NCBI RefSeq assembly: GCF_002504165.1
Contig: NZ_CP021404.1
Span: 1,178,001 to 1,242,000 of the forward strand
Source: Pacificitalea manganoxidans
Lineage (GTDB): Bacteria > Pseudomonadota > Alphaproteobacteria > Rhodobacterales > Rhodobacteraceae
Direction: 5' to 3'
DNA length: 64,000 bases
This document shows, in pieces, positions 1 to 64,000 of this stretch (position 1 is its first letter; each line of letters opens with the position of its first letter). Under the pieces are notes generated by a model. It did not search any database. It was not told the origin of the DNA and worked only from the letters and a program-made list of their open reading frames with translations. The position numbers were made by a program, and so were the translations under genes.

Positions 1-654
1 CATGGCAATGTCGGGGGCGGGGCCGGGATCGGCGGTGATGATCTCGCAAGGGTCGGGATTGCGCGCCAGCAGCCGGGCGATGGCGGGCGGGTCTTCGACC
101 GTGGCCGACAGCCCGACGCGGCGCAGATCGGGGCACAGCGTCGACAGCCGTGCCAGCGCCAGCATCAGTTGGTCGCCGCGCTTGCTTTCGGCGAGTGCGT
201 GGATTTCATCGACGATCACCCGCTGCAGCCCGGCAAAGATGCGCGGCGCGTCCTCGTAGGAGGTCAGCAGCGCGAGGCTTTCGGGTGTGGTCAGCAGGAT
301 ATGCGGCGGGTCGGCGCGCTGGCGTTTGCGGGCGGTGGCGCGGGTGTCGCCGGTGCGATCCTCGATCCGGATCGGCAGGCCCATTTCGGCCACCGGCGCG
401 GTGAGGTTGCGGCGGATATCTGCGGCGAGTGCCTTCAGCGGGGAAACGTAGAGCGTGTGCAGACCGGGGCGCGGATCGCGGGCCAGTTCGGCGAGTGTGG
501 GCAGGAACCCGGCCATCGTTTTGCCGCCGCCCGTGGGCGCGACCAGCAGCGTTGCGGGGGCTGCGGCGCGCTCCAGCATGGCGCGCTGATGGGGATGAAT
601 GGACCAGCCCCGGTCATCGAACCAACGGGCGATCGGAGCGGGCAGATCGGTCAT
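1..654 (-). CDS. Lhr-type DEXH-box ATP-dependent helicase (5' part only)
   Basis: The first 218 codons of a superfamily 2 helicase are present; the rest lies left of the window. The start ATG is at 654-652. The protein begins MTDLPAPIARWFDDRGW and shows motif I APTGGGKT, the loop YVSPLKALAADIRRN, motif Ib TTPESLALL, motif II VDEIHALAESKRGD and motif III LSATV. This spacing fits the Lhr / ligase-associated DEXH helicase group, which acts in DNA damage response and is usually about 800 aa. In many alphaproteobacteria it sits next to an ATP-dependent DNA ligase and exonuclease, but here those partners would be outside the window. The family is clear; the sub-family (ligase-associated) is inferred. 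Confidence 0.85.
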   Translation of the reverse strand, partial: MTDLPAPIARWFDDRGWSIHPHQRAMLERAAAPATLLVAPTGGGKTMAGFLPTLAELARDPRPGLHTLYVSPLKALAADIRRNLTAPVAEMGLPIRIEDRTGDTRATARKRQRADPPHILLTTPESLALLTSYEDAPRIFAGLQRVIVDEIHALAESKRGDQLMLALARLSTLCPDLRRVGLSATVEDPPAIARLLARNPDPCEIITADPGPAPDIAM

Positions 655-741
655 GCAGGGGATGTAGGCGGGCAGGGGCCAGTTGCAAAGGGTGGCCCCC
701 GCCGATCAATGTGGCGGACCGCTTAGGTCCGATGGGTCGCG

Positions 742-2100
742 TCAGCGCACGACCTCGCTATCCTCGACGAACATGTTGGACCATGCGCGGTCGATCAGGT
801 CCGGCGTCATCTGATAGGGGATGCCTTCGAATTCGCAGATCGCGATCATCTGGTCGATCAGGAAGACCGGCTGATAGTTCGCATAGACATTGTCGATCTG
901 CGGATATTTCGACTGCAACAGATGCACCAGCGCCTCTTGGTTCAGGGGCATGTTCTTTTTCCGCGCGATGAGGGCGAAGATCTTTAGGAAGTTTTCCTGA
1001 TCGGGGCCGTCGATCTTGATCTTGTAGAAGATCCGCCGCAGCGCCGCCTGATCGAAGATCTTGTTGGGGTGGTAGTTGGTGGAGAAGATCACCAGCGTGT
1101 CGAAGGGCACCTCGAATTTCTCGCCCGATTGCAGGGCGAGGATGTCCTTGCCCTCTTCCAGCGGGACGATCCAGCGGTTGATGAGCGCCTGCGGCGGCTC
1201 CGCCTGACGGCCCAGGTCGTCGACGATGAAAATGCCGCCAGTGGATTTCAGTTGCAGCGGGGCCTGATAGGTGCGCGCGGTGGGGTTGTAGACCAGATCC
1301 AGCATCGATAACGACAGCTCGCCCCCGGTGATGACCGTGGGCCGGTCGCAGCGCACATAGCGGGTGTCGAAGCGGGTGGAACTGCGTCGCAGGGAATTGG
1401 GATTATCGACCTGCGCCTCTGCCGCGCTGTGCACGATGGGGTCGTAGACGGTGATGACCTGCCCGGCATATTCGACGGCGCGGGGGATATAGATCTTATC
1501 CCCCATCGCGTCGCGGATGCCGTTGGAGATCGAGGATTTACCGTTGCCCGGCGGGCCATACATCAGGATCGACCGGCCCGACGTCACCGCCGGCCCCAAT
1601 TGGCCCAGCAGATCGGGCGGCAGGATCAGGTGGCCCATCGCATCCGTCAGCTGCGTGCGGGTCAGTTGGATATTGCGGATCGACTGGCGTTTGACCTGTT
1701 CGCGGTAGACGTCGAGCGGCACCGGCATCGCGCCGAAATATTCCGATTGCGCCAGCGCGTCGAGCGCGCGGGTCTTGCCCTGATCGGTCAGCTGATAGCC
1801 CATCTCGCCGCCCGAATTGGCATGCAGCGTGCCGGTCGCCTCGACCAGCCGCTGGGTGCGGGCAAGGTCGATCAACTCCTGCGTGACTTGCACTGGCAGA
1901 CAGACCGCCTGCGCCAGATCGCTGACCTGTTCGAGGTTCTTGCGGAACATGGTCTTGATCAGGATGTCGCGCATCATGACGGGCGACAGGGCCATGTCCT
2001 CCAACCGGCGCGGGGCGGGGGGCGGCTGCACGGCAGGCGGGCGCGCTGTCGCGTCTGGGTCTAGGGTGGTGCCGTCAATCGCTCCGGGCGCCATGTTCAT
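742..2100 (-). CDS. AAA+ ATPase linked to the tad pilus locus
   Basis: A 452-aa protein with a proline-rich N-terminus (about residues 15-32), a helical region that looks like a winged-helix module (about 45-125), and a P-loop ATPase core. Walker A is GPPGNGKSS near residue 182 and Walker B is GGIFIVDDLG near 294. The ATG at 2100 is chosen because GGAGCAGGACAG precedes it; an in-frame extension to 2175 has no ribosome binding site. The gene is last in the minus-strand tad gene run, 114 bases after the prepilin peptidase. It is distinct from the CpaF and CpaE ATPases already present. Its role is not known to me; location suggests pilus assembly or regulation, but it could be independently transcribed. 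Confidence 0.75.
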   Translation of the reverse strand: MNMAPGAIDGTTLDPDATARPPAVQPPPAPRRLEDMALSPVMMRDILIKTMFRKNLEQVSDLAQAVCLPVQVTQELIDLARTQRLVEATGTLHANSGGEMGYQLTDQGKTRALDALAQSEYFGAMPVPLDVYREQVKRQSIRNIQLTRTQLTDAMGHLILPPDLLGQLGPAVTSGRSILMYGPPGNGKSSISNGIRDAMGDKIYIPRAVEYAGQVITVYDPIVHSAAEAQVDNPNSLRRSSTRFDTRYVRCDRPTVITGGELSLSMLDLVYNPTARTYQAPLQLKSTGGIFIVDDLGRQAEPPQALINRWIVPLEEGKDILALQSGEKFEVPFDTLVIFSTNYHPNKIFDQAALRRIFYKIKIDGPDQENFLKIFALIARKKNMPLNQEALVHLLQSKYPQIDNVYANYQPVFLIDQMIAICEFEGIPYQMTPDLIDRAWSNMFVEDSEVVR

Positions 2101-2214
2101 CTGTCCTGCTCCATCACTGCTTGGCCGTTGTGCGCATAAAACAGCGCGGCCTATGGCGCAGTGAGAGCCGATCAATGTGGCAAGAGCGTGGAGCGGGCGC
2201 GACGAAGTCTCGGC

Positions 2215-2715
2215 TCAGCGGATGCAGGCGGCCCCGACGGCGAGATAGGCGATGAGCGTGCCACCCAAAGCCAGCCCCATGGGGAAATCGCGGGTGCGGT
2301 GCCAGCTTTCCCAATTGGGGGCCAATCCCCGCACCGCCGGGATGGCGCGCGCGATCCGGTGGCAGATGAACGCCGCCAGCAAAACCCCCGCGAACAGATA
2401 GAGCACCAGCAGCATGTCCCCCAGCGCCACGAAGGGCGCCATCGCCGCCGCGAATTTGGCATCACCCGCCCCGATCAGGCGCAGCATGTTCATCAAGAAC
2501 CCCACCAGCAGCACCGCGCCGAAATGCACCCAGCGCCAGCCATATTCCGGCAGCGGCAGCACGAAGGGACCGATCACGGCATAGACGAGCAGCAGCGCCA
2601 GCACCGCACGGTTCGGGATTTTCATCCGCGCCATGTCGGACCACGCCACCCAGAGCGACACAAGCGCCGCGAGGGGCAGAAAAGCGAGGGCGGCGGTGGC
2701 GCTTTGGGCGATCAT
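2215..2715 (-). CDS. cpaA: Prepilin peptidase, TadV/CpaA type (A24 family)
   Basis: This 166-aa integral membrane aspartyl protease should cleave, and possibly methylate, the Flp prepilins encoded at 13464-13989. The two catalytic aspartates are visible: one in SDMARMKIPN (about residue 28) and one in GAGDAKF (about residue 85), the GxGD signature of family A24. Several hydrophobic helices surround them. It is short, as expected for TadV/CpaA, and lacks the N-terminal methyltransferase domain of PilD. ATG at 2715 is preferred over the TTG one codon upstream. It starts 10 bases after the stop of the TPR lipoprotein gene, so the two are co-transcribed. Confidence 0.88.
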   Translation of the reverse strand: MIAQSATAALAFLPLAALVSLWVAWSDMARMKIPNRAVLALLLVYAVIGPFVLPLPEYGWRWVHFGAVLLVGFLMNMLRLIGAGDAKFAAAMAPFVALGDMLLVLYLFAGVLLAAFICHRIARAIPAVRGLAPNWESWHRTRDFPMGLALGGTLIAYLAVGAACIR

Positions 2716-2725
2716 CAATCCGGGC

Positions 2726-3589
2726 TCAATTCACCACGGTGCTGTCGAGCGCCGCAAGCGCGCGCGCGGCGTCTTCGAAATGTTGCGGGTGGGTTTCGAC
2801 CGCCTCCTGCAACAGGCCCTTGCCGATGGTGACGTCGCCCTGCTTGATCGCCGTGAGCGCCAGCGTATGCAGCAATTGTGCCCGCTCGATCTGGGTCATC
2901 TTGACGATGGGCATCTGGTAGTTGCGCTGCGCGCCGCGGGCCAGAACGAGGTTGTTCTTGGCGGTGAACAGATTGTCGTCATAGGTGATCGCCTCGACGA
3001 ACAGCCGCTCCGCGCCGGGATAGTCGCCGCGCGTCAGCTTGGAATAACCCCAGTTGTTGAGCACGCCGGAGGGCGTCGTGGTCAGGCCCACCGCGGTCTC
3101 ATAGAAGCTGTCGGCCTTGGCCCAGTTTTTGTTGCCGTCGGCGATCATGGCTTCCAGCCGGTAGCGTTTGTAGGTCTCGTAGGTCGGGGGGATGGCGTTC
3201 AGCGTCGCCTCCGCGCGGGGCCAGTCGCCCGCCCGGATCAGCGCATCGGCCAGTCCGATACTGTCCTCGTTTGTGACCTCCGGCAGGGCGGTCACCTTGG
3301 TCCAGACGGCGACGGCCTCGGTCGGGCGTTTGGCGCGCACCAGCGATGTGGCCAGCCCGCGTTGCAGGTCGATCCGCTCGGGATTTTCGGTGGCGGCGCG
3401 GCGGAAATAGGCCACGGCCTCATCCGGGTCCGCGACGGTCAGCATGATGTCGGACAGGTTGTTGTCGTCGATCGCGTTGACCGATTGCAGCGCCCGGTCG
3501 ACATCGGTGTCGGCGGTCTTTTCGCAGGCGGTCAGGATCAGAATGCCGCCCAGGCAGAGCGGCAGGAGACTACGGTTCGGGCGCTGCAT
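2726..3589 (-). CDS. TPR-repeat lipoprotein of the tad locus
   Basis: A predicted outer-membrane or periplasmic lipoprotein of 287 aa. The N-terminus MQRPNRSLLPLCLGGILILTAC ends in an LTAC lipobox, and tetratricopeptide-like helices follow (for example DPDEAVAYFRRAATENPERI and PGAERLFVEAITYDDNLF). The start at 3589 gives a compact signal peptide and has AAGGA 10 bases upstream. An alternative ATG at 3625 overlaps the tadD stop as ATGA and would allow translational coupling, adding 12 residues. It probably supports assembly of the Tad secretion channel together with TadD; this is inferred from position and repeat type. Confidence 0.8.
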   Translation of the reverse strand: MQRPNRSLLPLCLGGILILTACEKTADTDVDRALQSVNAIDDNNLSDIMLTVADPDEAVAYFRRAATENPERIDLQRGLATSLVRAKRPTEAVAVWTKVTALPEVTNEDSIGLADALIRAGDWPRAEATLNAIPPTYETYKRYRLEAMIADGNKNWAKADSFYETAVGLTTTPSGVLNNWGYSKLTRGDYPGAERLFVEAITYDDNLFTAKNNLVLARGAQRNYQMPIVKMTQIERAQLLHTLALTAIKQGDVTIGKGLLQEAVETHPQHFEDAARALAALDSTVVN

Positions 3590-3621
3590 CGGGTGGGCGT
3601 CCTTCTTGCTGCTCTCGGGCC

Positions 3622-4176
3622 TCATGGTGTGCTCAGGAGCTGGTAGACCCCGCGTCCCCGCCGCACCAATTCGAAATTGCTTGTTTCGTTCGCGCCAGTG
3701 TAATCGGTGATTTCCGTTTTCGCGATAGCGAGCTTCAAATTGTCGCGAATTTCGGCACTTTCGCCACTATCCAGCGCGAATGCGGTCTGGAAGACGCGCC
3801 GCGCCTCGCCGGTTTCGCCCTGCTCCATCAGCACCACGCCGAGGTTGTTCCACGCGGGGGCAAAGGTTTCATCCTCGCGGATCGCGCGGCGCAGCAGATC
3901 CTCCGCCTGACCCAGACGGCCCAGCCGGAGATTGGCCGATCCCAGCGCCGACAGCACATCGACATCGATGCCCCGTTCCGACGCGGCCAGCAGGTATGCT
4001 TTCAACGCCTGCTCATACTCGCCCGTCTCCATCAAGCGGTGACCGGTTTCCAACCCGTCGAGGGCGGCGTCATCGGTCTTTGTCTCGGCGGAACTGAGCG
4101 GTTTGAGCGTGCCATCGCCCGCGCAGGCGGCGAGGCCAACAAGGAGCGGAAGCAGAAGTGCCGTGCGCGCGGTCAT
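3622..4176 (-). CDS. tadD: TadD-like TPR lipoprotein
   Basis: A 184-aa lipoprotein. The signal peptide MTARTALLLPLLVGLAAC ends in a LAAC lipobox. TPR motifs follow, including GEYEQALKAYLLAASE, GQAEDLLRRAIREDETFAPAWNNLGVVL and GEARRVFQTAFALD. TadD is a pilotin-like component needed for the Tad pilus secretin. The ATG at 4176 is chosen because it begins the signal peptide; 47 upstream in-frame codons are low-quality coding sequence lying in the intergenic repeat region. The gene is separated from tadC by 772 non-coding bases, which is unusual inside an otherwise tight gene cluster. Confidence 0.83.
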   Translation of the reverse strand: MTARTALLLPLLVGLAACAGDGTLKPLSSAETKTDDAALDGLETGHRLMETGEYEQALKAYLLAASERGIDVDVLSALGSANLRLGRLGQAEDLLRRAIREDETFAPAWNNLGVVLMEQGETGEARRVFQTAFALDSGESAEIRDNLKLAIAKTEITDYTGANETSNFELVRRGRGVYQLLSTP

Positions 4177-4487
4177 GGGGTCAGGCCTGTGGCTGCGAGG
4201 AAAGCATGGAGGGCGGGGACGTGGGGCAGTGGCGGACTGATATGCACCGAAATCGCGAACACGGCCAGTGTCGCGAAATGGCGCGCCGCTGCCAAGGGGG
4301 CCGCGACGTCTCCTCACAGGGCGGTGAGGTCAAGCGGGGTGCAGGCGAGCGGGCTTGGGCGTGTTGGGGCGAAGGGTGACGAGGGTCCGAGGGAACGGGC
4401 AGGTGGCTGGTGGGGCACCGGCAAGGGTCACGCGGACCTCAGACCTAAGCGCACCCGCCCGCGGGCAAGGCGAAGCCGCGCGGGCGA
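4177..4487. other. Non-coding left part of the tadC-tadD gap
   Basis: This is the tadD-proximal part of the 772-base gap between tadC and tadD. It contains a G-rich stretch and no ORF with protein-like composition on either strand. A C/G-rich inverted motif lies near 4454-4484 (CCCGCCCGCGGG and CCGCGCGGGCG), just before the repeat block. A promoter for tadD is expected here, but I cannot point to convincing -35/-10 boxes. Confidence 0.5.
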
Positions 4488-4948
4488 GCGCCTGCCCGTT
4501 CCGGCGGGCTGGCGCTTGGCCACCGCGCGCTGACCACGGATCGGGGAGGGATGTGTCGCCATAAAGCGCGCAGTTCAGTCGCTGCGACGCCACCCCACGG
4601 GCAGGCTCACGTCGAGCCTTGCCTCAGAACTCGACGCATCCGCTCTCGGACAAGCCCGCAGGGCGCGAGAGCGAGCGCCTGCCCGTCCCCCGGGCTGGCG
4701 CTTTGCCACAACGCGCTGACCTCGGATCGGGGAGGGGTGTGGCACCCATAAAGCGCGCAGTTCAGCCGTTTCAGCGCCACCCCACGGGCAGGCTGCCGTT
4801 GTGCTCAGATTAGCTATGCCTCGTAGCCTCTGAACTCAGCGCGTCCACTCTCACGCTGATCTCTGGGCGGGGAGGGGGTGTCCCTATAAAGCGCACCGCT
4901 CGACCGTCGCAACGCCACCCCACGGGCAGGCTCACGTCGCGCCTTGCC
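4488..4948. repeat. Three degenerate intergenic repeat units inside the tad operon
   Basis: Unit 1 spans about 4488-4647, unit 2 about 4675-4852 and unit 3 about 4854-4948. Shared blocks are ATAAAGCGCGCAGTTCAG at 4561 and 4748 (diverged at 4886) and GCCACCCCACGGGCAGGCT at 4589, 4776 and 4914, so spacing is 187 and 138 bases. Units 1 and 2 open with an imperfect hairpin, arms GCGCCTGCCCG and CGGGCTGGCGC, at 4488-4515 and 4675-4701. Unit 3 lacks the hairpin and runs to the tadC stop codon. The block is non-coding. It looks like a locally amplified interspersed repeat, possibly one copy of a genome-wide family. Confidence 0.8.
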
Positions 4949-5953
4949 TTACAACCCGCCGTTCAGCGTCGTGTAGATGCCGTAGATCGAGGGGCCGATG
5001 AGGATGATCATCAGGGGCGGCACGGTGAACATCATCGTGCCCAGCGTCAGTTTGGTGGGCAGGGTGTTGGCTTTTTCCTCCGCGCGCATGACCCGTTTGT
5101 CGCGCATCTCGGCGGCGTAGACCCGCAGCGCTTCGGCGATCGAGGTGCCGAAGGTCGTCGACTGGATCAGAACCGTCACGAAGGAGGCCACATCGGCCAC
5201 GCCTGCGCGTTCGGACATGTCCTTGAGCACGGCGATCTTTTCCTTACCGGCTTTCATCTCGTAGCTGATAATCTCGAATTCTTCGGCCAGCGCGGGGAAA
5301 CCGGCGCGGATTTCCTTGGAGACTCGGATGATCGACTGATCGAGCGACTGGCCCGCCTCGACGCAAACCAGCATCATGTCGAGTGCGTCGGGAAAGCCGT
5401 TGGTGATTTCCTGTTGCCGGGTCTGGATACGGCGGTTCACCCAGTATTTCGGCAGGTAATATCCAATGCCGCCGGGGATCACGACATAGAGCATCAGAAG
5501 CTGCGTCGTGAGTTCGCCATTCACCGATTTCAGCAGTGCCAGCAGCAAGCCGAAGGCCAGCATACCCAGCCCCAGCGCGAAGGAGGCAAAGTGGAACGCC
5601 CGCACCGCGCCTTTGCCGCGATAGCCCGCCTGGATCATCTTTAGCCGGGCCGAGGACAGTTCTTCGGCGTCCTGCGGCTCCAGAAAGCTGGCGTATTTGT
5701 CGAGCTTCTGTTCGCGTTTGCCGCGCTTGTAACGCAGGTTCTGCTGCTTGCCGCCGGTGGGTTTGGGCGCGGCGGGGCGCACGCCGGTGCCGCCCTCCTG
5801 CTTGATCTTGTCCAGCGGGTCGGCCTTGCGGTGCAGCAGCATCGGCAGCGCCAGCAGCACCAACAGCACCCCAAGCGCCCCTACGGCATAAAGCGGGCCC
5901 ATCGGTCCGAACTGGTCGATGAGGAACTGGTTCGCAGTGTCGAGATAGTCCAT
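4949..5953 (-). CDS. tadC: TadC, type II secretion F-domain inner-membrane protein
   Basis: A 334-aa inner-membrane platform protein of the Tad pilus machine. An N-terminal membrane helix (about residues 18-40) is followed by a charged, Lys/Gln-rich stretch, then the T2SSF domain with DALDMMLVCVEAGQSLDQSI and SFVTVLIQSTTFGTSIAEALRVYA. Two C-terminal hydrophobic helices end in MIILIGPSIYGIYTTLNGGL. The start ATG at 5953 has GAGGGGA upstream and lies 13 bases after the tadB stop. TadB and TadC are paralogues that act together to dock the CpaF ATPase. Family assignment is firm. Confidence 0.92.
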   Translation of the reverse strand: MDYLDTANQFLIDQFGPMGPLYAVGALGVLLVLLALPMLLHRKADPLDKIKQEGGTGVRPAAPKPTGGKQQNLRYKRGKREQKLDKYASFLEPQDAEELSSARLKMIQAGYRGKGAVRAFHFASFALGLGMLAFGLLLALLKSVNGELTTQLLMLYVVIPGGIGYYLPKYWVNRRIQTRQQEITNGFPDALDMMLVCVEAGQSLDQSIIRVSKEIRAGFPALAEEFEIISYEMKAGKEKIAVLKDMSERAGVADVASFVTVLIQSTTFGTSIAEALRVYAAEMRDKRVMRAEEKANTLPTKLTLGTMMFTVPPLMIILIGPSIYGIYTTLNGGL

Positions 5954-5966
5954 GACAGCAGTCCCC

Positions 5967-6935
5967 TCAGACCTTGATGTTGACCATGATCTTCATGAAA
6001 ATCATGTTGATGATGAGAAAGGCGGCGACGACGAGACAGGCCGGGATGAAGGCCGAGGTTTCTTTGACATCGTCGTAATAGTTGGGCTGGATGATGTTGA
6101 TCATCACCAAAGCGCCGAACGGAAACACCGACAGGAACATGCCGGACCATTTCGCCTCGGCGGTGATGGCTTTCACCCGGCGGAACAGCTTGAACCGCGC
6201 GCGGATCACCTTGGCCAGACCGTCGAGGATTTCGGCCAAGTTACCGCCGGAGGTCTGCTGAATGGTCACGGCCACGGCGAGGAACCGCAGATCCTGCATA
6301 TCCATGCGTTCGGCCAGCGCCTTCAGGCTTTCGGTGATGTCGCGGCCATAGGCGGCCTCGTCGGCGATCATCCCGAACTCGGAGCCGAGCGGATCGGGCA
6401 CCTCCTTGGCGACGATGTTGACGGCGGAGGAGAACGGATGCCCCACCCGCAGCGAGCGCACCATCAGCTCCACCGCGTCGGGGAGCTGTTCTTCGATCAT
6501 CGCGAGGCGCTTCTTGGCCTTGTTGTTGACCCAGACATAGACGCCGCCCACGCCCATCACGATCGCCACGAGCGCCCGCACCGGGGTTGAAGCGGAGGTG
6601 CCCACCGTCAGCGCCACGAAGGCCAGCGCCGACACTGCGGCCATGATCATGATCAGCTGGCGTGGCGTGAAGGCGATATTGGCCTTCTGCGCCTTCTCGG
6701 CGAGGATGGAATAGAGCGGGATGCCCCGCGCGCCCATATGCTGCGACATCTCCTTGCGGAGTTGTTCGAGCACCTCTTCGCGGCCCGCGCCTTTCTCCAT
6801 CAGCGACAGGCGGCGGTTCACGCGGCTGTTGAGGCTGATCGATTTGCCGAAGACGGTCAGATAGACGCCTTCGACCAGCAGCAACACGGCGATAAAGACG
6901 ATACCGTAGATGAGCGGCTCTGCACTGATCTGCAT
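5967..6935 (-). CDS. tadB: TadB, type II secretion F-domain inner-membrane protein
   Basis: A 322-aa polytopic membrane protein. There is an N-terminal helix (LIYGIVFIAVLLLVEGVYL), a cytoplasmic region, a pair of helices near residues 90-135, and the T2SSF domain with QLPDAVELMVRSLRVGHPF and VAVTIQQTSGGNLAEILDGLA. It partners TadC and the CpaF/TadA ATPase in Flp pilus assembly. The start ATG at 6935 is preceded by CTAGGAGGCCATC and lies only 9 bases after the cpaF stop, so translation is probably coupled. Confidence 0.92.
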   Translation of the reverse strand: MQISAEPLIYGIVFIAVLLLVEGVYLTVFGKSISLNSRVNRRLSLMEKGAGREEVLEQLRKEMSQHMGARGIPLYSILAEKAQKANIAFTPRQLIMIMAAVSALAFVALTVGTSASTPVRALVAIVMGVGGVYVWVNNKAKKRLAMIEEQLPDAVELMVRSLRVGHPFSSAVNIVAKEVPDPLGSEFGMIADEAAYGRDITESLKALAERMDMQDLRFLAVAVTIQQTSGGNLAEILDGLAKVIRARFKLFRRVKAITAEAKWSGMFLSVFPFGALVMINIIQPNYYDDVKETSAFIPACLVVAAFLIINMIFMKIMVNIKV

Positions 6936-6944
6936 GATGGCCTC

Positions 6945-8432
6945 CTAGACGACCGGCTCGAACAGCGCTGGCGGCAGATCGTAGCCCCATTGCTTGAACC
7001 TGTTGGAATAATGCGACCGCACGCCCGTGGCGTTGAAGCGGCCGATGATCTTGCCATCGGGGCCAAGGCCCTGCCGCTCGTAACGGAAGACCTCCTGCAT
7101 CGAGATCACTTCGCCTTCCATGCCGGTCACCTCGGTGATCGACACCATCCGGCGGGAGCCATCCTGCAGACGGCTGGCCTGCACGATCAGGTTCACAGCG
7201 CTGGCGATCTGCGCGCGCACGGCCTTTAGCGGCATTTCGATCCCGGCCATCGCGACCATGTTTTCGAGACGGCTGACCCCGTCGCGGGCGGAGTTGGCGT
7301 GAATGGTGGTCATCGAGCCGTCATGGCCGGTGTTCATGGCCTGAAGCATGTCGATGACTTCCTCGCCGCGGGTTTCGCCCACGATGATCCGGTCAGGGCG
7401 CATTCGCAGGGCGTTGCGCAGACAGTCGCGCTGGGTCACGGCGCCTTTGCCCTCCACGTTGGGGGGGCGGCTTTCCATACGACCGACATGGGTCTGCTGA
7501 AGCTGAAGTTCGGCGGTGTCTTCGATGGTCAGGATGCGTTCGGAATTGTCGATGAACGACGACAGCGCGTTGAGCGTCGTCGTTTTCCCTGAGCCGGTGC
7601 CGCCCGACACGATGACATTGAGCCGGCAGGCGACGGCGGCCTCCAGATAGGTGGCCATGTCTTCGGTAAAGGCGCCGAACTGGACCAGATCGCGAATGCC
7701 GAGCTTTTCCTTCTTGAACTTACGGATCGAGACAAGGCTGCCATCCACGGCCACGGGCGGCACCATCGCGTTGAAGCGCGAGCCATCGGCCAAGCGGGCG
7801 TCGACATAAGGGTTCGATTCGTCGACGCGGCGCCCCACGGCGGAGACGATTTTGTCGATGATCCGCAGCAGGTGCTTTTCATCCTTGAAGGTGATTTCGC
7901 TGAGTTCCAGCTTACCCTTGCGCTCGACAAAGATCCGGTGCGGGCCGTTGACGAGGATGTCGTTGACGTCGTCATCCTTCAGCAGCGGCTCCAGCGGGCC
8001 AAGCCCGGTCACCTCGTCGTAAAGCTCCTGATACAGCGTCGTGCGCTCTTCTTTGTTGAGCACGACGGACATCTCGGCCAGCGCCTCGTTCGAGATGTCG
8101 GCGATTTCGGTGCGCAGATCGCTTTCGGTAGCGGTTTCGAGCGCGGCAAGGTTGAGGTTGTCGAGCAAGCCCTTGTGCAGTTCGACCTTTAGTTCGGCCA
8201 GACGTTCCTTGCGCTTCTTTTCCTTATCCGCGGGGTTGGCCTGCGCGGCGGCGGCCTTGCCTGTGGGGGCGCGGTTGGCTGTGGCGGCGGGCGGCGGGCT
8301 GACGGGGGCGATGGTGGCAGCGACGCTCGGCGCGGCGGCTGCGGCCACGGGGGCTGCTGCGGCGGCGGGGACCGCCACCGGCTTCGCACCGCGCTGCGGC
8401 TCAGCGCCGGGTTTCTTGTAGCGTGAAAACAT
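6945..8432 (-). CDS. cpaF: CpaF/TadA pilus assembly ATPase
   Basis: A 495-aa secretion ATPase of the VirB11/GspE superfamily that powers Flp pilus assembly at the cytoplasmic membrane. An Ala/Pro-rich low-complexity N-terminus (about 18-65) precedes a charged linker. The catalytic domain has Walker [11 protein letters not shown] (277-286), an Asp box near 303-306 (IEDTAEL), Walker B-like [11 protein letters not shown] (348-358) and the His box [13 protein letters not shown] (369-381). The ATG at 8432 is preferred over the GTG directly upstream because ACGGAGCCAGTG gives a well-spaced ribosome binding site. It lies 30 bases downstream of cpaE. Confidence 0.93.
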
Positions 8433-8462
8433 CACTGGCTCCGTTTCGGTCTCACAGGCAGA

Positions 8463-9719
8463 TCAGCCCGTGGCTTCTTTCATGACGAGGTCGTGCAGGC
8501 TTTTCGCGACCTTCTGAATTTCTTTGCGCAGCGGGTTCTTGGCGGCGGTTTCGGCCAGCGGCAGACCGTGGTCACAGGCCTGCGTCACCTGCTTGGCGCC
8601 ATCGGGCAGCAGCAGTTCGACCTTGATGTCGAGGCTTTCCGACAGCCGTTTCACCCGCGCCTTGCCCGACAGATCGGTGAAGCGCGGCGCGCGGTTCAGC
8701 ACGAAGCGCAGCTTCTCGTGGGGGAGGTCTTCGGCCTTCAGCGCGCGCACCATGCGCACCACGTTCTGGGCCGAGCGCATATCGAGCTCCAGCATCGCAA
8801 AATAGATGTGCGAGGCTTGCAGCACCGTTTCCGTCCAGCTGACCAGCGTGGAGGGCATGTCGACGACCACATAGTCGAAATTGGCGCGCGCCTTATCGAG
8901 GATCGCGGTGATGTCGGCGCTGTCCACAATGTCCAGCGGCAGGATTTCGGACGGGGCCGTAAAGACATGAAGCCGGTCATGGAAGGTCAGCAGCGCCTGC
9001 ATGAAAGCGTCGTTATCCATGCCTGCGGTGTCGGAAAGGATCTCATAGACGGCTTCGCGGCGGGGCAGGTCGAGATAGGTCGCGACCGAGCCGAATTGCA
9101 GATCAAGATCGATAAGGCAGACGCGCGGCGCATCGGCGCCCTTCTTCTTGCCGCCGTCGGACAGCTCCCAGGCGAGGTTGACGGCGAAGTTCGACGCGCC
9201 CACCCCACCGGCCAGACCATGCACCGGCAAGATCACCCCGTCGCGGTCATTGGTGGCGGTCAGGGTCGACACCGTGACGTTGTCATAGACCAGTTCGGGC
9301 GCAGCCTCGGCCTTCTTCTCCAGCCGCTCGACGGCCTCGTGCAGCGCGTTTTCGGGCAGGGGGTAGGGCACGAAGTCATCCGCCCCGCCGCGCAGCAGCT
9401 GGTGCAGGATGATCGGGCTGACCTCCTCTGCGATCACGATGACTTTGAGGTTGATGGCTTTCGCCGCCTGAACGATGGCCAGAAGGTCGGGCAGCGCGTC
9501 TTCGTCATCGCCGTTCATGGCGATGGCCACGAATTTCAGATCCCGCGCATCGGGCTGCTGAAGAAAGATCAGCGCGTCGTCGAAACTGAGATCGCCCCAG
9601 TTTTCGCCCAGCTTCTGCTCCATATCCTCGATCAGCAGATCGAAGTTCTGGACATCGCGCGAAATTGTGCACGCGATCAGCGGCGCCGGATTGGGCTCCA
9701 ATGCTGCACTGCTCATCAT
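8463..9719 (-). CDS. cpaE: CpaE/TadZ pilus localisation ATPase
   Basis: A 418-aa protein with an atypical receiver domain (about residues 10-140, for example VIVIAEEVSPIILHQLLRGGADDFV) followed by a MinD/ParA-like ATPase domain. The deviant Walker A is around GLAGGVGASNFAVNLAWEL, and CLIDLDLQFGSVATYLD and YVVVDMPSTL are the later nucleotide-site motifs. TadZ/CpaE proteins position the Tad apparatus at the cell pole. The first ATG of an ATGATG pair is used; AAGGA lies 10 bases upstream. A 426-base gap separates it from the ompA-like gene, so it may begin a second transcription unit. Confidence 0.9.
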   Translation of the reverse strand: MMSSAALEPNPAPLIACTISRDVQNFDLLIEDMEQKLGENWGDLSFDDALIFLQQPDARDLKFVAIAMNGDDEDALPDLLAIVQAAKAINLKVIVIAEEVSPIILHQLLRGGADDFVPYPLPENALHEAVERLEKKAEAAPELVYDNVTVSTLTATNDRDGVILPVHGLAGGVGASNFAVNLAWELSDGGKKKGADAPRVCLIDLDLQFGSVATYLDLPRREAVYEILSDTAGMDNDAFMQALLTFHDRLHVFTAPSEILPLDIVDSADITAILDKARANFDYVVVDMPSTLVSWTETVLQASHIYFAMLELDMRSAQNVVRMVRALKAEDLPHEKLRFVLNRAPRFTDLSGKARVKRLSESLDIKVELLLPDGAKQVTQACDHGLPLAETAAKNPLRKEIQKVAKSLHDLVMKEATG

Positions 9720-10145
9720 TCTACACCAGTCCTTTTCTACCTAAGACCGGGTTTTGGTTAAGCCGGAATGACATCCGACGACCCACTCGGCCTCAGCGTC
9801 CTTGATGCTCAGAAATTCAGGCGAGATTGAGGCTCAAAAGATGCAATTGTTTGGATATCGCCGAAAGTGACCGGTTCGCGGCGTGGTTGTTTCCAAAATG
9901 CATGAGGTGTGTGGGGGGAGGGGCAATTTGCGCCATAACCCTATGCAAAAGGGGTTATCACGGGGTTAACCACGCTCCGCTACGCGACCACAGTGAGCGA
10001 TTCTTCAGGCTTAGGGCGAGTGCTCATGCTGCCTGAGGCTGTCTTCCCATGGCGGGGATATGGCAAATGTCGCCTTATCGCCGCGTTTCAGGGGGTTAGG
10101 CCGCGCGGATCGCTCGCCGCGCGGGCCGGTCACCGGCAGGCGATG
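9720..10145. promoter_or_regulatory. cpaE upstream region with clustered inverted and direct repeats
   Basis: This 426-base gap lies between the ompA-like gene and cpaE. It holds an inverted repeat ATAACCC (9935-9941) / GGGTTAT (9952-9958), a GGTTAACC palindrome (9964-9971), and a direct repeat GGGGTTA at 9951 and 9962, 11 bases apart (one helical turn). A GC-rich hairpin, arms GGCCGCGCGG (10099-10108) and CCGCGCGGGCC (10117-10127), lies just past the ompA-like stop and may end that transcript, although no T-run follows. No ORF is convincing. A promoter and operator for cpaE-cpaF-tadBC is inferred. Confidence 0.45.
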
Positions 10146-10805
10146 TTATCCGCCGCCGCCGCTTGCCGCGTGAGTCTCGGTCGCGGATTGCACCGTCTCG
10201 TTATATGAGAAAAGCGCATATTTGCCGTCTTGGATTCGCGGCGGTCCCCCGGCGCGGTAATGGCCCGAAACTTCGGTCACGGTGCGGCGATTGCGACGCT
10301 CGCGGCCCTCGGTCACGATCAGCGGCTGGGTTTCGCCGAACGATACCACAGCCTCCAACCGGTCACGCGAAATGCCGCGCGAGGTCAGATAGTTGACCGC
10401 CGCATAGGCACGCCGCAGGCCAAGATCCTTGTTGTAGCTTTCCGAGCCGACCTTATCGGTGTGGCCATAGACCCGGAACCGGATCGAGGGATATTGCGCG
10501 ATCCACCGGGCCTGTTGATCCAGCGTGGCGCGCGCCGCACCGTCCAGCGCGTCGCTGTTGAACGCAAAGGTGATGGTCGTCGGAGCCTCGGCCGCGAATT
10601 TGCGCGCAAGGTTCAGCAGAACGCCGTCCTGATTGCCGGTCATGACCTGTTGATTGGTCATCGTGGCATTGCCGAACGTTCCGGTATCCAGATCGCCACC
10701 CGCGACCTGATCGAACTCGACCCGCGAGGCGGGGGTGCAGGCGGCGGTGGCCAGTGCCAGCCCCGCCCCGATCAGCGCGTTGCGCGTGAAGCTCATCGTT
10801 TTCAT
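10146..10805 (-). CDS. OmpA-family lipoprotein of the tad locus
   Basis: A 219-aa protein with a lipoprotein signal ending LATAAC and a C-terminal OmpA/MotB peptidoglycan-binding domain (about residues 75-180), with TITFAFNSDALDGAARATL, the VYGHTDKVGSESYNKDLGLRRA core and GETQPLIVTEGRERRNRRT. Proteins of this kind (CpaD-position in the cluster) probably anchor the secretin to the cell wall. Its ATG (10805-10803) overlaps the cpaC stop as ATGA, so the two are translationally coupled. A glycine-rich end (AASGGGG) closes the protein. Confidence 0.87.
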   Translation of the reverse strand: MKTMSFTRNALIGAGLALATAACTPASRVEFDQVAGGDLDTGTFGNATMTNQQVMTGNQDGVLLNLARKFAAEAPTTITFAFNSDALDGAARATLDQQARWIAQYPSIRFRVYGHTDKVGSESYNKDLGLRRAYAAVNYLTSRGISRDRLEAVVSFGETQPLIVTEGRERRNRRTVTEVSGHYRAGGPPRIQDGKYALFSYNETVQSATETHAASGGGG

Positions 10806-12232
10806 TCCATCACATAGCCGTAGGAGCCGCTGAAATCCTGCCGGGCGACTTCGCCCGCCCCGCCGCGCAGCGGTGTGCCCGCCCCGGCGGCGGTCTTGCC
10901 ATGCAAGAAGAGTTCACGCTCGGTCGGCGGGCGCACCCGGTCGGTGGGCAGGGCCAGCGTTTCGCCACGGGTGGGCGACACCAGATGCGCGGACACCACG
11001 ATCACCAGTTCCGATTGATCGCGCTGATAATCGGCGCTGCGGAACAGCGCGCCCAGCACCGGAATATCGCCAAGCCACGGCACCTGACTGGAGTTGTCGG
11101 TGAAGTCGTCCTGGATCAGGCCCGCGATCGCGATGCTTTCGCCGTCGCGCATCTCCACCGTGGTGGCGGTGGAGCGGGTGCTGAACCCGTTGATGGTAAA
11201 GCCGGCATCGGTATAGCTGATGGTCGAATCGAGGCCGCTGACCTCGGCCGACAAGCGCAGGTTGATGTTTTCGCCGATCACCCGCGGGGTGAAGGCAAGG
11301 CTGATGCCGAAGGGTTTGAATTCCACCGATACGTTGCCGTTGTCATTGGCCGTGGGCACCGGATATTCGCCACCTGCAAGGAAACTGGCCTCCTGCCCCG
11401 ACAGGGCGGTCAGGTTCGGTTCCGCCAGCGTGCGGATGAAGCCTTTCGATTCGAGCGCTTCCAGCAGGATCGCGAATTCGACGCTGCCTGCGCCGACACC
11501 GATGGCCAGCGCCCCGGCGGAGCCGTCGATGCTGGGTCGGGTGCCGGAGGCGCCATCGAACAGGTTGGAGATCTGGCTGTCGGAGGTGTAGCCATTGCTG
11601 CCCCCCAACACGCCGACATTGCCGTTATTGCTGGTGCCGTTGACGGCCAGAGAGGCCGACAGGCTTTTGCGGACCGAGCGGCTCATCTCCGCGAAGCGGA
11701 CCTTCAGCATGACCTGCTGGGTGCCGCCCACGGACATCAGGTTCGACACCCGGTCGGGCGCGTACCGCTGCGCAAGATCAATCGCGCGGTCGATGGCCTG
11801 AGCCGACGATACGATGCCCGAAAGCACAAGCCCGTCATTGGCGGGGCGCACTTCGATCGGCTCGCCAGGGAGCACCTCGCGCAGGCGCTCTTTCAGCTCG
11901 CTCACATCGGCGGTGACCTGCACCTCGACATTGGTGATGAGCGAGCCATCCGCCGCCAGCAGCGTCAGCGTCGTGCGGCCCGGTGCCTTGCCCAGAACGT
12001 AAATCGTGCGCTCCGACAGGGTCGAGATATCGGCGATGCCGGGATTCGCGATGGAGAGTTCGGCGAAGGGGACGTCGCTTTCGACGATCACCGCGCGGTT
12101 CATGGGAACGGCCAGATCCCGCGAGGCGGACCCGCTGAGCACGCGCAGCGTCTCCGCGAGCGTCGCGGGCGCCGTCAGCGTGGTGAGGCCAAGCCCCAGC
12201 GCCGCCGCTCCGAAAAGCGTCTTGAAATTCAT
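10802..12232 (-). CDS. cpaC: CpaC/RcpA secretin of the Tad pilus
   Basis: A 476-aa outer-membrane secretin. The signal peptide MNFKTLFGAAALGLGLTT... is cleaved near ATLA-ETL. A BON-like N-terminal domain covers about residues 30-150 and the type II/III secretin domain follows, with VMLKVRFAEMSRSVRKSL, the GSVEFAILLEALESKGFIRTL region, and the C-terminal secretin core AIAGLIQDDF...VPWLGDIPVLGALFRS. Start ATG at 12232 is set by the signal peptide; 31 upstream in-frame codons are in the gap and were dropped. The gene is 236 bases from cpaB. Confidence 0.9.
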   Translation of the reverse strand: MNFKTLFGAAALGLGLTTLTAPATLAETLRVLSGSASRDLAVPMNRAVIVESDVPFAELSIANPGIADISTLSERTIYVLGKAPGRTTLTLLAADGSLITNVEVQVTADVSELKERLREVLPGEPIEVRPANDGLVLSGIVSSAQAIDRAIDLAQRYAPDRVSNLMSVGGTQQVMLKVRFAEMSRSVRKSLSASLAVNGTSNNGNVGVLGGSNGYTSDSQISNLFDGASGTRPSIDGSAGALAIGVGAGSVEFAILLEALESKGFIRTLAEPNLTALSGQEASFLAGGEYPVPTANDNGNVSVEFKPFGISLAFTPRVIGENINLRLSAEVSGLDSTISYTDAGFTINGFSTRSTATTVEMRDGESIAIAGLIQDDFTDNSSQVPWLGDIPVLGALFRSADYQRDQSELVIVVSAHLVSPTRGETLALPTDRVRPPTERELFLHGKTAAGAGTPLRGGAGEVARQDFSGSYGYVME

Positions 12233-12281
12233 GTGTGACCTGCCTCTCGTCACCGCGTGCATAATGGGTCTTCGCCCGATC

Positions 12282-12384
12282 TTGCCCTTATCGTGCGGGC
12301 AAAGGCTTTTTTTTTCAATAATCAAACCGTTGGCAGGGGGGCTGGATGTAGTTTGCCCGCAACAGGTGGTCCTGTCGCGGGCAA
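12282..12384. other. Two stem-loops sharing TTGCCC/GGGCAA between cpaB and cpaC
   Basis: First structure: TTGCCC (12282-12287), 9 bases, GGGCAA (12297-12302), then AGGC and nine T (12307-12315), which has terminator form on the plus strand. Second structure: TTGCCCGC (12353-12360) with AACAGG-TGGT-CCTGTC inside and GCGGGCAA (12377-12384), giving a 14-pair stem with one mismatch and a TGGT loop. Both flanking genes are on the minus strand, so the plus-strand T-run is unexplained. It could end an antisense transcript, or the stems may modulate readthrough from cpaB to cpaC. Confidence 0.55.
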
Positions 12385-12468
12385 TTGTCCAATGAAACGG
12401 TAGGCTTGGCGTTTGCGCCCCTCCTGCGTTTCAGGCAGGTCCGGCGCAAATCAGAGCGCCGGTGCCCC

Positions 12469-13305
12469 TTAGTTCGTGCAGGGGATGCGTTGTTCGTAGA
12501 CCTCGGCGCCACGGCGGACCTTGGTCGAGCAGACCCGTTCACGCACCGGTTCGGGGGCAGGGGCGCGTTCTTCGATCCCCAGCAAGGAGCGCTGATCGAC
12601 CTGCACGACCTCCGCCACCATGTCATCCTCGGCACCGACAAGGCTCAGCGACAGCCGCCCGGTGGCCTGCGCCTGAGCCAGCGCGGCGACCTGCTGCGGG
12701 CTCACTTCGACGGTAACGTTACGGGCGATCACCGGCGACAGGCGGCCGCTGTCGGAAATCTGGTCCACGGCGATCAGGCGCACACGGGTGTCGATCAGGC
12801 GGGTCACTTCCTTGTCGAAGGCCTTGCCCGTCCAGTAGACATCGACCCGGTCGCCGGGCCGCAGGAAGCCGCTGACCCCGGAGGTCACGTCAACCTTGAT
12901 CGCAAAGGCGCGCATGCCCATGCCAAGGCGCGAGGTCAGGCCCGCATCTTCGCCGGGCTGGGTCACTTTGCCGGTCAGGATCGGCTCGAATTTTTGCATG
13001 TTGCTCAGGATGATCCGCGGCTCCTCCCCTTCGGGGAACAGCTCGTCGATCTTGGTGAAGCTGCCTTCAGGCACGCTATCGGCCTGCCAGACGATCGCTT
13101 TCACATCGTCCTGCTCGAGCAGTTCACCGTAGTTTTTCTTGGTCGAGACCACGAGGATTTCGGTTGTCGGGGCCAGTTTCGAGCGCTGCTCTAGCAAGAT
13201 ATCGCGCTCCAGCGTGGCTTGCTCCAGATAGCCTTGAAACATGTAGGCCGCAAACCCGGCCAGGCCGACGCCGAGGATAAGTACAAGGCCGAAAAGCATA
13301 CGCAT
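12469..13305 (-). CDS. cpaB: CpaB/RcpC pilus assembly protein
   Basis: A 278-aa periplasmic protein with one N-terminal membrane helix (MRMLFGLVLILGVGLAGFAAYMF) followed by a SAF-type domain (about residues 48-115, VVSTKKNYGELLEQDDVKAI) and an RcpC/CpaB domain with FLRPGDRVDVYWTG and TVEVSPQQVAALAQAQATGRLSLSL. Two cysteines near the C-terminus (CSTK, IPCTN) could form a disulfide. It is thought to work with the secretin. It follows flp2 by 158 bases and is the first machine gene after the pilins. Confidence 0.9.
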   Translation of the reverse strand: MRMLFGLVLILGVGLAGFAAYMFQGYLEQATLERDILLEQRSKLAPTTEILVVSTKKNYGELLEQDDVKAIVWQADSVPEGSFTKIDELFPEGEEPRIILSNMQKFEPILTGKVTQPGEDAGLTSRLGMGMRAFAIKVDVTSGVSGFLRPGDRVDVYWTGKAFDKEVTRLIDTRVRLIAVDQISDSGRLSPVIARNVTVEVSPQQVAALAQAQATGRLSLSLVGAEDDMVAEVVQVDQRSLLGIEERAPAPEPVRERVCSTKVRRGAEVYEQRIPCTN

Positions 13306-13463
13306 TTGGACACCCTCTCTCTGCTCGTGTTTCTATTAAGTCTTGGCCGTCCGCGCAGATGCGCAGGGGCAGAACCGCGCAGGGCGGCCGCGCTCATGGG
13401 GAAGCGGAGCCGCAGTCTAACCAGCGCAGGTCGATGATGGGGTGCGTGGATCGCGCTGAGGCG

Positions 13464-13667
13464 TCAGTCCATCGTCGCGTGGATCTTCTCGACGGAGCTG
13501 CTGCTGACTTCGTCGCCGACCAACTCGGAGACCGAGTAGATGCCGTTGGCGAAGGGCACGAGGGCCGCGAGGACGATCAGGATGATGCCGGACGTCAGAA
13601 CCACCCAGTCCACAGTGACGGCACCGTCTTCGTTCTTGCGAAACAGGGCGATGAGGGAATGTATCAT
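13464..13667 (-). CDS. Flp/Fap type IVb pilin (second copy)
   Basis: A 67-aa prepilin. MIHSLIALFRKNEDGAVTVD places the peptidase cleavage site around the EDGAVTVDWV motif, followed by the hydrophobic assembly helix (VLTSGIILIVLAALVPFANGIY). The Glu that follows the cleavage site in classical Flp pilins is replaced here by Asp in VTVDWV, as in the other copy. ATG at 13667 begins the prepilin leader; the longer in-frame extension is not coding. It lies 109 bases downstream of flp1, across a stable inverted repeat. Confidence 0.85.
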   Translation of the reverse strand: MIHSLIALFRKNEDGAVTVDWVVLTSGIILIVLAALVPFANGIYSVSELVGDEVSSSSVEKIHATMD

Positions 13668-13725
13668 CTTGGTCCGTCTGTTTTTGCTTGGCGCGGAGGC
13701 CAGATTCGACCGAAGGCGGCGGTAA

Positions 13726-13767
13726 ATCCCGCCCGCGCGGACCCTAGTGGGCGGCTGCGGGCGGGAT
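13726..13767 (-). terminator. Stem-loop between the two pilin genes
   Basis: A perfect 11-base inverted repeat, GCGGGCGGGAT / ATCCCGCCCGC (13757-13767 and 13726-13736), separated by 20 bases, starts 10 bases after the flp1 stop. On the minus strand it is followed only by TTTACC, so it would be a leaky terminator or a 3' stabiliser. This would allow more flp1 than downstream mRNA, a usual need for major pilin genes. Confidence 0.6.
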
Positions 13768-13776
13768 CGGAGCGGA

Positions 13777-13989
13777 TTACTCCGCTTTCTGAGCGGCGAC
13801 CACGCCGCCGACGGCGGTGGAGCTAACATCTTCCGCGATGTCGCCGCTGAGTTCGTTGATGCCGCCACCAACGGTGGTCAGAACGGCGATGCCCAGGCCG
13901 ACGATGGCGGCGGTCAGCACAACCCAGTCAACGGTCACAGCACCGTCTTCGTCGTTGCGGAAGTTGCTCAGGATGTTGAAGAATTTCAT
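13777..13989 (-). CDS. flp: Flp/Fap type IVb pilin (first copy, probable major pilin)
   Basis: A 70-aa prepilin, MKFFNILSNFRNDEDGAVTV..., with the same EDGAVTVDWVVLT motif as its neighbour and a hydrophobic helix (AAIVGLGIAVLTTVGGGI). Signal processing by CpaA (2215-2715) is expected. The start ATG at 13989 has GGAGG 9 bases upstream. It is first in the minus-strand tad gene run, so its upstream gap should hold the main tad promoter. Copies 1 and 2 are near identical from EDGAV to VVLT and diverge afterwards, indicating an older duplication. Confidence 0.88.
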   Translation of the reverse strand: MKFFNILSNFRNDEDGAVTVDWVVLTAAIVGLGIAVLTTVGGGINELSGDIAEDVSSTAVGGVVAAQKAE

Positions 13990-14392
13990 AGTGTTGTCCC
14001 TCCAAGGATCAAGTTTGCTCGTTTCAGTTTGCCGCTGCGGATCTCTTGTGAGCCGGCCTCTTGTTTGGCTCGATCTCCGCTTTGGATGAGATGATATAGC
14101 CCCTGGAATGGGGCAGCACTTTGACCGCACTCGTACAATTTCAAAGCGGGGCGTTTTTCGGCGAATTTTCGTGTTAACAGGTTGTTCTTACATGGAAACT
14201 TTTCGTTAATACCTGCTGGAGCGTTGCTTCAACCGCACGGTCGGACACAAAATTGGCATTAACCGGGGCAATCAAGGCAGCTTTGTCTGGCTCTGAACGG
14301 GCTCACAGGCTTAGCTGGGCGTATCGATAAGCCCGAATGGGCGAAAACCTAGATGAACGAAACGCCCTGCGCGGGTGTTCACGGGGACAGTG
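13990..14392. promoter_or_regulatory. Divergent gap between flp and the transglycosylase gene
   Basis: This 403-base gap must hold the flp promoter (leftward) and a rightward promoter for the transglycosylase gene. It is more AT-rich around 14140-14275 than its surroundings and contains several TTAA/TTAAC half-sites (about 14174, 14205 and 14260) of the type used by CtrA, but none forms a clear TTAA-N7-TTAA pair. A small GCCCCTGGAATGGGGC hairpin sits at about 14099-14114. I see no gene here. Confidence 0.4.
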
Positions 14393-15358
14393 ATGAGCAT
14401 GTACGCCGCCAGCCGGGCCAAAATGCCCGCAAACCTGATCGTTGGCGCCCTGACGGGCGTGGCGATTCTTCTTGGGTCCGTCACGCTTGCCGGTCTGACG
14501 CCCTCGCGCGCCCACGCGGAGGACACCACAGCCTTTACCTTTAAACGCGTGGCGGTGGGGCGACCAACGGCGGGTAAGCGGATCACGGTTCAGATCGATC
14601 CCGCGGCTCAGGCGCAATTTCTGGCGGCGCGCCCCAATGGCACGGACCCGGAATTGCTAAAGAAGCGCGCGGCGCAGGATACCGTCGCAAAAGCCCCGAC
14701 GCCCCCCGCCGGGGGCGGTGCTGCGGGGACCGCGGGCAGCGTCGCGAGCAAAAGCGCCTATGCATGGTATTGGGACGCGATTTCACCCGCACTCGGCGCA
14801 AGCGGACCGGGGCGGCTGGAGAAAGCCGTGGCGGCACTGGGCGCCGGGCCGGGTGGCGCGCGGGTGGCGGGACCGCGGCTGGCCACGCTCAAGCGCATCG
14901 CCGACATCCACGGGACCGATATCCTGAAGGCCACGATTGGCACCTCTGTCTCGCCCGCGCTGGTTGTTGCCGTCATCGGGGTGGAAAGCTCGGGGCGCAC
15001 CGCCGCTGTCAGTCACGCGGGCGCGACGGGGCTGATGCAGTTGATGGCCCCTACCGCCGCGCGCTTTGGCGTCACCGACCGCACGAACCCCGCAGAAAAC
15101 ATTCGCGGGGGCGTGGCGTATCTTGACTGGTTGATGGGGGAGTTCGATCGCGATCCGCTGATGGTGCTGGCCTCCTACAATGCGGGCGAGAACGCCGTGC
15201 GCCGCAATGCGGGCGTGCCGCCCTATGCCGAAACCCGTGATTATGTGCCCAAAGTGCTGGCTGCATGGGCCGTGGCACGCAATCTGTGCCTGACGCCGCC
15301 GCAGCTTGTCAGCGATGGGTGCGTGTTCGGCGCGACGCGGGTCGCCACGGCGGATTGA
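14393..15358 (+). CDS. Lytic transglycosylase (SLT domain), exported
   Basis: A 321-aa exported murein lytic transglycosylase. An N-terminal signal sequence (MSMYAASRAKMPANLIVG... ending near SRAHAED) is followed by an Ala/Gly-rich linker and a C-terminal SLT domain with the catalytic Glu in VIGVESSGRT, then GATGLMQLMAPTAARFGV, NIRGGVAYLDWLM and LASYNAGENAVRR. Such enzymes open peptidoglycan for envelope-spanning machines. Position next to the tad locus suggests, but does not prove, a role in Tad assembly. ATG at 14393 is chosen (GGGGACAGTG upstream); a GTG at 14375 and an ATG at 14399 are alternatives. Confidence 0.85.
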   Translation: MSMYAASRAKMPANLIVGALTGVAILLGSVTLAGLTPSRAHAEDTTAFTFKRVAVGRPTAGKRITVQIDPAAQAQFLAARPNGTDPELLKKRAAQDTVAKAPTPPAGGGAAGTAGSVASKSAYAWYWDAISPALGASGPGRLEKAVAALGAGPGGARVAGPRLATLKRIADIHGTDILKATIGTSVSPALVVAVIGVESSGRTAAVSHAGATGLMQLMAPTAARFGVTDRTNPAENIRGGVAYLDWLMGEFDRDPLMVLASYNAGENAVRRNAGVPPYAETRDYVPKVLAAWAVARNLCLTPPQLVSDGCVFGATRVATAD

Positions 15359-15376
15359 TCCGCCGGGCGGGCGCGG

Positions 15377-15871
15377 TCAGTCGCGCCATGCCTGCACATC
15401 CCCTTCGATCCCCTGCCAGTCGCCCAATCCCAGCACCCGTTCGGGGTTGGTCGGGGGCGGCATGCGCACGGCGTCGAGCCGGGTAAAGCCGAACCTGCTG
15501 TAATAGGGCGCATCGCCCACCAGCATCACGCGATGCCATCCGGCATCCTCGGCCCGGTGCAAACTGTCGCGCATGAGTAATCCGCCAAGTCCTTCACCCT
15601 GACGGGTGGGATGCACCGCGACCGGGCCGAGCAGCAGGGCCGGGGCAAAGCTGTGCGCGGCGGCGGGGCGGATGCGCACGGGCCAGAACCGGATCGCTCC
15701 GGCAAGGATGCCATCGGCATCGCGGGCGACACGGGACAGCCCGGCCACGGGGGGAATGCCATCGCGCAGACGATAGGAGGACAGCGCCTCCCGCCCGGGC
15801 GCGAAACACAGATCGTAAAGTGCTTCCACCTCCCAGTGATCGGCAGGTGATTCCTCGGTCAGTTGATACAA
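15377..15871 (-). CDS. GNAT family N-acetyltransferase
   Basis: A 164-aa acetyltransferase. The acetyl-CoA binding stretch LLLGPVAVHPTRQGEGLGGLLM (Q-x-x-G-x-G/A motif) and the later VMLVGDAPYYSRFGF are typical of the YhbS-like GNAT group. The substrate is unknown. The only sensible start is a TTG at 15871, with AGGA 8 bases upstream; an upstream ATG is out of frame. It faces the transglycosylase gene with an 18-base gap and diverges from folB. Confidence 0.8.
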   Translation of the reverse strand: MYQLTEESPADHWEVEALYDLCFAPGREALSSYRLRDGIPPVAGLSRVARDADGILAGAIRFWPVRIRPAAAHSFAPALLLGPVAVHPTRQGEGLGGLLMRDSLHRAEDAGWHRVMLVGDAPYYSRFGFTRLDAVRMPPPTNPERVLGLGDWQGIEGDVQAWRD

Positions 15872-16029
15872 CGCGACATGTCCTGATGCCCGACCCTGCG
15901 GCGGTGCTCCGCAGACTGTCCCCTTTTGACTGGCGATGCGCCTATCACGGCGTTACCTGTGCCGCAAACAGGAGCCGTGCCGCCGGGGCCGGTCCCATTG
16001 CGGGCCGGGCCGGGGCAGAAGGAGACCTT

Positions 16030-16116
16030 ATGACCTACCGCCTCGCCACCACCGGCCGCAAAGCCAGCGCCCCCGAAACCCCCGGCGTTGCAAGCGTGCT
16101 GGCAGGGTCGGCATGA
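16030..16116 (+). CDS. 28-aa leader ORF translationally coupled to folB
   Basis: An ORF encoding MTYRLATTGRKASAPETPGV followed by ASVLAGSA. It has a strong ribosome binding site, AAGGAGACCTT, directly before its ATG. Its stop TGA (16114-16116) overlaps the folB ATG (16113-16115) as ATGA. folB itself has no good independent ribosome binding site, so ribosomes finishing the leader would reinitiate at folB. The peptide resembles nothing I recognise; it may be a conserved small protein or only a translational enhancer. Confidence 0.6.
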   Translation: MTYRLATTGRKASAPETPGVASVLAGSA

Positions 16117-16934
16117 GCCCGGTCGCGCCCGTGCTGCGCCCGCGTGCCGACCGGATTTTCCTGCGCGACCATGTGCGGGAATTGGAAATCGGAGCATTCG
16201 CGAGCGAACGTAACGCGACCCAGCGGCTTGGCTTCGAGATCACGGTAGAGGTGACGCCGCAGTCCGGCGGAGTGGATGACGATGTCGACACGATCTTGAG
16301 CTACGACACCATCCTTGCCGCCATCGATACCGCCACGGCGGCGGAGCGTCTGAACCTGCTTGAAACGCTGGCCGAGCGTATCGCCGCGCTGCTGCTGGCC
16401 GAGCCACGCGCAGGCGCGGTGGAGGTGGAGCTGCGCAAGCTCGACCGCGGACCATTCGCGCTGGGCGTTTCGATCCGGCGCGAAAAGCCGGGGGCGGAGC
16501 GCGGTCCGGTCCCTGCGCCGGAGGTTGCACCCGCCGCGATAGCCTCGGCTGGGCGTGACCGGATCGCCCCGCCGCCGGTGCCGCGATTGGTGCTTATGGC
16601 CGACGGCGATGCGCTGCCTGCGGGCGAAGGTCCGGTGATCGTGCTGCCGGTCGCGCCGCCCGCGCTGCCCGTGACCGGACATGCGGAGGCCGATTTGCGC
16701 CGGGCGCTGCTGGCGTTGGAGCAGGCGGGCTGGGCGCTGATCGCCCGGCATCCGCAGATGACCGTGGTCGCCACCCGAACCGAGATCGAACATGCCCGCC
16801 GCACCGGGGCAGCCTGTGTCTGGGCCCCGGCAAAGCTGATCCTCGATACGCCCGGCGCACCGCGCAGCGCCGATCCCGCGCGGCTGATCGCGTGGCTGGC
16901 CGAGGAACTGGGCATCGCGCCTGAGAAGGAGTGA
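16113..16934 (+). CDS. folB: Dihydroneopterin aldolase with C-terminal extension
   Basis: A 273-aa protein. Residues about 10-125 form a FolB domain that converts 7,8-dihydroneopterin to 6-hydroxymethyl-dihydropterin in folate synthesis (DRIFLRDHVRELEIGAF, LSYDTILAAID, ERIAALLL, VEVELRKLDRGPF). Residues about 125-273 are an extra domain with Pro/Ala-rich linker and a second alpha/beta-looking part (LRRALLALEQAGWALIARH). E. coli FolB is only about 120 aa; longer forms are, as I recall, common in Rhodobacterales. The gene ends 4 bases before folP, so the pair forms an operon. Confidence 0.85.
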   Translation: MSPVAPVLRPRADRIFLRDHVRELEIGAFASERNATQRLGFEITVEVTPQSGGVDDDVDTILSYDTILAAIDTATAAERLNLLETLAERIAALLLAEPRAGAVEVELRKLDRGPFALGVSIRREKPGAERGPVPAPEVAPAAIASAGRDRIAPPPVPRLVLMADGDALPAGEGPVIVLPVAPPALPVTGHAEADLRRALLALEQAGWALIARHPQMTVVATRTEIEHARRTGAACVWAPAKLILDTPGAPRSADPARLIAWLAEELGIAPEKE

Positions 16935-16938
16935 CAGC

Positions 16939-18039
16939 ATGACGCCGTCTGTCCCGCACGATACGCAACAGCGTGATACCGACCGGGTCTATTGGCGCCC
17001 GATCTGTCAGACCGACCCCGCGCGCAGCCCTGAGGCGCTGCCGCTGGCGGGGGGCTGGTGCTGGTTTGACCGGGTGGAGCGCATCCGCCGCGCGCCCGTC
17101 GATCATCCCGACCCTTACGAAGACCTGCCGGATATCGTGCCGATCGAGCAGGTTCCGACCGATGTGCTGGATCGGCTGACCGCCGCGCGCGGGCCGGTGG
17201 GCGGGCTCGACCTGCGGCTGCCGCGCATCATGGGAATTCTGAACCTGACGCCGGACAGTTTCTCGGATGGCGGGCAGTTCGACAGGCCGGAGGCCGCGTT
17301 GGCGCAGGCGCGGCATCTGGCCGCCGATAGCGACATGCTGGACCTTGGCGGCGAAAGCACCCGGCCCGGCGCGGCAGAGGTGGCGCAGGCGGAAGAGATC
17401 GCGCGCACCGCTCCGGTGATCCGCGCGCTGCGCGCGGACGGTATTGCCACGCCCATCAGCATCGACACGCGCAAGGCCACCGTGGCTGCGGCGGCGCTGG
17501 ATGCCGGGGCGGATCTGGTGAACGACGTTTCGGGCTTTGACTTCGATCCGGCAATGGCGGATCTGGTCGCCGCGCGCGCCGCACCCGTGTGCATCATGCA
17601 TGCGCAGGGCCTGCCGGAAACGATGCAGCATGATCCACGCTACGGTGATGTGCTGCTTGATGTGTATGACGCGCTAGAGACCCGGTTGCAGCGGGCCGAG
17701 GCCGCGGGCATTGACCGACGCCGAATCCTGCTCGATCCCGGTATCGGCTTTGGCAAGACACAGGCGCATAATCTGGCGCTGCTGCGGCGGATCGGCCTGT
17801 TTCACGGGCTGGGCTGCGGGCTGCTGTTGGGCGTGTCGCGCAAACGCTTCATCGGGCGGCTGGGGGCCGGGGCGGAGGCAGACCTGCCCGCCGATGCGCG
17901 CGATCCCGGCTCCGTCGCGCTCGCGCTGGCGGCATGGGGGCAGGGGGTGCAGGTCATGCGGGTGCATGATGCGGCCTCCCATGCGCAGGCATTGCGGCTG
18001 TGGCGTGCGGTGTGCGATCCCCGCGGCGCGGTGGATTGA
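16939..18039 (+). CDS. folP: Dihydropteroate synthase
   Basis: A 366-aa enzyme joining 6-hydroxymethyl-dihydropterin diphosphate with p-aminobenzoate. The catalytic domain begins near residue 97 with [17 protein letters not shown] and continues with [47 protein letters not shown] and [12 protein letters not shown]. The first 95 residues are an extension ([20 protein letters not shown]..., [11 protein letters not shown]) absent from E. coli FolP (282 aa); I take it as lineage-specific. The order folB-folP-glmM supports the assignment. Confidence 0.93.
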
Positions 18040-18166
18040 GCAGCGGCCCGGTCAGCACCGAAATCACGCGTCACAGGTTGCTGTGTGCGCCGCCGACCTA
18101 CATGGTCGACATCGACAGGTTAAACATCCGCCGTGCAGGCATCGCGGCGACGACGAAAGGCAGACA

Positions 18167-19519
18167 ATGAGCGGCAGGGAACTTTTCGGCACGGATGGCG
18201 TGCGCGGTCAGGCCAACGCCTATCCGATGACCGCCGAAATGGCATTGCGTCTGGGCGCGGCGGCGGGGCGGTATTTCCGCTCCGACGGCAGCAGCGGCCA
18301 CCGGGTGGTGATCGGCAAGGACACGCGCCTGTCGGGCTACATGTTCGAAAACGCGCTGACCGCCGGGCTGACCTCGACCGGGATGAATGTGCTGCTGCTG
18401 GGGCCGGTGCCGACGCCTGCGGTGGGGTATCTGACGCGCTCCATGCGGGCCGATGTGGGGATCATGATTTCGGCCAGTCACAACCCGGCCCATGACAACG
18501 GTATCAAATTCTTTGGCCCCGACGGGTTCAAGCTGTCGGATGAGGCCGAGGCCGAGATCGAGGCGATGGTGCTCGACGGTGTCGATCCCACCGCCGCGGG
18601 CAGCATCGGGCGGGCCAAGCGTATTGACGATGGTCGGTTCCGCTATGTCGAACGGGCGAAATCGACCTTCCCGGCGAACCGGATGCTGACCGGGCTGCGG
18701 ATCGTGGTGGATTGCGCCAACGGCGCCGCCTATCGCACCGCGCCCGAAGTTCTGTGGGAACTGGGCGCCGAGGTCGTCGCGATCGGGGTGGAGCCGAACG
18801 GCGTCAACATCAACGATGGCTGCGGCTCGACCAATGTGCAGTTGGCCGCGCGCACGGTGGTCGAACGGCGCGCGGATCTGGGAATTTGTCTCGACGGGGA
18901 TGCCGACCGGGTGATGATTCTCGACGAAACCGGCGCGGTGGCCGATGGCGATCAGATCATGGCCCTGCTTGCCACGCTCTGGGCCAGCGAGGATCGCCTG
19001 CGCGGCGGTGCGCTGGTGGCCACGGTGATGAGCAATCTGGGTCTGGAGCGGCATCTGGCGGCGCAGGGCTTGGGGCTGGAACGCACGCCCGTCGGCGACC
19101 GCTATGTGGTCGAGCGGATGCGCGCGGGCGGCTTCAATCTGGGCGGCGAACAGTCGGGCCATATCGTGATGACCGACTACACCACCACCGGCGACGGCCT
19201 GATCGCGGCGTTGCAGTTTCTGGCCGCGATGAGCCAATCGGGGAAACTTGCCTCGGAACTGGTGCGTCAGTTCGAGCCGGTGCCGCAACTGCTGCGCAAT
19301 GTCCGGTTCAAGCCGGGCGCGAAGCCGCTGGAGGATGCCGAGGTCAAAGCCGAGATCGCCGCCGCCGAGAAGCGTCTTGCCGGTCAGGGCCGCCTGCTGA
19401 TCCGCAAATCCGGGACGGAGCCGTTGATCCGGGTGATGGCGGAATGCGAGGACAAAGCGGTGCTGACCGAAACGGTGGGCACCATCGTCGACACCGTCGA
19501 ACGCCGTCTAGGAAGCTAA
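18167..19519 (+). CDS. glmM: Phosphoglucosamine mutase
   Basis: A 450-aa enzyme interconverting glucosamine-6-phosphate and glucosamine-1-phosphate on the route to UDP-GlcNAc, used by MurA encoded at 52748. Visible are FGTDGVRG (residues 7-14), the phosphoserine loop [13 protein letters not shown] with Ser104, the metal loop [14 protein letters not shown], the sugar loop GGEQSGHIV and the phosphate-binding [15 protein letters not shown] at 18167 follows GACGAAAGGCAGACA. Length matches the family. It lies 127 bases after folP. Confidence 0.95.
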
Positions 19520-19634
19520 GCCGGGCAGGGTGGTTTGGCCTCGGGTCTGGCGAGTGGCGACAGGTTGTCAGACGCGCCGGTGCCCGGGGCCTGCCTTCCG
19601 CATCGACATGGGCCCGCAGAGTGGCGCCGCGTGG

Positions 19635-20636
19635 TCAGTCGCTGTCGCGCAGCCGGATCTGGCGGGCCGTCGCCTGCGCTGTGGGGGTGACGCCCAGACC
19701 CGGCCGGCGGCGGCGCAGCACCAGCACCCGCAGCGCCTGCCATTGGCTTAGCGCGACGCCTGCAAGGATCAGGACCAGAGCGCTGAGCAATGTCGGCGGC
19801 ACCGGCTCGCGCAGGATCACCACGCCCATCACCACCGACCACAGCGGCACCTGGTAGTTCACCAGCGTCAGGAAGCTGGGCCCGGCGCGGCGGATCACCA
19901 ACACGCGCAGCAGGTTCATTGCCGCGGTCGACACCAACCCCAGCGTCAGCAGCGCGGCGAGGGTGCGGGCGTCGGGCAGGGGTGGCACCCCTTCGAAAAT
20001 CAGCGCGACGGGCAGCACGATCAGCGCGGCGGACAGCATCATCATCGCGGTCAGGCCCATCGGATCGATCGGCGGCAGGCGGCGGATGGTGATCGCGTTG
20101 ACCGCGTAGCAGACCGCCGCGCCCAGACAGGCGATCCGCCCCCACGTTTCCAACTGTGCGCCCGTGCTGGCAAAGGCGTCGCCGCCGATCAACAGCAGAA
20201 CGCCGCCGAACCCGACCAGCACGCCCAAAGCCTTGCGCCCCGTCAGGCGTTCCCCCGGCACCAGAAAATGCGCCAGCGGCAGCACGATCAATGTCACCGC
20301 CGCCATCGCCGTCCCGGCAAGGCCGGAGGTCACGAATTGCTGCGCCCATGACAGCAGCAGAAACGGGATCGCGGAGCTGAGCGCACCAGCTAGCGCCACG
20401 GCGCGCAGCTTGGGCGGATTGTCTGGGTCAAGCGCCAACCGCCCGCCGCGCAACCGCCAGATCACAACCATCGGCAGGGCGGCGAAGGCCAGTCGGATAA
20501 AAGCGACCCAGAAGGGCGTCATGCCCTCCAGCGCCAATTCGGTGACCATAAAGGTCGAGCCCCAGACGAAGCCGAGCACACCGACCATGATCCAATCGAG
20601 ACGGGCGATCTGCGGTCCTTCGGTGGCGGTGCTCAT
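19635..20636 (-). CDS. EamA/DMT-family membrane exporter
   Basis: A 333-aa protein with about ten hydrophobic helices in two EamA repeats. The first contains MVGVLGFVWGSTFMVTELAL and FVTSGLAGTAMAAVTLIVLPLAHFLV; the second contains PLWSVVMGVVILREPVPP. The ATG at 20636 (GGAGACCCC upstream) is preferred over an extension to 20681. DMT-family members export small metabolites such as amino acids; the substrate is not readable from the sequence. It is convergent with glmM. Confidence 0.85.
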   Translation of the reverse strand: MSTATEGPQIARLDWIMVGVLGFVWGSTFMVTELALEGMTPFWVAFIRLAFAALPMVVIWRLRGGRLALDPDNPPKLRAVALAGALSSAIPFLLLSWAQQFVTSGLAGTAMAAVTLIVLPLAHFLVPGERLTGRKALGVLVGFGGVLLLIGGDAFASTGAQLETWGRIACLGAAVCYAVNAITIRRLPPIDPMGLTAMMMLSAALIVLPVALIFEGVPPLPDARTLAALLTLGLVSTAAMNLLRVLVIRRAGPSFLTLVNYQVPLWSVVMGVVILREPVPPTLLSALVLILAGVALSQWQALRVLVLRRRRPGLGVTPTAQATARQIRLRDSD

Positions 20637-20783
20637 GGGGTCTCCGATGCGGCGGCGGTCAGCGCTATGCTGTTCGTGCACAATCGTTAGGCGTCCGGGC
20701 GGCGCGCGTCCAGCCCGGCATCAGGCGGTTTGCGCCAGCTGGGCATGCGCCAACTGCGTCACCAGTCCCGCCCTTGTGATACG

Positions 20784-20815
20784 AAAAAGCCCGGAGCGCG
20801 CTGGCGCTCCGGGCT
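20784..20815 (-). terminator. Intrinsic terminator of ilvC
   Basis: On the minus strand, arms AGCCCGGAGCGC and GCGCTCCGGGCT with a short loop (20788-20815) are followed by TTTTTCG (20788 down to 20783). It starts 43 bases after the ilvC stop and has the full Rho-independent form. Confidence 0.88.
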
Positions 20816-20858
20816 GATCCGCCGATCCGGTTGGATCGGCAACAGATCCTGAACGGGA

Positions 20859-22039
<1,181 letters not shown>

Positions 22040-22495
22040 ATGCTTGACGATACGGACCGGCGCATCCTGCGCCAGTATCAGGCCGATCCGGATCTGACCG
22101 TCGCCGCGTTGTCCGAGCGGGCGAATGTCTCTGCCGGGGCGTGCTGGCGGCGGCTGGAGAAGATGCGCGCGGCGGGCATCATTCAGGGGCAGGAGCGGGT
22201 GATCGACTGGGCGGCGCTTGGCTATGCGGTGCAGGTGTCGCTGCGGGTGACGCTCGACAAAACCCAGCGGCTTGCCTTTGACGAATTCATCGCCGCCGCC
22301 CGCGCGCTGCCAGAAGTGCTTGAAATCCAGACCTTTCTCGGGCGCACGGATGTGCGGCTATTGGTGATTGCGCGGGATATGGGGCATTACATGGACGTCT
22401 ACCGCAGCCGCATCCTGCATCTGCCCCATATGGCGGATATCGAGCCGCTGATGCATGTGGCGACGATCCGCAGCGATGAAAGCCTGCCGCTATGA
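22040..22495 (+). CDS. Lrp/AsnC family transcriptional regulator (first of a pair)
   Basis: A 151-aa regulator. The winged helix-turn-helix covers residues 1-60 (LDDTDRRILRQYQADPDLT, ACWRRLEKMRAAGIIQG) and a RAM ligand-binding domain follows (about 65-145, VLEIQTFLGRTDVRLLVIARD). It overlaps the next gene by 4 bases (ATGA), so the two regulators are made together. Divergence from ilvC suggests control of branched-chain amino acid synthesis. Confidence 0.87.
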   Translation: MLDDTDRRILRQYQADPDLTVAALSERANVSAGACWRRLEKMRAAGIIQGQERVIDWAALGYAVQVSLRVTLDKTQRLAFDEFIAAARALPEVLEIQTFLGRTDVRLLVIARDMGHYMDVYRSRILHLPHMADIEPLMHVATIRSDESLPL

Positions 22496-22959
22496 GTGTC
22501 GAGGTCGATGCGACCGATCTGGCGATCCTGCGGGCGCTGGCGGCGGATGCGACCCGCTCCGCCGGGGCGCTGGGTCGGGAGATGGGGCTAAGCCAGCCTG
22601 CCACATGGCGGCGCATTCGCCGGTTGGAGGAGGCAGGCGTGCTAAAGGGCCGTCGCCTGCGGCTGGACGCCGGGCGGCTGGGCTTTGGGGTCACGGTGTT
22701 TCTGGGCGTGAAGCTTGCCACCAAGGGGCGCGTCAGCCTTGATGATTTCGAGCGCGCGGTGACCGCTATCCCGGAGGTGCAGGTGGTCGAGCATGTTCTG
22801 GGGCTATACGACTACCGCCTGCGCATCATCGCCCGCGACCTCCCGGATTTTGAGCGGGTGCTGCGGCGGCGGATCATGACCCTCCCCGGCGTGGGGGAGG
22901 TCGAAGCCAACGTGCTGCTAAGCGAAGAACGCCTGCCCGGACCGCTCGGCGCGGCCTGA
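22492..22959 (+). CDS. Lrp/AsnC family transcriptional regulator (second of a pair)
   Basis: A 155-aa paralogue of the upstream gene, with an HTH at the N-terminus (VDATDLAILRALAADATRSA, LSQPATWRRIRRLEEAG) and a RAM domain (VQVVEHVLGLYDYRLRIIARD). The stop-start overlap with the upstream gene means translational coupling and suggests a hetero-oligomeric regulator. A bidirectional terminator follows within 15 bases. Confidence 0.88.
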   Translation: MSVEVDATDLAILRALAADATRSAGALGREMGLSQPATWRRIRRLEEAGVLKGRRLRLDAGRLGFGVTVFLGVKLATKGRVSLDDFERAVTAIPEVQVVEHVLGLYDYRLRIIARDLPDFERVLRRRIMTLPGVGEVEANVLLSEERLPGPLGAA

Positions 22960-22972
22960 GCCTGGGCATAGA

Positions 22973-23004
22973 AAACCCCGGCCCTAGGATAAGGACCGGG
23001 GTTT
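22973..23004. terminator. Bidirectional terminator between lrp pair and metF
   Basis: Arms AAACCCCGG and CCGGGGTTT with internal partial pairing (GCCC...GGACC). The plus strand reads on into TTTGTTTGT, and the minus strand into TTTTC. It serves both the rightward lrp pair and leftward metF, whose stop lies about 48 bases away. Confidence 0.8.
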
Positions 23005-23051
23005 GTTTGTCAGACAGCCACAGACAGCCGTGCGCCACAGATTGCGCGGCG

Positions 23052-23948
23052 TCAGGCCACCCGGCCCAGCGTATCGGGTGTGGCCTCGACCCCCAGCGCC
23101 AGACAGATGTCGCGGGTCAGGGTGGGACGGTTCAGCGTATAGAAATGCAGATCGTCAACGCCGCCCGCGCGCAGGGTTTCGCACATCTCGGTGGCGATGC
23201 GCGTTGCGGTTTCATCCTCGCTGCCATTCGCGGCGGCGGTTTCAAACGCCTCGTCCATCCACGCGGGGATCACGGTCCCGCAGGAGGCCGCAAAGCGACG
23301 TGCGCTTGTCCAGTTTTCGATGGGCAGGATACCCGGCAGGATCGGCGCGGTGATCCCGGCCTTGTCACAGCGGTCGCGGAAGCGGAAAAACGCGTCGCTT
23401 TCAAAGAAGAACTGCGTGATCGCGGCATCCGCCCCGGCGTCGATCTTGCGCTTCAGCCATGCCACATCGGCATCCGCATCGGCGGCTTCGGGGTGGGTGT
23501 CGGGATAGGCGCCGACGCGAATGCGGAAATCACCGGTCTCCTTCAGCGCCGCGATCAGCTCACAGCTGTCGGCAAAGCCGTCGGGATGCGGGGTGAACCG
23601 GCCTTGGCCCTTGGGCGGATCGCCGCGCAGGGCAACGATGTCGCGCACGCCCGCGTCCAGATAGCTGCGCGCGATCTCCAGCGTTTCCTCGCGGGTCGCC
23701 TCGACACAGGTCAGATGCGCGGCCACCGTCAGACCGGAATTCTTGTGGATCGCGTCGACGGCCTCATGGGTCAGCTTCCGGGTGGTGCCGCCTGCGCCAT
23801 AGGTCACGGACACGAATTCGGGGTTGAGCGGGGCCAGCGCCTGAACGGTATCCCACAGCCGGAACGACGCCTGAAGCGTCTTCGGCGGGAAGAATTCGAA
23901 GGAGACGCGCGGCGCGTCGGGGCGGGTCTGGCTCTGATCGGCGGTCAT
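23052..23948 (-). CDS. metF: 5,10-methylenetetrahydrofolate reductase
   Basis: A 298-aa flavoenzyme making 5-methyl-THF for methionine synthesis. Motifs: VSFEFFPPKT (residues 15-24), SVTYGAGGTT, HLTCVEATREE, DIVALRGDPPKGQG, and the C-terminal DAAITQFFFESDAFFRF and LPGILPIENW. Length matches the family. It is divergent from a LysR gene whose product looks like MetR, with a dyad-bearing gap between them. Confidence 0.95.
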   Translation of the reverse strand: MTADQSQTRPDAPRVSFEFFPPKTLQASFRLWDTVQALAPLNPEFVSVTYGAGGTTRKLTHEAVDAIHKNSGLTVAAHLTCVEATREETLEIARSYLDAGVRDIVALRGDPPKGQGRFTPHPDGFADSCELIAALKETGDFRIRVGAYPDTHPEAADADADVAWLKRKIDAGADAAITQFFFESDAFFRFRDRCDKAGITAPILPGILPIENWTSARRFAASCGTVIPAWMDEAFETAAANGSEDETATRIATEMCETLRAGGVDDLHFYTLNRPTLTRDICLALGVEATPDTLGRVA

Positions 23949-23997
23949 GACGTCTGGTCCTATCTAACGGTTGGCGCTTGTCGCATAAGTCCAAAAC

Positions 23998-24036
23998 TGA
24001 GACAAACTCATAATCTTCAAGAAGGTCATGAGTCTC
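23998..24036. promoter_or_regulatory. Dyad operator between metF and metR
   Basis: The inverted repeat ACTCAT (24006-24011) / ATGAGT (24028-24033) is extended by GAGAC (23999-24003) / GTCTC (24032-24036), and a CTTCAAGAAG palindrome sits in its centre. It ends directly before the metR ATG. LysR proteins normally bind such a dyad in the divergent gap with their target, so this is the likely MetR site for metF and for autoregulation. Confidence 0.6.
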
Positions 24037-24037
24037 G

Positions 24038-24961
24038 ATGCATATAGAGTTCCGGCACCTGCGGACCATCAAGGCGATCCACGAGGCCGGTGGTCTGGCA
24101 AAGGCGGCAGACCAGCTGAATATCACGCAATCGGCCCTGAGTCACCAGATCAAGGGGCTGGAGGATCAGGCGGGGGTGGAGCTGTTCGTGCGCCGCTCGA
24201 AGCCAATGCGCCTGTCAGCAGCCGGTCAGCGCCTGCTGCGCGCCGCCGAAAAGATCCTGCCGGAGGTCGCCGCGCTGGAGGAGGAATTCTCGGGTCTGCG
24301 CGCTGGTAAGTCCGGTCGTCTGCATATCGCGATCGAGTGTCACGCCTGTTTTGAATGGCTGTTTCCGGTGTTGGAGGAGTTCCGCAAGGCATGGCCCGAG
24401 GTCGATGTGGATATTCGCCCCGGTCTGGCCTTTGGCGCGCTGCCCGCGTTGCAGCGCGAAGAGGTCGATCTGGTGGTCAGCTCCGATCCCGAAACATTGC
24501 CGGGCGTCGATTTTACCCCGCTGTTCGATTACGAGCCGGTCTTTGTCGCCTCGGCCCGGCATCCGCTGGCGGCCAAGGACTGGATCGCGGCGGAGGATTT
24601 CCGCGAGGAGACGCTCATCACCTATCCGGTGGAGCGCACCCGCCTTGACGTGTTCACCGAACTGCTGACCCCGGCCAAGGTAGAGCCCCGCGCGCTGCGG
24701 CAGGCCGAATTGACGGCCGTGATCTTGCTGCTGGTCGCGTCCAATCGCGGGGTGGCGGTGCTGCCTGACTGGGTGGTGCGCGAGGTGCGCTACAATTCCG
24801 ATTACGTCACCCGCAAGCTGACCGAAACCGGGCTGACCAAGCGCCTTTACGCCGCCACGCGCAGCGATGACACCCGCAAGCCGTTCATGGCCAATGTGCT
24901 GAAACTGGCCCGCACCGAGCCGCTGAAACTTCAGCGCGGGTTTTCACGGCCTGCGCCGTGA
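24038..24961 (+). CDS. metR: LysR family regulator, MetR-like
   Basis: A 307-aa LysR regulator. The HTH at residues 3-60 (FRHLRTIKAIHEAGGLAKAA, SALSHQIKGLEDQ) is followed by a substrate-binding domain with LHIAIECHACFEWLFPVL and DLVVSSDPE, which resemble MetR, the homocysteine-responsive activator of methionine genes. Divergence from metF supports this. Its last 18 bases overlap the 3' end of the convergent AbrB-type transporter gene. Confidence 0.85.
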   Translation: MHIEFRHLRTIKAIHEAGGLAKAADQLNITQSALSHQIKGLEDQAGVELFVRRSKPMRLSAAGQRLLRAAEKILPEVAALEEEFSGLRAGKSGRLHIAIECHACFEWLFPVLEEFRKAWPEVDVDIRPGLAFGALPALQREEVDLVVSSDPETLPGVDFTPLFDYEPVFVASARHPLAAKDWIAAEDFREETLITYPVERTRLDVFTELLTPAKVEPRALRQAELTAVILLLVASNRGVAVLPDWVVREVRYNSDYVTRKLTETGLTKRLYAATRSDDTRKPFMANVLKLARTEPLKLQRGFSRPAP

Positions 24962-25996
24962 CGCCATCCCCCGCCAGACGAATGGCGTGGCAAAGATGAT
25001 GAACACGATGCGGCTGATATGGGCGATCGAGACATAGGCGATGTCCTGTCCGATCGCGAAGGCCAGCAGGCTCATCTCTGTCAGACCACCGGGCGAGAAG
25101 GCAAGAAACACCCCGGCAAGGCTTTGCCCCGTGACGGCAGCCACGGTCTGGGCGAACCCTACAGCGATGGCGATCATCCCCAGCGCCGACAGCACCCCCA
25201 GCCCCAGATCGCGGGCGATCTCACCCAGTTTCGACCCGGCAAAGCGGCTGCCGATCAGCGTCCCGATCACCACCTGTGCGCCGTTGACCAGCACGGTGGG
25301 CGGGGCTGTTTCGACGATGCCGGTCAGATGGGTCACCGCCGACAGGATCATCGGCCCCAGCATGGGACCGGCAGGCAGGCGCAGCTTCGGCCCCGCCCAT
25401 GCGCCGATCACCGCACAGCCGCCAAGGATGAGCCAGTCCTGCGGGCTTAATTCCGCCAGCCCGGTGCTGGGCCGCCCGCCGCCCGTGGCCTGCATGTCCA
25501 GCATGGTGCCGTAGAAGAACACGACAAAGGTGATGACCAGAAAAACCCGGCTGCCATGGGCCAGCGCGATCTTGCGCGCGTCGCCGCCCGCCTCGACGCC
25601 GAGGATCAGCATTTCGTTCAGCCCGCCGGGCATCGCGCAGAAAAACGACGTGACCGGATCATAACGCCCGATCCGGCGATAGAGCAGATTGGTGCACACC
25701 GCCGCCACCGCGATATAGGGCACCAGCATCAGCAGGGTGAAGGACCACGCGGGCACCTGCGAAATCAGACCGGGGTGGAAACCAGATCCCAGCATCACCC
25801 CGATGATCGGGATCACCGCCAGCCGCGCCTTGACCGACCCGGCGATGGGCAGGCCCAGCAGCGCGGCCACGACATTGCCCAGCATCGCGCCCAGCATCCA
25901 CGGCAGCGGCATCCCCAGCCGCGAGGCAAGCCAGCCGCAGCTGCCGCCGATCACGAGGCCAAGCGCGAAACGCTGCCATTGGGTGGGTGGTGTCAT
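24944..25996 (-). CDS. AbrB-family membrane protein (putative transporter)
   Basis: A 350-aa membrane protein with two copies of the AbrB-duplication domain: GGSCGWLASRLGMPLPWMLG...FHPGLISQVP in the first half and GAWAGPKLRLPAGPMLGPMI...FSPGGLTEMSLLA in the second. Glycine-rich motifs CAMPGGLNEM and FSPGGLTEM align with each other. Older annotation as ammonia monooxygenase is misleading; function is unknown, transport is likely. The ATG at 25996 follows AGGAGGCCCC; 51 upstream in-frame codons are proline-rich noise. Confidence 0.82.
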   Translation of the reverse strand: MTPPTQWQRFALGLVIGGSCGWLASRLGMPLPWMLGAMLGNVVAALLGLPIAGSVKARLAVIPIIGVMLGSGFHPGLISQVPAWSFTLLMLVPYIAVAAVCTNLLYRRIGRYDPVTSFFCAMPGGLNEMLILGVEAGGDARKIALAHGSRVFLVITFVVFFYGTMLDMQATGGGRPSTGLAELSPQDWLILGGCAVIGAWAGPKLRLPAGPMLGPMILSAVTHLTGIVETAPPTVLVNGAQVVIGTLIGSRFAGSKLGEIARDLGLGVLSALGMIAIAVGFAQTVAAVTGQSLAGVFLAFSPGGLTEMSLLAFAIGQDIAYVSIAHISRIVFIIFATPFVWRGMASRRRP

Positions 25997-26278
25997 GGGG
26001 GCCTCCTGCGCAGGCGGCGGTCGCGGATCGGGACCGGCCTGTCTCTGCTCTAGCCGCATCGGGCAGGGAGGTGCAATCGGCGGGCATGTGGGCGCGGGCC
26101 GGGGGGTGGCGTCCGGGTTACAGCGGCGGGAAGGCGCGGGGGACGGCACCGTGGGGGCGACGCCGCCGGGCCCTGTGCGGCACAGTGGCGGACGGCCTTG
26201 GGCAAAATAGCTGCAAAGCGGCTTTTCCTTCGGCGCGGGACCAGCTATACGCGCGGCCTGTCAAAAGGAGCCTCCGCC

Positions 26279-27067
26279 ATGCAAGGCAGCGCGAACCTCA
26301 ACGTCATGATCAAAGCGGCCCGCAAGGCCGGGCGCAGCCTCGTCAAGGATTTCCGCGAGGTCGAAAACCTTCAGGTGGCCCGCAAAGGCCCCGGTGATTT
26401 CGTGTCGCGTGCCGACACCGCCGCCGAGGCGATCATCAAGACCGAGCTGATGGGCGCGCGTCCGACCTATGGTTGGCTGGGCGAGGAAGGCGGCGGCGAG
26501 GACGGGCAGGACCCGACCCGGCGCTGGATCGTCGATCCGCTCGACGGCACCACAAACTTCCTGCACGGTCTGCCCCACTGGGCGATTTCGATCGCGCTGG
26601 AGCATAAGGGCGAGATCGTCGCTGGCGTCGTCTTTGACGCGGCCAAGGACGAGATGTTCTATGCCGAAAAGGGCGCAGGCGCGTGGCTCAACGAAAGCCG
26701 CCTGCGGGTGTCGGGCCGCAATCAGATGATCGAAAGCATTTTCGCCACCGGCGTGCCTTTCGCATCGAAGCCCTACCTTCCCGCGACGTTGCAGGATTTC
26801 GGTCGGCTGCTGCCGCTGTGCGCCGGTGTGCGGCGCTGGGGCTCTGCCGCGCTGGACCTCGCCTATGTCGCGGCGGGCCGGTATGACGGCTATTGGGAGC
26901 GGGGCCTTAATGCATGGGACATCGCCGCGGGCGTCGTCATCGTGCGCGAGGCAGGCGGCTGGGTGCAGCCCATCCGCGAAGATCAGAACCTGCTCGAAGA
27001 TGGTCACATCATCGCGGGCAATTCCGACGTTTTCGACGCCTTCGCCAAAACGATCCGTCAGCGCTGA
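26279..27067 (+). CDS. suhB: Inositol monophosphatase family protein (SuhB-like)
   Basis: A 262-aa Mg2+/Li+-sensitive phosphatase. Motifs: WLGEEGGG, the metal site WIVDPLDGTTNFLHGLPHW, RRWGSAALDLAYVAAG and the second metal motif LNAWDIAAGVVIVREAGG. SuhB proteins act on inositol-1-phosphate and, in enterobacteria, in rRNA transcription. The ATG at 26279 has AAAAGGAG 8 bases upstream. It stands alone, convergent with the rhomboid gene. Confidence 0.9.
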   Translation: MQGSANLNVMIKAARKAGRSLVKDFREVENLQVARKGPGDFVSRADTAAEAIIKTELMGARPTYGWLGEEGGGEDGQDPTRRWIVDPLDGTTNFLHGLPHWAISIALEHKGEIVAGVVFDAAKDEMFYAEKGAGAWLNESRLRVSGRNQMIESIFATGVPFASKPYLPATLQDFGRLLPLCAGVRRWGSAALDLAYVAAGRYDGYWERGLNAWDIAAGVVIVREAGGWVQPIREDQNLLEDGHIIAGNSDVFDAFAKTIRQR

Positions 27068-27101
27068 TCGCGGCGCTGGGCGGGGGCCTGTCGGCTGCCG
27101 C

Positions 27102-27827
27102 CTAGCGGCGCGGCACGGTGGGCACTGTCGTGCGCCGGTATTGCGCGGCGGCATGGGGCGGATGGCCATGGGTGCGCTGCCAGTAGCGCGGCCCGCCCCG
27201 GCGTAGCCACACCGGCACGCACAGCACCAGTCCCGCGATGAACCCGCCCACATGCGCCCAATAGGCGACGCCGCTGCCCAGCAAGGCCGCGCCGCTGAAA
27301 AGTTGCAGCCCGAACCACGCGCCCAGCACGACCCATGCGGGCAGGGGCCAGATCTTGAAGAAGATCACGAAGATGAACAGCACATCGACCTTGGCGCGCG
27401 GAAACAGCAGCAGATAGCCGCCCATCACCCCGGCGATGGCCCCTGACGCACCGACCAGTGGCACCGGGCTGTCTGGCGCGCTCAGCACATGTGCGAGCGA
27501 GGCCAGCACCCCGGAGGCAAGGTAGAAGCCCAGATACCGCAGCGGCCCCAGTTCATCCTCCAGATTGTCGCCGAAGATCCACAGAAACAGCATGTTGCCG
27601 GCCAGATGCATCAGGCCGCCATGCAGGAACATCGAAGTGACAAACCCAAGCGGGGCCTGATCGGCAATCGCGGGGATCAGCGCCCAGCGGGCATAGATCA
27701 CCGACATGACCCGCGGCTGATCCATCAGACCCCAATAGGACAGGAACACCGCCACGTTGATCGCGATCAGCGTGTAGGTCACCCACGGGGTGCGGCTGGA
27801 CGGGTTGTGGTCACGGATCGGAAACAT
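27102..27827 (-). CDS. Rhomboid family intramembrane serine protease
   Basis: A 241-aa polytopic protein. The catalytic Ser is in PLVGASGAIAGVMGGYLL and the catalytic His in VAYWAHVGGFIAGL. FLHGGLMHLAGNMLFLWIFG supplies the typical HxxxN element. Six hydrophobic helices are visible, and the C-terminal 40 residues are Arg/His/Pro-rich and probably cytoplasmic. The substrate is not known. It ends 34 bases from the suhB-like gene on the opposite strand. Confidence 0.9.
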   Translation of the reverse strand: MFPIRDHNPSSRTPWVTYTLIAINVAVFLSYWGLMDQPRVMSVIYARWALIPAIADQAPLGFVTSMFLHGGLMHLAGNMLFLWIFGDNLEDELGPLRYLGFYLASGVLASLAHVLSAPDSPVPLVGASGAIAGVMGGYLLLFPRAKVDVLFIFVIFFKIWPLPAWVVLGAWFGLQLFSGAALLGSGVAYWAHVGGFIAGLVLCVPVWLRRGGPRYWQRTHGHPPHAAAQYRRTTVPTVPRR

Positions 27828-27920
27828 GCGCGAACCCTGCGGTGCGGCGGCGGGGCGGTCAAGCGGTGGCAGGGCCGCTTGTCAGCCGCGATCTGATCGC
27901 CTAGTCAAGCAATGTCTGTC

Positions 27921-28006
27921 GCGGGCGTGGCGGAATGGTAGACGCATGGCACTTAAAATGCCCTGGGCGTATGCCCGTGCCGGTTCGAGTCCGGCCGCCC
28001 GCACCA
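27921..28006 (+). tRNA. tRNA-Leu (anticodon TAA)
   Basis: An 86-base tRNA with a long variable arm, starting GCGGGCGTGGCGGAATGGTA and ending with an encoded CCA. The acceptor stem pairs GCGGGCG with CGCCCGC, and the T arm is CCGGTTCGAGTCCGG. The anticodon loop CTTAAAA (27952-27958) has TAA at 27954-27956. Confidence 0.95.
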
Positions 28007-28384
28007 GACCCATTTCCCCCGAATGTTACCGTTCACGAGGCCACTCGCGCCGAATAATCGCGGCTTTCAAAGATTCCTTTGACCGGAAGGCTGGACGCAT
28101 CCGGATTCCCGTCTAGGTAATGTTACTCCTCAGCTAGACGCGGGACATCTGAATGCCGATCACTCGCTCCGTTTGAGATTAGGCATGTTCCGCGTCGTTC
28201 TGGCCGGCCTTCGGGCCGGCCTTTTTTCTGCGCGCGCCGCTGATCTATCACAACCCTTGCGTGTTGGTTCGCCATAACGCGAAGCCTGCTTTCGCCACGT
28301 CTAGTTTGATTCCTGACAAAAACAGTTTGTCTTTCGTTTTGCGGCGTGGAAGAACCGCCGCGGACAGTGAACAGGAGACGGAAC
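28007..28384. other. Gap after tRNA-Leu: orphan terminator and dyad before the siderophore receptor
   Basis: This 378-base gap holds no convincing ORF. An intrinsic terminator lies at 28202-28227 with no recognised gene upstream except the tRNA 195 bases away. Before it, ATGCC and GGCAT arms (about 28152-28186) could form another stem, so a small RNA ending at this terminator is possible. Nearer the receptor gene is the dyad GACAAA (28315-28320) / TTTGTC (28326-28331), a candidate iron-regulator site, although it does not match a classical Fur box. Confidence 0.45.
28202..28227 (+). terminator. Orphan intrinsic terminator
   Basis: A GGCCGGCC - TTC - GGGCCGGCC hairpin is followed by TTTTTT. 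It is well formed on the plus strand and ends whatever transcript runs rightward out of the tRNA-Leu region. Confidence 0.82.
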
Positions 28385-30475
28385 ATGCAGGTATCGCGGC
28401 TTGCGCTGGCAATTGCGCTTGGGGCTACCACAACGGCGCAGGCACAGCAGACCGGCGCGCAACAGGCGGAGGCGCTCGACCTTGGCACTCTGGTGCTGGA
28501 GGCCGAAAGCGACGCGACGCTGGTGCAGAACGGCTATGTTGCCGAAGCGGGACGGCAGGCCACCAAGGTCGACACCCCCATCGCCGACATTCCCCAGTCG
28601 ATCAGCACCGTGGCGCAGGATCAGGTCGAAGATCAGCAGCCGCGCACCCTGCTTGAAACGCTCAGCTATGCCTCGGGTGCGAGTGTGACGAACTTCGCTT
28701 TCGACACGCGCTATGATGCGATCTATCTGCGCGGCTTTCCGGCCTATTACACCGGCCTTTTCCGCGACGGGCTGCGGCAGGTGAACGGACCCTCCGCATG
28801 GTATCGCAACGAGCCTTACACCTACGAGGCCGTCTCAGTGCTGAAAGGGCCTGCCTCTTCGCTCTACGGGGTCAGCGGTCCGGGCGGGCTGGTCAATATC
28901 GTGTCGAAGCGGCCCAAAGAGGTCGCGTTCAACGAGTTGAAGTTCACCACGGGCACCGACAGCCGCGCCGAAGCTGCATTTGATTTCACCGGGCCGCTGG
29001 GTGAGAACGGTCGTCTGCAATACCGCCTGACAGGTCTGGTGCGGGAAGCCGACACGCCGCTGGAGGGCTATTCCGACGACAAGATCGCGATTGCCCCGGC
29101 CCTGAGCTACCAGCTGACCGACCGCACCCGGATCACGTTCCTTGGCGAATATTCCGACGCCACCGTGGGCGGCACCGCATCCTACTACAATCCCAGCTAC
29201 GGGGTCGCGTCCGAGCTTTATAACGGTGATCCCGATTACAACGATTTCGACCAGCAGCAATTCCGGCTGGGCTATGAGATCGAACATGAGCTGACCGACA
29301 GCATCACCCTGCGCCAGAACCTGCGCTATTCCGAGGTCGATTCGGATCTGGAATATGCGGGCTATTACGCCATCCCCAACAGCACCACGCTGGGCCGCTA
29401 TTGGGGTCACTATCTGGAAGATATGGAAGTGCTGACCGTCGACAGCATGGCGGAAGCGCGGTTTGGCACCGGCGTGGTGGACCACACCGTCGCCGTGGGG
29501 CTCGATTACACCCATTCCGATTACGACGCCTATTCGGTTGCGGGCTATGTCTCGGCCGAGGACACGGACGCGCTGGATGTGCCTTATTACAACGGGCAGC
29601 AGATGTCGCAGTTGGGCGTCTACGTCCACGATCAGATGCAGGCCGGACGCTGGACGGTGTTTGCCAGCGGGCGTTACGACTGGGTCGATATCACGTCCCG
29701 CGCGAAGGATCGCAGCGAGACCGACACCTCGGACGAAGCGTTTTCGGGGCGGATCGGTGCCTCGTGGCGGGTGAACAATGGGCTTAACATCTTTGCCAAT
29801 CTGTCGAGCTCGTTTTCGCCCAATGTCGGGGTCGTCTATGACGATGTGACGTCTGATGACAGCTCCCCCGCGAAACCGACCCGCGCGCTGCAAAAAGAGA
29901 TCGGGCTGAAATACCAGCTGCCCGGCAGTGAAAGCCTGATCACCGCTTCGCTGTTCGACATCCAGCAAGAAGACGGCGTGGTCTTTGACACCTCCACCGG
30001 ACTGAACAAGCAGCGGCAGCTTGATTTGCGGTCCCGCGGGTTCGAGATCGAAGGGCAGGCCAACCTCAATGACGCATGGCGGGTCGTGGGCGCGTATACC
30101 TATCTCGACATGGAAATCGAGGAGGGCGCGACCGGGACCGAGGGCAACACGCTGTCGGCAACGCCGGAGCACACGGCGTCTTTGTGGGGGTTCTATGAGC
30201 CGCAGGACGGCGTGTTCGAAGGCTTCGGCTTCGGCGCGGGGCTGCGCTATGTCGGCGAAAGCTGGGGCGACGACGAAAACACCTTCAAGAACGACGCCTA
30301 TCTCTTTGCCGATCTGGCGATGTCCTATGACTTTGCCCGCAACGGCTATGACGGGCTGCAATTGCAGGTCAACGTGAAGAACGCCTTCGACGAGACCGGC
30401 CAGACCTGTAGCGCGGGCTACTGCTATCGCTACGAAGGCCGCACCGCGACCGCCAGCCTGCGCTACCGGTTCTGA
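28385..30475 (+). CDS. TonB-dependent siderophore receptor
   Basis: A 696-aa outer-membrane beta-barrel importer. The signal peptide [21 protein letters not shown] is followed by a plug domain ([58 protein letters not shown]) and a barrel ending in the terminal phenylalanine SLRYRF. The plug resembles FhuA-type hydroxamate siderophore receptors. The ATG at 28385 follows CAGGAGACGGAAC. Its stop overlaps the next gene start (TGATG), so receptor, permease and reductase form one operon. The exact siderophore is unknown. Confidence 0.92.
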
Positions 30476-31695
30476 TGACGGGCAAGCGGCGGAAAACAGC
30501 GGGTGTCGTCGGCGCGATCGGCGGCATCTATGTGGCGCAAAGCGTCCTCGGCGGGCTGACATGGACCGGCCTGCCGGGGGTGCTGCGGGCACGGGATCTG
30601 CCGCTTGACCAGATCGGGTTGATTTCGCTGCTGGTGCTGCCTTGGGCGCTCAAATTCCTCTGGGCGCCGCGGGTGGAGCGGTTCCGCCTGCCGCCTGCCG
30701 GGCGCGACCGCTCCGCCGCCATCGTGGCGCTGGGCGTTGCGGTGGTGGTTACGGTGCTGCTGCTGGTCGGGGGCATTGGTCCGGTGCCGATGCTGCCTGT
30801 GCTGGCGGCGTTGATGGTGGCGGCCTTTGCCACCGCCACCGTCGATATCGCCTGTGATGGCTATGCCGTGGCCGCGCTGCGCCACACCAATTACGGCTGG
30901 GGCAATGCCGCGCAGGTCGGCGGCGCGTATCTGGGCTCGGCCGTCGGCGGCGGGCTGTTTTTGTTGCTGGTGGATCGCACCGGCTGGACCACGGGTGCGT
31001 GGACGATGGCCGGGGTGATTGCCCTGCTCTGCCTGCCGTTTCTGCGCCACGCCCGCGCGGCGGCGGTGCCGGAGCATCGCGCCCACGAGCCGAGCCTGCG
31101 CGCTGCGTTGCGCCGCCGCGATGTGCGCCGGGGGCTGGGCATTGCCGCGCTCTATGTCGTGGCTCAGAAAACCGCGATGGGCATGTTTGGCCCGTTTTTC
31201 ATCGATGCCGGCTATGATCTGGGCCAGTTGGGTCTGATCAGCGGCATCGGCGGGCTGACGCTTGGGCTGGGCGGGGCGCTGTCCGGGGGCGCGATGGTGC
31301 GCCGCTTTGGCAGCCGCCGGGTTCTGATCGGCGCGGTCATCGCGCAATCGGCGATCCTTGCGCTTGTCGCGCTGTCTGCCGGTGTCGGGCTGTTGCCCGT
31401 CGCGGGGGTCGCGCCCATCGCGATGGTGTCGAGCGCGGCGGTCATGTCGTTCGGCTTCGTCGCGCTCTACGGCCAGTTCATGGTCTGGTCAGATCCGCGC
31501 CAAGGCGGGGTCGACTTCACCCTTTTTCAATGCATGGACGCAGGCATCAGCATGGTTGCCGGCCTTGGGGCCGGGATCGTGGCGGAGCATTTCGGCTATG
31601 CGATCTTCTTTGCCATCAGCTGCGCGCTTTCGCTAGCAGCGATCCCTGCGATCGCCGGAGCCACGCGCCGCCCAAGTCCGGAGCTTGCCGCATGA
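30475..31695 (+). CDS. MFS siderophore permease, RhtX/FptX-like
   Basis: A 406-aa protein with about 12 membrane helices, starting [20 protein letters not shown] and including [17 protein letters not shown], a motif seen in the AmpG/RhtX/FptX group. Those proteins carry ferric siderophores across the inner membrane in one polypeptide, replacing an ABC transporter. It begins inside the receptor stop codon and ends inside the reductase start (ATGA), so all three are tightly coupled. Confidence 0.85.
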
Positions 31696-32771
31696 GCATC
31701 CCCCAGCACCGCCCCGACGACGCCCTGCGCGAGGCGCGCGCGCCGCTGCCGCAAGTGCCGTTCGACGCGCTGCGCGGGATGGTGCGCCTGTGGGCGGCGG
31801 AGCATGACCTGACGGTCGAGCAGGACGCGGCGGCTGGCATCGCGCTGCGCACCGCGTATGGTCAGATCGCCTTTGCCCCGGACGGACGCGGCGCGGTGGC
31901 GCATGTGGCGACCCCGCGGCTCGATTTTTTGCAGGCTCTGCGGGACAGCGTGGTGGGCCATCTGAGCCATGCATGGCCCGAGGCCGCGCGGGGGTTGCGC
32001 TGGTCGGATGCCGACCCCGGCGCGGATGGGGCAGGGGCCGCTGATCCCGATGCGCTGCCCGATAATGTGCGGCTGATGACGCTGGCAGGGGTCGAGGTTC
32101 TGGACTGCGGGTTCCTGCGGGTGACGCTGGCCGGGGATGTGACCCGGTTTTCCGACGATGCCATTCATTTCCGGTTGGGCATTCCGCCTGTAGGTCGCGC
32201 GCCGTGCTGGCCGCGGATCGGGGCGAATGGCGCAACGGTCTGGCCCACGGGCGCGGACACGTTGCACTTGCCGGTCTATACCGCGCGCTACATCGACCGG
32301 GCCGCCGGGCGGCTGGTGTTTGACCTATTCGCGCATGAGGGCGGACGGGCGCTGGCATGGGCGCGGAGCATGGCACGGGGCGTCGAGGTCGCGGTCATCG
32401 GGCCGGGCGGCGGCACGGCGCAGATCACGGGCGAAATTCGCGGCTTTGCGGATGAGACGGCGTTTCCCGCCATCGCGCGGGTGATCGAACGCAACCCCGA
32501 CCTGACGGGGGAGATCTGCCTGTTCGGGTCTGGGGCCGCACGCCGATACCCGATGCCACCAGCGCCGGGAGTAACGATGCGCTGGTATGACCCGGAGGAG
32601 ATGGGCACCCGCGCCGCCGCAGCGCTCGCCGCAGCACCGGACGCGTGGTTCTGGCTGGCGGGGGAGCGGACCTGTAGCCAAGATTTCCGCCGTGCGTATA
32701 AGGCCACTGAGCCGCCGCAGGGGCGGTCCTATATTGCCGCCTACTGGCAACGCGCTGCCGCGCCTGTCTGA
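31692..32771 (+). CDS. Siderophore-interacting protein (ferric-siderophore reductase) with N-terminal DUF2218-like domain
   Basis: A 359-aa protein. Residues about 20-95 look like a DUF2218 domain ([19 protein letters not shown]). The rest is a SIP/ViuB flavoreductase: FAD-binding region with [27 protein letters not shown] and FDLFAHEGG...VAVIGPGG, then a C-terminal NAD(P)H domain with WFWLAGERT. It should reduce Fe(III)-siderophore in the cytoplasm to release iron. Its ATG overlaps the permease stop by 4 bases. Confidence 0.87.
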
Positions 32772-32843
32772 GCGCTTTCACGCGGGGCATGACGGCACGT
32801 CGTGCCACCCGTTGCTTGATCGTGGCAGTCATGCGCCCTACCT

Positions 32844-32856
32844 ACCGACCGTCGGT
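32844..32856. promoter_or_regulatory. Palindromic operator upstream of tetR
   Basis: ACCGAC-C-GTCGGT is a perfect 13-base palindrome 20 bases before the TetR gene. ACCGACC/GGTCGGT-type palindromes are typical TetR/AcrR operators, so autoregulation and control of the downstream efflux genes is likely. Confidence 0.7.
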
Positions 32857-32876
32857 CTGTTAGGGGCGCTGCGCAT

Positions 32877-33608
32877 ATGGACGATCTTCATCACGACCCT
32901 GCCACCGCGCCACCTCGGCGCCGGATGACGCAGGACGCGCGCCGGGCGCATATTCTCGACGCAGCTCAGACGCTGTTCTTTGCGCGGGGCTGGGACGGGG
33001 TGACCGTCGCCGATGTGCTGGCCGAGGCGGGCATATCGAAGGGCGGGTTTTACCACCATTTCGCCGCCAAGGAGGATCTGCTGGACGGGGTCGTGGACCG
33101 GTTCACCCGGCAGGCCGTGACCGCGTCCGAGGCCGCCGGTGCCAGTGCCGAAGGCGATGCGCTGACCCGGTTCAATGCGTTTCTGCGCGCGTCCAATCGC
33201 TGGAAAGCGGAGCGCGGGGCGCAACTACGCTTTTTCCTCGACGCGATGCTGAAGCCGGGCAACGACCTGCTGCTGCTGCGGATTTCGAACGCGGCGGCGG
33301 CGGTGGCGCGTCCGGTTCTGGAACAGATGATCGAGGCGGGCGTTGCCGAAGGCAGCTTTGCCGTGCCCGACAGCGCGCTGGCGGCGGAAGTGATCCTTGG
33401 GCTGGCTCCGGGACGTATGCCGGTGGCAGAGGCCGCGATGCGACTGGCACAGGATGGCGCGCTGGAGGAGGCAACGCAGATGCTGACCGACCGGATGATC
33501 GCGGAAGCCGCGACAATCGACCGGCTGCTGGGCCTGCCACCGGGGAGCATCACCTTGGCCGATCCGGTGGAATATCGCCGCATGCTGCACGCGATCAGCG
33601 ACCGTTAG
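32877..33608 (+). CDS. TetR/AcrR family regulator
   Basis: A 243-aa repressor. The HTH covers residues 18-70 ([46 protein letters not shown]). The C-terminal ligand domain is helical and unrecognisable in detail. It sits directly before an RND efflux pair on the same strand (87-base gap) and carries a palindromic operator in front, so it most likely represses the pump. Confidence 0.88.
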
Positions 33609-33695
33609 CAGTGCGGCTTTGACACGAATTCACGCGGGGCGGCCCGTCTTGCCCGCGCCCGCAGACCTAGTTTCTTGCACAGAGGTGCCACGCCC

Positions 33696-35024
33696 ATGAC
33701 CACGTCTTCGCAGGCCGACACCACGACCCGGACGCCCGATGCTCTGACCTTCACGGATGAGCCGGGGTCGGCCCGTTCGAAATGGGTGGCCGGGCTGCTG
33801 GGGCTGGGGCTCGCTGGGTGGATGGGCAGCGGCTATCTGCTGCCCGCGCCGCCGAAAGACACCGCAGAGCCGGTGCGCCCGGTGGAGGCCGTGGCCGTGG
33901 CGGTGCGCGACAGCGTGGCACAGGACGTGACGCAGGTCTTTACCGCCGAAGGGCAGGCCCAGCCCGACCGCCGTGCGACCCTGCGGGCCGAAACATCGGG
34001 CGAGGTCGCGGTGCTGGAGGCGCGCAAGGGCGATTATCTGGATCAGGGCGACGTGATCGCGCGTCTGTCCACACGCGAACAGGATGCCCGCGTCGCACAG
34101 GCCCGCGAGGAGGTCGCGCGCGCCCAACGAGAATTCGACAATGCCGAGACGCTGCTGGCGCGTGGGGTGGCCACCGCCGACCGGGTGACGGATGCGCGGG
34201 CCGCGCTCGCTTCGGCGCAGGCGCAACTGACACAGGCGGAGGAGGCGCTCGACGCCGCCGTGATCCGCGCGCCGTTTGCCGGGCGTCTCGATGCGCTCGA
34301 CCTTGACGAGGGCAGCTATGTATCCGCCGGGGGCGAGGTTGGCACCATGCTCGATACCGATCCGCTGAGCATCGTGATCCAGATCCCGCAGCAATCCCTG
34401 TCGCGCATCGCCGAAGGGCAGGAGGCCACGGTCCGGTTCATCACCGGAGCGGAGCGCAAGGGCCAAGTAGATTATGTGAGCAAGGACGCGGATTCCGAAA
34501 CCCGCACCTTCCGCGCTGAAATCACCGTGCCGAACCCAGAGGGCGACATCGCCTCCGGCCTTTCGGTGCAGGTGGAAATTCCGACAGGGCAGATGTCGGC
34601 GCATTTCATCTCGCCCGCGATCCTGTCGCTGGGCAGCGACGGGCGGCTGGGGGTCAAGACCGTGGACGCCGATGACACGGTCGTTTTCAGCCCCGTGGTG
34701 CTGGAACGGGCGCAGACGGACGGGATCTGGGTCAGCGGCCTGCCGGCGCAGGCGCGGATCATCACGATCGGGCAGGGCTTTGTCAGTGACGGGGAAACCG
34801 TCGCGCCGACGCTGGAGGAGGCAGAGGTCGCCGCCGCCGATGTGGACGCGCCCGACATGCCGATTCCGGACGACATTGTGCCCGAGGCTGATGCGGATGC
34901 CGCAAACGGGTCCGAGCCAGACGCCACAGCCGATGCGAACGCGGTCCCCGCCGGGGGGGATGACAGCCCCGCTGCGCAGGATAGCGCCGACACGGGTGCG
35001 GATGGCCAAGGTGCGACCCAATGA
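33696..35024 (+). CDS. RND efflux periplasmic adaptor subunit
   Basis: A 442-aa membrane-fusion protein. One membrane helix (about residues 29-50), a lipoyl-like half motif (QPDRRATLRAETSGEVAVLE), a coiled-coil hairpin (about 118-185, REQDARVAQAREEVARAQ), then IRAPFAGRLDALDLDEGSYV and a beta-barrel. The last 60 residues are an acidic Ala/Asp-rich tail not needed by the fold. The ATG at 33696 is used. It overlaps the permease gene by ATGA, so subunits are made in register. No outer-membrane channel gene is nearby. Confidence 0.9.
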   Translation: MTTSSQADTTTRTPDALTFTDEPGSARSKWVAGLLGLGLAGWMGSGYLLPAPPKDTAEPVRPVEAVAVAVRDSVAQDVTQVFTAEGQAQPDRRATLRAETSGEVAVLEARKGDYLDQGDVIARLSTREQDARVAQAREEVARAQREFDNAETLLARGVATADRVTDARAALASAQAQLTQAEEALDAAVIRAPFAGRLDALDLDEGSYVSAGGEVGTMLDTDPLSIVIQIPQQSLSRIAEGQEATVRFITGAERKGQVDYVSKDADSETRTFRAEITVPNPEGDIASGLSVQVEIPTGQMSAHFISPAILSLGSDGRLGVKTVDADDTVVFSPVVLERAQTDGIWVSGLPAQARIITIGQGFVSDGETVAPTLEEAEVAAADVDAPDMPIPDDIVPEADADAANGSEPDATADANAVPAGGDDSPAAQDSADTGADGQGATQ

Positions 35025-38000
35025 ACGGGCTTATCGACGCGGCATTTGGCCGGGCGCGGGTGGTTGCGATCCTGCTGGGGCTGATCCTGACGGTGGGCGC
35101 GCTGGCCTATATCTCGATCCCGAAGGAAAGCTCCCCCGAAATTCCGATCCCTACCGTCTATGTCTCCACCGGGTTGGAGGGCATTACGCCGGAAGATGCG
35201 GAGCGCCTGCTGGTGGAGCCGCTGGAGACCGAACTGGGCGCGCTTACCGGGCTTAAAAGCATGACCGCGACCGCCTCCGAAGGCCATGCCAGCGTGCAGC
35301 TGGAATTCGAGCCGGGATTCGATGCGGATGCGGCGCTGGACAAGGTGCGCGAGGGCGTGGACCGCGCAGCTAATGAGTTGCCCGACGATGCCACGGACCC
35401 GGTGGTGACCGAAATCAACACCGCGCTGTTCCCGATTCTGACCACGATCCTGTCGGGTCCGGTGCCGGAGCGCACGTTGAACGGGTTGGCCGACGATCTG
35501 AAAGACCGGCTGGAGGGCGTGTCCGGTGTGCTGGAGGTCGATATCGGCGGTGAGCGGTTCGAGTTGCTGGAGGTTCTCATCGATCCGACAGTGTTCGAAA
35601 CTTACAACATTTCGTTTGATGAACTGATCAGCCAGATCAACCGCAACAATCGCCTGATCGCCGCCGGGGCCATCGAGAACGGCGCCGGGCGCATCGTGCT
35701 GAAAGTGCCGGGCCTGATCGAAGATCTGGACGACGTGATGGAACTACCGGTGAAGGTGCGCGGCGATACTGTCGTGACATTTGCCGATGTGGCCACGGTG
35801 CGCCGCACTTTGGAAGACCCCTCGGGCTTTGCCCGCATCAACGGCCAGCCTGCGTTGGCGCTGGAGATAAAAAAACGCGTCGGGGCCAATATCATCGAAA
35901 CCGTCGCCGCCGTCCGCGCGGAGATCGAGCGCGCGCAGGCCGACTGGCCGGAAACCGTGCGCATCAACTACATGCAGGACGAAAGCGAGCAGGTGGAAAC
36001 CATGCTCTCGGATCTGGAATCGAACGTCATCGCCGCTGTGTTGCTGGTCATGATCGTAATCGTCTGGGCGCTGGGCCTGCGGTCTTCGATTCTGGTGGGG
36101 CTTGCCATTCCGGGCGCGTTCCTTGCCGGGGTCGCGGCGCTGTATTTCATGGGTTACACGATGAATATCGTGGTGCTGTTCAGCCTGATCCTGGTGGTTG
36201 GGATGCTGGTCGACGGCGCCATCGTGACGGTGGAATTGGCTGACCGGTTTCTGCACGAGGGCAGGACCGCGAAAGACGCCTATGCATTGGCCGCCAAGCG
36301 CATGGCGTGGCCTATCATCGCCTCGACCGCCACGACGCTCAGCGTGTTCTTTCCGCTGCTGTTCTGGACCGGGACGGTGGGAGAATTTATGAAATTCCTG
36401 CCGATCACCGTGATCCTGACGCTGTCGGCCTCGCTGTTCATGGCGCTGATCTTCATCCCCGTGATGGGGGGGCTGATCGGCAAACGGCAGCCGCAAAGCG
36501 CCGCGCAGCAACGCCAGATCGCCGCTGCTGAATACGGCGATCCGCGCCAGATGCGGGGCGGGGCCGGGGCCTATGTGCGGGTGCTCGAATGGGCGATTCT
36601 GCGGCCCGGACGCACGTTGATCTTTGCTCTGCTGTCCTTGGTCGCGGCGTTTCTTGCCTATGGCCAGTTCGGCACCGGCATCGCGTTTTTCCCGTCGATC
36701 GAGCCCGATTTCGCACAGGTGGAGGTGCGCGCCCGCGACAACTTCTCAATTTATGAGCAAGATACGCTTGTGCGTCGGGTGGAGGACCGGCTGCTGCAAT
36801 ATGACGAGGTGTCGAGCGTCTATGCCCGCACCGGCACCAGCCGACAGGCGGATGAGGAGGTGATCGGCACCATTCAGTTGGAGCTGACCGAATGGGACAC
36901 CCGCCGCCCCGCCGCCGAGATCGCAGCCCAGATCCGGGAGGATATGGCTGTGATCCCCGGCATTGATGTGCAGGTGCAGGTGCAATCGAACGGGCCGTCG
37001 GCGGGCAAACCGATCAGTCTGGAGGTCGTGTCCCGCGACCGCGCGGCGCAGGCCGCGGCGGTGGAGGCGATCCGCGCGCGGATGGATGCGATGGGCGGGT
37101 TCACGGATGTGACCGATACCCGTCCGCTGCCGGGGGTGGAATGGGCGGTGCGGCTGGACCGGTCGGAAGCGGCGCGGTTCGGTGCGGATGTGACGCTGCT
37201 GGGGCAGGCCGTGCAGTTGCTGACCCAAGGCATCACGGTCGCCGATTACCGCCCTGACGATGCCGAAGGCCCCGTCGATATCCGGGTGCGCTTCCCCGCC
37301 GGGGACCGCACGCTGGCGGAATTGGAAAGCCTGCGTGTGCCGACCACCGCCGGTCTGGTGCCGGTCACCAACTTCGTCAGTTTCGAGCCTGCGCCGCGCA
37401 GCGGCACCATCAAGCGGGTCGATCAGGACCGGGTGACGACCATCGCCGCCAATGTCGCGCCGGGGTTGCTGGTCAACGATCAGATCGTCGCGCTGCGCGG
37501 CGCGCTGGAAAATCTGGACCTGCCCGACAGTGTGACGTGGTCTTTCGCGGGCGAGGCCGAGGATCAGACCGATGCGATGGTGTTTCTGGCGGGGGCCTTT
37601 GCCGCGGCCATCGGGATGATGATCGTGATCCTCGTGGTGCAGTTCAACAGCTTCTTTCAGGCCTTCGTGGTGATGAGTGCGATCATCTTCTCCATTGCCG
37701 GGGTGCTGCTGGGGCTGATGGTGACGGGGCGGCCCTTTGGTGTTGTGATGGGCGGCATCGGCGTGATCGCGCTGGCGGGCATCGTGGTGAACAACAACAT
37801 CGTGCTGATCGACACGTTTAATGATCTGAAGAAGACCGGCATGCCGCCGTTGGAGGCCGCGCTGCGCACCGGCGCCCAACGTCTGCGGCCTGTGATCCTG
37901 ACATCGGTCACCACTGCGCTGGGGCTGTTGCCGATGGTGATCGGGATCAATATCGACTTCTTCCGCCGGGAAATCGTCTATGGCGCGCCGTCGACGCAAT

Positions 38001-38173
38001 GGTGGACGGAACTGAGCTCCGCCATCGCGGGCGGGCTGATGGTGGCGACGCTGCTGACGCTGATCGTGACGCCCGCCATGCTGATGCTGGGGGAGCGGCT
38101 GGCCGCGCGCCGGGCCGGACGGCGTGCACGGCGCGCCGCGCGCAAGGCCAAGGGCGCGCCACAGGCGGCGTAA
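35021..38173 (+). CDS. RND efflux permease subunit
   Basis: A 1050-aa inner-membrane exporter with the full RND layout: TM1 near residues 11-30, large periplasmic loop, TM2-7 (about 335-525), second loop, TM8-12. Signatures include SIPKESSPEIPIP near the N-terminus, AIPGAFLAGVAALYFMGYT, and the C-terminal IALAGIVVNNNIVLIDTFND. In TM4, where drug/proton RND pumps have an Asp-Asp pair, this protein reads GMLVDGAIVTVE, so only one Asp is kept. The substrate is unknown. Confidence 0.92.
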   Translation: MNGLIDAAFGRARVVAILLGLILTVGALAYISIPKESSPEIPIPTVYVSTGLEGITPEDAERLLVEPLETELGALTGLKSMTATASEGHASVQLEFEPGFDADAALDKVREGVDRAANELPDDATDPVVTEINTALFPILTTILSGPVPERTLNGLADDLKDRLEGVSGVLEVDIGGERFELLEVLIDPTVFETYNISFDELISQINRNNRLIAAGAIENGAGRIVLKVPGLIEDLDDVMELPVKVRGDTVVTFADVATVRRTLEDPSGFARINGQPALALEIKKRVGANIIETVAAVRAEIERAQADWPETVRINYMQDESEQVETMLSDLESNVIAAVLLVMIVIVWALGLRSSILVGLAIPGAFLAGVAALYFMGYTMNIVVLFSLILVVGMLVDGAIVTVELADRFLHEGRTAKDAYALAAKRMAWPIIASTATTLSVFFPLLFWTGTVGEFMKFLPITVILTLSASLFMALIFIPVMGGLIGKRQPQSAAQQRQIAAAEYGDPRQMRGGAGAYVRVLEWAILRPGRTLIFALLSLVAAFLAYGQFGTGIAFFPSIEPDFAQVEVRARDNFSIYEQDTLVRRVEDRLLQYDEVSSVYARTGTSRQADEEVIGTIQLELTEWDTRRPAAEIAAQIREDMAVIPGIDVQVQVQSNGPSAGKPISLEVVSRDRAAQAAAVEAIRARMDAMGGFTDVTDTRPLPGVEWAVRLDRSEAARFGADVTLLGQAVQLLTQGITVADYRPDDAEGPVDIRVRFPAGDRTLAELESLRVPTTAGLVPVTNFVSFEPAPRSGTIKRVDQDRVTTIAANVAPGLLVNDQIVALRGALENLDLPDSVTWSFAGEAEDQTDAMVFLAGAFAAAIGMMIVILVVQFNSFFQAFVVMSAIIFSIAGVLLGLMVTGRPFGVVMGGIGVIALAGIVVNNNIVLIDTFNDLKKTGMPPLEAALRTGAQRLRPVILTSVTTALGLLPMVIGINIDFFRREIVYGAPSTQWWTELSSAIAGGLMVATLLTLIVTPAMLMLGERLAARRAGRRARRAARKAKGAPQAA

Positions 38174-38188
38174 CGGGCCGGGGCTGGA

Positions 38189-38710
38189 TTATTCTTCGTG
38201 CACCCTGCGAATTTCGCCCATGTCGAGCACGGGCGAGGCATCCAGATCGGCAGCGTTGAGCATCGAAGCCACCCGTTCCAGCACCGCGACGATCATCGCC
38301 TGCTCCCAATCGGGCAGGGCTTCGAACTCGCGGACATATTTTTGCTGTAGTGGATCGGGGCTGTCGTCGATGGCGAGCTTCCCCTTCGGGGTCAGCAGGA
38401 CATTGGTCTGGCGCCGGTCGATCTCGGATTTTTCACGGGTTATCAGCCCCTTGGCCTGCAGCCGTTCCAGCAGCGTCGACATGGTGGCCTGACTGACGCC
38501 CATTTGCAGCGAGATCTTCTTGGGCGTGGAGTTGCCATGCGTGTCGATGATTTGCAGCACGCGGATCTGCACCGGCGTCAAACCGGCCGTGCGGGCAAGC
38601 TCCCGACCGTAGAGTTCGGTCGCGCGCAGGATTCGGCGCAGGGCAATCAGGCTGATATCGGTTCGGTCCACCGGCGATCCTCTGGAAACGTCCAGTTTTA
38701 TCAGTGACAT
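38189..38710 (-). CDS. ectR: MarR family regulator, probable EctR
   Basis: A 173-aa winged-helix repressor: LTPVQIRVLQIIDTHGNSTP, ISLQMGVSQATMSTLLERLQ and the wing ITREKSEIDRRQTNVLLTPKG. Divergent from ectA, it occupies the place of EctR, a MarR-type repressor of ectoine genes known in methylotrophs and other halophiles. The ATG at 38710 is preferred; an in-frame extension to 38791 lacks a ribosome site and crosses the dyad at 38735-38753. Confidence 0.82.
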   Translation of the reverse strand: MSLIKLDVSRGSPVDRTDISLIALRRILRATELYGRELARTAGLTPVQIRVLQIIDTHGNSTPKKISLQMGVSQATMSTLLERLQAKGLITREKSEIDRRQTNVLLTPKGKLAIDDSPDPLQQKYVREFEALPDWEQAMIVAVLERVASMLNAADLDASPVLDMGEIRRVHEE

Positions 38711-38940
38711 GGCGGGTCTCCTCGCGCAACAGGATTTAGTTAGCCGAACTAAATAGTTTCGCGCGGACGGACGCGCTCCGGGGAAGGGCATTAAAGCACC
38801 GGCAAAAATTTTGCCAAGTAAATAAGGGGTATATTGCCCTAGGGGAAGAAAATTACTTAGCCATGTTGATTAATTGCTAACCTCGTATATATTAGCCGCA
38901 ACGAAGCACTTGAAGCGAACTGAACGAAACGGAGGGCCTC
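38711..38940. promoter_or_regulatory. ectR-ectA control region with three dyads
   Basis: Three inverted repeats are visible in a markedly AT-rich gap. TTTAGTT (38735-38741) / AACTAAA (38747-38753) lies just before ectR. GGCAAAA-A-TTTTGCC (38801-38815) is a perfect 15-base palindrome. TTAGC (38857-38861) / GCTAA (38876-38880) lies 60 bases before ectA. AGCCGAACTAA near the first and TTAGCC/TTGCTAAC near the third share the TTAGC word, as expected for one regulator binding both. AT-rich stretches such as GTATATATTAG (about 38885-38895) could serve as an ectA -10 region. Confidence 0.6.
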
Positions 38941-39480
38941 ATGGCTACGCCGATCAGAAACGTCAAGAAATCCGATGATGGCGCGGTTGTCCTGCGCAAG
39001 CCCGTCCCCGAGGACGGCGCCGCGGTGTGGGAGCTGGTGAAAGCCTGCTCGCCGCTCGATGAAAATTCGATGTACTGCAACCTGATCCAGTGCGACCATT
39101 TCCGCGACACCTGTGTTGTCGCCGAGAAGGACGGCAATGTGGTTGGTTGGGTCAGCGGGCACGTTCTGCCCTCGACCGGGGACACGTTCTTTGTGTGGCA
39201 GGTTGCCGTGCACGAAGATGCCCGCGGGCTGGGCCTTGGTGGCCGCATGCTGCGCGAGCTGATGCAGCGCGACGAAACCGAGGGCTGCACCAAGATGCAG
39301 ACCACGATCACGCTGGACAACAAGGCCAGCTGGGCCCTGTTCACCAAATACGCGGACCGCATGGACGCGATGCTGGACAGCGAGCCGCACTACAAGCGCG
39401 ACGAACATTTCAACGGCGATCACGCGACCGAACATATGGTCACGATCACCATGGCCGAGGATGTGGCGCAGGCGGCCTAA
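38941..39480 (+). CDS. ectA: L-2,4-diaminobutyrate acetyltransferase
   Basis: A 179-aa GNAT enzyme for the second step of ectoine synthesis. Visible are IRNVKKSDDGAVVLRKPVPE, DENSMYCNLIQCDHFRDT, WQVAVHEDARGLGLGGRML (acetyl-CoA site) and TTITLDNKASWALF. AACGGAGGGCCTC precedes the ATG. It is first in the ectABC-ask operon. Confidence 0.95.
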   Translation: MATPIRNVKKSDDGAVVLRKPVPEDGAAVWELVKACSPLDENSMYCNLIQCDHFRDTCVVAEKDGNVVGWVSGHVLPSTGDTFFVWQVAVHEDARGLGLGGRMLRELMQRDETEGCTKMQTTITLDNKASWALFTKYADRMDAMLDSEPHYKRDEHFNGDHATEHMVTITMAEDVAQAA

Positions 39481-39506
39481 GGCTGCCCGCACCCCCTGAA
39501 CGGCAT

Positions 39507-39529
39507 CGCCGCTGCGTGAGGCAGCGGCG
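39507..39529 (+). other. Stem-loop between ectA and ectB
   Basis: CGCCGCTGC - GTGAG - GCAGCGGCG forms a perfect 9-pair stem with a 5-base loop, 27 bases after ectA. No T-run follows, so it is more likely an mRNA stabiliser or processing element than a terminator. Confidence 0.65.
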
Positions 39530-39566
39530 TCTATATCCTATTCCCATAGACCCTAGAGGTACTCCT

Positions 39567-40856
39567 ATGACGACTGTCTCGACAGCCGATCCGCATATCT
39601 TTGCCAATCGCGAAAGCGAAGCCCGCTCCTACTGCCGCACGTTCGACGTGCGCTTCACCAAGGCGAAGGGCAGCTACCTGCACACCGACGAAGGCGACAA
39701 GTACATCGACTTCCTCGCCGGGTGCTCGTCGCTGAACTACGGGCACAACGACGATGACATGAAAGCGGCGTTGATCGATCACATCACTGCCGATGGCATC
39801 GCCCATGCGCTCGACATGCACACCGCCGTAAAGGCCGAGTTCCTGCAGACGTTTCAGGACGTGATCCTGAAGCCCCGCGGGCTCGACTATCAGCTGATGT
39901 TCACTGGCCCCACCGGCGCCAACGCGGTCGAAGCTGCGATGAAACTGGCGCGTAAGGTGACCGGCCGCCACAATGTGATCGCCTTCACCAATGGCTTCCA
40001 CGGTGTGACGATGGGTGCGCTGGCCGCCACCGGCAACAGCTACCACCGCGAAGGCGGCGCGCTGCCGCTGCAGGGTGTGACCCGTCTGCCCTATGACAAC
40101 TATATCGACGGCGTGAACAGCGCCGACGTGCTGGAGAAAATGCTGGGGGATGCGTCCTCCGGTGTCGACGCGCCTGCCGCCATCATGCTGGAAACGGTTC
40201 AGGGCGAGGGCGGTCTGAATGCCGCGTCCCCGGAATTCGTGAAGCGGGTGGGCGAGCTGGCCAAGAAGCACGGCGCACTATTCATCATCGACGATATTCA
40301 AGCAGGCTGTGGCCGCACCGGCACGTTCTTCTCCTTCGAGGAAATGGGCGTGACCCCGGATATCGTGACGATGGCAAAATCCATCTCGGGCTTCGGTCTG
40401 CCGATGGCGTTGACGCTCATTAAGTCCGAGCATGACGTGTTCGGCCCGGCGGAGCATAACGGCACGTTCCGCGGCAACACCCATGCGTTTGTCACCGCCA
40501 CGGTGGCCCTGAAGAAATTCTGGTCCGACGATACGTTCCAGAACGAAATCAAAGAAAAGTCGGAGCTGCTGACCCGCCGCCTGACCGAATTCGCCGGATA
40601 TTTCCCGGGCCATAAGATGAAGGGCCGCGGAATGTTCCAGGGCGTTGATGTCGGGTCTGGTGAAACCGCCGCGGCGGTGTGCAAATACTGCTTCGAGCAT
40701 GGCTTGGTTATCGAAACCTCCGGCCCCAATGACGAAGTGGTCAAGGTGCTGGCACCGCTGACCACCCCGGTCGAGGTTCTGGAGCAAGGCTTTGCCACCA
40801 TGCTGGACGCGGCACGCATCGTCAGCGCCGCCCCTGAAACCATCGCTGCGGAGTAA
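39567..40856 (+). CDS. ectB: Diaminobutyrate-2-oxoglutarate transaminase
   Basis: A 429-aa PLP aminotransferase making L-2,4-diaminobutyrate from aspartate semialdehyde. Motifs: YIDFLAGCSSLNYGHND, FTGPTGANAVEAAMKLARK, ETVQGEGGLN, IIDDIQAGCGRTG with the cofactor Asp, and the PLP lysine in TMAKSISGFGLPM. ATG at 39567 is used; the ectA-ectB gap is 86 bases and contains a stem-loop. Confidence 0.96.
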   Translation: MTTVSTADPHIFANRESEARSYCRTFDVRFTKAKGSYLHTDEGDKYIDFLAGCSSLNYGHNDDDMKAALIDHITADGIAHALDMHTAVKAEFLQTFQDVILKPRGLDYQLMFTGPTGANAVEAAMKLARKVTGRHNVIAFTNGFHGVTMGALAATGNSYHREGGALPLQGVTRLPYDNYIDGVNSADVLEKMLGDASSGVDAPAAIMLETVQGEGGLNAASPEFVKRVGELAKKHGALFIIDDIQAGCGRTGTFFSFEEMGVTPDIVTMAKSISGFGLPMALTLIKSEHDVFGPAEHNGTFRGNTHAFVTATVALKKFWSDDTFQNEIKEKSELLTRRLTEFAGYFPGHKMKGRGMFQGVDVGSGETAAAVCKYCFEHGLVIETSGPNDEVVKVLAPLTTPVEVLEQGFATMLDAARIVSAAPETIAAE

Positions 40857-40861
40857 TTCCC

Positions 40862-41263
40862 ATGATCGTTCGTGACTTCAACGACCTTAAAAACACCGAC
40901 GCCACCGTGTCCGACCAGCAGTGGACATCTGTCCGTATGCTGCTGGCGGGCGACGGGATGGGCTTCTCGTTCCACATCACGTTCCTCGATGCGGGCTCGG
41001 AGCATACGTTCGAGTATAAGCATCACTTCGAGAGCGTGTATTGCATGTCCGGTAAGGGCACGATCACCGATCTCGCCACCGGCGAGACGCATAAGATCAA
41101 GCCCGGCGTGATGTATGCTCTTAACGAGCATGACCGCCACACCCTGCGGGCCGAAGAAGAGCTGGTCATGGCCTGCGTCTTCAACCCGCCGGTGACCGGC
41201 ACCGAGGTCCATCGTGAGGATGGCTCCTACGCGCCGGCCGAAACCGAAGTGGCCGATGCGTAA
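40862..41263 (+). CDS. ectC: Ectoine synthase
   Basis: A 133-aa cupin that cyclises N-gamma-acetyl-diaminobutyrate to ectoine. MIVRDFNDLKNTDATV, GFSFHITFLDAGSEHTFEYK, HHFESVYCMSGKGTITD and VMYALNEHDRHTLRAE are characteristic, with the metal-site Glu, Tyr and His in the last three. GGAGTAATTCCC precedes the ATG. It follows ectB by 5 bases. Confidence 0.96.
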   Translation: MIVRDFNDLKNTDATVSDQQWTSVRMLLAGDGMGFSFHITFLDAGSEHTFEYKHHFESVYCMSGKGTITDLATGETHKIKPGVMYALNEHDRHTLRAEEELVMACVFNPPVTGTEVHREDGSYAPAETEVADA

Positions 41264-41295
41264 AGGCTGAGGCCTGAGGGCTGACGCCCACGGGT

Positions 41296-41335
41296 GTTCC
41301 GGGACCGGCGCGGGCCATGCCGCCGGTTCCGGAAC
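41296..41335 (+). other. Large stem-loop between ectC and ask
   Basis: GTTCCGGGACCGGCG (41296-41310) pairs with CGCCGGTTCCGGAAC (41321-41335) through 15 pairs including one G-T wobble, around a 10-base loop. A weak pyrimidine run CTTCTTTTCC follows after 6 bases. It may attenuate transcription into ask or protect the ectABC message. Confidence 0.65.
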
Positions 41336-41390
41336 CCCGACTTCTTTTCCAAACCAGAGGACCCGCCGGATCAAGGCGGGCTGAGCTACA

Positions 41391-42857
41391 GTGACCCATC
41401 AAGCCCATACCGTCGAAAAGATCGGGGGCACCTCCATGACCCGCACGCAGGAGCTGCTCGACAGTTTGTTCCTGAACGGGGGCGAGGATCCCTACAACCG
41501 CATCTTCGTGGTCTCGGCCTATGGCGGCATCACCAACCTGCTGCTGGAACACAAGAAAACCGGCGAGGCCGGGGTCTATTCCCATTTCGCCAACAACGAA
41601 TCCGGTCATAGCTGGTCGGAGGCGCTGAACACCGTCGCCACCGCCATGCGCGCCGCCCATGCCGAGATCCTCGACGATGGTGCGGATGTTGCCGAAGCCG
41701 ACGATTTCGTGCGTGAGCGCATCGAAGGCGCGCGGTCCTGCCTGATCGATCTTCAGCGGCTGTGCTCCTACGGGCATTTCCGCCTGTCGAAGCATATGCT
41801 TGTCATCCGCGAGATGCTGTCGGGGCTGGGCGAAAGCCATTCGGCCTTTGTCACCGCGCTGCTGCTGCGCCGCAAGGGCGTAAACGCGCGTTGCGTCGAT
41901 CTGGGCGGCTGGCGCGACGAGGAGGAATTGACCCTCGAAGAGCGCATCGCCAAGGGCCTCGACCATATCGATTTCGCCCGCGAACTGCCCATTGTCACCG
42001 GCTACGCGCAATGCAGCGAAGGCCTGATGAAGGTCTATGATCGCGGCTATTCCGAAGTGACCTTCAGCCAGATTGCTGCCCAGACCGGCGCGCGTGAAGC
42101 GATCATTCACAAGGAATTCCACCTCAGCTCCGCCGATCCGAAGCTGGTCGGCGTGGAAGCCGTGCGCAAGCTGGGGCACACCAATTACGACGTGGCCGAT
42201 CAGCTGTCCAATATGGGGATGGAGGCGATCCACCCCTCGGCAGCCAAGACGCTGCGCCAGTCCGGTATTCCGCTGCGGGTGACCAACGCGTTTGACCCCG
42301 GCGATCCCGGCACGCTGATCGACGAGCAGCCGTCCGAGACGCCCCATGCGGAAATCATCTGCGGGCTCGACGTGCTGGCGTTGGAAGTGTTCGAACAGGA
42401 CATGGTGGGCGTGAAAGGCTACGACGCCGCGATCCTTGAGACGCTGACTCGGCATAAGACCTACATCTGTGCCAAGTCGTCGAACGCCAACACGATCACG
42501 CATTACCTGAACACCACGCTGAAGCAGGTGCGCCGGGCCGAGCAGGATCTGTCGGAGCGGTTCCCCAATGCCTCCGTCACGACCCGGTCGCTGGCCGTGA
42601 TTTCTGTGATCGGGCGCGACCTGTCGGGTCTGGGCTGTCTGGGCCGGGGTCTGGGCGCGCTGGCGGCAGAAGGCATCGAGCCGATCGCCGTCCTTCAGGG
42701 CTCCCGTCCCGTTGATATTCAGATGATCGTGCAGCGCGAGCAGGCCGATACAGCGATCAAGGCGCTGCATCGCACCCTGATCGAAGGCAAATCGCTGCAG
42801 GGCGAAGACGTTTCCAATGCCGAAGCCACGGACAACGTGGCCCAGTTCGCAGCCTGA
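41391..42857 (+). CDS. ask: Ectoine-cluster aspartate kinase
   Basis: A 488-aa aspartokinase of the Ask_Ect subgroup, which supplies aspartyl phosphate for ectoine and escapes feedback by lysine/threonine. The GTG at 41391 is kept as start because HTVEKIGGTSMTRTQELLD, right after it, is the conserved substrate-binding motif; the ATG at 41436 would remove it. Later regions show ATP-grasping KVYDRGYSEVTFSQIAAQTGA and two ACT domains near the C-terminus (SLAVISVIGRDLSGLGCLGR). It closes the ect operon. Confidence 0.94.
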   Translation: MTHQAHTVEKIGGTSMTRTQELLDSLFLNGGEDPYNRIFVVSAYGGITNLLLEHKKTGEAGVYSHFANNESGHSWSEALNTVATAMRAAHAEILDDGADVAEADDFVRERIEGARSCLIDLQRLCSYGHFRLSKHMLVIREMLSGLGESHSAFVTALLLRRKGVNARCVDLGGWRDEEELTLEERIAKGLDHIDFARELPIVTGYAQCSEGLMKVYDRGYSEVTFSQIAAQTGAREAIIHKEFHLSSADPKLVGVEAVRKLGHTNYDVADQLSNMGMEAIHPSAAKTLRQSGIPLRVTNAFDPGDPGTLIDEQPSETPHAEIICGLDVLALEVFEQDMVGVKGYDAAILETLTRHKTYICAKSSNANTITHYLNTTLKQVRRAEQDLSERFPNASVTTRSLAVISVIGRDLSGLGCLGRGLGALAAEGIEPIAVLQGSRPVDIQMIVQREQADTAIKALHRTLIEGKSLQGEDVSNAEATDNVAQFAA

Positions 42858-42888
42858 TAGCTCAGGCAGGACTAGCTTCGTCACCTCA

Positions 42889-42920
42889 CGCCCGCCGGTC
42901 GCTCCGGCGGGCGCTTTTTT
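42889..42920 (+). terminator. Terminator of the ect operon
   Basis: CGCCCGCCGG - TCGCT - CCGGCGGGCG (42889-42913) followed by CTTTTTT. It lies 32 bases after the ask stop and is a textbook intrinsic terminator. Confidence 0.92.
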
Positions 42921-43002
42921 ATGAAAGTTCGCCCTGCGATCAAACGCTTGGCGCGCAACGGGCGCATTGAAGGGCGCAGCAGACTTGTCAACGCGGTGAC
43001 CC

Positions 43003-43524
43003 TTGGTCAATCTAGGGGTGTTCAGGTTCAGGTTTTTATCAGTAGGGCTGCATATTTTGCGGGCGCGCATCGGCATCATATTTATCGTCGCGGCCTCTGC
43101 CCTGCTATTTCTGGGGCAAAGCATGGCACTCGGCAAAGATTACGTTCTCATGTCCGAGATGGAGGGCCAGTTGGTGCTGCCTGACGGTGCGCCTGCCGCG
43201 CAGATCCGTCTGGAGCGGCATTGGAAATGGGCGTGGAAGAAATCCGAGGGCACCGACATCACCAGCACCGATGCCCAAGGGCGATTTCGGTTCGGTGCGG
43301 TCATCGGACACAGCCGCAGCGCAGGCATCCTGCCGCATGAACCCACAGTCCTTCAGGAAATCACCGCATTCGGTCCTGGGGGCAGCAGCCTGATCTGGTC
43401 GGCGCAGAAGCGCAATTACGACCCCGAAGGGGAGCTAGGCCGCCCGTTGCGGGTGCGTTGTGTGCTGGGCGCGGAGGAGGGCTCCGGCCCGCTGTTCTGG
43501 AGCACCTGCACGTTGATGGATTGA
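43003..43524 (+). CDS. Uncharacterised exported protein next to a lipase
   Basis: Up to 173 aa. The N-terminus carries a hydrophobic signal or anchor segment (ARIGIIFIVAASALLFLGQS). The exported part has VLMSEMEGQLVLPDGAPAAQ, a double-Trp stretch (RHWKWAWKKSEG), ITSTDAQGRFRFGAV and an FWSTCTLMD end. The G-x-L...DG.P...TD..G.F.F pattern resembles carboxypeptidase-regulatory / transthyretin-like beta folds and perhaps DUF6795. No ATG precedes the signal segment: starts are TTG at 43003, GTG at 43018 or TTG at about 43060, so the exact start is uncertain. It lies 61 bases before the lipase gene on the same strand. Confidence 0.65.
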   Translation: MVNLGVFRFRFLSVGLHILRARIGIIFIVAASALLFLGQSMALGKDYVLMSEMEGQLVLPDGAPAAQIRLERHWKWAWKKSEGTDITSTDAQGRFRFGAVIGHSRSAGILPHEPTVLQEITAFGPGGSSLIWSAQKRNYDPEGELGRPLRVRCVLGAEEGSGPLFWSTCTLMD

Positions 43525-43585
43525 GCCAGGCGCCGTGATTTCGCGCGCCCGGTTGTGATGAGTTTATTTGAGAAAGGTATTCGCG

Positions 43586-44755
43586 ATGCTCTCTCCCGCG
43601 TTGGCGGCTTTGATGGCCGATGGCGTCTATGGCGTGATGTATCAACCCAATGTTGCGCGTGCGCTGCGGGAGCGGGGCACGACCTCCGCCCCCATGACAC
43701 AGACAGCCAGCACGCTTGTCGATGGGTTCGAATTGAACACCACTGCGGTGGAGGGGGCGTCTGGCAACCTCTGTTACGGCAGTCGGACCGGCTTTGGCAT
43801 GGTGCTGACCGGCAAGGGGCGCAGGCAGGGGGAGGTGGCCGTGGTGTGCCGCGGCACCCAACTGACCGAGGATTGGCTGTCCAACATCAACGCCGCAATG
43901 GATATCGGCCCCGCCGGGCTGCCGGTGCATGCCGGGTTCAACCGGATCTACGCGACCATGCGCGCCGGGGTCCATGACCTGCTGCGCGGCACCAATCCGC
44001 ATACGATTCATGTGGTCGGGCATTCGCTGGGCGGTGCCATTGCCAATCTCTTTGCCGCCGATTTTGCGGGCGACCGCCGCGCGGATGTGAAGCTTTACAC
44101 CTTTGGCGCGCCGCGTCCGGGGGTCGGGTTCTTCTCCGATCAGCTGTCGCAGGTGCTGGGCACGGATCGTGTGTTCCGCGTCTATTCAATGGCCGATCCG
44201 GTGCCGATGGTGCCGATCTTTCCGTTCCGCCACGCGCCGCGCAATCCGGGTGGCATCCGGGTGGCGGCGGGCGGGCAGGGCATTTCGGTCAATGCGCATC
44301 TGATGGGCAGCTACGGCCCCGCCATGGAGGGCGGCAGTTGGGATGGGCTGCTGACGGCCTCGACCCACGTCGCAGACCACAAAAGCGTCGATTACTGGCT
44401 GGCACGCGCCAATGCTACGCTGCCTTTCTCCGGCATCGCGCTCTGGGCGCTTGGCAAGGCGCTCAACGGCATCCTCGACGCCGCCGAGATCGTGCTGGGC
44501 ACCGCGATCACCGGGCTTGCCACCGCGATCGACGGCTGGGCGTTTCTGCTGCAAAACGCGGCTGCGGTGACGCGCAAGGTCGGCACCATGCTAGAAAGCT
44601 TCATCCGCGCGGTGTTTCGTTTCCTTGGCCGCACGGCGGAGGTGGGGATCAGCCTGACCGAAAGCTTCATCCGCTATGTGCTGATGCTGCTGTGGCAGAG
44701 CGTGACCACATTCGCGCGGCTGGCATTGAACGGCGTGAACCGGCGAATGGTCTAA
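43586..44755 (+). CDS. Lipase class 3 family protein with hydrophobic C-terminus
   Basis: A 389-aa alpha/beta hydrolase. The nucleophile elbow VVGHSLGGAIANLFAADF gives Ser147; Asp204 in YSMADPVPMVP and His238 in NAHLMGSY complete a likely triad. GEVAVVCRGTQ is the typical Lipase_3 oxyanion-side strand. Residues about 280-380 are amphipathic to hydrophobic helices that could insert in membranes. No signal peptide is visible. AAAGG lies 8 bases before the ATG at 43586; a TTG at 43568 is an alternative. Pairing with the exported protein upstream suggests a toxin-like phospholipase and its partner, but no secretion system is in the window. Confidence 0.82.
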   Translation: MLSPALAALMADGVYGVMYQPNVARALRERGTTSAPMTQTASTLVDGFELNTTAVEGASGNLCYGSRTGFGMVLTGKGRRQGEVAVVCRGTQLTEDWLSNINAAMDIGPAGLPVHAGFNRIYATMRAGVHDLLRGTNPHTIHVVGHSLGGAIANLFAADFAGDRRADVKLYTFGAPRPGVGFFSDQLSQVLGTDRVFRVYSMADPVPMVPIFPFRHAPRNPGGIRVAAGGQGISVNAHLMGSYGPAMEGGSWDGLLTASTHVADHKSVDYWLARANATLPFSGIALWALGKALNGILDAAEIVLGTAITGLATAIDGWAFLLQNAAAVTRKVGTMLESFIRAVFRFLGRTAEVGISLTESFIRYVLMLLWQSVTTFARLALNGVNRRMV

Positions 44756-44801
44756 GCCGGTGGGATACGGGCGCGCAGGGTCATCCGCGCGCCCGATCAG
44801 G

Positions 44802-46703
44802 TCATTCGGCGGCGGTGGGCTCCGCCCATTTCCACGGCCGGGTAAAGGCGCCGAGCACCTCGCGCACGCGGGCGTCATCCTCGCAGCCATTGCGCGACAG
44901 GCACGCCACCAGACCACGGGTGCGATCATCGATGACTTCGGTAACCTGCGCCGACAGGCCGGCATCGGTCAACGCGGCGTTATAGACGCGGGAAATGGCA
45001 CGTTTGCGCAGGTCCGGCTTGAACACCTTGCCCACGGCGGTTTTCGGCAGCTCGTCGAGGATTTCGATATATTTCGGCATTGCGGCGCGTTCGTGGATGC
45101 GGGCGCGGGCAAATTCCAGCAGTTCCGCCTCCGTCACTGTCGCCCCGGCGCACAGTTCGACATAGGCGCAGGGCAATTCGCCGGCATGGGCATCGGGCTG
45201 ACCGATCGCCCCGGCAAAGGCCACGTCGCTATGAGCAGCTAGGGCTTCTTCGATCTCCGCCGGGTCGATGTTATGGCCGCCGCGAATGATCAGATCCTTG
45301 GCGCGTCCGGTGATCCACAGATAGCCATCGGAATCGATCCGGCCCAGATCGCCGGTGCGCAGATAGACGTCGTGATGGAACAGGTCGTGGTTCTTGTCGG
45401 TCTCGGTATAGGTCGAACCCGCATAGACGCCGGGATTGTCGACGCAGATTTCGCCCACCTCATCGGTGGCGCATTCGACCGGGCCATTCTCGGTCTGGCG
45501 CAGAATCTTGACGTCCGTATAGGGGAAGGGCAGCCCGACGGAGCCGATCTTTTTGGTGCCATCCGTGGGATTTATAGCGACAAGGCATGTGGCCTCGGTC
45601 AGGCCGTAGCCTTCGACCACCTCGACGCCGGTTGCCTTCTCGAAGCGATTGAACAGCTCCGCCGGCAGGGGGGATGAGCCGGAAAACGCCGTCTGCACGG
45701 ACGACACATCCGCATCCACAGGCCGCTGCATGAGGGCCGAAAGCGCCGTGGGCACGGTGATGATGAACGAAATTTTCCAGCGCTCGATCAGCTTCCAGAA
45801 ATTATCGAACACCCCGTCGCCGCGATACCCTTGCGGGGTCGGGAACACGACATGGCTGCCCGACCAGATCATCGCCATCAAGATCACATGCACCGCGAAC
45901 ACATGAAACAGCGGCAGCGGGCAAATCACATTGTCCTCGGGGCGGAACAGCATCGTGTTGCCCAGCCAACCGTTGTAGATCATGCCCGAATATTTGTGCT
46001 GCGCGATCTTTGGCAGGCCGGTGGTGCCGCCGGTGTGGAAATAGGCCGCAACCCGGTCGCCTGCGCTGTCGGGGAAATCAAGCCCGGTGCGGGAATGCCG
46101 CTTCACCGCGCGGGCGAAGTCATGCACCTGCGCCTTATGACCGGGTTTCAGACGGGGCCGGATCAAGGGCACGATCAGCTTTTTTGCCCCGGTCAGGTAG
46201 CGCAGCAGATCGATCTCGATCACATGCTTGACGTTGGGCGCCAGTTCGACGGCGCGGGCGGCCTTCTGTGCGACATCGGTCTTGGGAAAGGCCTTGAGCG
46301 TGACCAGCACCTTGGCATCGGTTTCGCGTAGGATCCCCGCGATATGCTCGGCGTCGAGCAGCGGATTGATCGGTGCCGCCTTGCCCGCCATCATCGCGCC
46401 CAGCAGCGTCACGACCGTTTCGGTGCAATTGGGCAGGACATAGGCCACGGTGTCATTCTCACCGATCCCGAGCGAGCGAAACAGGTTCGCGGCCTGCACG
46501 CAGCGGGCGTAGGTCTCATCCCATGTCAGGGTTTCGGCCTTTGCTCCGGGGTCCGAGAACATCTGATAGGAGATGGCGTTGCCGGACCCGTAATTGTCAC
46601 GGGCGCGGGCCAACAGGCCATGCATGGTGGCGGGAACGTCCCGTTGTTCCCAAGGCATCTCGGATTCGATGGCCTTGATATCGGCAATGGTGGCAAACCC
46701 CAT
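44802..46703 (-). CDS. Acyl-CoA synthetase (AMP-forming)
   Basis: A 633-aa ANL-superfamily enzyme activating a fatty or other carboxylic acid. Motifs: AAYFHTGGTTGLPK (224-232 core), PLPLFHVFAVHVIL, VEGYGLTEATCL, YLRTGDLGRIDSDGYLWITG, RAKDLIIRGGHNIDPAEIEEAL and the catalytic Lys in LPKTAVGKVFKPDLR. Substrate chain length cannot be read. The ATG at 46703 follows GGGAGGATGCG. It is monocistronic in this view, separated by 188 bases from the ABC exporter. Confidence 0.92.
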   Translation of the reverse strand: MGFATIADIKAIESEMPWEQRDVPATMHGLLARARDNYGSGNAISYQMFSDPGAKAETLTWDETYARCVQAANLFRSLGIGENDTVAYVLPNCTETVVTLLGAMMAGKAAPINPLLDAEHIAGILRETDAKVLVTLKAFPKTDVAQKAARAVELAPNVKHVIEIDLLRYLTGAKKLIVPLIRPRLKPGHKAQVHDFARAVKRHSRTGLDFPDSAGDRVAAYFHTGGTTGLPKIAQHKYSGMIYNGWLGNTMLFRPEDNVICPLPLFHVFAVHVILMAMIWSGSHVVFPTPQGYRGDGVFDNFWKLIERWKISFIITVPTALSALMQRPVDADVSSVQTAFSGSSPLPAELFNRFEKATGVEVVEGYGLTEATCLVAINPTDGTKKIGSVGLPFPYTDVKILRQTENGPVECATDEVGEICVDNPGVYAGSTYTETDKNHDLFHHDVYLRTGDLGRIDSDGYLWITGRAKDLIIRGGHNIDPAEIEEALAAHSDVAFAGAIGQPDAHAGELPCAYVELCAGATVTEAELLEFARARIHERAAMPKYIEILDELPKTAVGKVFKPDLRKRAISRVYNAALTDAGLSAQVTEVIDDRTRGLVACLSRNGCEDDARVREVLGAFTRPWKWAEPTAAE

Positions 46704-46891
46704 CGCATCCTCCCTGTTCTGCTTGTGCCCGCGACGAGTGTCGCAGGCCCATCCTCCGTTGGAAAGTCTGACGCGGCAGCCCGGGCTCGCGCAAGCGTGA
46801 CGCTGCGCACCCTGCTGCTCTACGTCAGGTCGCGACGGGGGCGACGCGTCGCCAACGGTGTTTCGGAATACTCGGGAAAACTCGTATGGAC

Positions 46892-48688
46892 CTACTCGGC
46901 GGCAAGGCCTTCGGTAAACTGAAGCCGCGCCAGTCGCGCATAAAGCCCGCCTTCGGCGACCAGACTGTCATGGGTGCCCTCGGCGATGATCCGGCCTTCG
47001 TCGAACACCAAAATGCGGTCGGCTTTCTTCACGGTCGCCAGCCGATGCGCCACGATCAGAGTCGTGCGCTCCGCCGATAGCGCATCAACTGCCGCCTGCA
47101 CCAATTGCTCGCTCTCGGCATCCAGAGCGGATGTCGCCTCGTCCAGAAGCAGGACCGGCGCGTCGCGCAGGATGGCGCGGGCGATGGCGATGCGCTGCTT
47201 TTGCCCACCTGACAGCATCACGCCGCGTTCGCCCACATAACTGTCATAGCCTTTGGGCAGGGTGCGGATAAACGTGTCGGCCGCAGCGGCGCGGGCGGCG
47301 GCCTCGACCTCCGCATCGGTGGCGTCGGGGCGACCGAACCGGATGTTTTCCCGCGCGGTGTCGGCAAAGATCACCGGGTCTTGCGGCACCAGCGCCAGCT
47401 GGCGACGGAATTCGGCGCGGGTCATGTCCGGTAGGGCGATGCCATCCAGACGCACGGTGCCCGATTCCGGGTCGTAGAAGCGCAGCAGCAACTGAAATAC
47501 GGTGGATTTGCCCGCGCCCGAGGGGCCGACCAGCGCCACGGTTTCGCCCGGTGCGATGGTCAGGCTGATGCCCTCCAATGCAGCGATGTCGGGACGTGCG
47601 GGGTAGTGGAAGGTCACATCGTCAAACCGGATCTCGCCGCGTGCGCGCCCCTCCAGCCGGGTCGGCGCGGCGGGGTCGGCAACGGTGTCGCGGGCGTCGA
47701 GCAATTCGGCCAGCCGTTCGGTCGCGCCTGCGGCGCGCTGCAACTCGCCCCAGATTTCGGACAGCGCAGCGGTGGAGCCTGCGACCATGCCCGAATAAAT
47801 CACGAACTGCACCAGTTCGCCTGCGCTCATCACGCCCGCCTGCACGTCGCGCGCGCCGATCCACAGCACGCCCAGAATGCCCGAAAACACCACAAAGATG
47901 ATGATGATGGTCAGCAGCGCGCGCACGGTGATCCGGCGCAACGCGGAGCGGTAGCTGTCTTCGGTGATGCGGGCAAAGCGCGCCTGCGCCGTGGCCTCGG
48001 CGGAATAGGCCTGCACGGTCTGCGCGGACAAAAGCGCCTCGGACGCGTTGCCGGAACTCTCCGCGATGAAATCCTGATTTTCGCGGCTCAGCGCCCGCAG
48101 CCGCCGCCCCAGCGCAAGGATCGGCAGGATCATGACCGGCACGATCAGCAGCACCAGCCCCGTCAGCTTGACCGATGTGATGAGCATCGCCACCAGCCCG
48201 CCGGAAAAGATCAGCATGTTGCGCAGCGAATAGCTGACCGACGACCCGATCACCGACAGGATCAGCGTCGTGTCGGTGGTGATGCGGCTCAGCACCTCGC
48301 CCGTCATCAGGCGTTCGTAATAGGCGGGGCTCATCGCGATCATTCGGTCGAACACGGCGCGGCGCACATCGGCCACCACCCGTTCGCCCAATCGGGTCAC
48401 GATATAATACCGCAGACCCGTGCCGCAGGCGAAGACCAGCGCGATGCCGATAGCGGCGATGAAATACTGATCCAGCAGATGCAGATCGCCCGCCGCAAAG
48501 CCATCGACGACCCGCCGCGCGGCCATCGGCAGCACCAGCGACACGCCCGCGGTCAGCATCAATGCAAGCCCGCCGAGGATGACCCAAGGCAGATAGGGCT
48601 TCAGGAACGGACCCAGCGCCCGCAACGCGCCGATCCTGCGCGACCCGTCGCGCTGCTCGGCGCCGGTGATGCTCGATCCTCGTGCCAT
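46892..48688 (-). CDS. ABC exporter, fused membrane and ATPase domains (MsbA-like)
   Basis: A 598-aa half-transporter that should dimerise. Six membrane helices occupy residues about 30-310; the ATPase has Walker A VGPSGAGKST (387-396), Q-loop LALVPQDPVIFADT, signature MLSGGQKQRIAIARA, Walker B VLLLDEATSALD and the switch His in IVAHRLATV. The helical part (RLMTGEVLSRITTDTTL) resembles lipid/multidrug exporters. The ATG at 48688 (GGGAGCAGACCTG) is chosen over 48730. The substrate is unknown. It ends 41 codons short of nothing: length is normal. Confidence 0.9.
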   Translation of the reverse strand: MARGSSITGAEQRDGSRRIGALRALGPFLKPYLPWVILGGLALMLTAGVSLVLPMAARRVVDGFAAGDLHLLDQYFIAAIGIALVFACGTGLRYYIVTRLGERVVADVRRAVFDRMIAMSPAYYERLMTGEVLSRITTDTTLILSVIGSSVSYSLRNMLIFSGGLVAMLITSVKLTGLVLLIVPVMILPILALGRRLRALSRENQDFIAESSGNASEALLSAQTVQAYSAEATAQARFARITEDSYRSALRRITVRALLTIIIIFVVFSGILGVLWIGARDVQAGVMSAGELVQFVIYSGMVAGSTAALSEIWGELQRAAGATERLAELLDARDTVADPAAPTRLEGRARGEIRFDDVTFHYPARPDIAALEGISLTIAPGETVALVGPSGAGKSTVFQLLLRFYDPESGTVRLDGIALPDMTRAEFRRQLALVPQDPVIFADTARENIRFGRPDATDAEVEAAARAAAADTFIRTLPKGYDSYVGERGVMLSGGQKQRIAIARAILRDAPVLLLDEATSALDAESEQLVQAAVDALSAERTTLIVAHRLATVKKADRILVFDEGRIIAEGTHDSLVAEGGLYARLARLQFTEGLAAE

Positions 48689-48810
48689 CAGGTCTGCTCC
48701 CTCATCATGCCGGACCCGCTTACTGCCCACAGGGCGAGCCGTAAAGTGGAGGAGGGTGCGACCGGGTGTCGGGGCAGGGCCGGGGATCGCTGGATCGGAG
48801 AGGGAGAAGC

Positions 48811-48884
48811 TGGAGCGGGCAGCGGGAATCGAACCCGCACCAAGAGCTTGGAAGGCTCGTGTGATACCATTTCACCATGCCCGC
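48811..48884 (-). tRNA. tRNA-Gly (anticodon TCC)
   Basis: A 74-base tRNA on the minus strand beginning GCGGGCATGGTGAAATGGTA and ending with encoded CCA (48811-48813). The acceptor stem pairs GCGGGCA with TGCCCGC. The anticodon loop CTTCCAA places TCC at 48852-48850. Confidence 0.95.
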
Positions 48885-49016
48885 TCGGTGGGGATGACGT
48901 ATGTCACTGCCGCGGCGGGGTCAAGAGTGTGGACCGCTTCCGCGACGCCCGCCGCTTGACCTGCGCCTGTGGGCGCGCCATGACCCCGCGATCCATCCCC
49001 CGATGCCGGAGGCCGC

Positions 49017-49481
49017 ATGAGCCAGGACATATATCAAGGGCTGACCCAGCTGGGCGGCCATACCGAACAGCCCGCCTCGCCCGAGGAGGCCGTGTTGGAA
49101 CGCGTGCCGAACCCGCAGGCCGATGTCGATTATGCGGTGCGATTCACGGCACCGGAGTTCACCTCACTCTGCCCGATCACTGGCCAGCCGGATTTCGCGC
49201 ATCTGGTGATCGATTATGTGCCCGGCGCGTGGCTGGTCGAAAGCAAATCGCTGAAGCTCTACCTCACCTCGTTCCGCAATCACGGCGCGTTCCACGAGGA
49301 TTGTTCGGTCTCGATCGCGCGGCGGCTCATTGACCTGCTGGAGCCCAAATGGCTGCGGCTGGGTGGCTACTGGTATCCACGGGGCGGCATTCCGATCGAC
49401 GTGTTTTTCCAGACAGGTGATATCCCCGCCGGTGTCTGGGTGCCCGATGCGGGTGTGCCGGGCTATCGCGGCCGGGGCTGA
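49017..49481 (+). CDS. queF: NADPH-dependent 7-cyano-7-deazaguanine reductase
   Basis: A 154-aa T-fold enzyme reducing preQ0 to preQ1 in queuosine synthesis. The catalytic Cys52 is in [13 protein letters not shown], the NADPH/QueF motif is [23 protein letters not shown] (Glu and Lys/Ser visible), and [18 protein letters not shown] is the C-terminal signature. It is the short unimodular form. No preQ1 riboswitch is apparent in the 132 bases between it and tRNA-Gly. Confidence 0.95.
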
Positions 49482-49597
49482 GCCGTCAGGCGGCAAACAG
49501 GCGCGGGGGCAGGGCAAACATGCCCCCGATCAAACCAACAGCACACCACGCTCAGACATCGAGTGTCGCGGGATCTAATAAAACGGAGGGGGGGAGA

Positions 49598-49672
49598 TGG
49601 TGCTGTGAGAGAGGATTGAACTCTCGACCTCACCCTTACCAAGGGTGTGCTCTACCACTGAGCTACCACAGC
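49598..49672 (-). tRNA. tRNA-Thr (anticodon GGT)
   Basis: A 75-base tRNA on the minus strand beginning GCTGTGGTAGCTCAGTGGTA and ending with encoded CCA (49598-49600). GCTGTGG pairs with TCACAGC allowing one mismatch. The anticodon loop TTGGTAA lies at 49642-49636, with GGT at 49640-49638. Confidence 0.94.
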
Positions 49673-49864
49673 ATCTCGTTCTCCAGATTGCTAACCCGAA
49701 CCGGGGTTCGATGCAAGCGGGCTCTGGAAAAGCCCTTTAGTTTCAGGAGCCTTCGCCGATGTGACGGCCCGTCCAAGGAGGGGCGATCCAGTATCGAGCG
49801 CCTGCGGCGTCCTGTGTAGTGTGGCGCGTTTTACTGATTGAGCGACGGAGTGCAAGCAGTTTTC

Positions 49865-50851
49865 TCACGGGATTCGCGGCGGGCGCAAAAAAGGTGATCG
49901 GAGCTTTGGAATCCGGCGCATCTCGACCAGCGCGCCGGGGTTATCGGGCACCAATGCCTGAAGCGCGGCGACCAATGCGGTGCCGTGCCGGGCAATCAGC
50001 GCGTTGCGGTCAGCATTCGGATGGCCCAGCTTCAGCCCGATACTGGGGTTGGTGTTGATCTCGAATACCTGCACCCGGCCATTGTGGAGCCCGTAGTCAG
50101 CGCGGCCAAATTCCATCTGGGCCACATCGAACGCGGCGCGGATCGGCGCCTCGAACGGGTTCAGGTCGAAATCGGCCAGATCGCGGGCATAGGCGTCATC
50201 GGTCGCGGCGGCGACGCTGCCATGTTTGGCCAGCCAGTTCTGTTCGCTCACGGGCGGCGCGGGGATGATCCGGTCGCCCAGCCGGAAGGCTGCGTATTTG
50301 CGGGTCGCGCCATTGGCGTCCCGCTCCGTGGGTTGGAACTGAATGAAGCCCAGATCCGACAGCACATGCCCGGCGGCTAGCGCCTGTGTCAGGGTTTCGC
50401 GGGCGGCGGCTTCGTCTTCGATCAGCCCGCCGAACACCCCGCGATGCGCCGACATCGTGCGCAGGAAGACGGGATAACGGTCGGGCCATTCGTCCAGCAT
50501 TGGCAGCCAGCAGGTGTAATCGATCAGTCCCGCGCCGCGCAATTTGCGGATCAGCCCAGCCCGCGGCAGAAACTTGCGCGGGTCGTTGAGCGCGGGAAGC
50601 CCGGCATCGCGCACGCGGTCGTGCATCCGCACGGCCAGTTCCAGCCATGCCGGTGACAGCCGGTCCAGATCGCAGAAGATATAGACCGCGCGCGGCAGTC
50701 GGGTGAGGCGCATCAATTCCCAATAATGTGCCACATGAACAGGCGTTCCCGCCGCTGTTGCCGCATCGACGAGGCCTTTTAGATGCCGCCGATGATCCCG
50801 CGTGGTCACGAAGATCGCATGAATTGTATTTTTCTTGACGCGAAGTAACAA
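49865..50851 (-). CDS. ATP-grasp-like enzyme of the RiPP-like locus
   Basis: About 328 aa. The N-terminal part starts a Rossmann-like pre-ATP-grasp fold (NTIHAIFVTTRDHRRHLKGL, AVYIFCDLDRLS). The C-terminal part has MEFGRADYGLHNGRVQVFEI and NTNPSIG, matching the Mg-binding Glu-x-Asn-x-x-Pro end of ATP-grasp ligases; LGDRIIPAPP and YAAFRLG precede it. The start is uncertain: no ATG lies in frame, so TTG at 50851 is used; a TTG at 50923 would overlap the divergent peptide gene. It faces two small peptide genes and an HExxH enzyme, so it likely ligates or cross-links those peptides. This is inference. Confidence 0.72.
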   Translation of the reverse strand: MLLRVKKNTIHAIFVTTRDHRRHLKGLVDAATAAGTPVHVAHYWELMRLTRLPRAVYIFCDLDRLSPAWLELAVRMHDRVRDAGLPALNDPRKFLPRAGLIRKLRGAGLIDYTCWLPMLDEWPDRYPVFLRTMSAHRGVFGGLIEDEAAARETLTQALAAGHVLSDLGFIQFQPTERDANGATRKYAAFRLGDRIIPAPPVSEQNWLAKHGSVAAATDDAYARDLADFDLNPFEAPIRAAFDVAQMEFGRADYGLHNGRVQVFEINTNPSIGLKLGHPNADRNALIARHGTALVAALQALVPDNPGALVEMRRIPKLRSPFLRPPRIP

Positions 50852-50876
50852 CTCTGGAACCGTCCCTATGAACCTC

Positions 50877-50891
50877 CGCGCATAATGCGCG
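50877..50891. promoter_or_regulatory. Perfect palindrome in the divergent ATP-grasp / peptide promoter
   Basis: CGCGCAT-A-ATGCGCG is a perfect 15-base palindrome 21 bases before the first peptide ATG. It contains CATAAT (plus) and CATTAT (minus), so it could be an operator overlapping -10 elements for both directions. AGGGAG, 7 bases before the ATG at 50913, is the ribosome binding site. Confidence 0.55.
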
Positions 50892-50912
50892 ATTGCTGCA
50901 GGGAGTCTACAA

Positions 50913-51098
50913 ATGTCTACCAACGGTAAACCCGTTCACAGCCCGCGGTCCGGCGTCTGCGATCCCCAGCGGCTGATGGGCTTCCGGCTTCTCGATGGCA
51001 GCCGCATGGCCGTGCTTCAGGCCAAGCGTGGTGACAAGCGCGTTGGCGTTCCGGTCGTGGCGCTCGGGATGAAGCAGGGCAAAAAAGACGTCTTGTGA
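50913..51098 (+). CDS. Candidate RiPP precursor peptide 1
   Basis: A 61-aa basic peptide. Residues 17-25 read DPQRLMGFR and are repeated almost exactly in the next small gene (DPTRLMGFR), whereas the rest differs; this is a leader-like recognition block. Downstream are VLQAKRGDKRVGVP and VALGMKQGKKDVL, rich in Lys, Asp and Gly. One Cys (residue 16). AGGGAG lies 7 bases before the ATG. The neighbours are an ATP-grasp-like gene on the other strand and an HExxH enzyme downstream. No known function; the precursor role is inferred from size, duplication and context. Confidence 0.68.
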   Translation: MSTNGKPVHSPRSGVCDPQRLMGFRLLDGSRMAVLQAKRGDKRVGVPVVALGMKQGKKDVL

Positions 51099-51132
51099 TT
51101 TCGTCTCCCTTCCGGGGGAGTGGCGATAGGGG

Positions 51133-51174
51133 GACGTGCCGCAAGCGGTGCGTCCTTTCGTCGGTTCTACCGAC
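51133..51174 (+). other. Two hairpins between the peptide genes
   Basis: Hairpin 1: GACGTGCCGC-AA-GCGGTGCGTC (51133-51154), 10 pairs with two G-T wobbles, followed by CTTTCG. Hairpin 2: GTCGGT-TCT-ACCGAC (51160-51174), perfect arms, followed by TAGTTTG. Together they could form a weak terminator or attenuator after peptide 1, giving unequal expression of the peptide and enzyme genes. Confidence 0.55.
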
Positions 51175-51212
51175 TAGTTTGAATGTTAACACCATTAGAT
51201 AGGATGACCCAT

Positions 51213-51401
51213 ATGACCAAATCTGCGACTGACACGACCCCTGCCATCGATCCCACCCGCCTCATGGGCTTCCGCATCATCGTCGATACCGAAGCCGGCG
51301 ACACCGTGCTGGGTGCCAAGCAGGGCCGTAAGGATCTGGGACGTCCCGCGACCCTTATGGCTGCGAAAATCGGGTTGAAAGCGGGCAGCAAGGTCACCTG
51401 A
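51213..51401 (+). CDS. Candidate RiPP precursor peptide 2
   Basis: A 62-aa peptide paralogous to peptide 1: DPTRLMGFR at residues 13-21, then VLGAKQGRKDLGRP aligned to VLQAKRGDKRVGVP and a Lys/Gly-rich end (AAKIGLKAGSKVT). It lacks cysteine and has DTEAGDT inserted after the shared block. AGGA lies 8 bases before ATG 51213; an ATG at 51204 is less likely. The enzyme gene starts 45 bases later. Function is not known. Confidence 0.68.
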   Translation: MTKSATDTTPAIDPTRLMGFRIIVDTEAGDTVLGAKQGRKDLGRPATLMAAKIGLKAGSKVT

Positions 51402-51446
51402 GGCCCGCGCGTCGCGATATAGAAATCTGACCCGGAAAGACCAATA

Positions 51447-52451
51447 ATGACGGCCACGCCCGCCGCGATCTCGCGCTCCGACTCATTCCGATTCGCGCCA
51501 TCCGCGCTTGAGGGGGAGGCAATCGACGCCGCGGTCCACGAAGACCTTGCCGCATCACTGGCCTATCTGGCTGAACACTTGGCCCCGGCGCATCCTGAAT
51601 CCGCCGGGGCGCTTGATGCCGTTGCGGCGCGCATCCGCGATGGTCAACGTCTGCCGCCCGTGGCCTTTGGCCTCTATTACCGGATGGGTGAGGCTGCACT
51701 GGGCGGGGATATCGACGCGGCCGCCGATATTGCGCAGGTGCTGGCGCAGGTGCCCGCGGCGGCGCCCGGTCTACAGGTCATCTACCGCGGCGGAGCCAAT
51801 TCCGACGCGCTTTGGCCCGTGCTGGAAGAGCGGTTCGGACCGGAAGAGGCCGCAGGCTTTGCCCCGATCACCGCCGAAATGGCCACCGATTTCGAAGCGC
51901 GGCTGAAGGACGGTCTGGCGCTGATGCACTCCGCATTGCCCGACCTGCATGGCGAGATTACCGCGATCCTGCGCGAAGTGCTGCTGGCGCAGGCGCCCGC
52001 AGGCGCGAAGATGGAATTCGACGGCGCGTCACATTATCAATTCTGGGGGTTGCTGTTGCTGAACCCCAATCACCACAAAACCCCACTCGCCGTCGTGGAG
52101 GTGCTGGCGCACGAAGCCGCACATTCGCTGCTGTTCGGCCTGACCCGGACCGAGCCGCTGGTGCTGAACTCCGATGATGAACTGTTTACGTCGCCGCTGC
52201 GGGTCGATCCGCGTCCGATGGATGGCATCTATCACGCGACATTCGTGTCGGCCCGGATGGCTTGGGCGATGGAGCGGATGTCCGAATCTCCCGCTTTGCC
52301 CATCGAATTGCGACAGGAAGCCGCCCACCTCGCGGCCGAGGATCGCGCGAATTTCGCCAAGGGGATCGGCACCGTCGATGCTCACGCGCGGCTCAGCACG
52401 ACTGGCGCGCGGATCATGGAGCAGGCGCGCGCCTATATCGATGGGCAGTGA
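51447..52451 (+). CDS. HExxH-motif peptide-modification enzyme (aKG-HExxH hydroxylase-like)
   Basis: A 334-aa protein without signal peptide. The metal motif is LAHEAAHSLLFGL (HEAAH at residues 222-226), followed by LFTSPLRVDPRP (247-257) and GIYHATFVSAR (260-270), where His263 is a likely third ligand and Arg256 or Arg270 may hold a co-substrate. The combination HE..H plus SP.R.DPRP..G..H is what I know from the HExxH putative peptide modification family, members of which were shown to be alpha-ketoglutarate-dependent peptide beta-hydroxylases. The N-terminal half (about 1-200) is alpha-helical. It follows the two small peptides in the same direction. Confidence 0.78.
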   Translation: MTATPAAISRSDSFRFAPSALEGEAIDAAVHEDLAASLAYLAEHLAPAHPESAGALDAVAARIRDGQRLPPVAFGLYYRMGEAALGGDIDAAADIAQVLAQVPAAAPGLQVIYRGGANSDALWPVLEERFGPEEAAGFAPITAEMATDFEARLKDGLALMHSALPDLHGEITAILREVLLAQAPAGAKMEFDGASHYQFWGLLLLNPNHHKTPLAVVEVLAHEAAHSLLFGLTRTEPLVLNSDDELFTSPLRVDPRPMDGIYHATFVSARMAWAMERMSESPALPIELRQEAAHLAAEDRANFAKGIGTVDAHARLSTTGARIMEQARAYIDGQ

Positions 52452-52560
52452 CGGGACGCCGTGCGACCTCCCGGGTCAGCAGCGCTGATGGCCTGCGCAG
52501 CGCGGGTTTTGTCTCGCCCGGACTGGACGCGGGTGGGGCACTGACTTACCTGTCCCTCCC

Positions 52561-52755
52561 ATGGCCGGACCTACGCGAAAAAATACCGGGACCCAGTCCC
52601 GCGACGAGCGCCTGAAACAGGCGCTGAAGTCTAATCTCGCCCGGCGCAAGGCGCAGAAAAAGGCACGGGATACCGGCCAGTTGGAGCGGGACGACGCCAC
52701 CGGACCAAACGGGCCGGGGCGCGGGCAGGACGAGGAGCAGACCCCGAATGGATAG
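52561..52755 (+). CDS. Small basic conserved protein upstream of murA
   Basis: A 64-aa hydrophilic protein: [36 protein letters not shown], then an acidic Gly/Glu end. It overlaps the murA start by 8 bases, implying coupled translation. I recall similar short Lys/Arg-rich proteins upstream of murA in Rhodobacterales. No clear ribosome site is visible before its ATG. Function unknown. Confidence 0.6.
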
Positions 52756-54022
52756 AATCGTGGTGACCGGAAACGGCCCGCTGAACGGCGAGATTGCGAT
52801 CTCGGGGGCGAAGAACGCCTGCCTGACATTGATGCCGGCAACCTTGCTCAGCGATCAGCCGCTGACCCTGACCAATGCACCGCGCCTGTCGGACATTAAG
52901 ACGATGACCGAATTGCTGCGCTCGCTCGGGGTCGAGGTGTCGTCGCTACAGGGCGGTCAGGTTCTGGCGATGTCGTCGCATGACCTGACCACGACCCGCG
53001 CCGATTATGAGATCGTCCGCAAAATGCGCGCCTCGATCCTTGTGCTGGGGCCGCTGCTGGCGCGCTACGGCCACGCCGAAGTGTCGCTGCCCGGCGGCTG
53101 CGCCATCGGGGCCCGGCCTGTGGATCTCCACCTGAAGGCGCTGGAGGCGATGGGCGCAGAACTGGATCTGCGTGATGGCTATGTGCATGCCAAGGCCCCG
53201 ACCGGCGGCTTGCAGGGCGCAGTGTTCGAATTTCCAATCGTGTCCGTCGGCGCTACCGAAAACGCGCTGTTAGCAGCAACGCTGGCCCGCGGCACGACCG
53301 TGCTGAAAAACGCCGCCCGCGAACCCGAGATCGTCGATCTGGCGCATTGCCTGATCCGCATGGGCGCGCGCATCGAGGGCGTCGGCACCTCCACCCTGAC
53401 GATCGAAGGTGTGGACAGCCTGTCGGGCGCGACCCATCCGGTCGTCACGGACCGGATCGAACTGGGCACCTACATGCTGGCCCCCGCGATCACAGGCGGT
53501 TCGGTCGAATTGCTGGGCGGGCGGCGGGATCTGGTCGCGGCGTTCTGCGATAAACTCGAAGCCGCCGATATCGAAGTCACGGAAACCGAGCGCGGCCTGC
53601 GCGTCAGCCGCAAGAACGGTCGCCTGCGGGCCGTCGATGTGGTGACCGAGCCGTTCCCCGGCTTCCCCACCGATTTGCAGGCGCAGATGATGGCGATGCT
53701 CTGCACGGCCGAAGGCACCTCGCGGCTGGAAGAGAAGATCTTTGAGAACCGGTTCATGCATGCGCCCGAACTGATCCGCATGGGCGCGCGCATTGACGTG
53801 CAGGGGGGGCGTGCCTCGGTCACCGGAGTCGAACGGCTGCGCGGCGCGCCTGTGATGGCGACCGACCTGCGCGCCAGCGTCTCGCTGATCCTCGCCGGTC
53901 TGGCGGCAGAGGGCGAAACGGTCGTGAACCGAGTCTACCATCTGGACCGGGGTTATGAGCGGGTCGAGGATAAACTGGGCGCTTGCGGCGCAAAGATCGA
54001 GCGCATCAGCGACAAGGGCTGA
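52748..54022 (+). CDS. murA: UDP-N-acetylglucosamine 1-carboxyvinyltransferase
   Basis: A 424-aa enzyme for the first committed step of peptidoglycan synthesis. [16 protein letters not shown] (residues 19-34) carries the conserved Lys-Asn, and the catalytic Cys118 is in [15 protein letters not shown], so the enzyme should be fosfomycin-sensitive. [14 protein letters not shown] and RAGVSL-like [18 protein letters not shown] are further signatures. Length matches. It is followed by DUF2948 and hisD. Confidence 0.96.
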
Positions 54023-54094
54023 GCATGGCCTGAGACTTGGCAGGGCGCGCGGCCCCATGCGCGCCCGCCGTATAAGAAGCAACGGAACGTGACG

Positions 54095-54592
54095 ATGACC
54101 GACGCGACTTTTCAGGACGGAGCCGAAACACCGCTATACCTCAAGGCGCTGGATGCCGGGGCGGTGCCGCTGCTGTCCGCCTATGCGCAGGATGCGGTAT
54201 TCCCGATCTCGGAGATGCGGTTCGATAAGATGGACCGCCACTTTGCGCTGTTGATCAACCGCTTCCGCTGGGAGGACAGAGCCGCCGCAGAGGCGCAGGG
54301 CCGCCCCTATGAGCGTGTGCGCGCGGTGTTGATGATCGGCGATGTGATGCGCGTCGCGACCTCCGGTATCGACCGCAGCGACAAGGATCTGGTTCTGTCG
54401 CTTCTCGATATCGCGTTCGAGCCGGGCGCGGATGGCACCGGCACCTTGCTGCTGACGCTGGCGGGGGATGGCGCGATCCGGCTGGAGGTCGAGTGCCTCG
54501 ACCTGCTGCTGCGCGATGTGGAGCGCCCCTATGCTGCCCCGTCGGGCAAGGTGCCCTCGCATCCCGTCACCGAGGACGGCAGCGCCGGATAG
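54095..54592 (+). CDS. DUF2948 family protein
   Basis: A 165-aa cytosolic protein: LYLKALDAGAVPLLSAYAQD, AVFPISEMRFDKMDRHFALL, INRFRWED and LTLAGDGAIRLEVECLDLLL. This is the DUF2948 family found beside hisD in many Rhodobacterales; its role is unknown. The ATG at 54095 is taken rather than the GTG at 54089. It lies 72 bases after murA and 102 before hisD. Confidence 0.8.
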   Translation: MTDATFQDGAETPLYLKALDAGAVPLLSAYAQDAVFPISEMRFDKMDRHFALLINRFRWEDRAAAEAQGRPYERVRAVLMIGDVMRVATSGIDRSDKDLVLSLLDIAFEPGADGTGTLLLTLAGDGAIRLEVECLDLLLRDVERPYAAPSGKVPSHPVTEDGSAG

Positions 54593-54694
54593 GCGGCAGG
54601 TAGGCGGGGGACGGGCGCGTCGCGATGGCCTTGGGCGAAGGCTTGAGGCGCGGCGCGGCAGCGGCTACATCAGCCGCCAACCCGAGGAGTTCCG

Positions 54695-56002
54695 ATGCCC
54701 ATCAGCCTTGACGCCACCGCCGCCGGTTTCGATGCCGATTTCGCCGCCCTGCTGACGATGAAGCGGGAAGACAGCCCCGATGTGGATGCCGCCGTCGCCG
54801 CGATCATCGCCGATGTGCGCGCGCGGGGCGATGCCGCGCTGATCGAACTGACTGCGAAATTCGACAGGCTTGAGCTGACGCCCGAGCGTCTGGCCTTCAC
54901 GCCCGAGGAAATCGACGCTGAATGTGCGCGCGTGCCGGAGGCAGAGCGCGAGGCGCTTGACCTCGCCGCTGCACGCATCCGGGCCTATCACGCGCGTCAA
55001 ATGCCCGAAGACGCGCACTGGACCGATGACAGCGGCGCTACGCTGGGATGGCGGTGGTCGGCGGTGGAGGCCGCAGGGCTATATGTGCCGGGCGGTCTGG
55101 CATCCTACCCGTCATCGGTGCTGATGAACGCGATCCCTGCCGCCGTGGCGGGGGTGGAGCGTCTGGCGATCTGCGTGCCGACCCCTGATGGCGTGGCCAA
55201 TCCGCTGGTGCTGTATGCGGCGCGGCTGGCGGGGGTGGATCGCATTTACCGCATTGGCGGCGCGCAGGCGATTGCGGCGCTGGCCTATGGCACCGAAACC
55301 GTCGCCCCGGTGGATAAGATCACAGGCCCCGGCAATGCGTTCGTCGCGGCGGCAAAGCGGCGGGTGTTCGGCAAGGTCGGCATCGACATGATCGCGGGCC
55401 CGTCCGAGATCCTCGTTATCGCCGACGACACCGCCAATCCCGATTGGGTTGCGCTGGACCTGTTAAGCCAAGCCGAACATGACGAAAGCGCGCAGTCGAT
55501 CCTGATCACCACCAGCGCCGAGACAGGCCGCGCCGTGGCGGACGCTGTCGAGCGGCATTTGCAGGTATTGGAGCGCCGCGACATTGCGCGCGCAAGCTGG
55601 CGGGATTTCGGCGCCATCATCACGGTGCCCGATCTCGCGCAGGCGGCGGCCCTCTCGAACCGCATCGCGCCGGAGCATCTGGAACTCTGCGTCGCCGATC
55701 CCGAGGCCCTGCTGCCGCAGATCCGTCACGCAGGTGCGATTTTCGTCGGTCAATGGACGCCGGAGGCCATTGGCGACTATGTCGGCGGGCCAAACCACGT
55801 CTTGCCGACGGCACGTTCGGCGCGGTTCTCCTCGGGGCTGTCGGTCATGGATTTCCTCAAACGCACGACGCTGGCGCGGATGACGCCCGAAAGCCTGAAT
55901 GCCATCGGTCCCGCCGCCGAAACGCTTGCCCGGTCCGAAAGTCTACAGGCGCATGGCCTGTCGGTGCGCGCGCGTCTGGACGCCCTGAACGCCAAGACGT
56001 AA
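54695..56002 (+). CDS. hisD: Histidinol dehydrogenase
   Basis: A 435-aa Zn enzyme oxidising histidinol to histidine. Seen are GLYVPGGLASYPSSVLMNAIPA, RIGGAQAIAALAYGTE, DKITGPGNAFVAAAKR, DMIAGPSEILVIADD, SQAEHDESAQSILIT and the metal-site VGGPNHVLPT. GAGGAGTTCCG precedes the ATG. Length fits. Confidence 0.96.
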   Translation: MPISLDATAAGFDADFAALLTMKREDSPDVDAAVAAIIADVRARGDAALIELTAKFDRLELTPERLAFTPEEIDAECARVPEAEREALDLAAARIRAYHARQMPEDAHWTDDSGATLGWRWSAVEAAGLYVPGGLASYPSSVLMNAIPAAVAGVERLAICVPTPDGVANPLVLYAARLAGVDRIYRIGGAQAIAALAYGTETVAPVDKITGPGNAFVAAAKRRVFGKVGIDMIAGPSEILVIADDTANPDWVALDLLSQAEHDESAQSILITTSAETGRAVADAVERHLQVLERRDIARASWRDFGAIITVPDLAQAAALSNRIAPEHLELCVADPEALLPQIRHAGAIFVGQWTPEAIGDYVGGPNHVLPTARSARFSSGLSVMDFLKRTTLARMTPESLNAIGPAAETLARSESLQAHGLSVRARLDALNAKT

Positions 56003-56155
56003 CGCTTTTTGCCGCAGCGCAGCATTTTTCGGGCCCGGCACATTGACTTGAGACGCACGGGGGCTTCTTTCCATCGAAAGGGTGGCCATTGCCGCCAGCC
56101 GCGACAGGCTTTAGGCTGGTCGCGCCTGCCGGCACAAAGCGATTGAGGTGCCGCG

Positions 56156-56638
56156 ATGAGTGCACGACTGATCGACATTGAGATTGACGATGCGAACCTG
56201 CCGCCTCCGACCCCGGAGATCGCGCAGGAACGGAAAGTCGCGATCTTCGATCTACTGGAAGACAACAGCTTTACCCTGCCGCCGCGGGGCGAAACGGCGG
56301 TTCCGCCCGGTCCCTACCGGCTGAACCTTGCGATTCGCGAACGGCGGCTGGTGTTCGATATCGCCAACGAAGATCGGCAGCCGGTGGGCGAATTTCACCT
56401 GTCTCTGGGCCCGTTCCGCCAAGTGGTGAAGGATTACTTCCAGATCTGCGAAGCCTATTTCGACGCGGTGAAAAAGCTGGCGCCGTCGCAGATCGAAGCG
56501 ATCGACATGGCCCGGCGCGGCATCCACAACGAAGGCGCACGCGTGCTGATGGAGCGGCTCGACGGCAAGGCCGAGGTGGACAGCGACACTGCACGGCGTC
56601 TGTTCACGCTGATCTGCGTCTTGCATTTCGGGGGCTGA
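56156..56638 (+). CDS. UPF0262 family protein
   Basis: A 160-aa protein with LIDIEIDDANLPPPTPEIAQ, ERKVAIFDLLEDNSFTLP, LSLGPFRQVVKDYFQICEAY and ARRGIHNEGARVLMERL. It belongs to UPF0262, an alphaproteobacterial family of unknown function that sits between hisD and a low-molecular-weight phosphatase. It ends 4 bases before the next gene. Confidence 0.88.
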   Translation: MSARLIDIEIDDANLPPPTPEIAQERKVAIFDLLEDNSFTLPPRGETAVPPGPYRLNLAIRERRLVFDIANEDRQPVGEFHLSLGPFRQVVKDYFQICEAYFDAVKKLAPSQIEAIDMARRGIHNEGARVLMERLDGKAEVDSDTARRLFTLICVLHFGG

Positions 56639-56642
56639 CTGC

Positions 56643-57203
56643 GTGGCGGGAGGCATGCCCCAATCGATCCTGTTTTGCTGCGACCACAATGCCGTTCGCT
56701 CGCCGATGGCCGAGGGGCTTATGAAAAAGCTGTTTGGCACGCGGGCCTATGTGCAATCGGCGGGGGTGAAGAACGACCTCGAAATCGACGGCTTTGCCAT
56801 TTCCGTCTGCGCGGAGATCGGGGTGGAATTGTCGACCCATCGCGCCCGCAGCTTCGACGATATGGAGCAATGGGGCGATGACCTGTCATCCTACGATCTG
56901 ATCGTCGCGCTATCGCCTGCCAGTCAGCGCAAAGCGCTCGACCTGACGCGTTACGCGCATCTGGAGGTCGAATATTGGCCGGTGCTGGACCCCACCGGGC
57001 TGGGCGAATCGCGCGAAGCAAAGCTGGACGCCTATCGCCAGACCCGCGATCAGATCATCGCTCGCATGGATGCGCGCTTTGGCCGGGTCGGGGGCGCGGG
57101 GCAAAGCGGTCAGACGGGGCAAGGCGCTGGGAAAGGCACGGGGCAAGGCACTGGCGCAGGGCAGGGCGCAGCCGGCACGCAGGGCAAAGACAGCACCGAC
57201 TGA
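56643..57203 (+). CDS. Low-molecular-weight phosphatase family protein
   Basis: A 186-aa protein. The P-loop LFCCDHNAVRSPMAEGLM has Cys13-x5-Arg19-Ser, the LMW-PTP / arsenate reductase signature. DLIVALSPASQR and VEYWPVLDPTG follow, the latter providing the likely catalytic Asp. After about residue 148 there is a Gly/Gln/Thr-rich tail built on repeats of GQ and GTGQG, unlike the normal 150-aa family length. GTG at 56643 is used because GGGGGC lies upstream; the ATG at 56655 is too close to GGGAGG. Confidence 0.83.
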   Translation: MAGGMPQSILFCCDHNAVRSPMAEGLMKKLFGTRAYVQSAGVKNDLEIDGFAISVCAEIGVELSTHRARSFDDMEQWGDDLSSYDLIVALSPASQRKALDLTRYAHLEVEYWPVLDPTGLGESREAKLDAYRQTRDQIIARMDARFGRVGGAGQSGQTGQGAGKGTGQGTGAGQGAAGTQGKDSTD

Positions 57204-57388
57204 CCGCCATGCCCCATCCCGACGCGGGCCCGTGACCAAGCCCGCAATTTCACCACTCGCCCCGCCGCAAACGCCGCCCGTAGGGTAACGATTGCGAAAC
57301 CGCGCGGTTAGGACTTGAAAACAGCGCCGTTCAGGCGCATTTATGCGCCGCCTGTGAAAACACGGGTTGACGCTGATATGGAGTACAC

Positions 57389-57607
57389 ATGGCCAAGGAA
57401 GAAATGCTCGAATTCCCCGGTGTCGTGAAGGAACTCCTGCCGAATGCGACATTTCGGGTCGAACTTGAGAACGGCCATGAGATCATCGCGCATACGGCAG
57501 GCAAGATGCGGAAAAACCGCATCCGTGTTCTGGCCGGAGACAAAGTGCAGGTCGAAATGACCCCCTACGACCTGACCAAGGGTCGCATCAACTATCGCTT
57601 CCGCTGA
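57389..57607 (+). CDS. infA: Translation initiation factor IF-1
   Basis: A 72-aa OB-fold protein: [60 protein letters not shown] and the end KGRINYRFR. It binds the 30S A site with IF-2 and IF-3. Length is exactly as expected. It starts 185 bases after the phosphatase gene and is 11 bases before maf. Confidence 0.97.
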
Positions 57608-57618
57608 TCGGCGGACGC

Positions 57619-58212
57619 ATGACGCCTCGCCTGATCCTCGGATCGGCCAGCCCGCGCCGGCGGGAGCTGCTGGCCTCGATCGGGCTTGTGCCCGCCGATA
57701 TTCGCCCCTGCGACATCGATGAAACCCCGCGCCGGGGTGAACTCGCGCGGCCCTATTGCAGCCGCATGGCGGTCGAGAAGGCCGCGGCCCTGTCGCTGGC
57801 TGACGGAGAGGTCGGCCTGACCGCCGATACCACCGTCACGCTGGGCCGCCGGATCATGGGGAAACCCGTGGATCGGGATGAAGCCCGGCGCTTTCTCAAC
57901 GCGTTGTCGGGGCGGCGGCACCGGGTCATCACCGCGCTGGCCGTGCGCGATGGCGACCGGCTGCGCTGCCGCGATGTGGTGACGACGCTGAAAATGCGCC
58001 CCCTCGACCCGGTCGAGATCGAAACCTATCTCGACAGCGACGAATGGCAGGGCAAGGCCGGCGGCTACGGCATCCAAGGCCGCGCAGCCGCGTTCATTCC
58101 ATGGCTGCAAGGATCGTGGTCCGCCGTGGTCGGTCTGCCTTTGTCGGAAACCGCCACGCTTCTGCGCTCCGCCGGGATCGTGCCGGGGCCGCAACAGGAG
58201 ACCACCCCATGA
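57619..58212 (+). CDS. maf: Maf family nucleotide pyrophosphatase
   Basis: A 197-aa house-cleaning pyrophosphatase acting on non-canonical or UTP/dTTP-type nucleotides. [19 protein letters not shown] is the N-terminal signature, [18 protein letters not shown] carries the catalytic Asp, and [20 protein letters not shown] and IVGLPL-like [13 protein letters not shown] follow. It overlaps the RNase gene by ATGA. Confidence 0.93.
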
Positions 58213-59234
58213 AGGGCCTGCAAACGATTTTGGGGGAGTTGAACGGCCGCTCAGCCGCTGCGTTGATGCGCGACGGGCGGCTCGATGATCTGGTGTTCGA
58301 TGGGGAGGCTGACGGCGCCCCCGGACCCGGTGCCATCCTGCGCGCGCGCTGTGATCGCCCGCTGAAAGGGCAGGGCGGCATGATCGTGGATCTGCCGGGG
58401 CATAAAGGCTTCCTGCGCGGCGCCAAAGGTCTGGCCGAAGGTCAGACGCTGCTTGTGATGGTCACGGGCCGCGCCGAGCCGGGCAAGGCCGTGCCCGTCA
58501 CCACCCGCGTGATTTTCAAAAGCCGCTACGCCATCATTACCCCCGATGCGCCGGGGCGCAACGTGGCGCGCGGCATCCGCGACGACGACGCCCGCGACCG
58601 GCTGCAACTGCTGGCACATGAGGGCATGGTCGACGCGCCCGAAGGCTTCGGCCTGATCCTGCGCTCCGCCGCGGAGGAGGCCAAGGACGCCGACATCGCG
58701 CAGGACATCGCACAGATGCTCGACCTCGCCGTGGCCGTGACCTCGGACCTTGAGGATGATGGTCCTGAGCTTCTGCTCGATGCGCCCGATGCGGCTGAGG
58801 TCGCGTGGCGCGAATTCCCGGTGCTGCCAGCGGTGGGCGAGGATTTCGAGACCGCAGGCGTTCTGGATCAACTGGAGGCGCTGCGCCGTCCGGGCTTTGC
58901 CGCCGGGGGTGCGACCTCTTATGTGGAGCCGACCCGCGCGCTGATCGCCGTCGACGTCAATACCGGCGGCGATACCAGCCCCGCTGCTGCGCTAAAGGCG
59001 AACCTCGCCGTCGCGCGCGAACTGCCGCGCCAGTTGCGCCTGCGCGGGCTGGGCGGGCAGGTGGTGATCGACGTGGCGCCGATGCCCAAGAAGGACCGCA
59101 AGACGTTCGAGCACGCCCTGCGTGCCGCCTTCAAAACCGATCCGATAGAAACCGCGCTGGTCGGATGGACCCCGCTGGGCCATTTCGAATTGCAGCGCAA
59201 ACGCGAACGTGTGCCGCTGACCGAGGTGCTGTGA
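58209..59234 (+). CDS. Ribonuclease E/G family protein, short form
   Basis: A 341-aa protein homologous to the catalytic core of RNase [21 protein letters not shown] (S1-like part), [20 protein letters not shown], the metal motif [14 protein letters not shown] and [20 protein letters not shown]. It is much shorter than RNase G (about 490 aa) and lacks the Zn-link cysteines and C-terminal domain. It starts in the maf stop codon and its own TGA overlaps the yacG ATG. Confidence 0.85.
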
Positions 59235-59428
59235 TGGCTTGTCCGATCTGCAACGAACCCACCGAGCATGAATATCGCCCGTTCTGTTCCAAACGCTGCG
59301 CCGACATCGATCTGGGCCGGTGGATGACCGGGGCCTATGCGGTGCCGTCGACCGACCCCGAAGACATCGAAGAAGCGCTCGAAGCTGCCGAGCGCGAGGC
59401 CGCCAAGGACACCCCCAAACCGCACTGA
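59234..59428 (+). CDS. yacG: DNA gyrase inhibitor YacG (zinc protein)
   Basis: A 64-aa protein with a treble Zn site, Cys3, Cys6, Cys18 and Cys22 (CPIC...PFCSKRCADIDLGRW), followed by an acidic tail DPEDIEEALEAAEREAA. Its ATG overlaps the RNase stop (TGATG), so it is the last gene of the infA-maf-RNase-yacG run. Confidence 0.93.
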   Translation: MACPICNEPTEHEYRPFCSKRCADIDLGRWMTGAYAVPSTDPEDIEEALEAAEREAAKDTPKPH

Positions 59429-59554
59429 CCCTGCTTGCCGCAAGGTCGTGGCAACACCCTGCGTCTCTGTGCGAATTTTTTGCGTCAGACCCTCTGGACA
59501 CCCCCCCGCCCCCCGTCTAGAAGAGCGCCACCCCGAGCGGAAACGCTCACCCGT

Positions 59555-59629
59555 GCCCGGGTAGCTCAGGGGTAGAGCAGTGGATTGAAAATCCTCGTGT
59601 CGGTGGTTCGATTCCGCCCCCGGGCACCA
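59555..59629 (+). tRNA. tRNA-Phe (anticodon GAA)
   Basis: A 75-base tRNA starting GCCCGGGTAGCTCAGGGGTA and ending in encoded CCA. GCCCGGG pairs with CCCGGGC. The anticodon loop TTGAAAA (59585-59591) has GAA at 59587-59589. Confidence 0.95.
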
Positions 59630-60147
59630 TTACACCAGAAAATTTACAACGTTTTCAGATTTTTAAAGATCTGAATTCGCTATTGGTCTCCTTTTTAGAC
59701 CTCCCTATGACGTATGCTTGAAGCCTGCTGGTAGATTTCAAGAATAGTGCGCAATTCTGGCTCTGTCCCAACTGAGTTCTGCTTGTGCCTCAAGGATAGG
59801 GGGCATGGGCAAGCGCATGATCGGGCGAAATCACCGGGCGGCGTGTTTGCCAGGCAATTCTGCGGATCAAGTCAAGGCTGCCGGCTGACGAGCCAAAAAC
59901 CATCCGCCGCCATGAGCGAGCACGCGCGGTGCTGCATCTCTGCAATTGTCAGCCACACACCGGAGCGCTGATATCCCGGCGATTTCAATTCGGGTTTCGT
60001 GCGCCACATGCGCTGTAGCCTTGGCCACTGGGGCCCCGCTGCGTTTGCGTCGCAATCTTTCAGTGGCCAGCGGAACAGCGGTCCAATCCCGCCATTCCAA
60101 TTATCCGCCAGAGTTCCTTTGTTCTGTTGGCCTGTCCGGCCAAAGGA
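59630..60147. other. Gene-poor stretch after tRNA-Phe, AT-rich at first
   Basis: 518 bases without a supported gene. The first 90 bases are clearly AT-rich (for example ACAACGTTTTCAGATTTTTA), unlike the rest of the window, then composition returns to normal. Short ORFs on both strands (such as 59747-59971 plus and 59867-60100 minus) have no recognisable motif. A tRNA 3' end followed by foreign-looking sequence is a common integration site, so remnants of an inserted element are possible. Confidence 0.45.
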
Positions 60148-61824
60148 TCACTGCAGCCAGATCGGCAGATCTTTTGGCATATGACCGCGCTCAGTGGCGG
60201 TTACACAATCGGCCAGACTGGCAAAGCGCACTGATCGTCCAGAAAGTCCTGGCGCATAGTGGGCGTATTTTCCTGAATTCGTCATCAGGGTTTTGGCCGT
60301 TGGCGGAAAGACCGGTTCCGAAATCGAGCACCAGCACAGGTCCTTGATGATGCGCACCCCTGCCTCTTCGAGCGTGGACAGCAGCCCCTCCTTTGCCGCA
60401 TCTGCATAAGTCGTGCGGCTGAGGGTCACGATCATTGGGGTATTTGCGGTGCATTTGCGCCCCTGCATCAACCCTGCCAATCGTCTGGTTTCGCTAAGCG
60501 AAAAATGCGGACTTCCCAAAGCGACAAGATCGATTTCCGTCGGGCCGCTGTTCAACTGGACCCAAGCCTTTGCCAGTGTTTCGCGCGCCACCCGGTGCAT
60601 CTCGGCGCCCGGCTTCGCCGTCCTGTCGCCCTCTGGGGTGATACCGCGAATATGCAGGATCGGCATGGCGGATGTGGTGCCGAAAGCGGCGCAAAGCGCC
60701 TTCAGGTCATCCTCGCCGATCGAAGCATTTTCGAGACCCTCGATCAGCGGGATGCGATCCGGCGCATGTTGGCCAGCAACCCAGCCGATCAGGGGCCAGA
60801 TTGCTTCGTCGTAGTCTTCGGGCAGATCGAACCGAAGCCGCACCTGCGCCTGTCGGTTTTCGTCAAGATAAACCCCGGACAGGGGCGCGCGGCCTGTCAT
60901 GGCGACAAAAAGATCAAAGAAGTCGGGGTGCTTTACGGTGCGTGCCCCCAGAACGCTATTGGCATAGATCACCGCATTTGATTCAGACCACCCGATATCC
61001 TCGCCCACCTTTGGCCGGTCGTCATCGAGATAAGGCGCGCAGGTGAATGTCGGGCGCGCTCCCATTTTGACATAGGCGCTGGCCAGACGGCTGGCCGGTT
61101 CGCCAAAGATCGGCGGCACGCCCTGGGAGCGCCAGTTTTCCTGATCGACCGAAATTGCATTCATCGTGGTGGGCACGGTCACCTCCGCGCCCATGTTCAT
61201 GATCGTTTCCGCAAAGACCAAGTTCGCCCGGCCCGCATAGATACAGCCGTCAATATGCCCGCGGGTGATGTCGGTCAGCCGGGTCGCGCCCTGCACCACG
61301 CCCATGGTGAAAATCGCCTCCATCGCCAGTTTGACGGCCTCGCCCTGCGCCCCGTCCAGCATCGCCTGATCCTGCGGGGACAGCGCCAGCGCGGTGGGGT
61401 CGAGCGGGCTTAATTCCAGCGACAGATCATCGGCCACAAGCCGGTTGCCTATGATCTCGGCCTCGGGTTTCGCCGCCAACAGATCATAGCTCTCCCGCGT
61501 GAGCCGTAGCACCGCGACCGGCCTGTCAAACATCCGCGCGGCAATAAAGGCACCAAGGGTCAGGATGTCTTCGGCTTCGTGAAACACCAAGGCCGCCGGG
61601 GCATGCCCGTTCAGCGCCAGTTCCAGCAGCACACCACTGCCTGAGCAAGAGCCCCGGCTTGTCGGCATCATCACGATGTTTCCGGCCAGCGAAGCCCGGT
61701 GCTGGGGATGGTGGGCATCTTGGATGATGCCGGTGTCGGCATTCACGCCTCCCCAGAAGCTCAACCCTTCGGAGCAAGCAAGGACAGGCCCGCTGACGTT
61801 ATGGGCCACAATGACCTGATCCAT
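60148..61824 (-). CDS. Aconitase X fusion protein (AcnX, swivel plus catalytic domains)
   Basis: A 558-aa protein joining the small AcnX swivel domain (about residues 1-130, VNADTGIIQDAHHPQHRASL and SRGSCSGSGVLLELAL) to the large AcnX domain (DUF521; AMEAIFTMGVVQGATRLTDI, GHIDGCIYAG, FGEPASRLASAYVKMGA, PHFSLSETRRLA). AcnX proteins of bacteria include cis-3-hydroxy-L-proline dehydratases. The ATG at 61824 has AGGAG 9 bases upstream; the ATG at 61830 is too close to it. Divergent from a GntR regulator, in a catabolic cassette whose substrate is not fixed by sequence. Confidence 0.87.
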   Translation of the reverse strand: MDQVIVAHNVSGPVLACSEGLSFWGGVNADTGIIQDAHHPQHRASLAGNIVMMPTSRGSCSGSGVLLELALNGHAPAALVFHEAEDILTLGAFIAARMFDRPVAVLRLTRESYDLLAAKPEAEIIGNRLVADDLSLELSPLDPTALALSPQDQAMLDGAQGEAVKLAMEAIFTMGVVQGATRLTDITRGHIDGCIYAGRANLVFAETIMNMGAEVTVPTTMNAISVDQENWRSQGVPPIFGEPASRLASAYVKMGARPTFTCAPYLDDDRPKVGEDIGWSESNAVIYANSVLGARTVKHPDFFDLFVAMTGRAPLSGVYLDENRQAQVRLRFDLPEDYDEAIWPLIGWVAGQHAPDRIPLIEGLENASIGEDDLKALCAAFGTTSAMPILHIRGITPEGDRTAKPGAEMHRVARETLAKAWVQLNSGPTEIDLVALGSPHFSLSETRRLAGLMQGRKCTANTPMIVTLSRTTYADAAKEGLLSTLEEAGVRIIKDLCWCSISEPVFPPTAKTLMTNSGKYAHYAPGLSGRSVRFASLADCVTATERGHMPKDLPIWLQ

Positions 61825-61914
61825 GTGCATGCACTCCTGCTTGCCTATTTTTTGGGCGGCTTTTCGTCATTCCAGGCGGGCTGCGGAAAATTCGGCCCGC
61901 CCTGACTTGCCTGA

Positions 61915-61928
61915 TTGTGTATACACAA
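61915..61928. promoter_or_regulatory. GntR/FCD-type palindromic operator
   Basis: TTGTGTATACACAA is a perfect 14-base palindrome in the gap between the aconitase X and GntR genes, 61 bases before the GntR GTG. TTGT-ATACAA palindromes are typical FadR-subfamily (FCD) operators, so it should be the autoregulatory site and the control point of aconitase X. Confidence 0.78.
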
Positions 61929-61988
61929 AGTAGACAAGATGAAACAAGACGAGTCGCTTGGACTGGTCGTGATTTCAGGGGGTGTGGC

Positions 61989-62726
61989 GTGACTGCGGAA
62001 AAACTGACCAAGCCATACCAGCGCGGGCTCGCCGCCTCTGAAATCCACGACATCCTGCGGGACGAGATCCTGACGCTGACGCTTGAACCGGGCTCACCGC
62101 TGGACGAGGTCGGACTTTCCAAGCGTTTCGCGGTGTCGCGCTCGCCTATTCGGGAAGCGCTCTATCGACTGACGTCAAATCGACTGGCCCAACGGTTGCC
62201 TAACCGGTCAACCATCGTCGCACCGGTCGATCTCACGCATTTTCCCGAATTCATTCAGGCGCTTGATGTGCAGCAGCGCCTTGCGACCCGGCTGGCGGCG
62301 CAGAACCGCACAGTCGAAGATATTGCCCGGCTGCGCGAGCTGGCGGATGCCTTCAACCTTTATATCGAAGAGACCGACGCACTGCAGATCATGCAGGCGA
62401 ACTTTGCCTTTCACGTCGCCATCGCGGAGGCGGGGCGCAACCCGTATGTGGTCCGGCAATACCGGGTGCTGCTGTCCGAGGCGCGGCGTTTGCTGCATAT
62501 TCACGTGCGGTTTCTCCACGCGGCGAACCGCAAACATGTGATGCGCGACCAGCACCATGATTTCGTCGACGCGATCGAGGCGCAGGACGTCCAGCAGGCA
62601 GATGCCATCGCGCACGCCCATTCGATGCAGTTTCACGACCGCTTTCTTGCGGCGCTCAACCATGTCCCCGACGACAGCTTTGACATCGGCAACCCGCCTG
62701 CGGTTACCCCGAAAGGGGGGGACTGA
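61989..62726 (+). CDS. GntR family regulator (FadR/FCD subfamily)
   Basis: A 245-aa regulator. The winged HTH is at about residues 12-75 (ASEIHDILRDEILTLTLEPG, LSKRFAVSRSPIREALYRLT) and the FCD domain follows, with Asp/His metal residues in ANFAFHVAIAEAGRN and RDQHHDFVDAIEAQDVQQA. GTG at 61989 with GGGGGTGTGGC upstream is preferred to the start at 61917, which lies inside the operator. It is one base before the enolase-superfamily gene, so they are co-transcribed. Confidence 0.88.
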   Translation: MTAEKLTKPYQRGLAASEIHDILRDEILTLTLEPGSPLDEVGLSKRFAVSRSPIREALYRLTSNRLAQRLPNRSTIVAPVDLTHFPEFIQALDVQQRLATRLAAQNRTVEDIARLRELADAFNLYIEETDALQIMQANFAFHVAIAEAGRNPYVVRQYRVLLSEARRLLHIHVRFLHAANRKHVMRDQHHDFVDAIEAQDVQQADAIAHAHSMQFHDRFLAALNHVPDDSFDIGNPPAVTPKGGD

Positions 62727-62727
62727 C

Positions 62728-63882
62728 GTGCCCCGCATCACCCGCGCCACCCTTGCGACCCATGCAAACGACCTCGGCGGCAAGCTTTGGAATCCGGCGA
62801 TACGGTGGACCGTGAAACATGCGGTTTTCGTGGTTCTCGAGGATGATGCAGGCAATACGGGTTTGGGAGAATGCTGGTGTTTCGACACCGCTCCGGAGGC
62901 GTTGCTGGCTTTCCTGCGCACTGAGGTTTTGCCGCATTTCGAAGGCGTGGATCTGGCGCATGTCGAAGGCATCACCAACCGTCTGATCGACCGCGCCACG
63001 CTGACCGCGCGCCACGGGATATTGACGTCGGCGTTGGCGGGCATCGACTTGGCGGTCTGGGACCTGCGCAGCCAGCAGGATGGGCTGCCCCTGTGGCGCA
63101 AACTCAACGCAAACGGCAGCGGCACCACATCGCTATACGCAAGTGGCGGACTTTACGGTCAGGACAAGACGGTTCACGACCTCGCCCGCGAAATGGCGGG
63201 ATTTGCCGCGCAAGGATTTGGGCTGAGCAAGATGAAGATCGGCGGTTTGTCGATGGACGAAGACCTTGCCCGGGTCCATGCCGCTCTGGCCGCGATGCCA
63301 GCAGACGCGAAACTGATCGTCGACGGGGTCTACTCCTACTCCGCCCAAGAGGCGCGCCAAATCTACGAGGCCCTGCCCGAAGGTCGCATTGAGGCGTTTC
63401 AATCTCCGGTCAAGGCCTTTGACTTCGCAGGCATGGCTGAATTGTCACGCGCCGGCGTTCCGGTGATGGCGCTGGAGGCCGAATATCGCCGCGAAGTGCA
63501 TGCGATGCTGGTGCACGAGGCGCAAATCGCCTTCCTGCAGACCGCTCCGATCGCCAGCGGCGGCGTGACCGGTGTCCGCGCGCTCGCCGATCTATGCTCT
63601 GGCACGCGCACGCGGTTGTCGCTGGAAGTGTCGTCGACCGGTGTCGCCCTGATGGCCGCATGCCACATCGCCGCCGCCGAACCTCTTGTGGCGCATGTGG
63701 AATATCACTCCGTCCATCAGGTGTATTTCAAAGAATTCGGGTTGGGCCCGGGCTTCGACCCCCGGACATTCACCTTGCCAGGCTCACCCGGGCTCGGCGT
63801 CTCGCTGCCGGAGCCGGAACTGTCGGCAGCCAATTACGGAAACGCGCCAGCCGCGTTCCAAGAACCGCAAAAGCGGCCATGA
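62728..63882 (+). CDS. Enolase superfamily enzyme (mandelate racemase / muconate lactonising type)
   Basis: A 384-aa protein from GTG 62728 (GGGGGGACTGAC upstream). The capping domain is followed by the barrel with the catalytic KxK (KMKIGG, Lys168/Lys170) and the first metal ligand Asp199 in LIVDGVYSY. Where the second metal Glu is expected, 26 residues later, the sequence reads EAFQSPV (Gln225), and the third region is VMALEAEYRR (Glu250/252). The His of mandelate racemase is not seen. Co-transcribed with a GntR regulator and near aconitase X, it probably isomerises or dehydrates the same substrate. Confidence 0.83.
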   Translation: MPRITRATLATHANDLGGKLWNPAIRWTVKHAVFVVLEDDAGNTGLGECWCFDTAPEALLAFLRTEVLPHFEGVDLAHVEGITNRLIDRATLTARHGILTSALAGIDLAVWDLRSQQDGLPLWRKLNANGSGTTSLYASGGLYGQDKTVHDLAREMAGFAAQGFGLSKMKIGGLSMDEDLARVHAALAAMPADAKLIVDGVYSYSAQEARQIYEALPEGRIEAFQSPVKAFDFAGMAELSRAGVPVMALEAEYRREVHAMLVHEAQIAFLQTAPIASGGVTGVRALADLCSGTRTRLSLEVSSTGVALMAACHIAAAEPLVAHVEYHSVHQVYFKEFGLGPGFDPRTFTLPGSPGLGVSLPEPELSAANYGNAPAAFQEPQKRP

Positions 63883-63910
63883 CTCAAACTTTCCACAGAC
63901 GGAGAAAACA

Positions 63911-64000
63911 ATGACCAATTCCTTCATCAAACTTGCGGGCGCCGCGGCGCTTGCGCTGTCGGGCGTCACCGCCGCGAGCGCGCAAGAGGCCAATGTGCTC
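63911..64000 (+). CDS. Exported solute-binding protein (5' end only)
   Basis: Only 30 codons are inside the window. MTNSFIKLAGAAALALSGVT is a Sec signal peptide with likely cleavage after ASA, followed by QEANVL. GGAGAAAACA precedes the ATG. Position after the catabolic enzyme, with this type of leader, suggests the periplasmic binding protein of an ABC or TRAP importer for the cassette's substrate; the family cannot be decided from this fragment. Confidence 0.6.
   Translation, partial: MTNSFIKLAGAAALALSGVTAASAQEANVL

Follow-up and report, generated by a model that had tools for sequence, protein, structure and literature searches.

A candidate RiPP cassette combining an aKG-HExxH-family enzyme, Lys-x-Gly repeat peptides and exchangeable ligases

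Peptide-modifying enzymes of the alpha-ketoglutarate-dependent HExxH (aKG-HExxH) family, TIGR04267, include ChlB/ChlH, PflC/PosC, PesO and BpmH, whose partners are reported to be radical SAM, MNIO or MNIO/nitroreductase, JmjC and Asn-synthetase-like proteins. Residues hydroxylated by known members are His, Asp, Phe, Gln and Pro (PMC13060819). Oxidative cleavage by PflC and PosC leaves a C-terminal amide, and PflC is also capable of hydrolysis (PMC12636437). In corallotide, a graspetide with Lys isopeptides, an ATP-grasp enzyme and an aKG oxygenase act on repeated Lys-containing units (KxxxD; PMC13097080), as is proposed below for a new locus. Further background was drawn from PMC8939145, PMC12452194 and PMC12257519.

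The window, a stretch of 64,000 nucleotides from Pacificitalea manganoxidans, holds a cassette at 49865–52451 that has in common with the known aKG-HExxH systems the enzyme family, the ChlH fold and both sequence motifs, but differs in its ATP-grasp ligase partner, its Lys-x-Gly cores and its leader. Two leader-sharing peptides, a divergent ATP-grasp gene and an HExxH enzyme had been noticed in the original prediction, and all four open reading frames (ORFs) and their motifs were confirmed. The features are as follows.

49865–50923, minus strand: type-A ligase, ATP-grasp fold; 352 residues as listed; VFEINTNP.
50913–51098, plus strand: putative precursor peptide 1 (P1), 61 residues; leader ..CDPQRLMGFRLL..; core with AKRG and MKQG.
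51213–51401, plus strand: putative precursor peptide 2 (P2), 62 residues from ATG 51213; leader ..IDPTRLMGFRII..; core with AKQG, AKIG and LKAG.
51447–52451, plus strand: predicted aKG-HExxH-type peptide hydroxylase, 334 residues; HEAAH, SPLRVDPRP and GIYHATF.
46892–48730, outside the cassette: ABC-transporter-like gene (TIGR02204).

The listed TTG start of the ATP-grasp gene overlaps P1; an in-frame TTG at 50851 matches relatives better and is the more likely start (328 residues). P2 could also begin at an upstream ATG, 51183, giving 72 residues. GC content by codon position (P1, 0.69/0.44/0.77; P2, 0.58/0.53/0.74) resembles that of neighbouring genes, and AGGGAG or AGGA precedes the starts of both peptides. 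A promoter and terminator scan gave nothing usable. A search of the same genome returned no precursors beyond P1 and P2, the one chance-level match (E 0.33) containing a stop.

Related loci, 58 in all, were collected with the HExxH protein as the sole query, so that the peptides and ligases found beside it are independent findings. Candidate precursors are present in 54 of them, the exceptions being L081, L087 and two loci that contain hardly any upstream sequence, L048 and L089. The refuting condition named in the original prediction, enzyme homologues that regularly lack the peptides, did not arise for the HExxH enzyme; on the ATP-grasp side, three distant relatives (L027, L030 and L031; 29–33% identity) have no such peptide nearby. 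The cassette occurs in widely separated bacteria on a quick HExxH tree. In a plasmid collection, the HExxH query found two partial matches at 24.5% identity, one covering 59% and the other 32% of its length.

Most candidate precursors carry LDx[ST]KLLGF[KR], within a family consensus of LDx[ST]KLLGF[KR][LI]. With L042 and L090, which duplicate L024 and L029, removed from the leader and core counts, the leader motif was found in 57 of the 7,560 ORFs that the related loci contain, and 51 of these immediately precede the HExxH gene (hypergeometric p about 1e-59, for related sequences whose events are not independent). The other six also lie within HExxH cassettes: three have a mis-called HExxH start (L034, L036 and L072), one belongs to a row of six and lies at a greater distance upstream (L024), one is separated from the HExxH gene by another gene (L055) and one sits between the HExxH gene and the ligase (L077). 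In these loci the leader is confined to cassettes. At L066 a single ORF alternates leader-like LDRAKLMGG and MAKIG units. RLMGFR, taken originally as the defining motif, proved too narrow and was rejected as a marker: a pattern for it, run over 14 loci, matched only two, both of them the window itself, and in the collected peptide list it occurs solely in the window's two peptides, making it a local variant. Pfam and NCBIfam scans of 30 precursors gave weak single-member matches, which we take as chance.

The variable remainder of nearly all precursors is built of K-x-G units. Core counts leave out L045, L066, L083 and L088, whose precursors the pattern missed, and four motif matches discarded by hand as spurious (L034_5639, L083_6309, L085_2181 and L085_3673); the shuffle and repeat-segment counts also omit L082, by hand. 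Across 62 cores from 53 loci, K-x-G was observed 224 times against 62.8 ± 6.6 in 500 within-core shuffles, and K-x-G-x-K 172 times against 7.9 ± 2.7. At least one K-x-G is present in 61 of the 62 cores; L086 has the leader and a core lacking the unit. Scanning ORFs under 150 residues for K-x-G density alone returned 43, of which 41 are precursors, or 40 of 41 once two duplicated places are counted singly. The repeat core went unmentioned in the original prediction, as did the replacement of the ATP-grasp enzyme by a cyanophycin-synthetase-like ligase described below. By its small precursors with a conserved leader and a variable core, encoded next to modifying enzymes, the cassette is RiPP-like, with modification of the core predicted; the leader and core statistics and the 54 loci with precursors bear out the earlier proposal to this effect.

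The window HExxH protein matches TIGR04267 at 103.6 bits (cut-off 40), upholding the family placement first suggested by its motifs, and a search of the genome with this model returned it as the single match (106 bits). Its predicted structure (pLDDT 95.4) has the fold of ChlH (8s5f; E 6e-11, TM 0.67, rmsd 5.0). The HExxH and SPxRxDxRPxxGxxH motifs are kept, alignment with ChlH gives E 1.5e-9, and H222, E223, H226, S249, P250, R252, R256, P257, G260 and H263 are invariant in 49 HExxH sequences. From its sequence, the protein is a member of the aKG-HExxH peptide hydroxylase family and is predicted to hydroxylate a leader-bearing peptide. We infer strongly that the peptides are substrates of the enzymes; for the HExxH enzyme, this agrees with the original prediction.

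The window ATP-grasp gene product is modelled with an ATP-grasp fold (pLDDT 90.6) and the metal-binding Asp/Glu/Asn set, D276, E288 and N290 being invariant in 31 type-A sequences. By sequence, the protein matched nothing in Pfam at E 1 or in NCBIfam at E 0.01; in a profile comparison with solved structures, the best matches were D-Ala-D-Ala ligases (E 1e-4). Its closest folds are RimK, LysX and ArgX (Z 16.2 to 18.5, the best being RimK at 18.5), yet these are 12–16% identical; RimK/LysX models do not match the window protein, and one of 31 type-A relatives matches rimK_fam (E 0.008).

The ligase is exchanged between lineages. Type A is present at 39 of the 58 loci, a second form, type B, which resembles part of cyanophycin synthetase, at 13, both at none and neither at six; L057 has a type-A gene 6 kb away, at L070 type B is only a piece at the locus edge, and at one locus, L029, an adenylation/carrier/thioesterase protein occupies the ligase's place. 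On the quick HExxH tree, with loci labelled 'trans' scored as B and many forks open, the fewest A/B changes is three; starred branches alone force fewer (two by the type-A label, three by the type-B label). Profile A3, used in the ligase-exchange test, reached at least 600 bits in 10 of 16 genomes of loci lacking a close type-A gene, and at most 360 bits in the 16 type-A genomes. Seven of the 10 supply rows of A3 and so match by construction; the other three, L067, L070 and L075, do not. A trans-encoded type-B ligase for L067 and L075 was rejected, since the type-B gene was shown to adjoin the cassette. In a Solemya symbiont genome, type A and type B occur at different locations. By eye, no consistent link was found between ligase type and core motif.

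We favour, at a probability of about 0.5, a ribosomal peptide whose K-x-G lysines are a target shared by the two enzymes, the HExxH enzyme hydroxylating them and the ligase capping them through amide bonds. Each precursor would carry in its N-terminal part a leader for recognition, LDx[ST]KLLGF[KR], and in its C-terminal part a variable core in which [A/S]-K-x-G is repeated. The HExxH enzyme, as an iron and alpha-ketoglutarate oxygenase, would recognise the leader and hydroxylate core residues, most likely each unit's lysine at its beta carbon. This would be new for aKG-HExxH enzymes, because lysine is not among the targets reported for them. The ligase would turn a carboxylate into an acyl phosphate and then an amide bond, most likely placing a small acid or amino acid on the side-chain amine of these lysines, repeatedly along the core; in other lineages the cyanophycin-synthetase-like ATP-grasp, or once the adenylation/carrier/thioesterase protein, stands in its position. 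The ATP and acyl-phosphate residues kept by type B, set out below, agree with this reading. Our confidence that both enzymes act on lysine is moderate; as to the precise chemistry and what the product does, the indications are weak. In EF-P beta-lysylation and hypusination, a lysine in a short Gly-Lys loop has its side chain extended by one enzyme and hydroxylated by an oxygenase. The working proposed here would be similar, although the enzymes differ and a single lysine in a folded protein is modified there, as against many in a small peptide. Against the favoured reading stand the absence of lysine from the known targets of the family, a possibly reversed ligase polarity (below), the occurrence of Asp or Glu in 37 of 61 repeat segments, the L086 core, the six loci with neither ligase type, the two types in the Solemya symbiont genome and the open forks of the tree.

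The first alternative, possible if doubtful, is activation by the ligase of the carboxylate at the peptide's own C-terminus, adding amino acids there or joining it to a lysine amine. RimK and LysX, to which type-A folds are nearest together with ArgX, activate a carboxylate located on a peptide or protein. Type-B ligases (about 600–700 residues as called) are homologous to the ATP-grasp region of CphA1/CphA2. Three of them score 201–253 bits against cyanophycin synthetase models, under the cut-off of 850–877, and in these the match to PRK14016 (224–253 bits) lies over the ATP-grasp region and stops near profile position 565 of 871, before the Mur-ligase part. By hand-counted positions, the equivalents of CphA1 Lys261, Arg309 and Arg323, which serve ATP and the acyl phosphate, are invariant in 12 sequences, whereas the aspartate-binding Asn394 and Ser396 are replaced. 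Type B, which unlike CphA1/CphA2 stands beside a RiPP-like precursor, was therefore rejected as a cyanophycin synthetase proper on score, Mur-ligase domain and Asn394/Ser396. CphA activates the C-terminal carboxylate of a peptide and not that of a free acid (PMC9427784). RimK and LysX likewise use the peptide's carboxylate, so the polarity of the ligase may be the reverse of the one we propose. Against such tailing, the precursor C-termini inspected differ in length and sequence while the K-x-G unit is constant, and the replaced aspartate-binding residues also weigh against it.

Less probable is that the HExxH enzyme oxidatively cuts the core at each unit, for example at Gly, to give short amidated peptides on which the ligase works. 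The PflC and PosC reactions make this chemically familiar, repeats could encode many copies, and a protease has no constant place in the cassette; but spacing of core units varies, several precursors have only one or two, and the conserved lysine would be left unexplained.

Slightly more improbable again is a graspetide, a role named for ATP-grasp ligases in the original prediction, in which Asp/Glu side chains would be linked to Ser/Thr/Lys and the HExxH enzyme would hydroxylate, as with the ATP-grasp and 2OG oxygenase of corallotide. PsnB is among the type-A fold matches (Z 14.2), below RimK, and Asp or Glu is present in the 37 segments already mentioned and in the window's own two cores. 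However, Asp and Glu make up 3.6% of repeat segments, 24 of 61 having neither and six of 61 lacking Asp, Glu, Ser and Thr. Whole cores free of both acids number four of 63 (L039, L050 and L058 with type A; L078 with type B), and the L058 ORF is entirely so; graspetide-type side-chain rings within those cores are therefore impossible, and we dropped this as the main reading. The KxxxD of corallotide requires Asp (PMC13097080), whereas cassette cores can be Asp/Glu-free and the oxygenase has the HExxH fold. Moreover, the NCBIfam hits of the 31 type-A proteins include no graspetide maturase model. Such models are presumably contained in that library.

That the small proteins act unmodified, for example as cationic binders, beside unrelated enzymes is very improbable: they are lysine-rich and neither protease nor exporter has a constant place, but the leader is confined to cassettes across widely separated bacteria, alternating leader and core units in one ORF, as at L066, are a usual feature of substrates, and the constant partner belongs to a peptide-modifying family.

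The locus had been thought to lack both protease and exporter. Neither was found at a constant place in the HExxH-locus cassettes, which agrees; ABC-transporter-like genes nevertheless lie within 6 kb, at varying distances, in eight HExxH loci including the window, and export of the product may occur. Six related Burkholderiales loci have in common a gene read as a D,D-peptidase. Among 70 of 193 neighbouring ORFs from 19 hand-chosen loci, glycosyltransferase family 2 appeared seven times and ABC_tran four times, counts from which we draw no conclusion on neighbour function.

What sequence and fold show is the gene set, the leader, the K-x-G core, the exchange of ligases and, for each of the two enzymes, its fold and an intact set of catalytic motifs. 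The enzyme pair with this precursor type, for which the original prediction knew of no described pathway, was not found in the open-licence PMC full texts searched, nor was multi-site lysine modification by an oxygenase and an ATP-grasp ligase with no ring-closing acceptor. The cassette is a strong candidate for a new RiPP class. Tentatively, and at somewhat under even odds, that class would unite a constant aKG-HExxH hydroxylase, a Lys-x-Gly repeat precursor and an exchangeable, carboxylate-activating ligase of the RimK-like ATP-grasp, cyanophycin-synthetase-like ATP-grasp or adenylation/carrier/thioesterase kind to yield many acylated or aminoacylated hydroxylysines, with caps differing by lineage. 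For aKG-HExxH enzymes and orphan ATP-grasp ligases, two groups whose substrates are difficult to predict, the cassette provides a defined family that can be tested. With its repeat core, the L066 polyprecursor and natural ligase exchange, it is a system ready for use in lysine decoration and would reveal how distantly related ligases swap onto one peptide scaffold.

The four open reading frames claimed by the original prediction are present and gene-like. The cassette and its immediate setting are as follows.

tRNA-Thr gene, upstream of the cassette
queF, upstream of the cassette
49865–50923, minus strand, ATP-grasp gene
50913–51098, plus strand, precursor peptide P1
51213–51401, plus strand, precursor peptide P2
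51447–52451, plus strand, HExxH gene
64-aa open reading frame without a family, downstream of the cassette and before a murA-like gene

We take the gene following the 64-aa frame to be murA from its translation. This chromosomal place, beside the gene read as murA or the next gene (clusters 20 and 21), is seemingly kept in several Rhodobacterales (window 52748–54592 and related loci L044, L047 and L051). The observation behind the prediction is confirmed, and enlarged by the related loci; its interpretation is partly supported.

Across the cassette family the constant element is the HExxH protein. That of the window passes TIGR04267, the curated model for peptide hydroxylases of this type (103.6 bits, cut-off 40), and is the single such protein in its 3.96 Mb genome. 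Its predicted structure (mean pLDDT 95.4) matches the α-ketoglutarate (αKG)-dependent oxygenase ChlH (8s5f; E 6e-11, TM 0.67), and both HExxH and a second block, SPxRxDxRPxxGxxH, are kept across 49 aligned sequences and in ChlH. Scanning genome contigs with this protein alone yielded 58 loci, mostly from Alpha-, Beta- and Gammaproteobacteria. Those in other phyla (L040 and L085, Verrucomicrobiota; L075, Planctomycetota; L083, Acidobacteriota) all come from metagenome-assembled genomes and so may reflect stray contigs. In whole-genome samples the protein is rare: of 149 genomes from the window's family 5 have it, and of 398 in a phylum sample 8 have it at E 1e-20, six of these eight in the window's family; both counts include the window's own genome. 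Its closest rows in the HExxH tree are Histidinibacterium and Vannielia (Paracoccaceae). Histidinibacterium lentulum has six precursors in a row with two adjacent ligases of the window type (L024, the same place as L042), and two further HExxH genes in the same genome (L025 and L026). Distant HExxH relatives (L029 and L090, one place in Amylibacter kogurei; L026; L102) adjoin AMP-binding, carrier or thioesterase-like genes (Pfam scan for L029 only), and L029 carries the precursor leader and two LFSKRG units.

A candidate precursor accompanies the HExxH gene in 54 of the 58 loci, 50 assigned by motif, L045 by similarity and leader profile, and L066, L083 and L088 by reading upstream frames. No candidate was seen in L081 and L087; L048 and L089 contain almost no upstream sequence. 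The leader consensus is L-D-x-[S/T]-[K/R]-[L/M]-[L/Y/F]-G-[F/Y]-[K/R]-[L/I], degenerate in L083 and L088. Outside it the precursors vary freely apart from K-x-G, which occurs 224 times in 62 cores (62.8±6.6 in shuffles). K-x-G-x-K is still more enriched (172 versus 7.9±2.7) and K-x-K is avoided (7 versus 45.2). The middle residue is Val, Ile or Leu in 141 of the 224 units, and Ala or Ser precedes the lysine in 117. When the same loci were scanned for small K-x-G-dense frames, 41 of 43 were precursors (40 of 41 once two doubly held places are removed). Thirty precursors compared with Pfam and NCBIfam gave no family match beyond weak single hits. In L066 (1390–1808) one frame alternates leader-like LDRSK/LDRAKLMGG blocks with (M)AKIG units, giving several successive pairs of recognition and core unit. 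In L082 (4907–5995; a Rickettsiales metagenome-assembled genome) the leader LDTSKLLGL and one AKIG unit head a 362-aa protein whose C terminus reads like an outer-membrane barrel; no ligase was found nearby.

The ligase is exchangeable. Among the 58 loci, 39 have the window-type ATP-grasp (type A), 13 a cyanophycin-synthetase-like one (type B) and none both, counting the type A of L057, 6 kb off, and the type B of L070, a piece at the locus edge. At the sequence level, no family matches the window's type A significantly. Its predicted structure (pLDDT 90.6) is an ATP-grasp fold: the nearest relatives in fold are RimK, LysX and ArgX (Z 18.5 to 16.2), and D-Ala-D-Ala ligases and the graspetide synthetase PsnB score near 14; Asp276, Glu288 and Asn290 are invariant in 31 sequences. 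Type-A-like ATP-grasps (29–33% identity) also occur in L027, L030 and L031, with no HExxH gene or K-x-G peptides nearby. Type B (~600–700 aa as called) aligns to cyanophycin synthetase over the ATP-grasp region, ending before the Mur-ligase part, and falls far under the curated cut-off for that enzyme. By positions counted by hand against the CphA1 residues described in PMC9427784 (landmarks Lys261, His267, Arg309 and Arg323), type B keeps the ATP/acyl-phosphate residues Lys261, Arg309 and Arg323, has an invariant Arg at the His267 position, and has the aspartate-binding Asn394 and Ser396 replaced. Neither type occurs in six loci: L055 (another 350-aa protein, its RimK match under cut-off), L080 (an 83.6-bit type-B-like match only), L082, L087, L089 (a fragment) and L090, where an AMP-binding/carrier/thioesterase protein adjoins the HExxH gene.

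Whole genomes were also searched. For 16 loci lacking a close type-A gene, the type-B profile reaches at least 600 bits in 10 of the genomes. Seven of the ten contributed sequences to the profile and so necessarily match it; L067, L070 and L075 did not contribute. In the 16 type-A genomes searched it reaches at most 360 bits. Of 19 genomes whose loci fall outside the close type-A set, two have type A: in one it is L057's own gene, and the other is that of a Solemya symbiont, which thus has both types. This Solemya velum gill symbiont (2.7 Mb; L061, L105 and L109) holds a type-B cassette; its type-A ligase lies apart, and the genome gives additional cyanophycin-synthetase-like matches. At least three A/B changes are needed on the HExxH tree, which was built by a quick method and leaves 17 of its 46 inner branches open; the starred branches taken by themselves require two changes when type A is the label and three when type B is.

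That the peptides are the substrates is well supported. Graspetide rings cannot be their general product, since Asp and Glu are entirely absent from four cores, although the window's two cores do contain some of these residues. We take the K-x-G lysine as the common target since lysine is the one nucleophile recurring throughout the cores (K-x-G in 61 of 62; L086 has other lysines), a conservation that suggests its role. This lysine would be hydroxylated by the HExxH enzyme and amide-capped by the ligase, for which the peptide could give either amine or carboxylate; homology to CphA would favour the peptide's carboxylate. Residues reported to be hydroxylated by αKG-HExxH enzymes comprise His, Asp, Phe, Gln and Pro (PMC13060819). 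As partners of these enzymes, the literature reports radical SAM enzymes, MNIO or MNIO/nitroreductase, a JmjC hydroxylase with a metallopeptidase, and an Asn-synthetase-like nitrile enzyme.

The proposed lack of a dedicated protease or exporter holds in that neither recurs at a fixed position of the cassette. Eight HExxH loci nevertheless have ABC-transporter-like genes at varying distances of up to 6 kb (window 46892–48730, L056, L057, L061, L066, L068, L073 and L081; cluster 3). These may be exporters, or there by chance, such genes being common. A gene common to six related Burkholderiales loci (cluster 6) is, in our reading, a D,D-peptidase. Seven cassettes (L054, L055, L056, L057, L059, L060 and L068) seem from their neighbour clusters to be set among glycosyltransferase and polysaccharide genes; the raw count of Glycos_transf_2 is 7 of 70 neighbours scanned.

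The nearest pathway in logic is that of corallotide (PMC13097080). The graspetide survey has no HExxH family among the 18 common associated families of its Table 1 and no match for HExxH or TIGR04267 in its main text, and searches of an open-licence PMC library yielded no description of such a precursor or pairing. We regard the cassette as a strong candidate new class of RiPP, in which hydroxylase, leader and K-x-G are constant and the carboxylate-activating enzyme is the exchangeable part.
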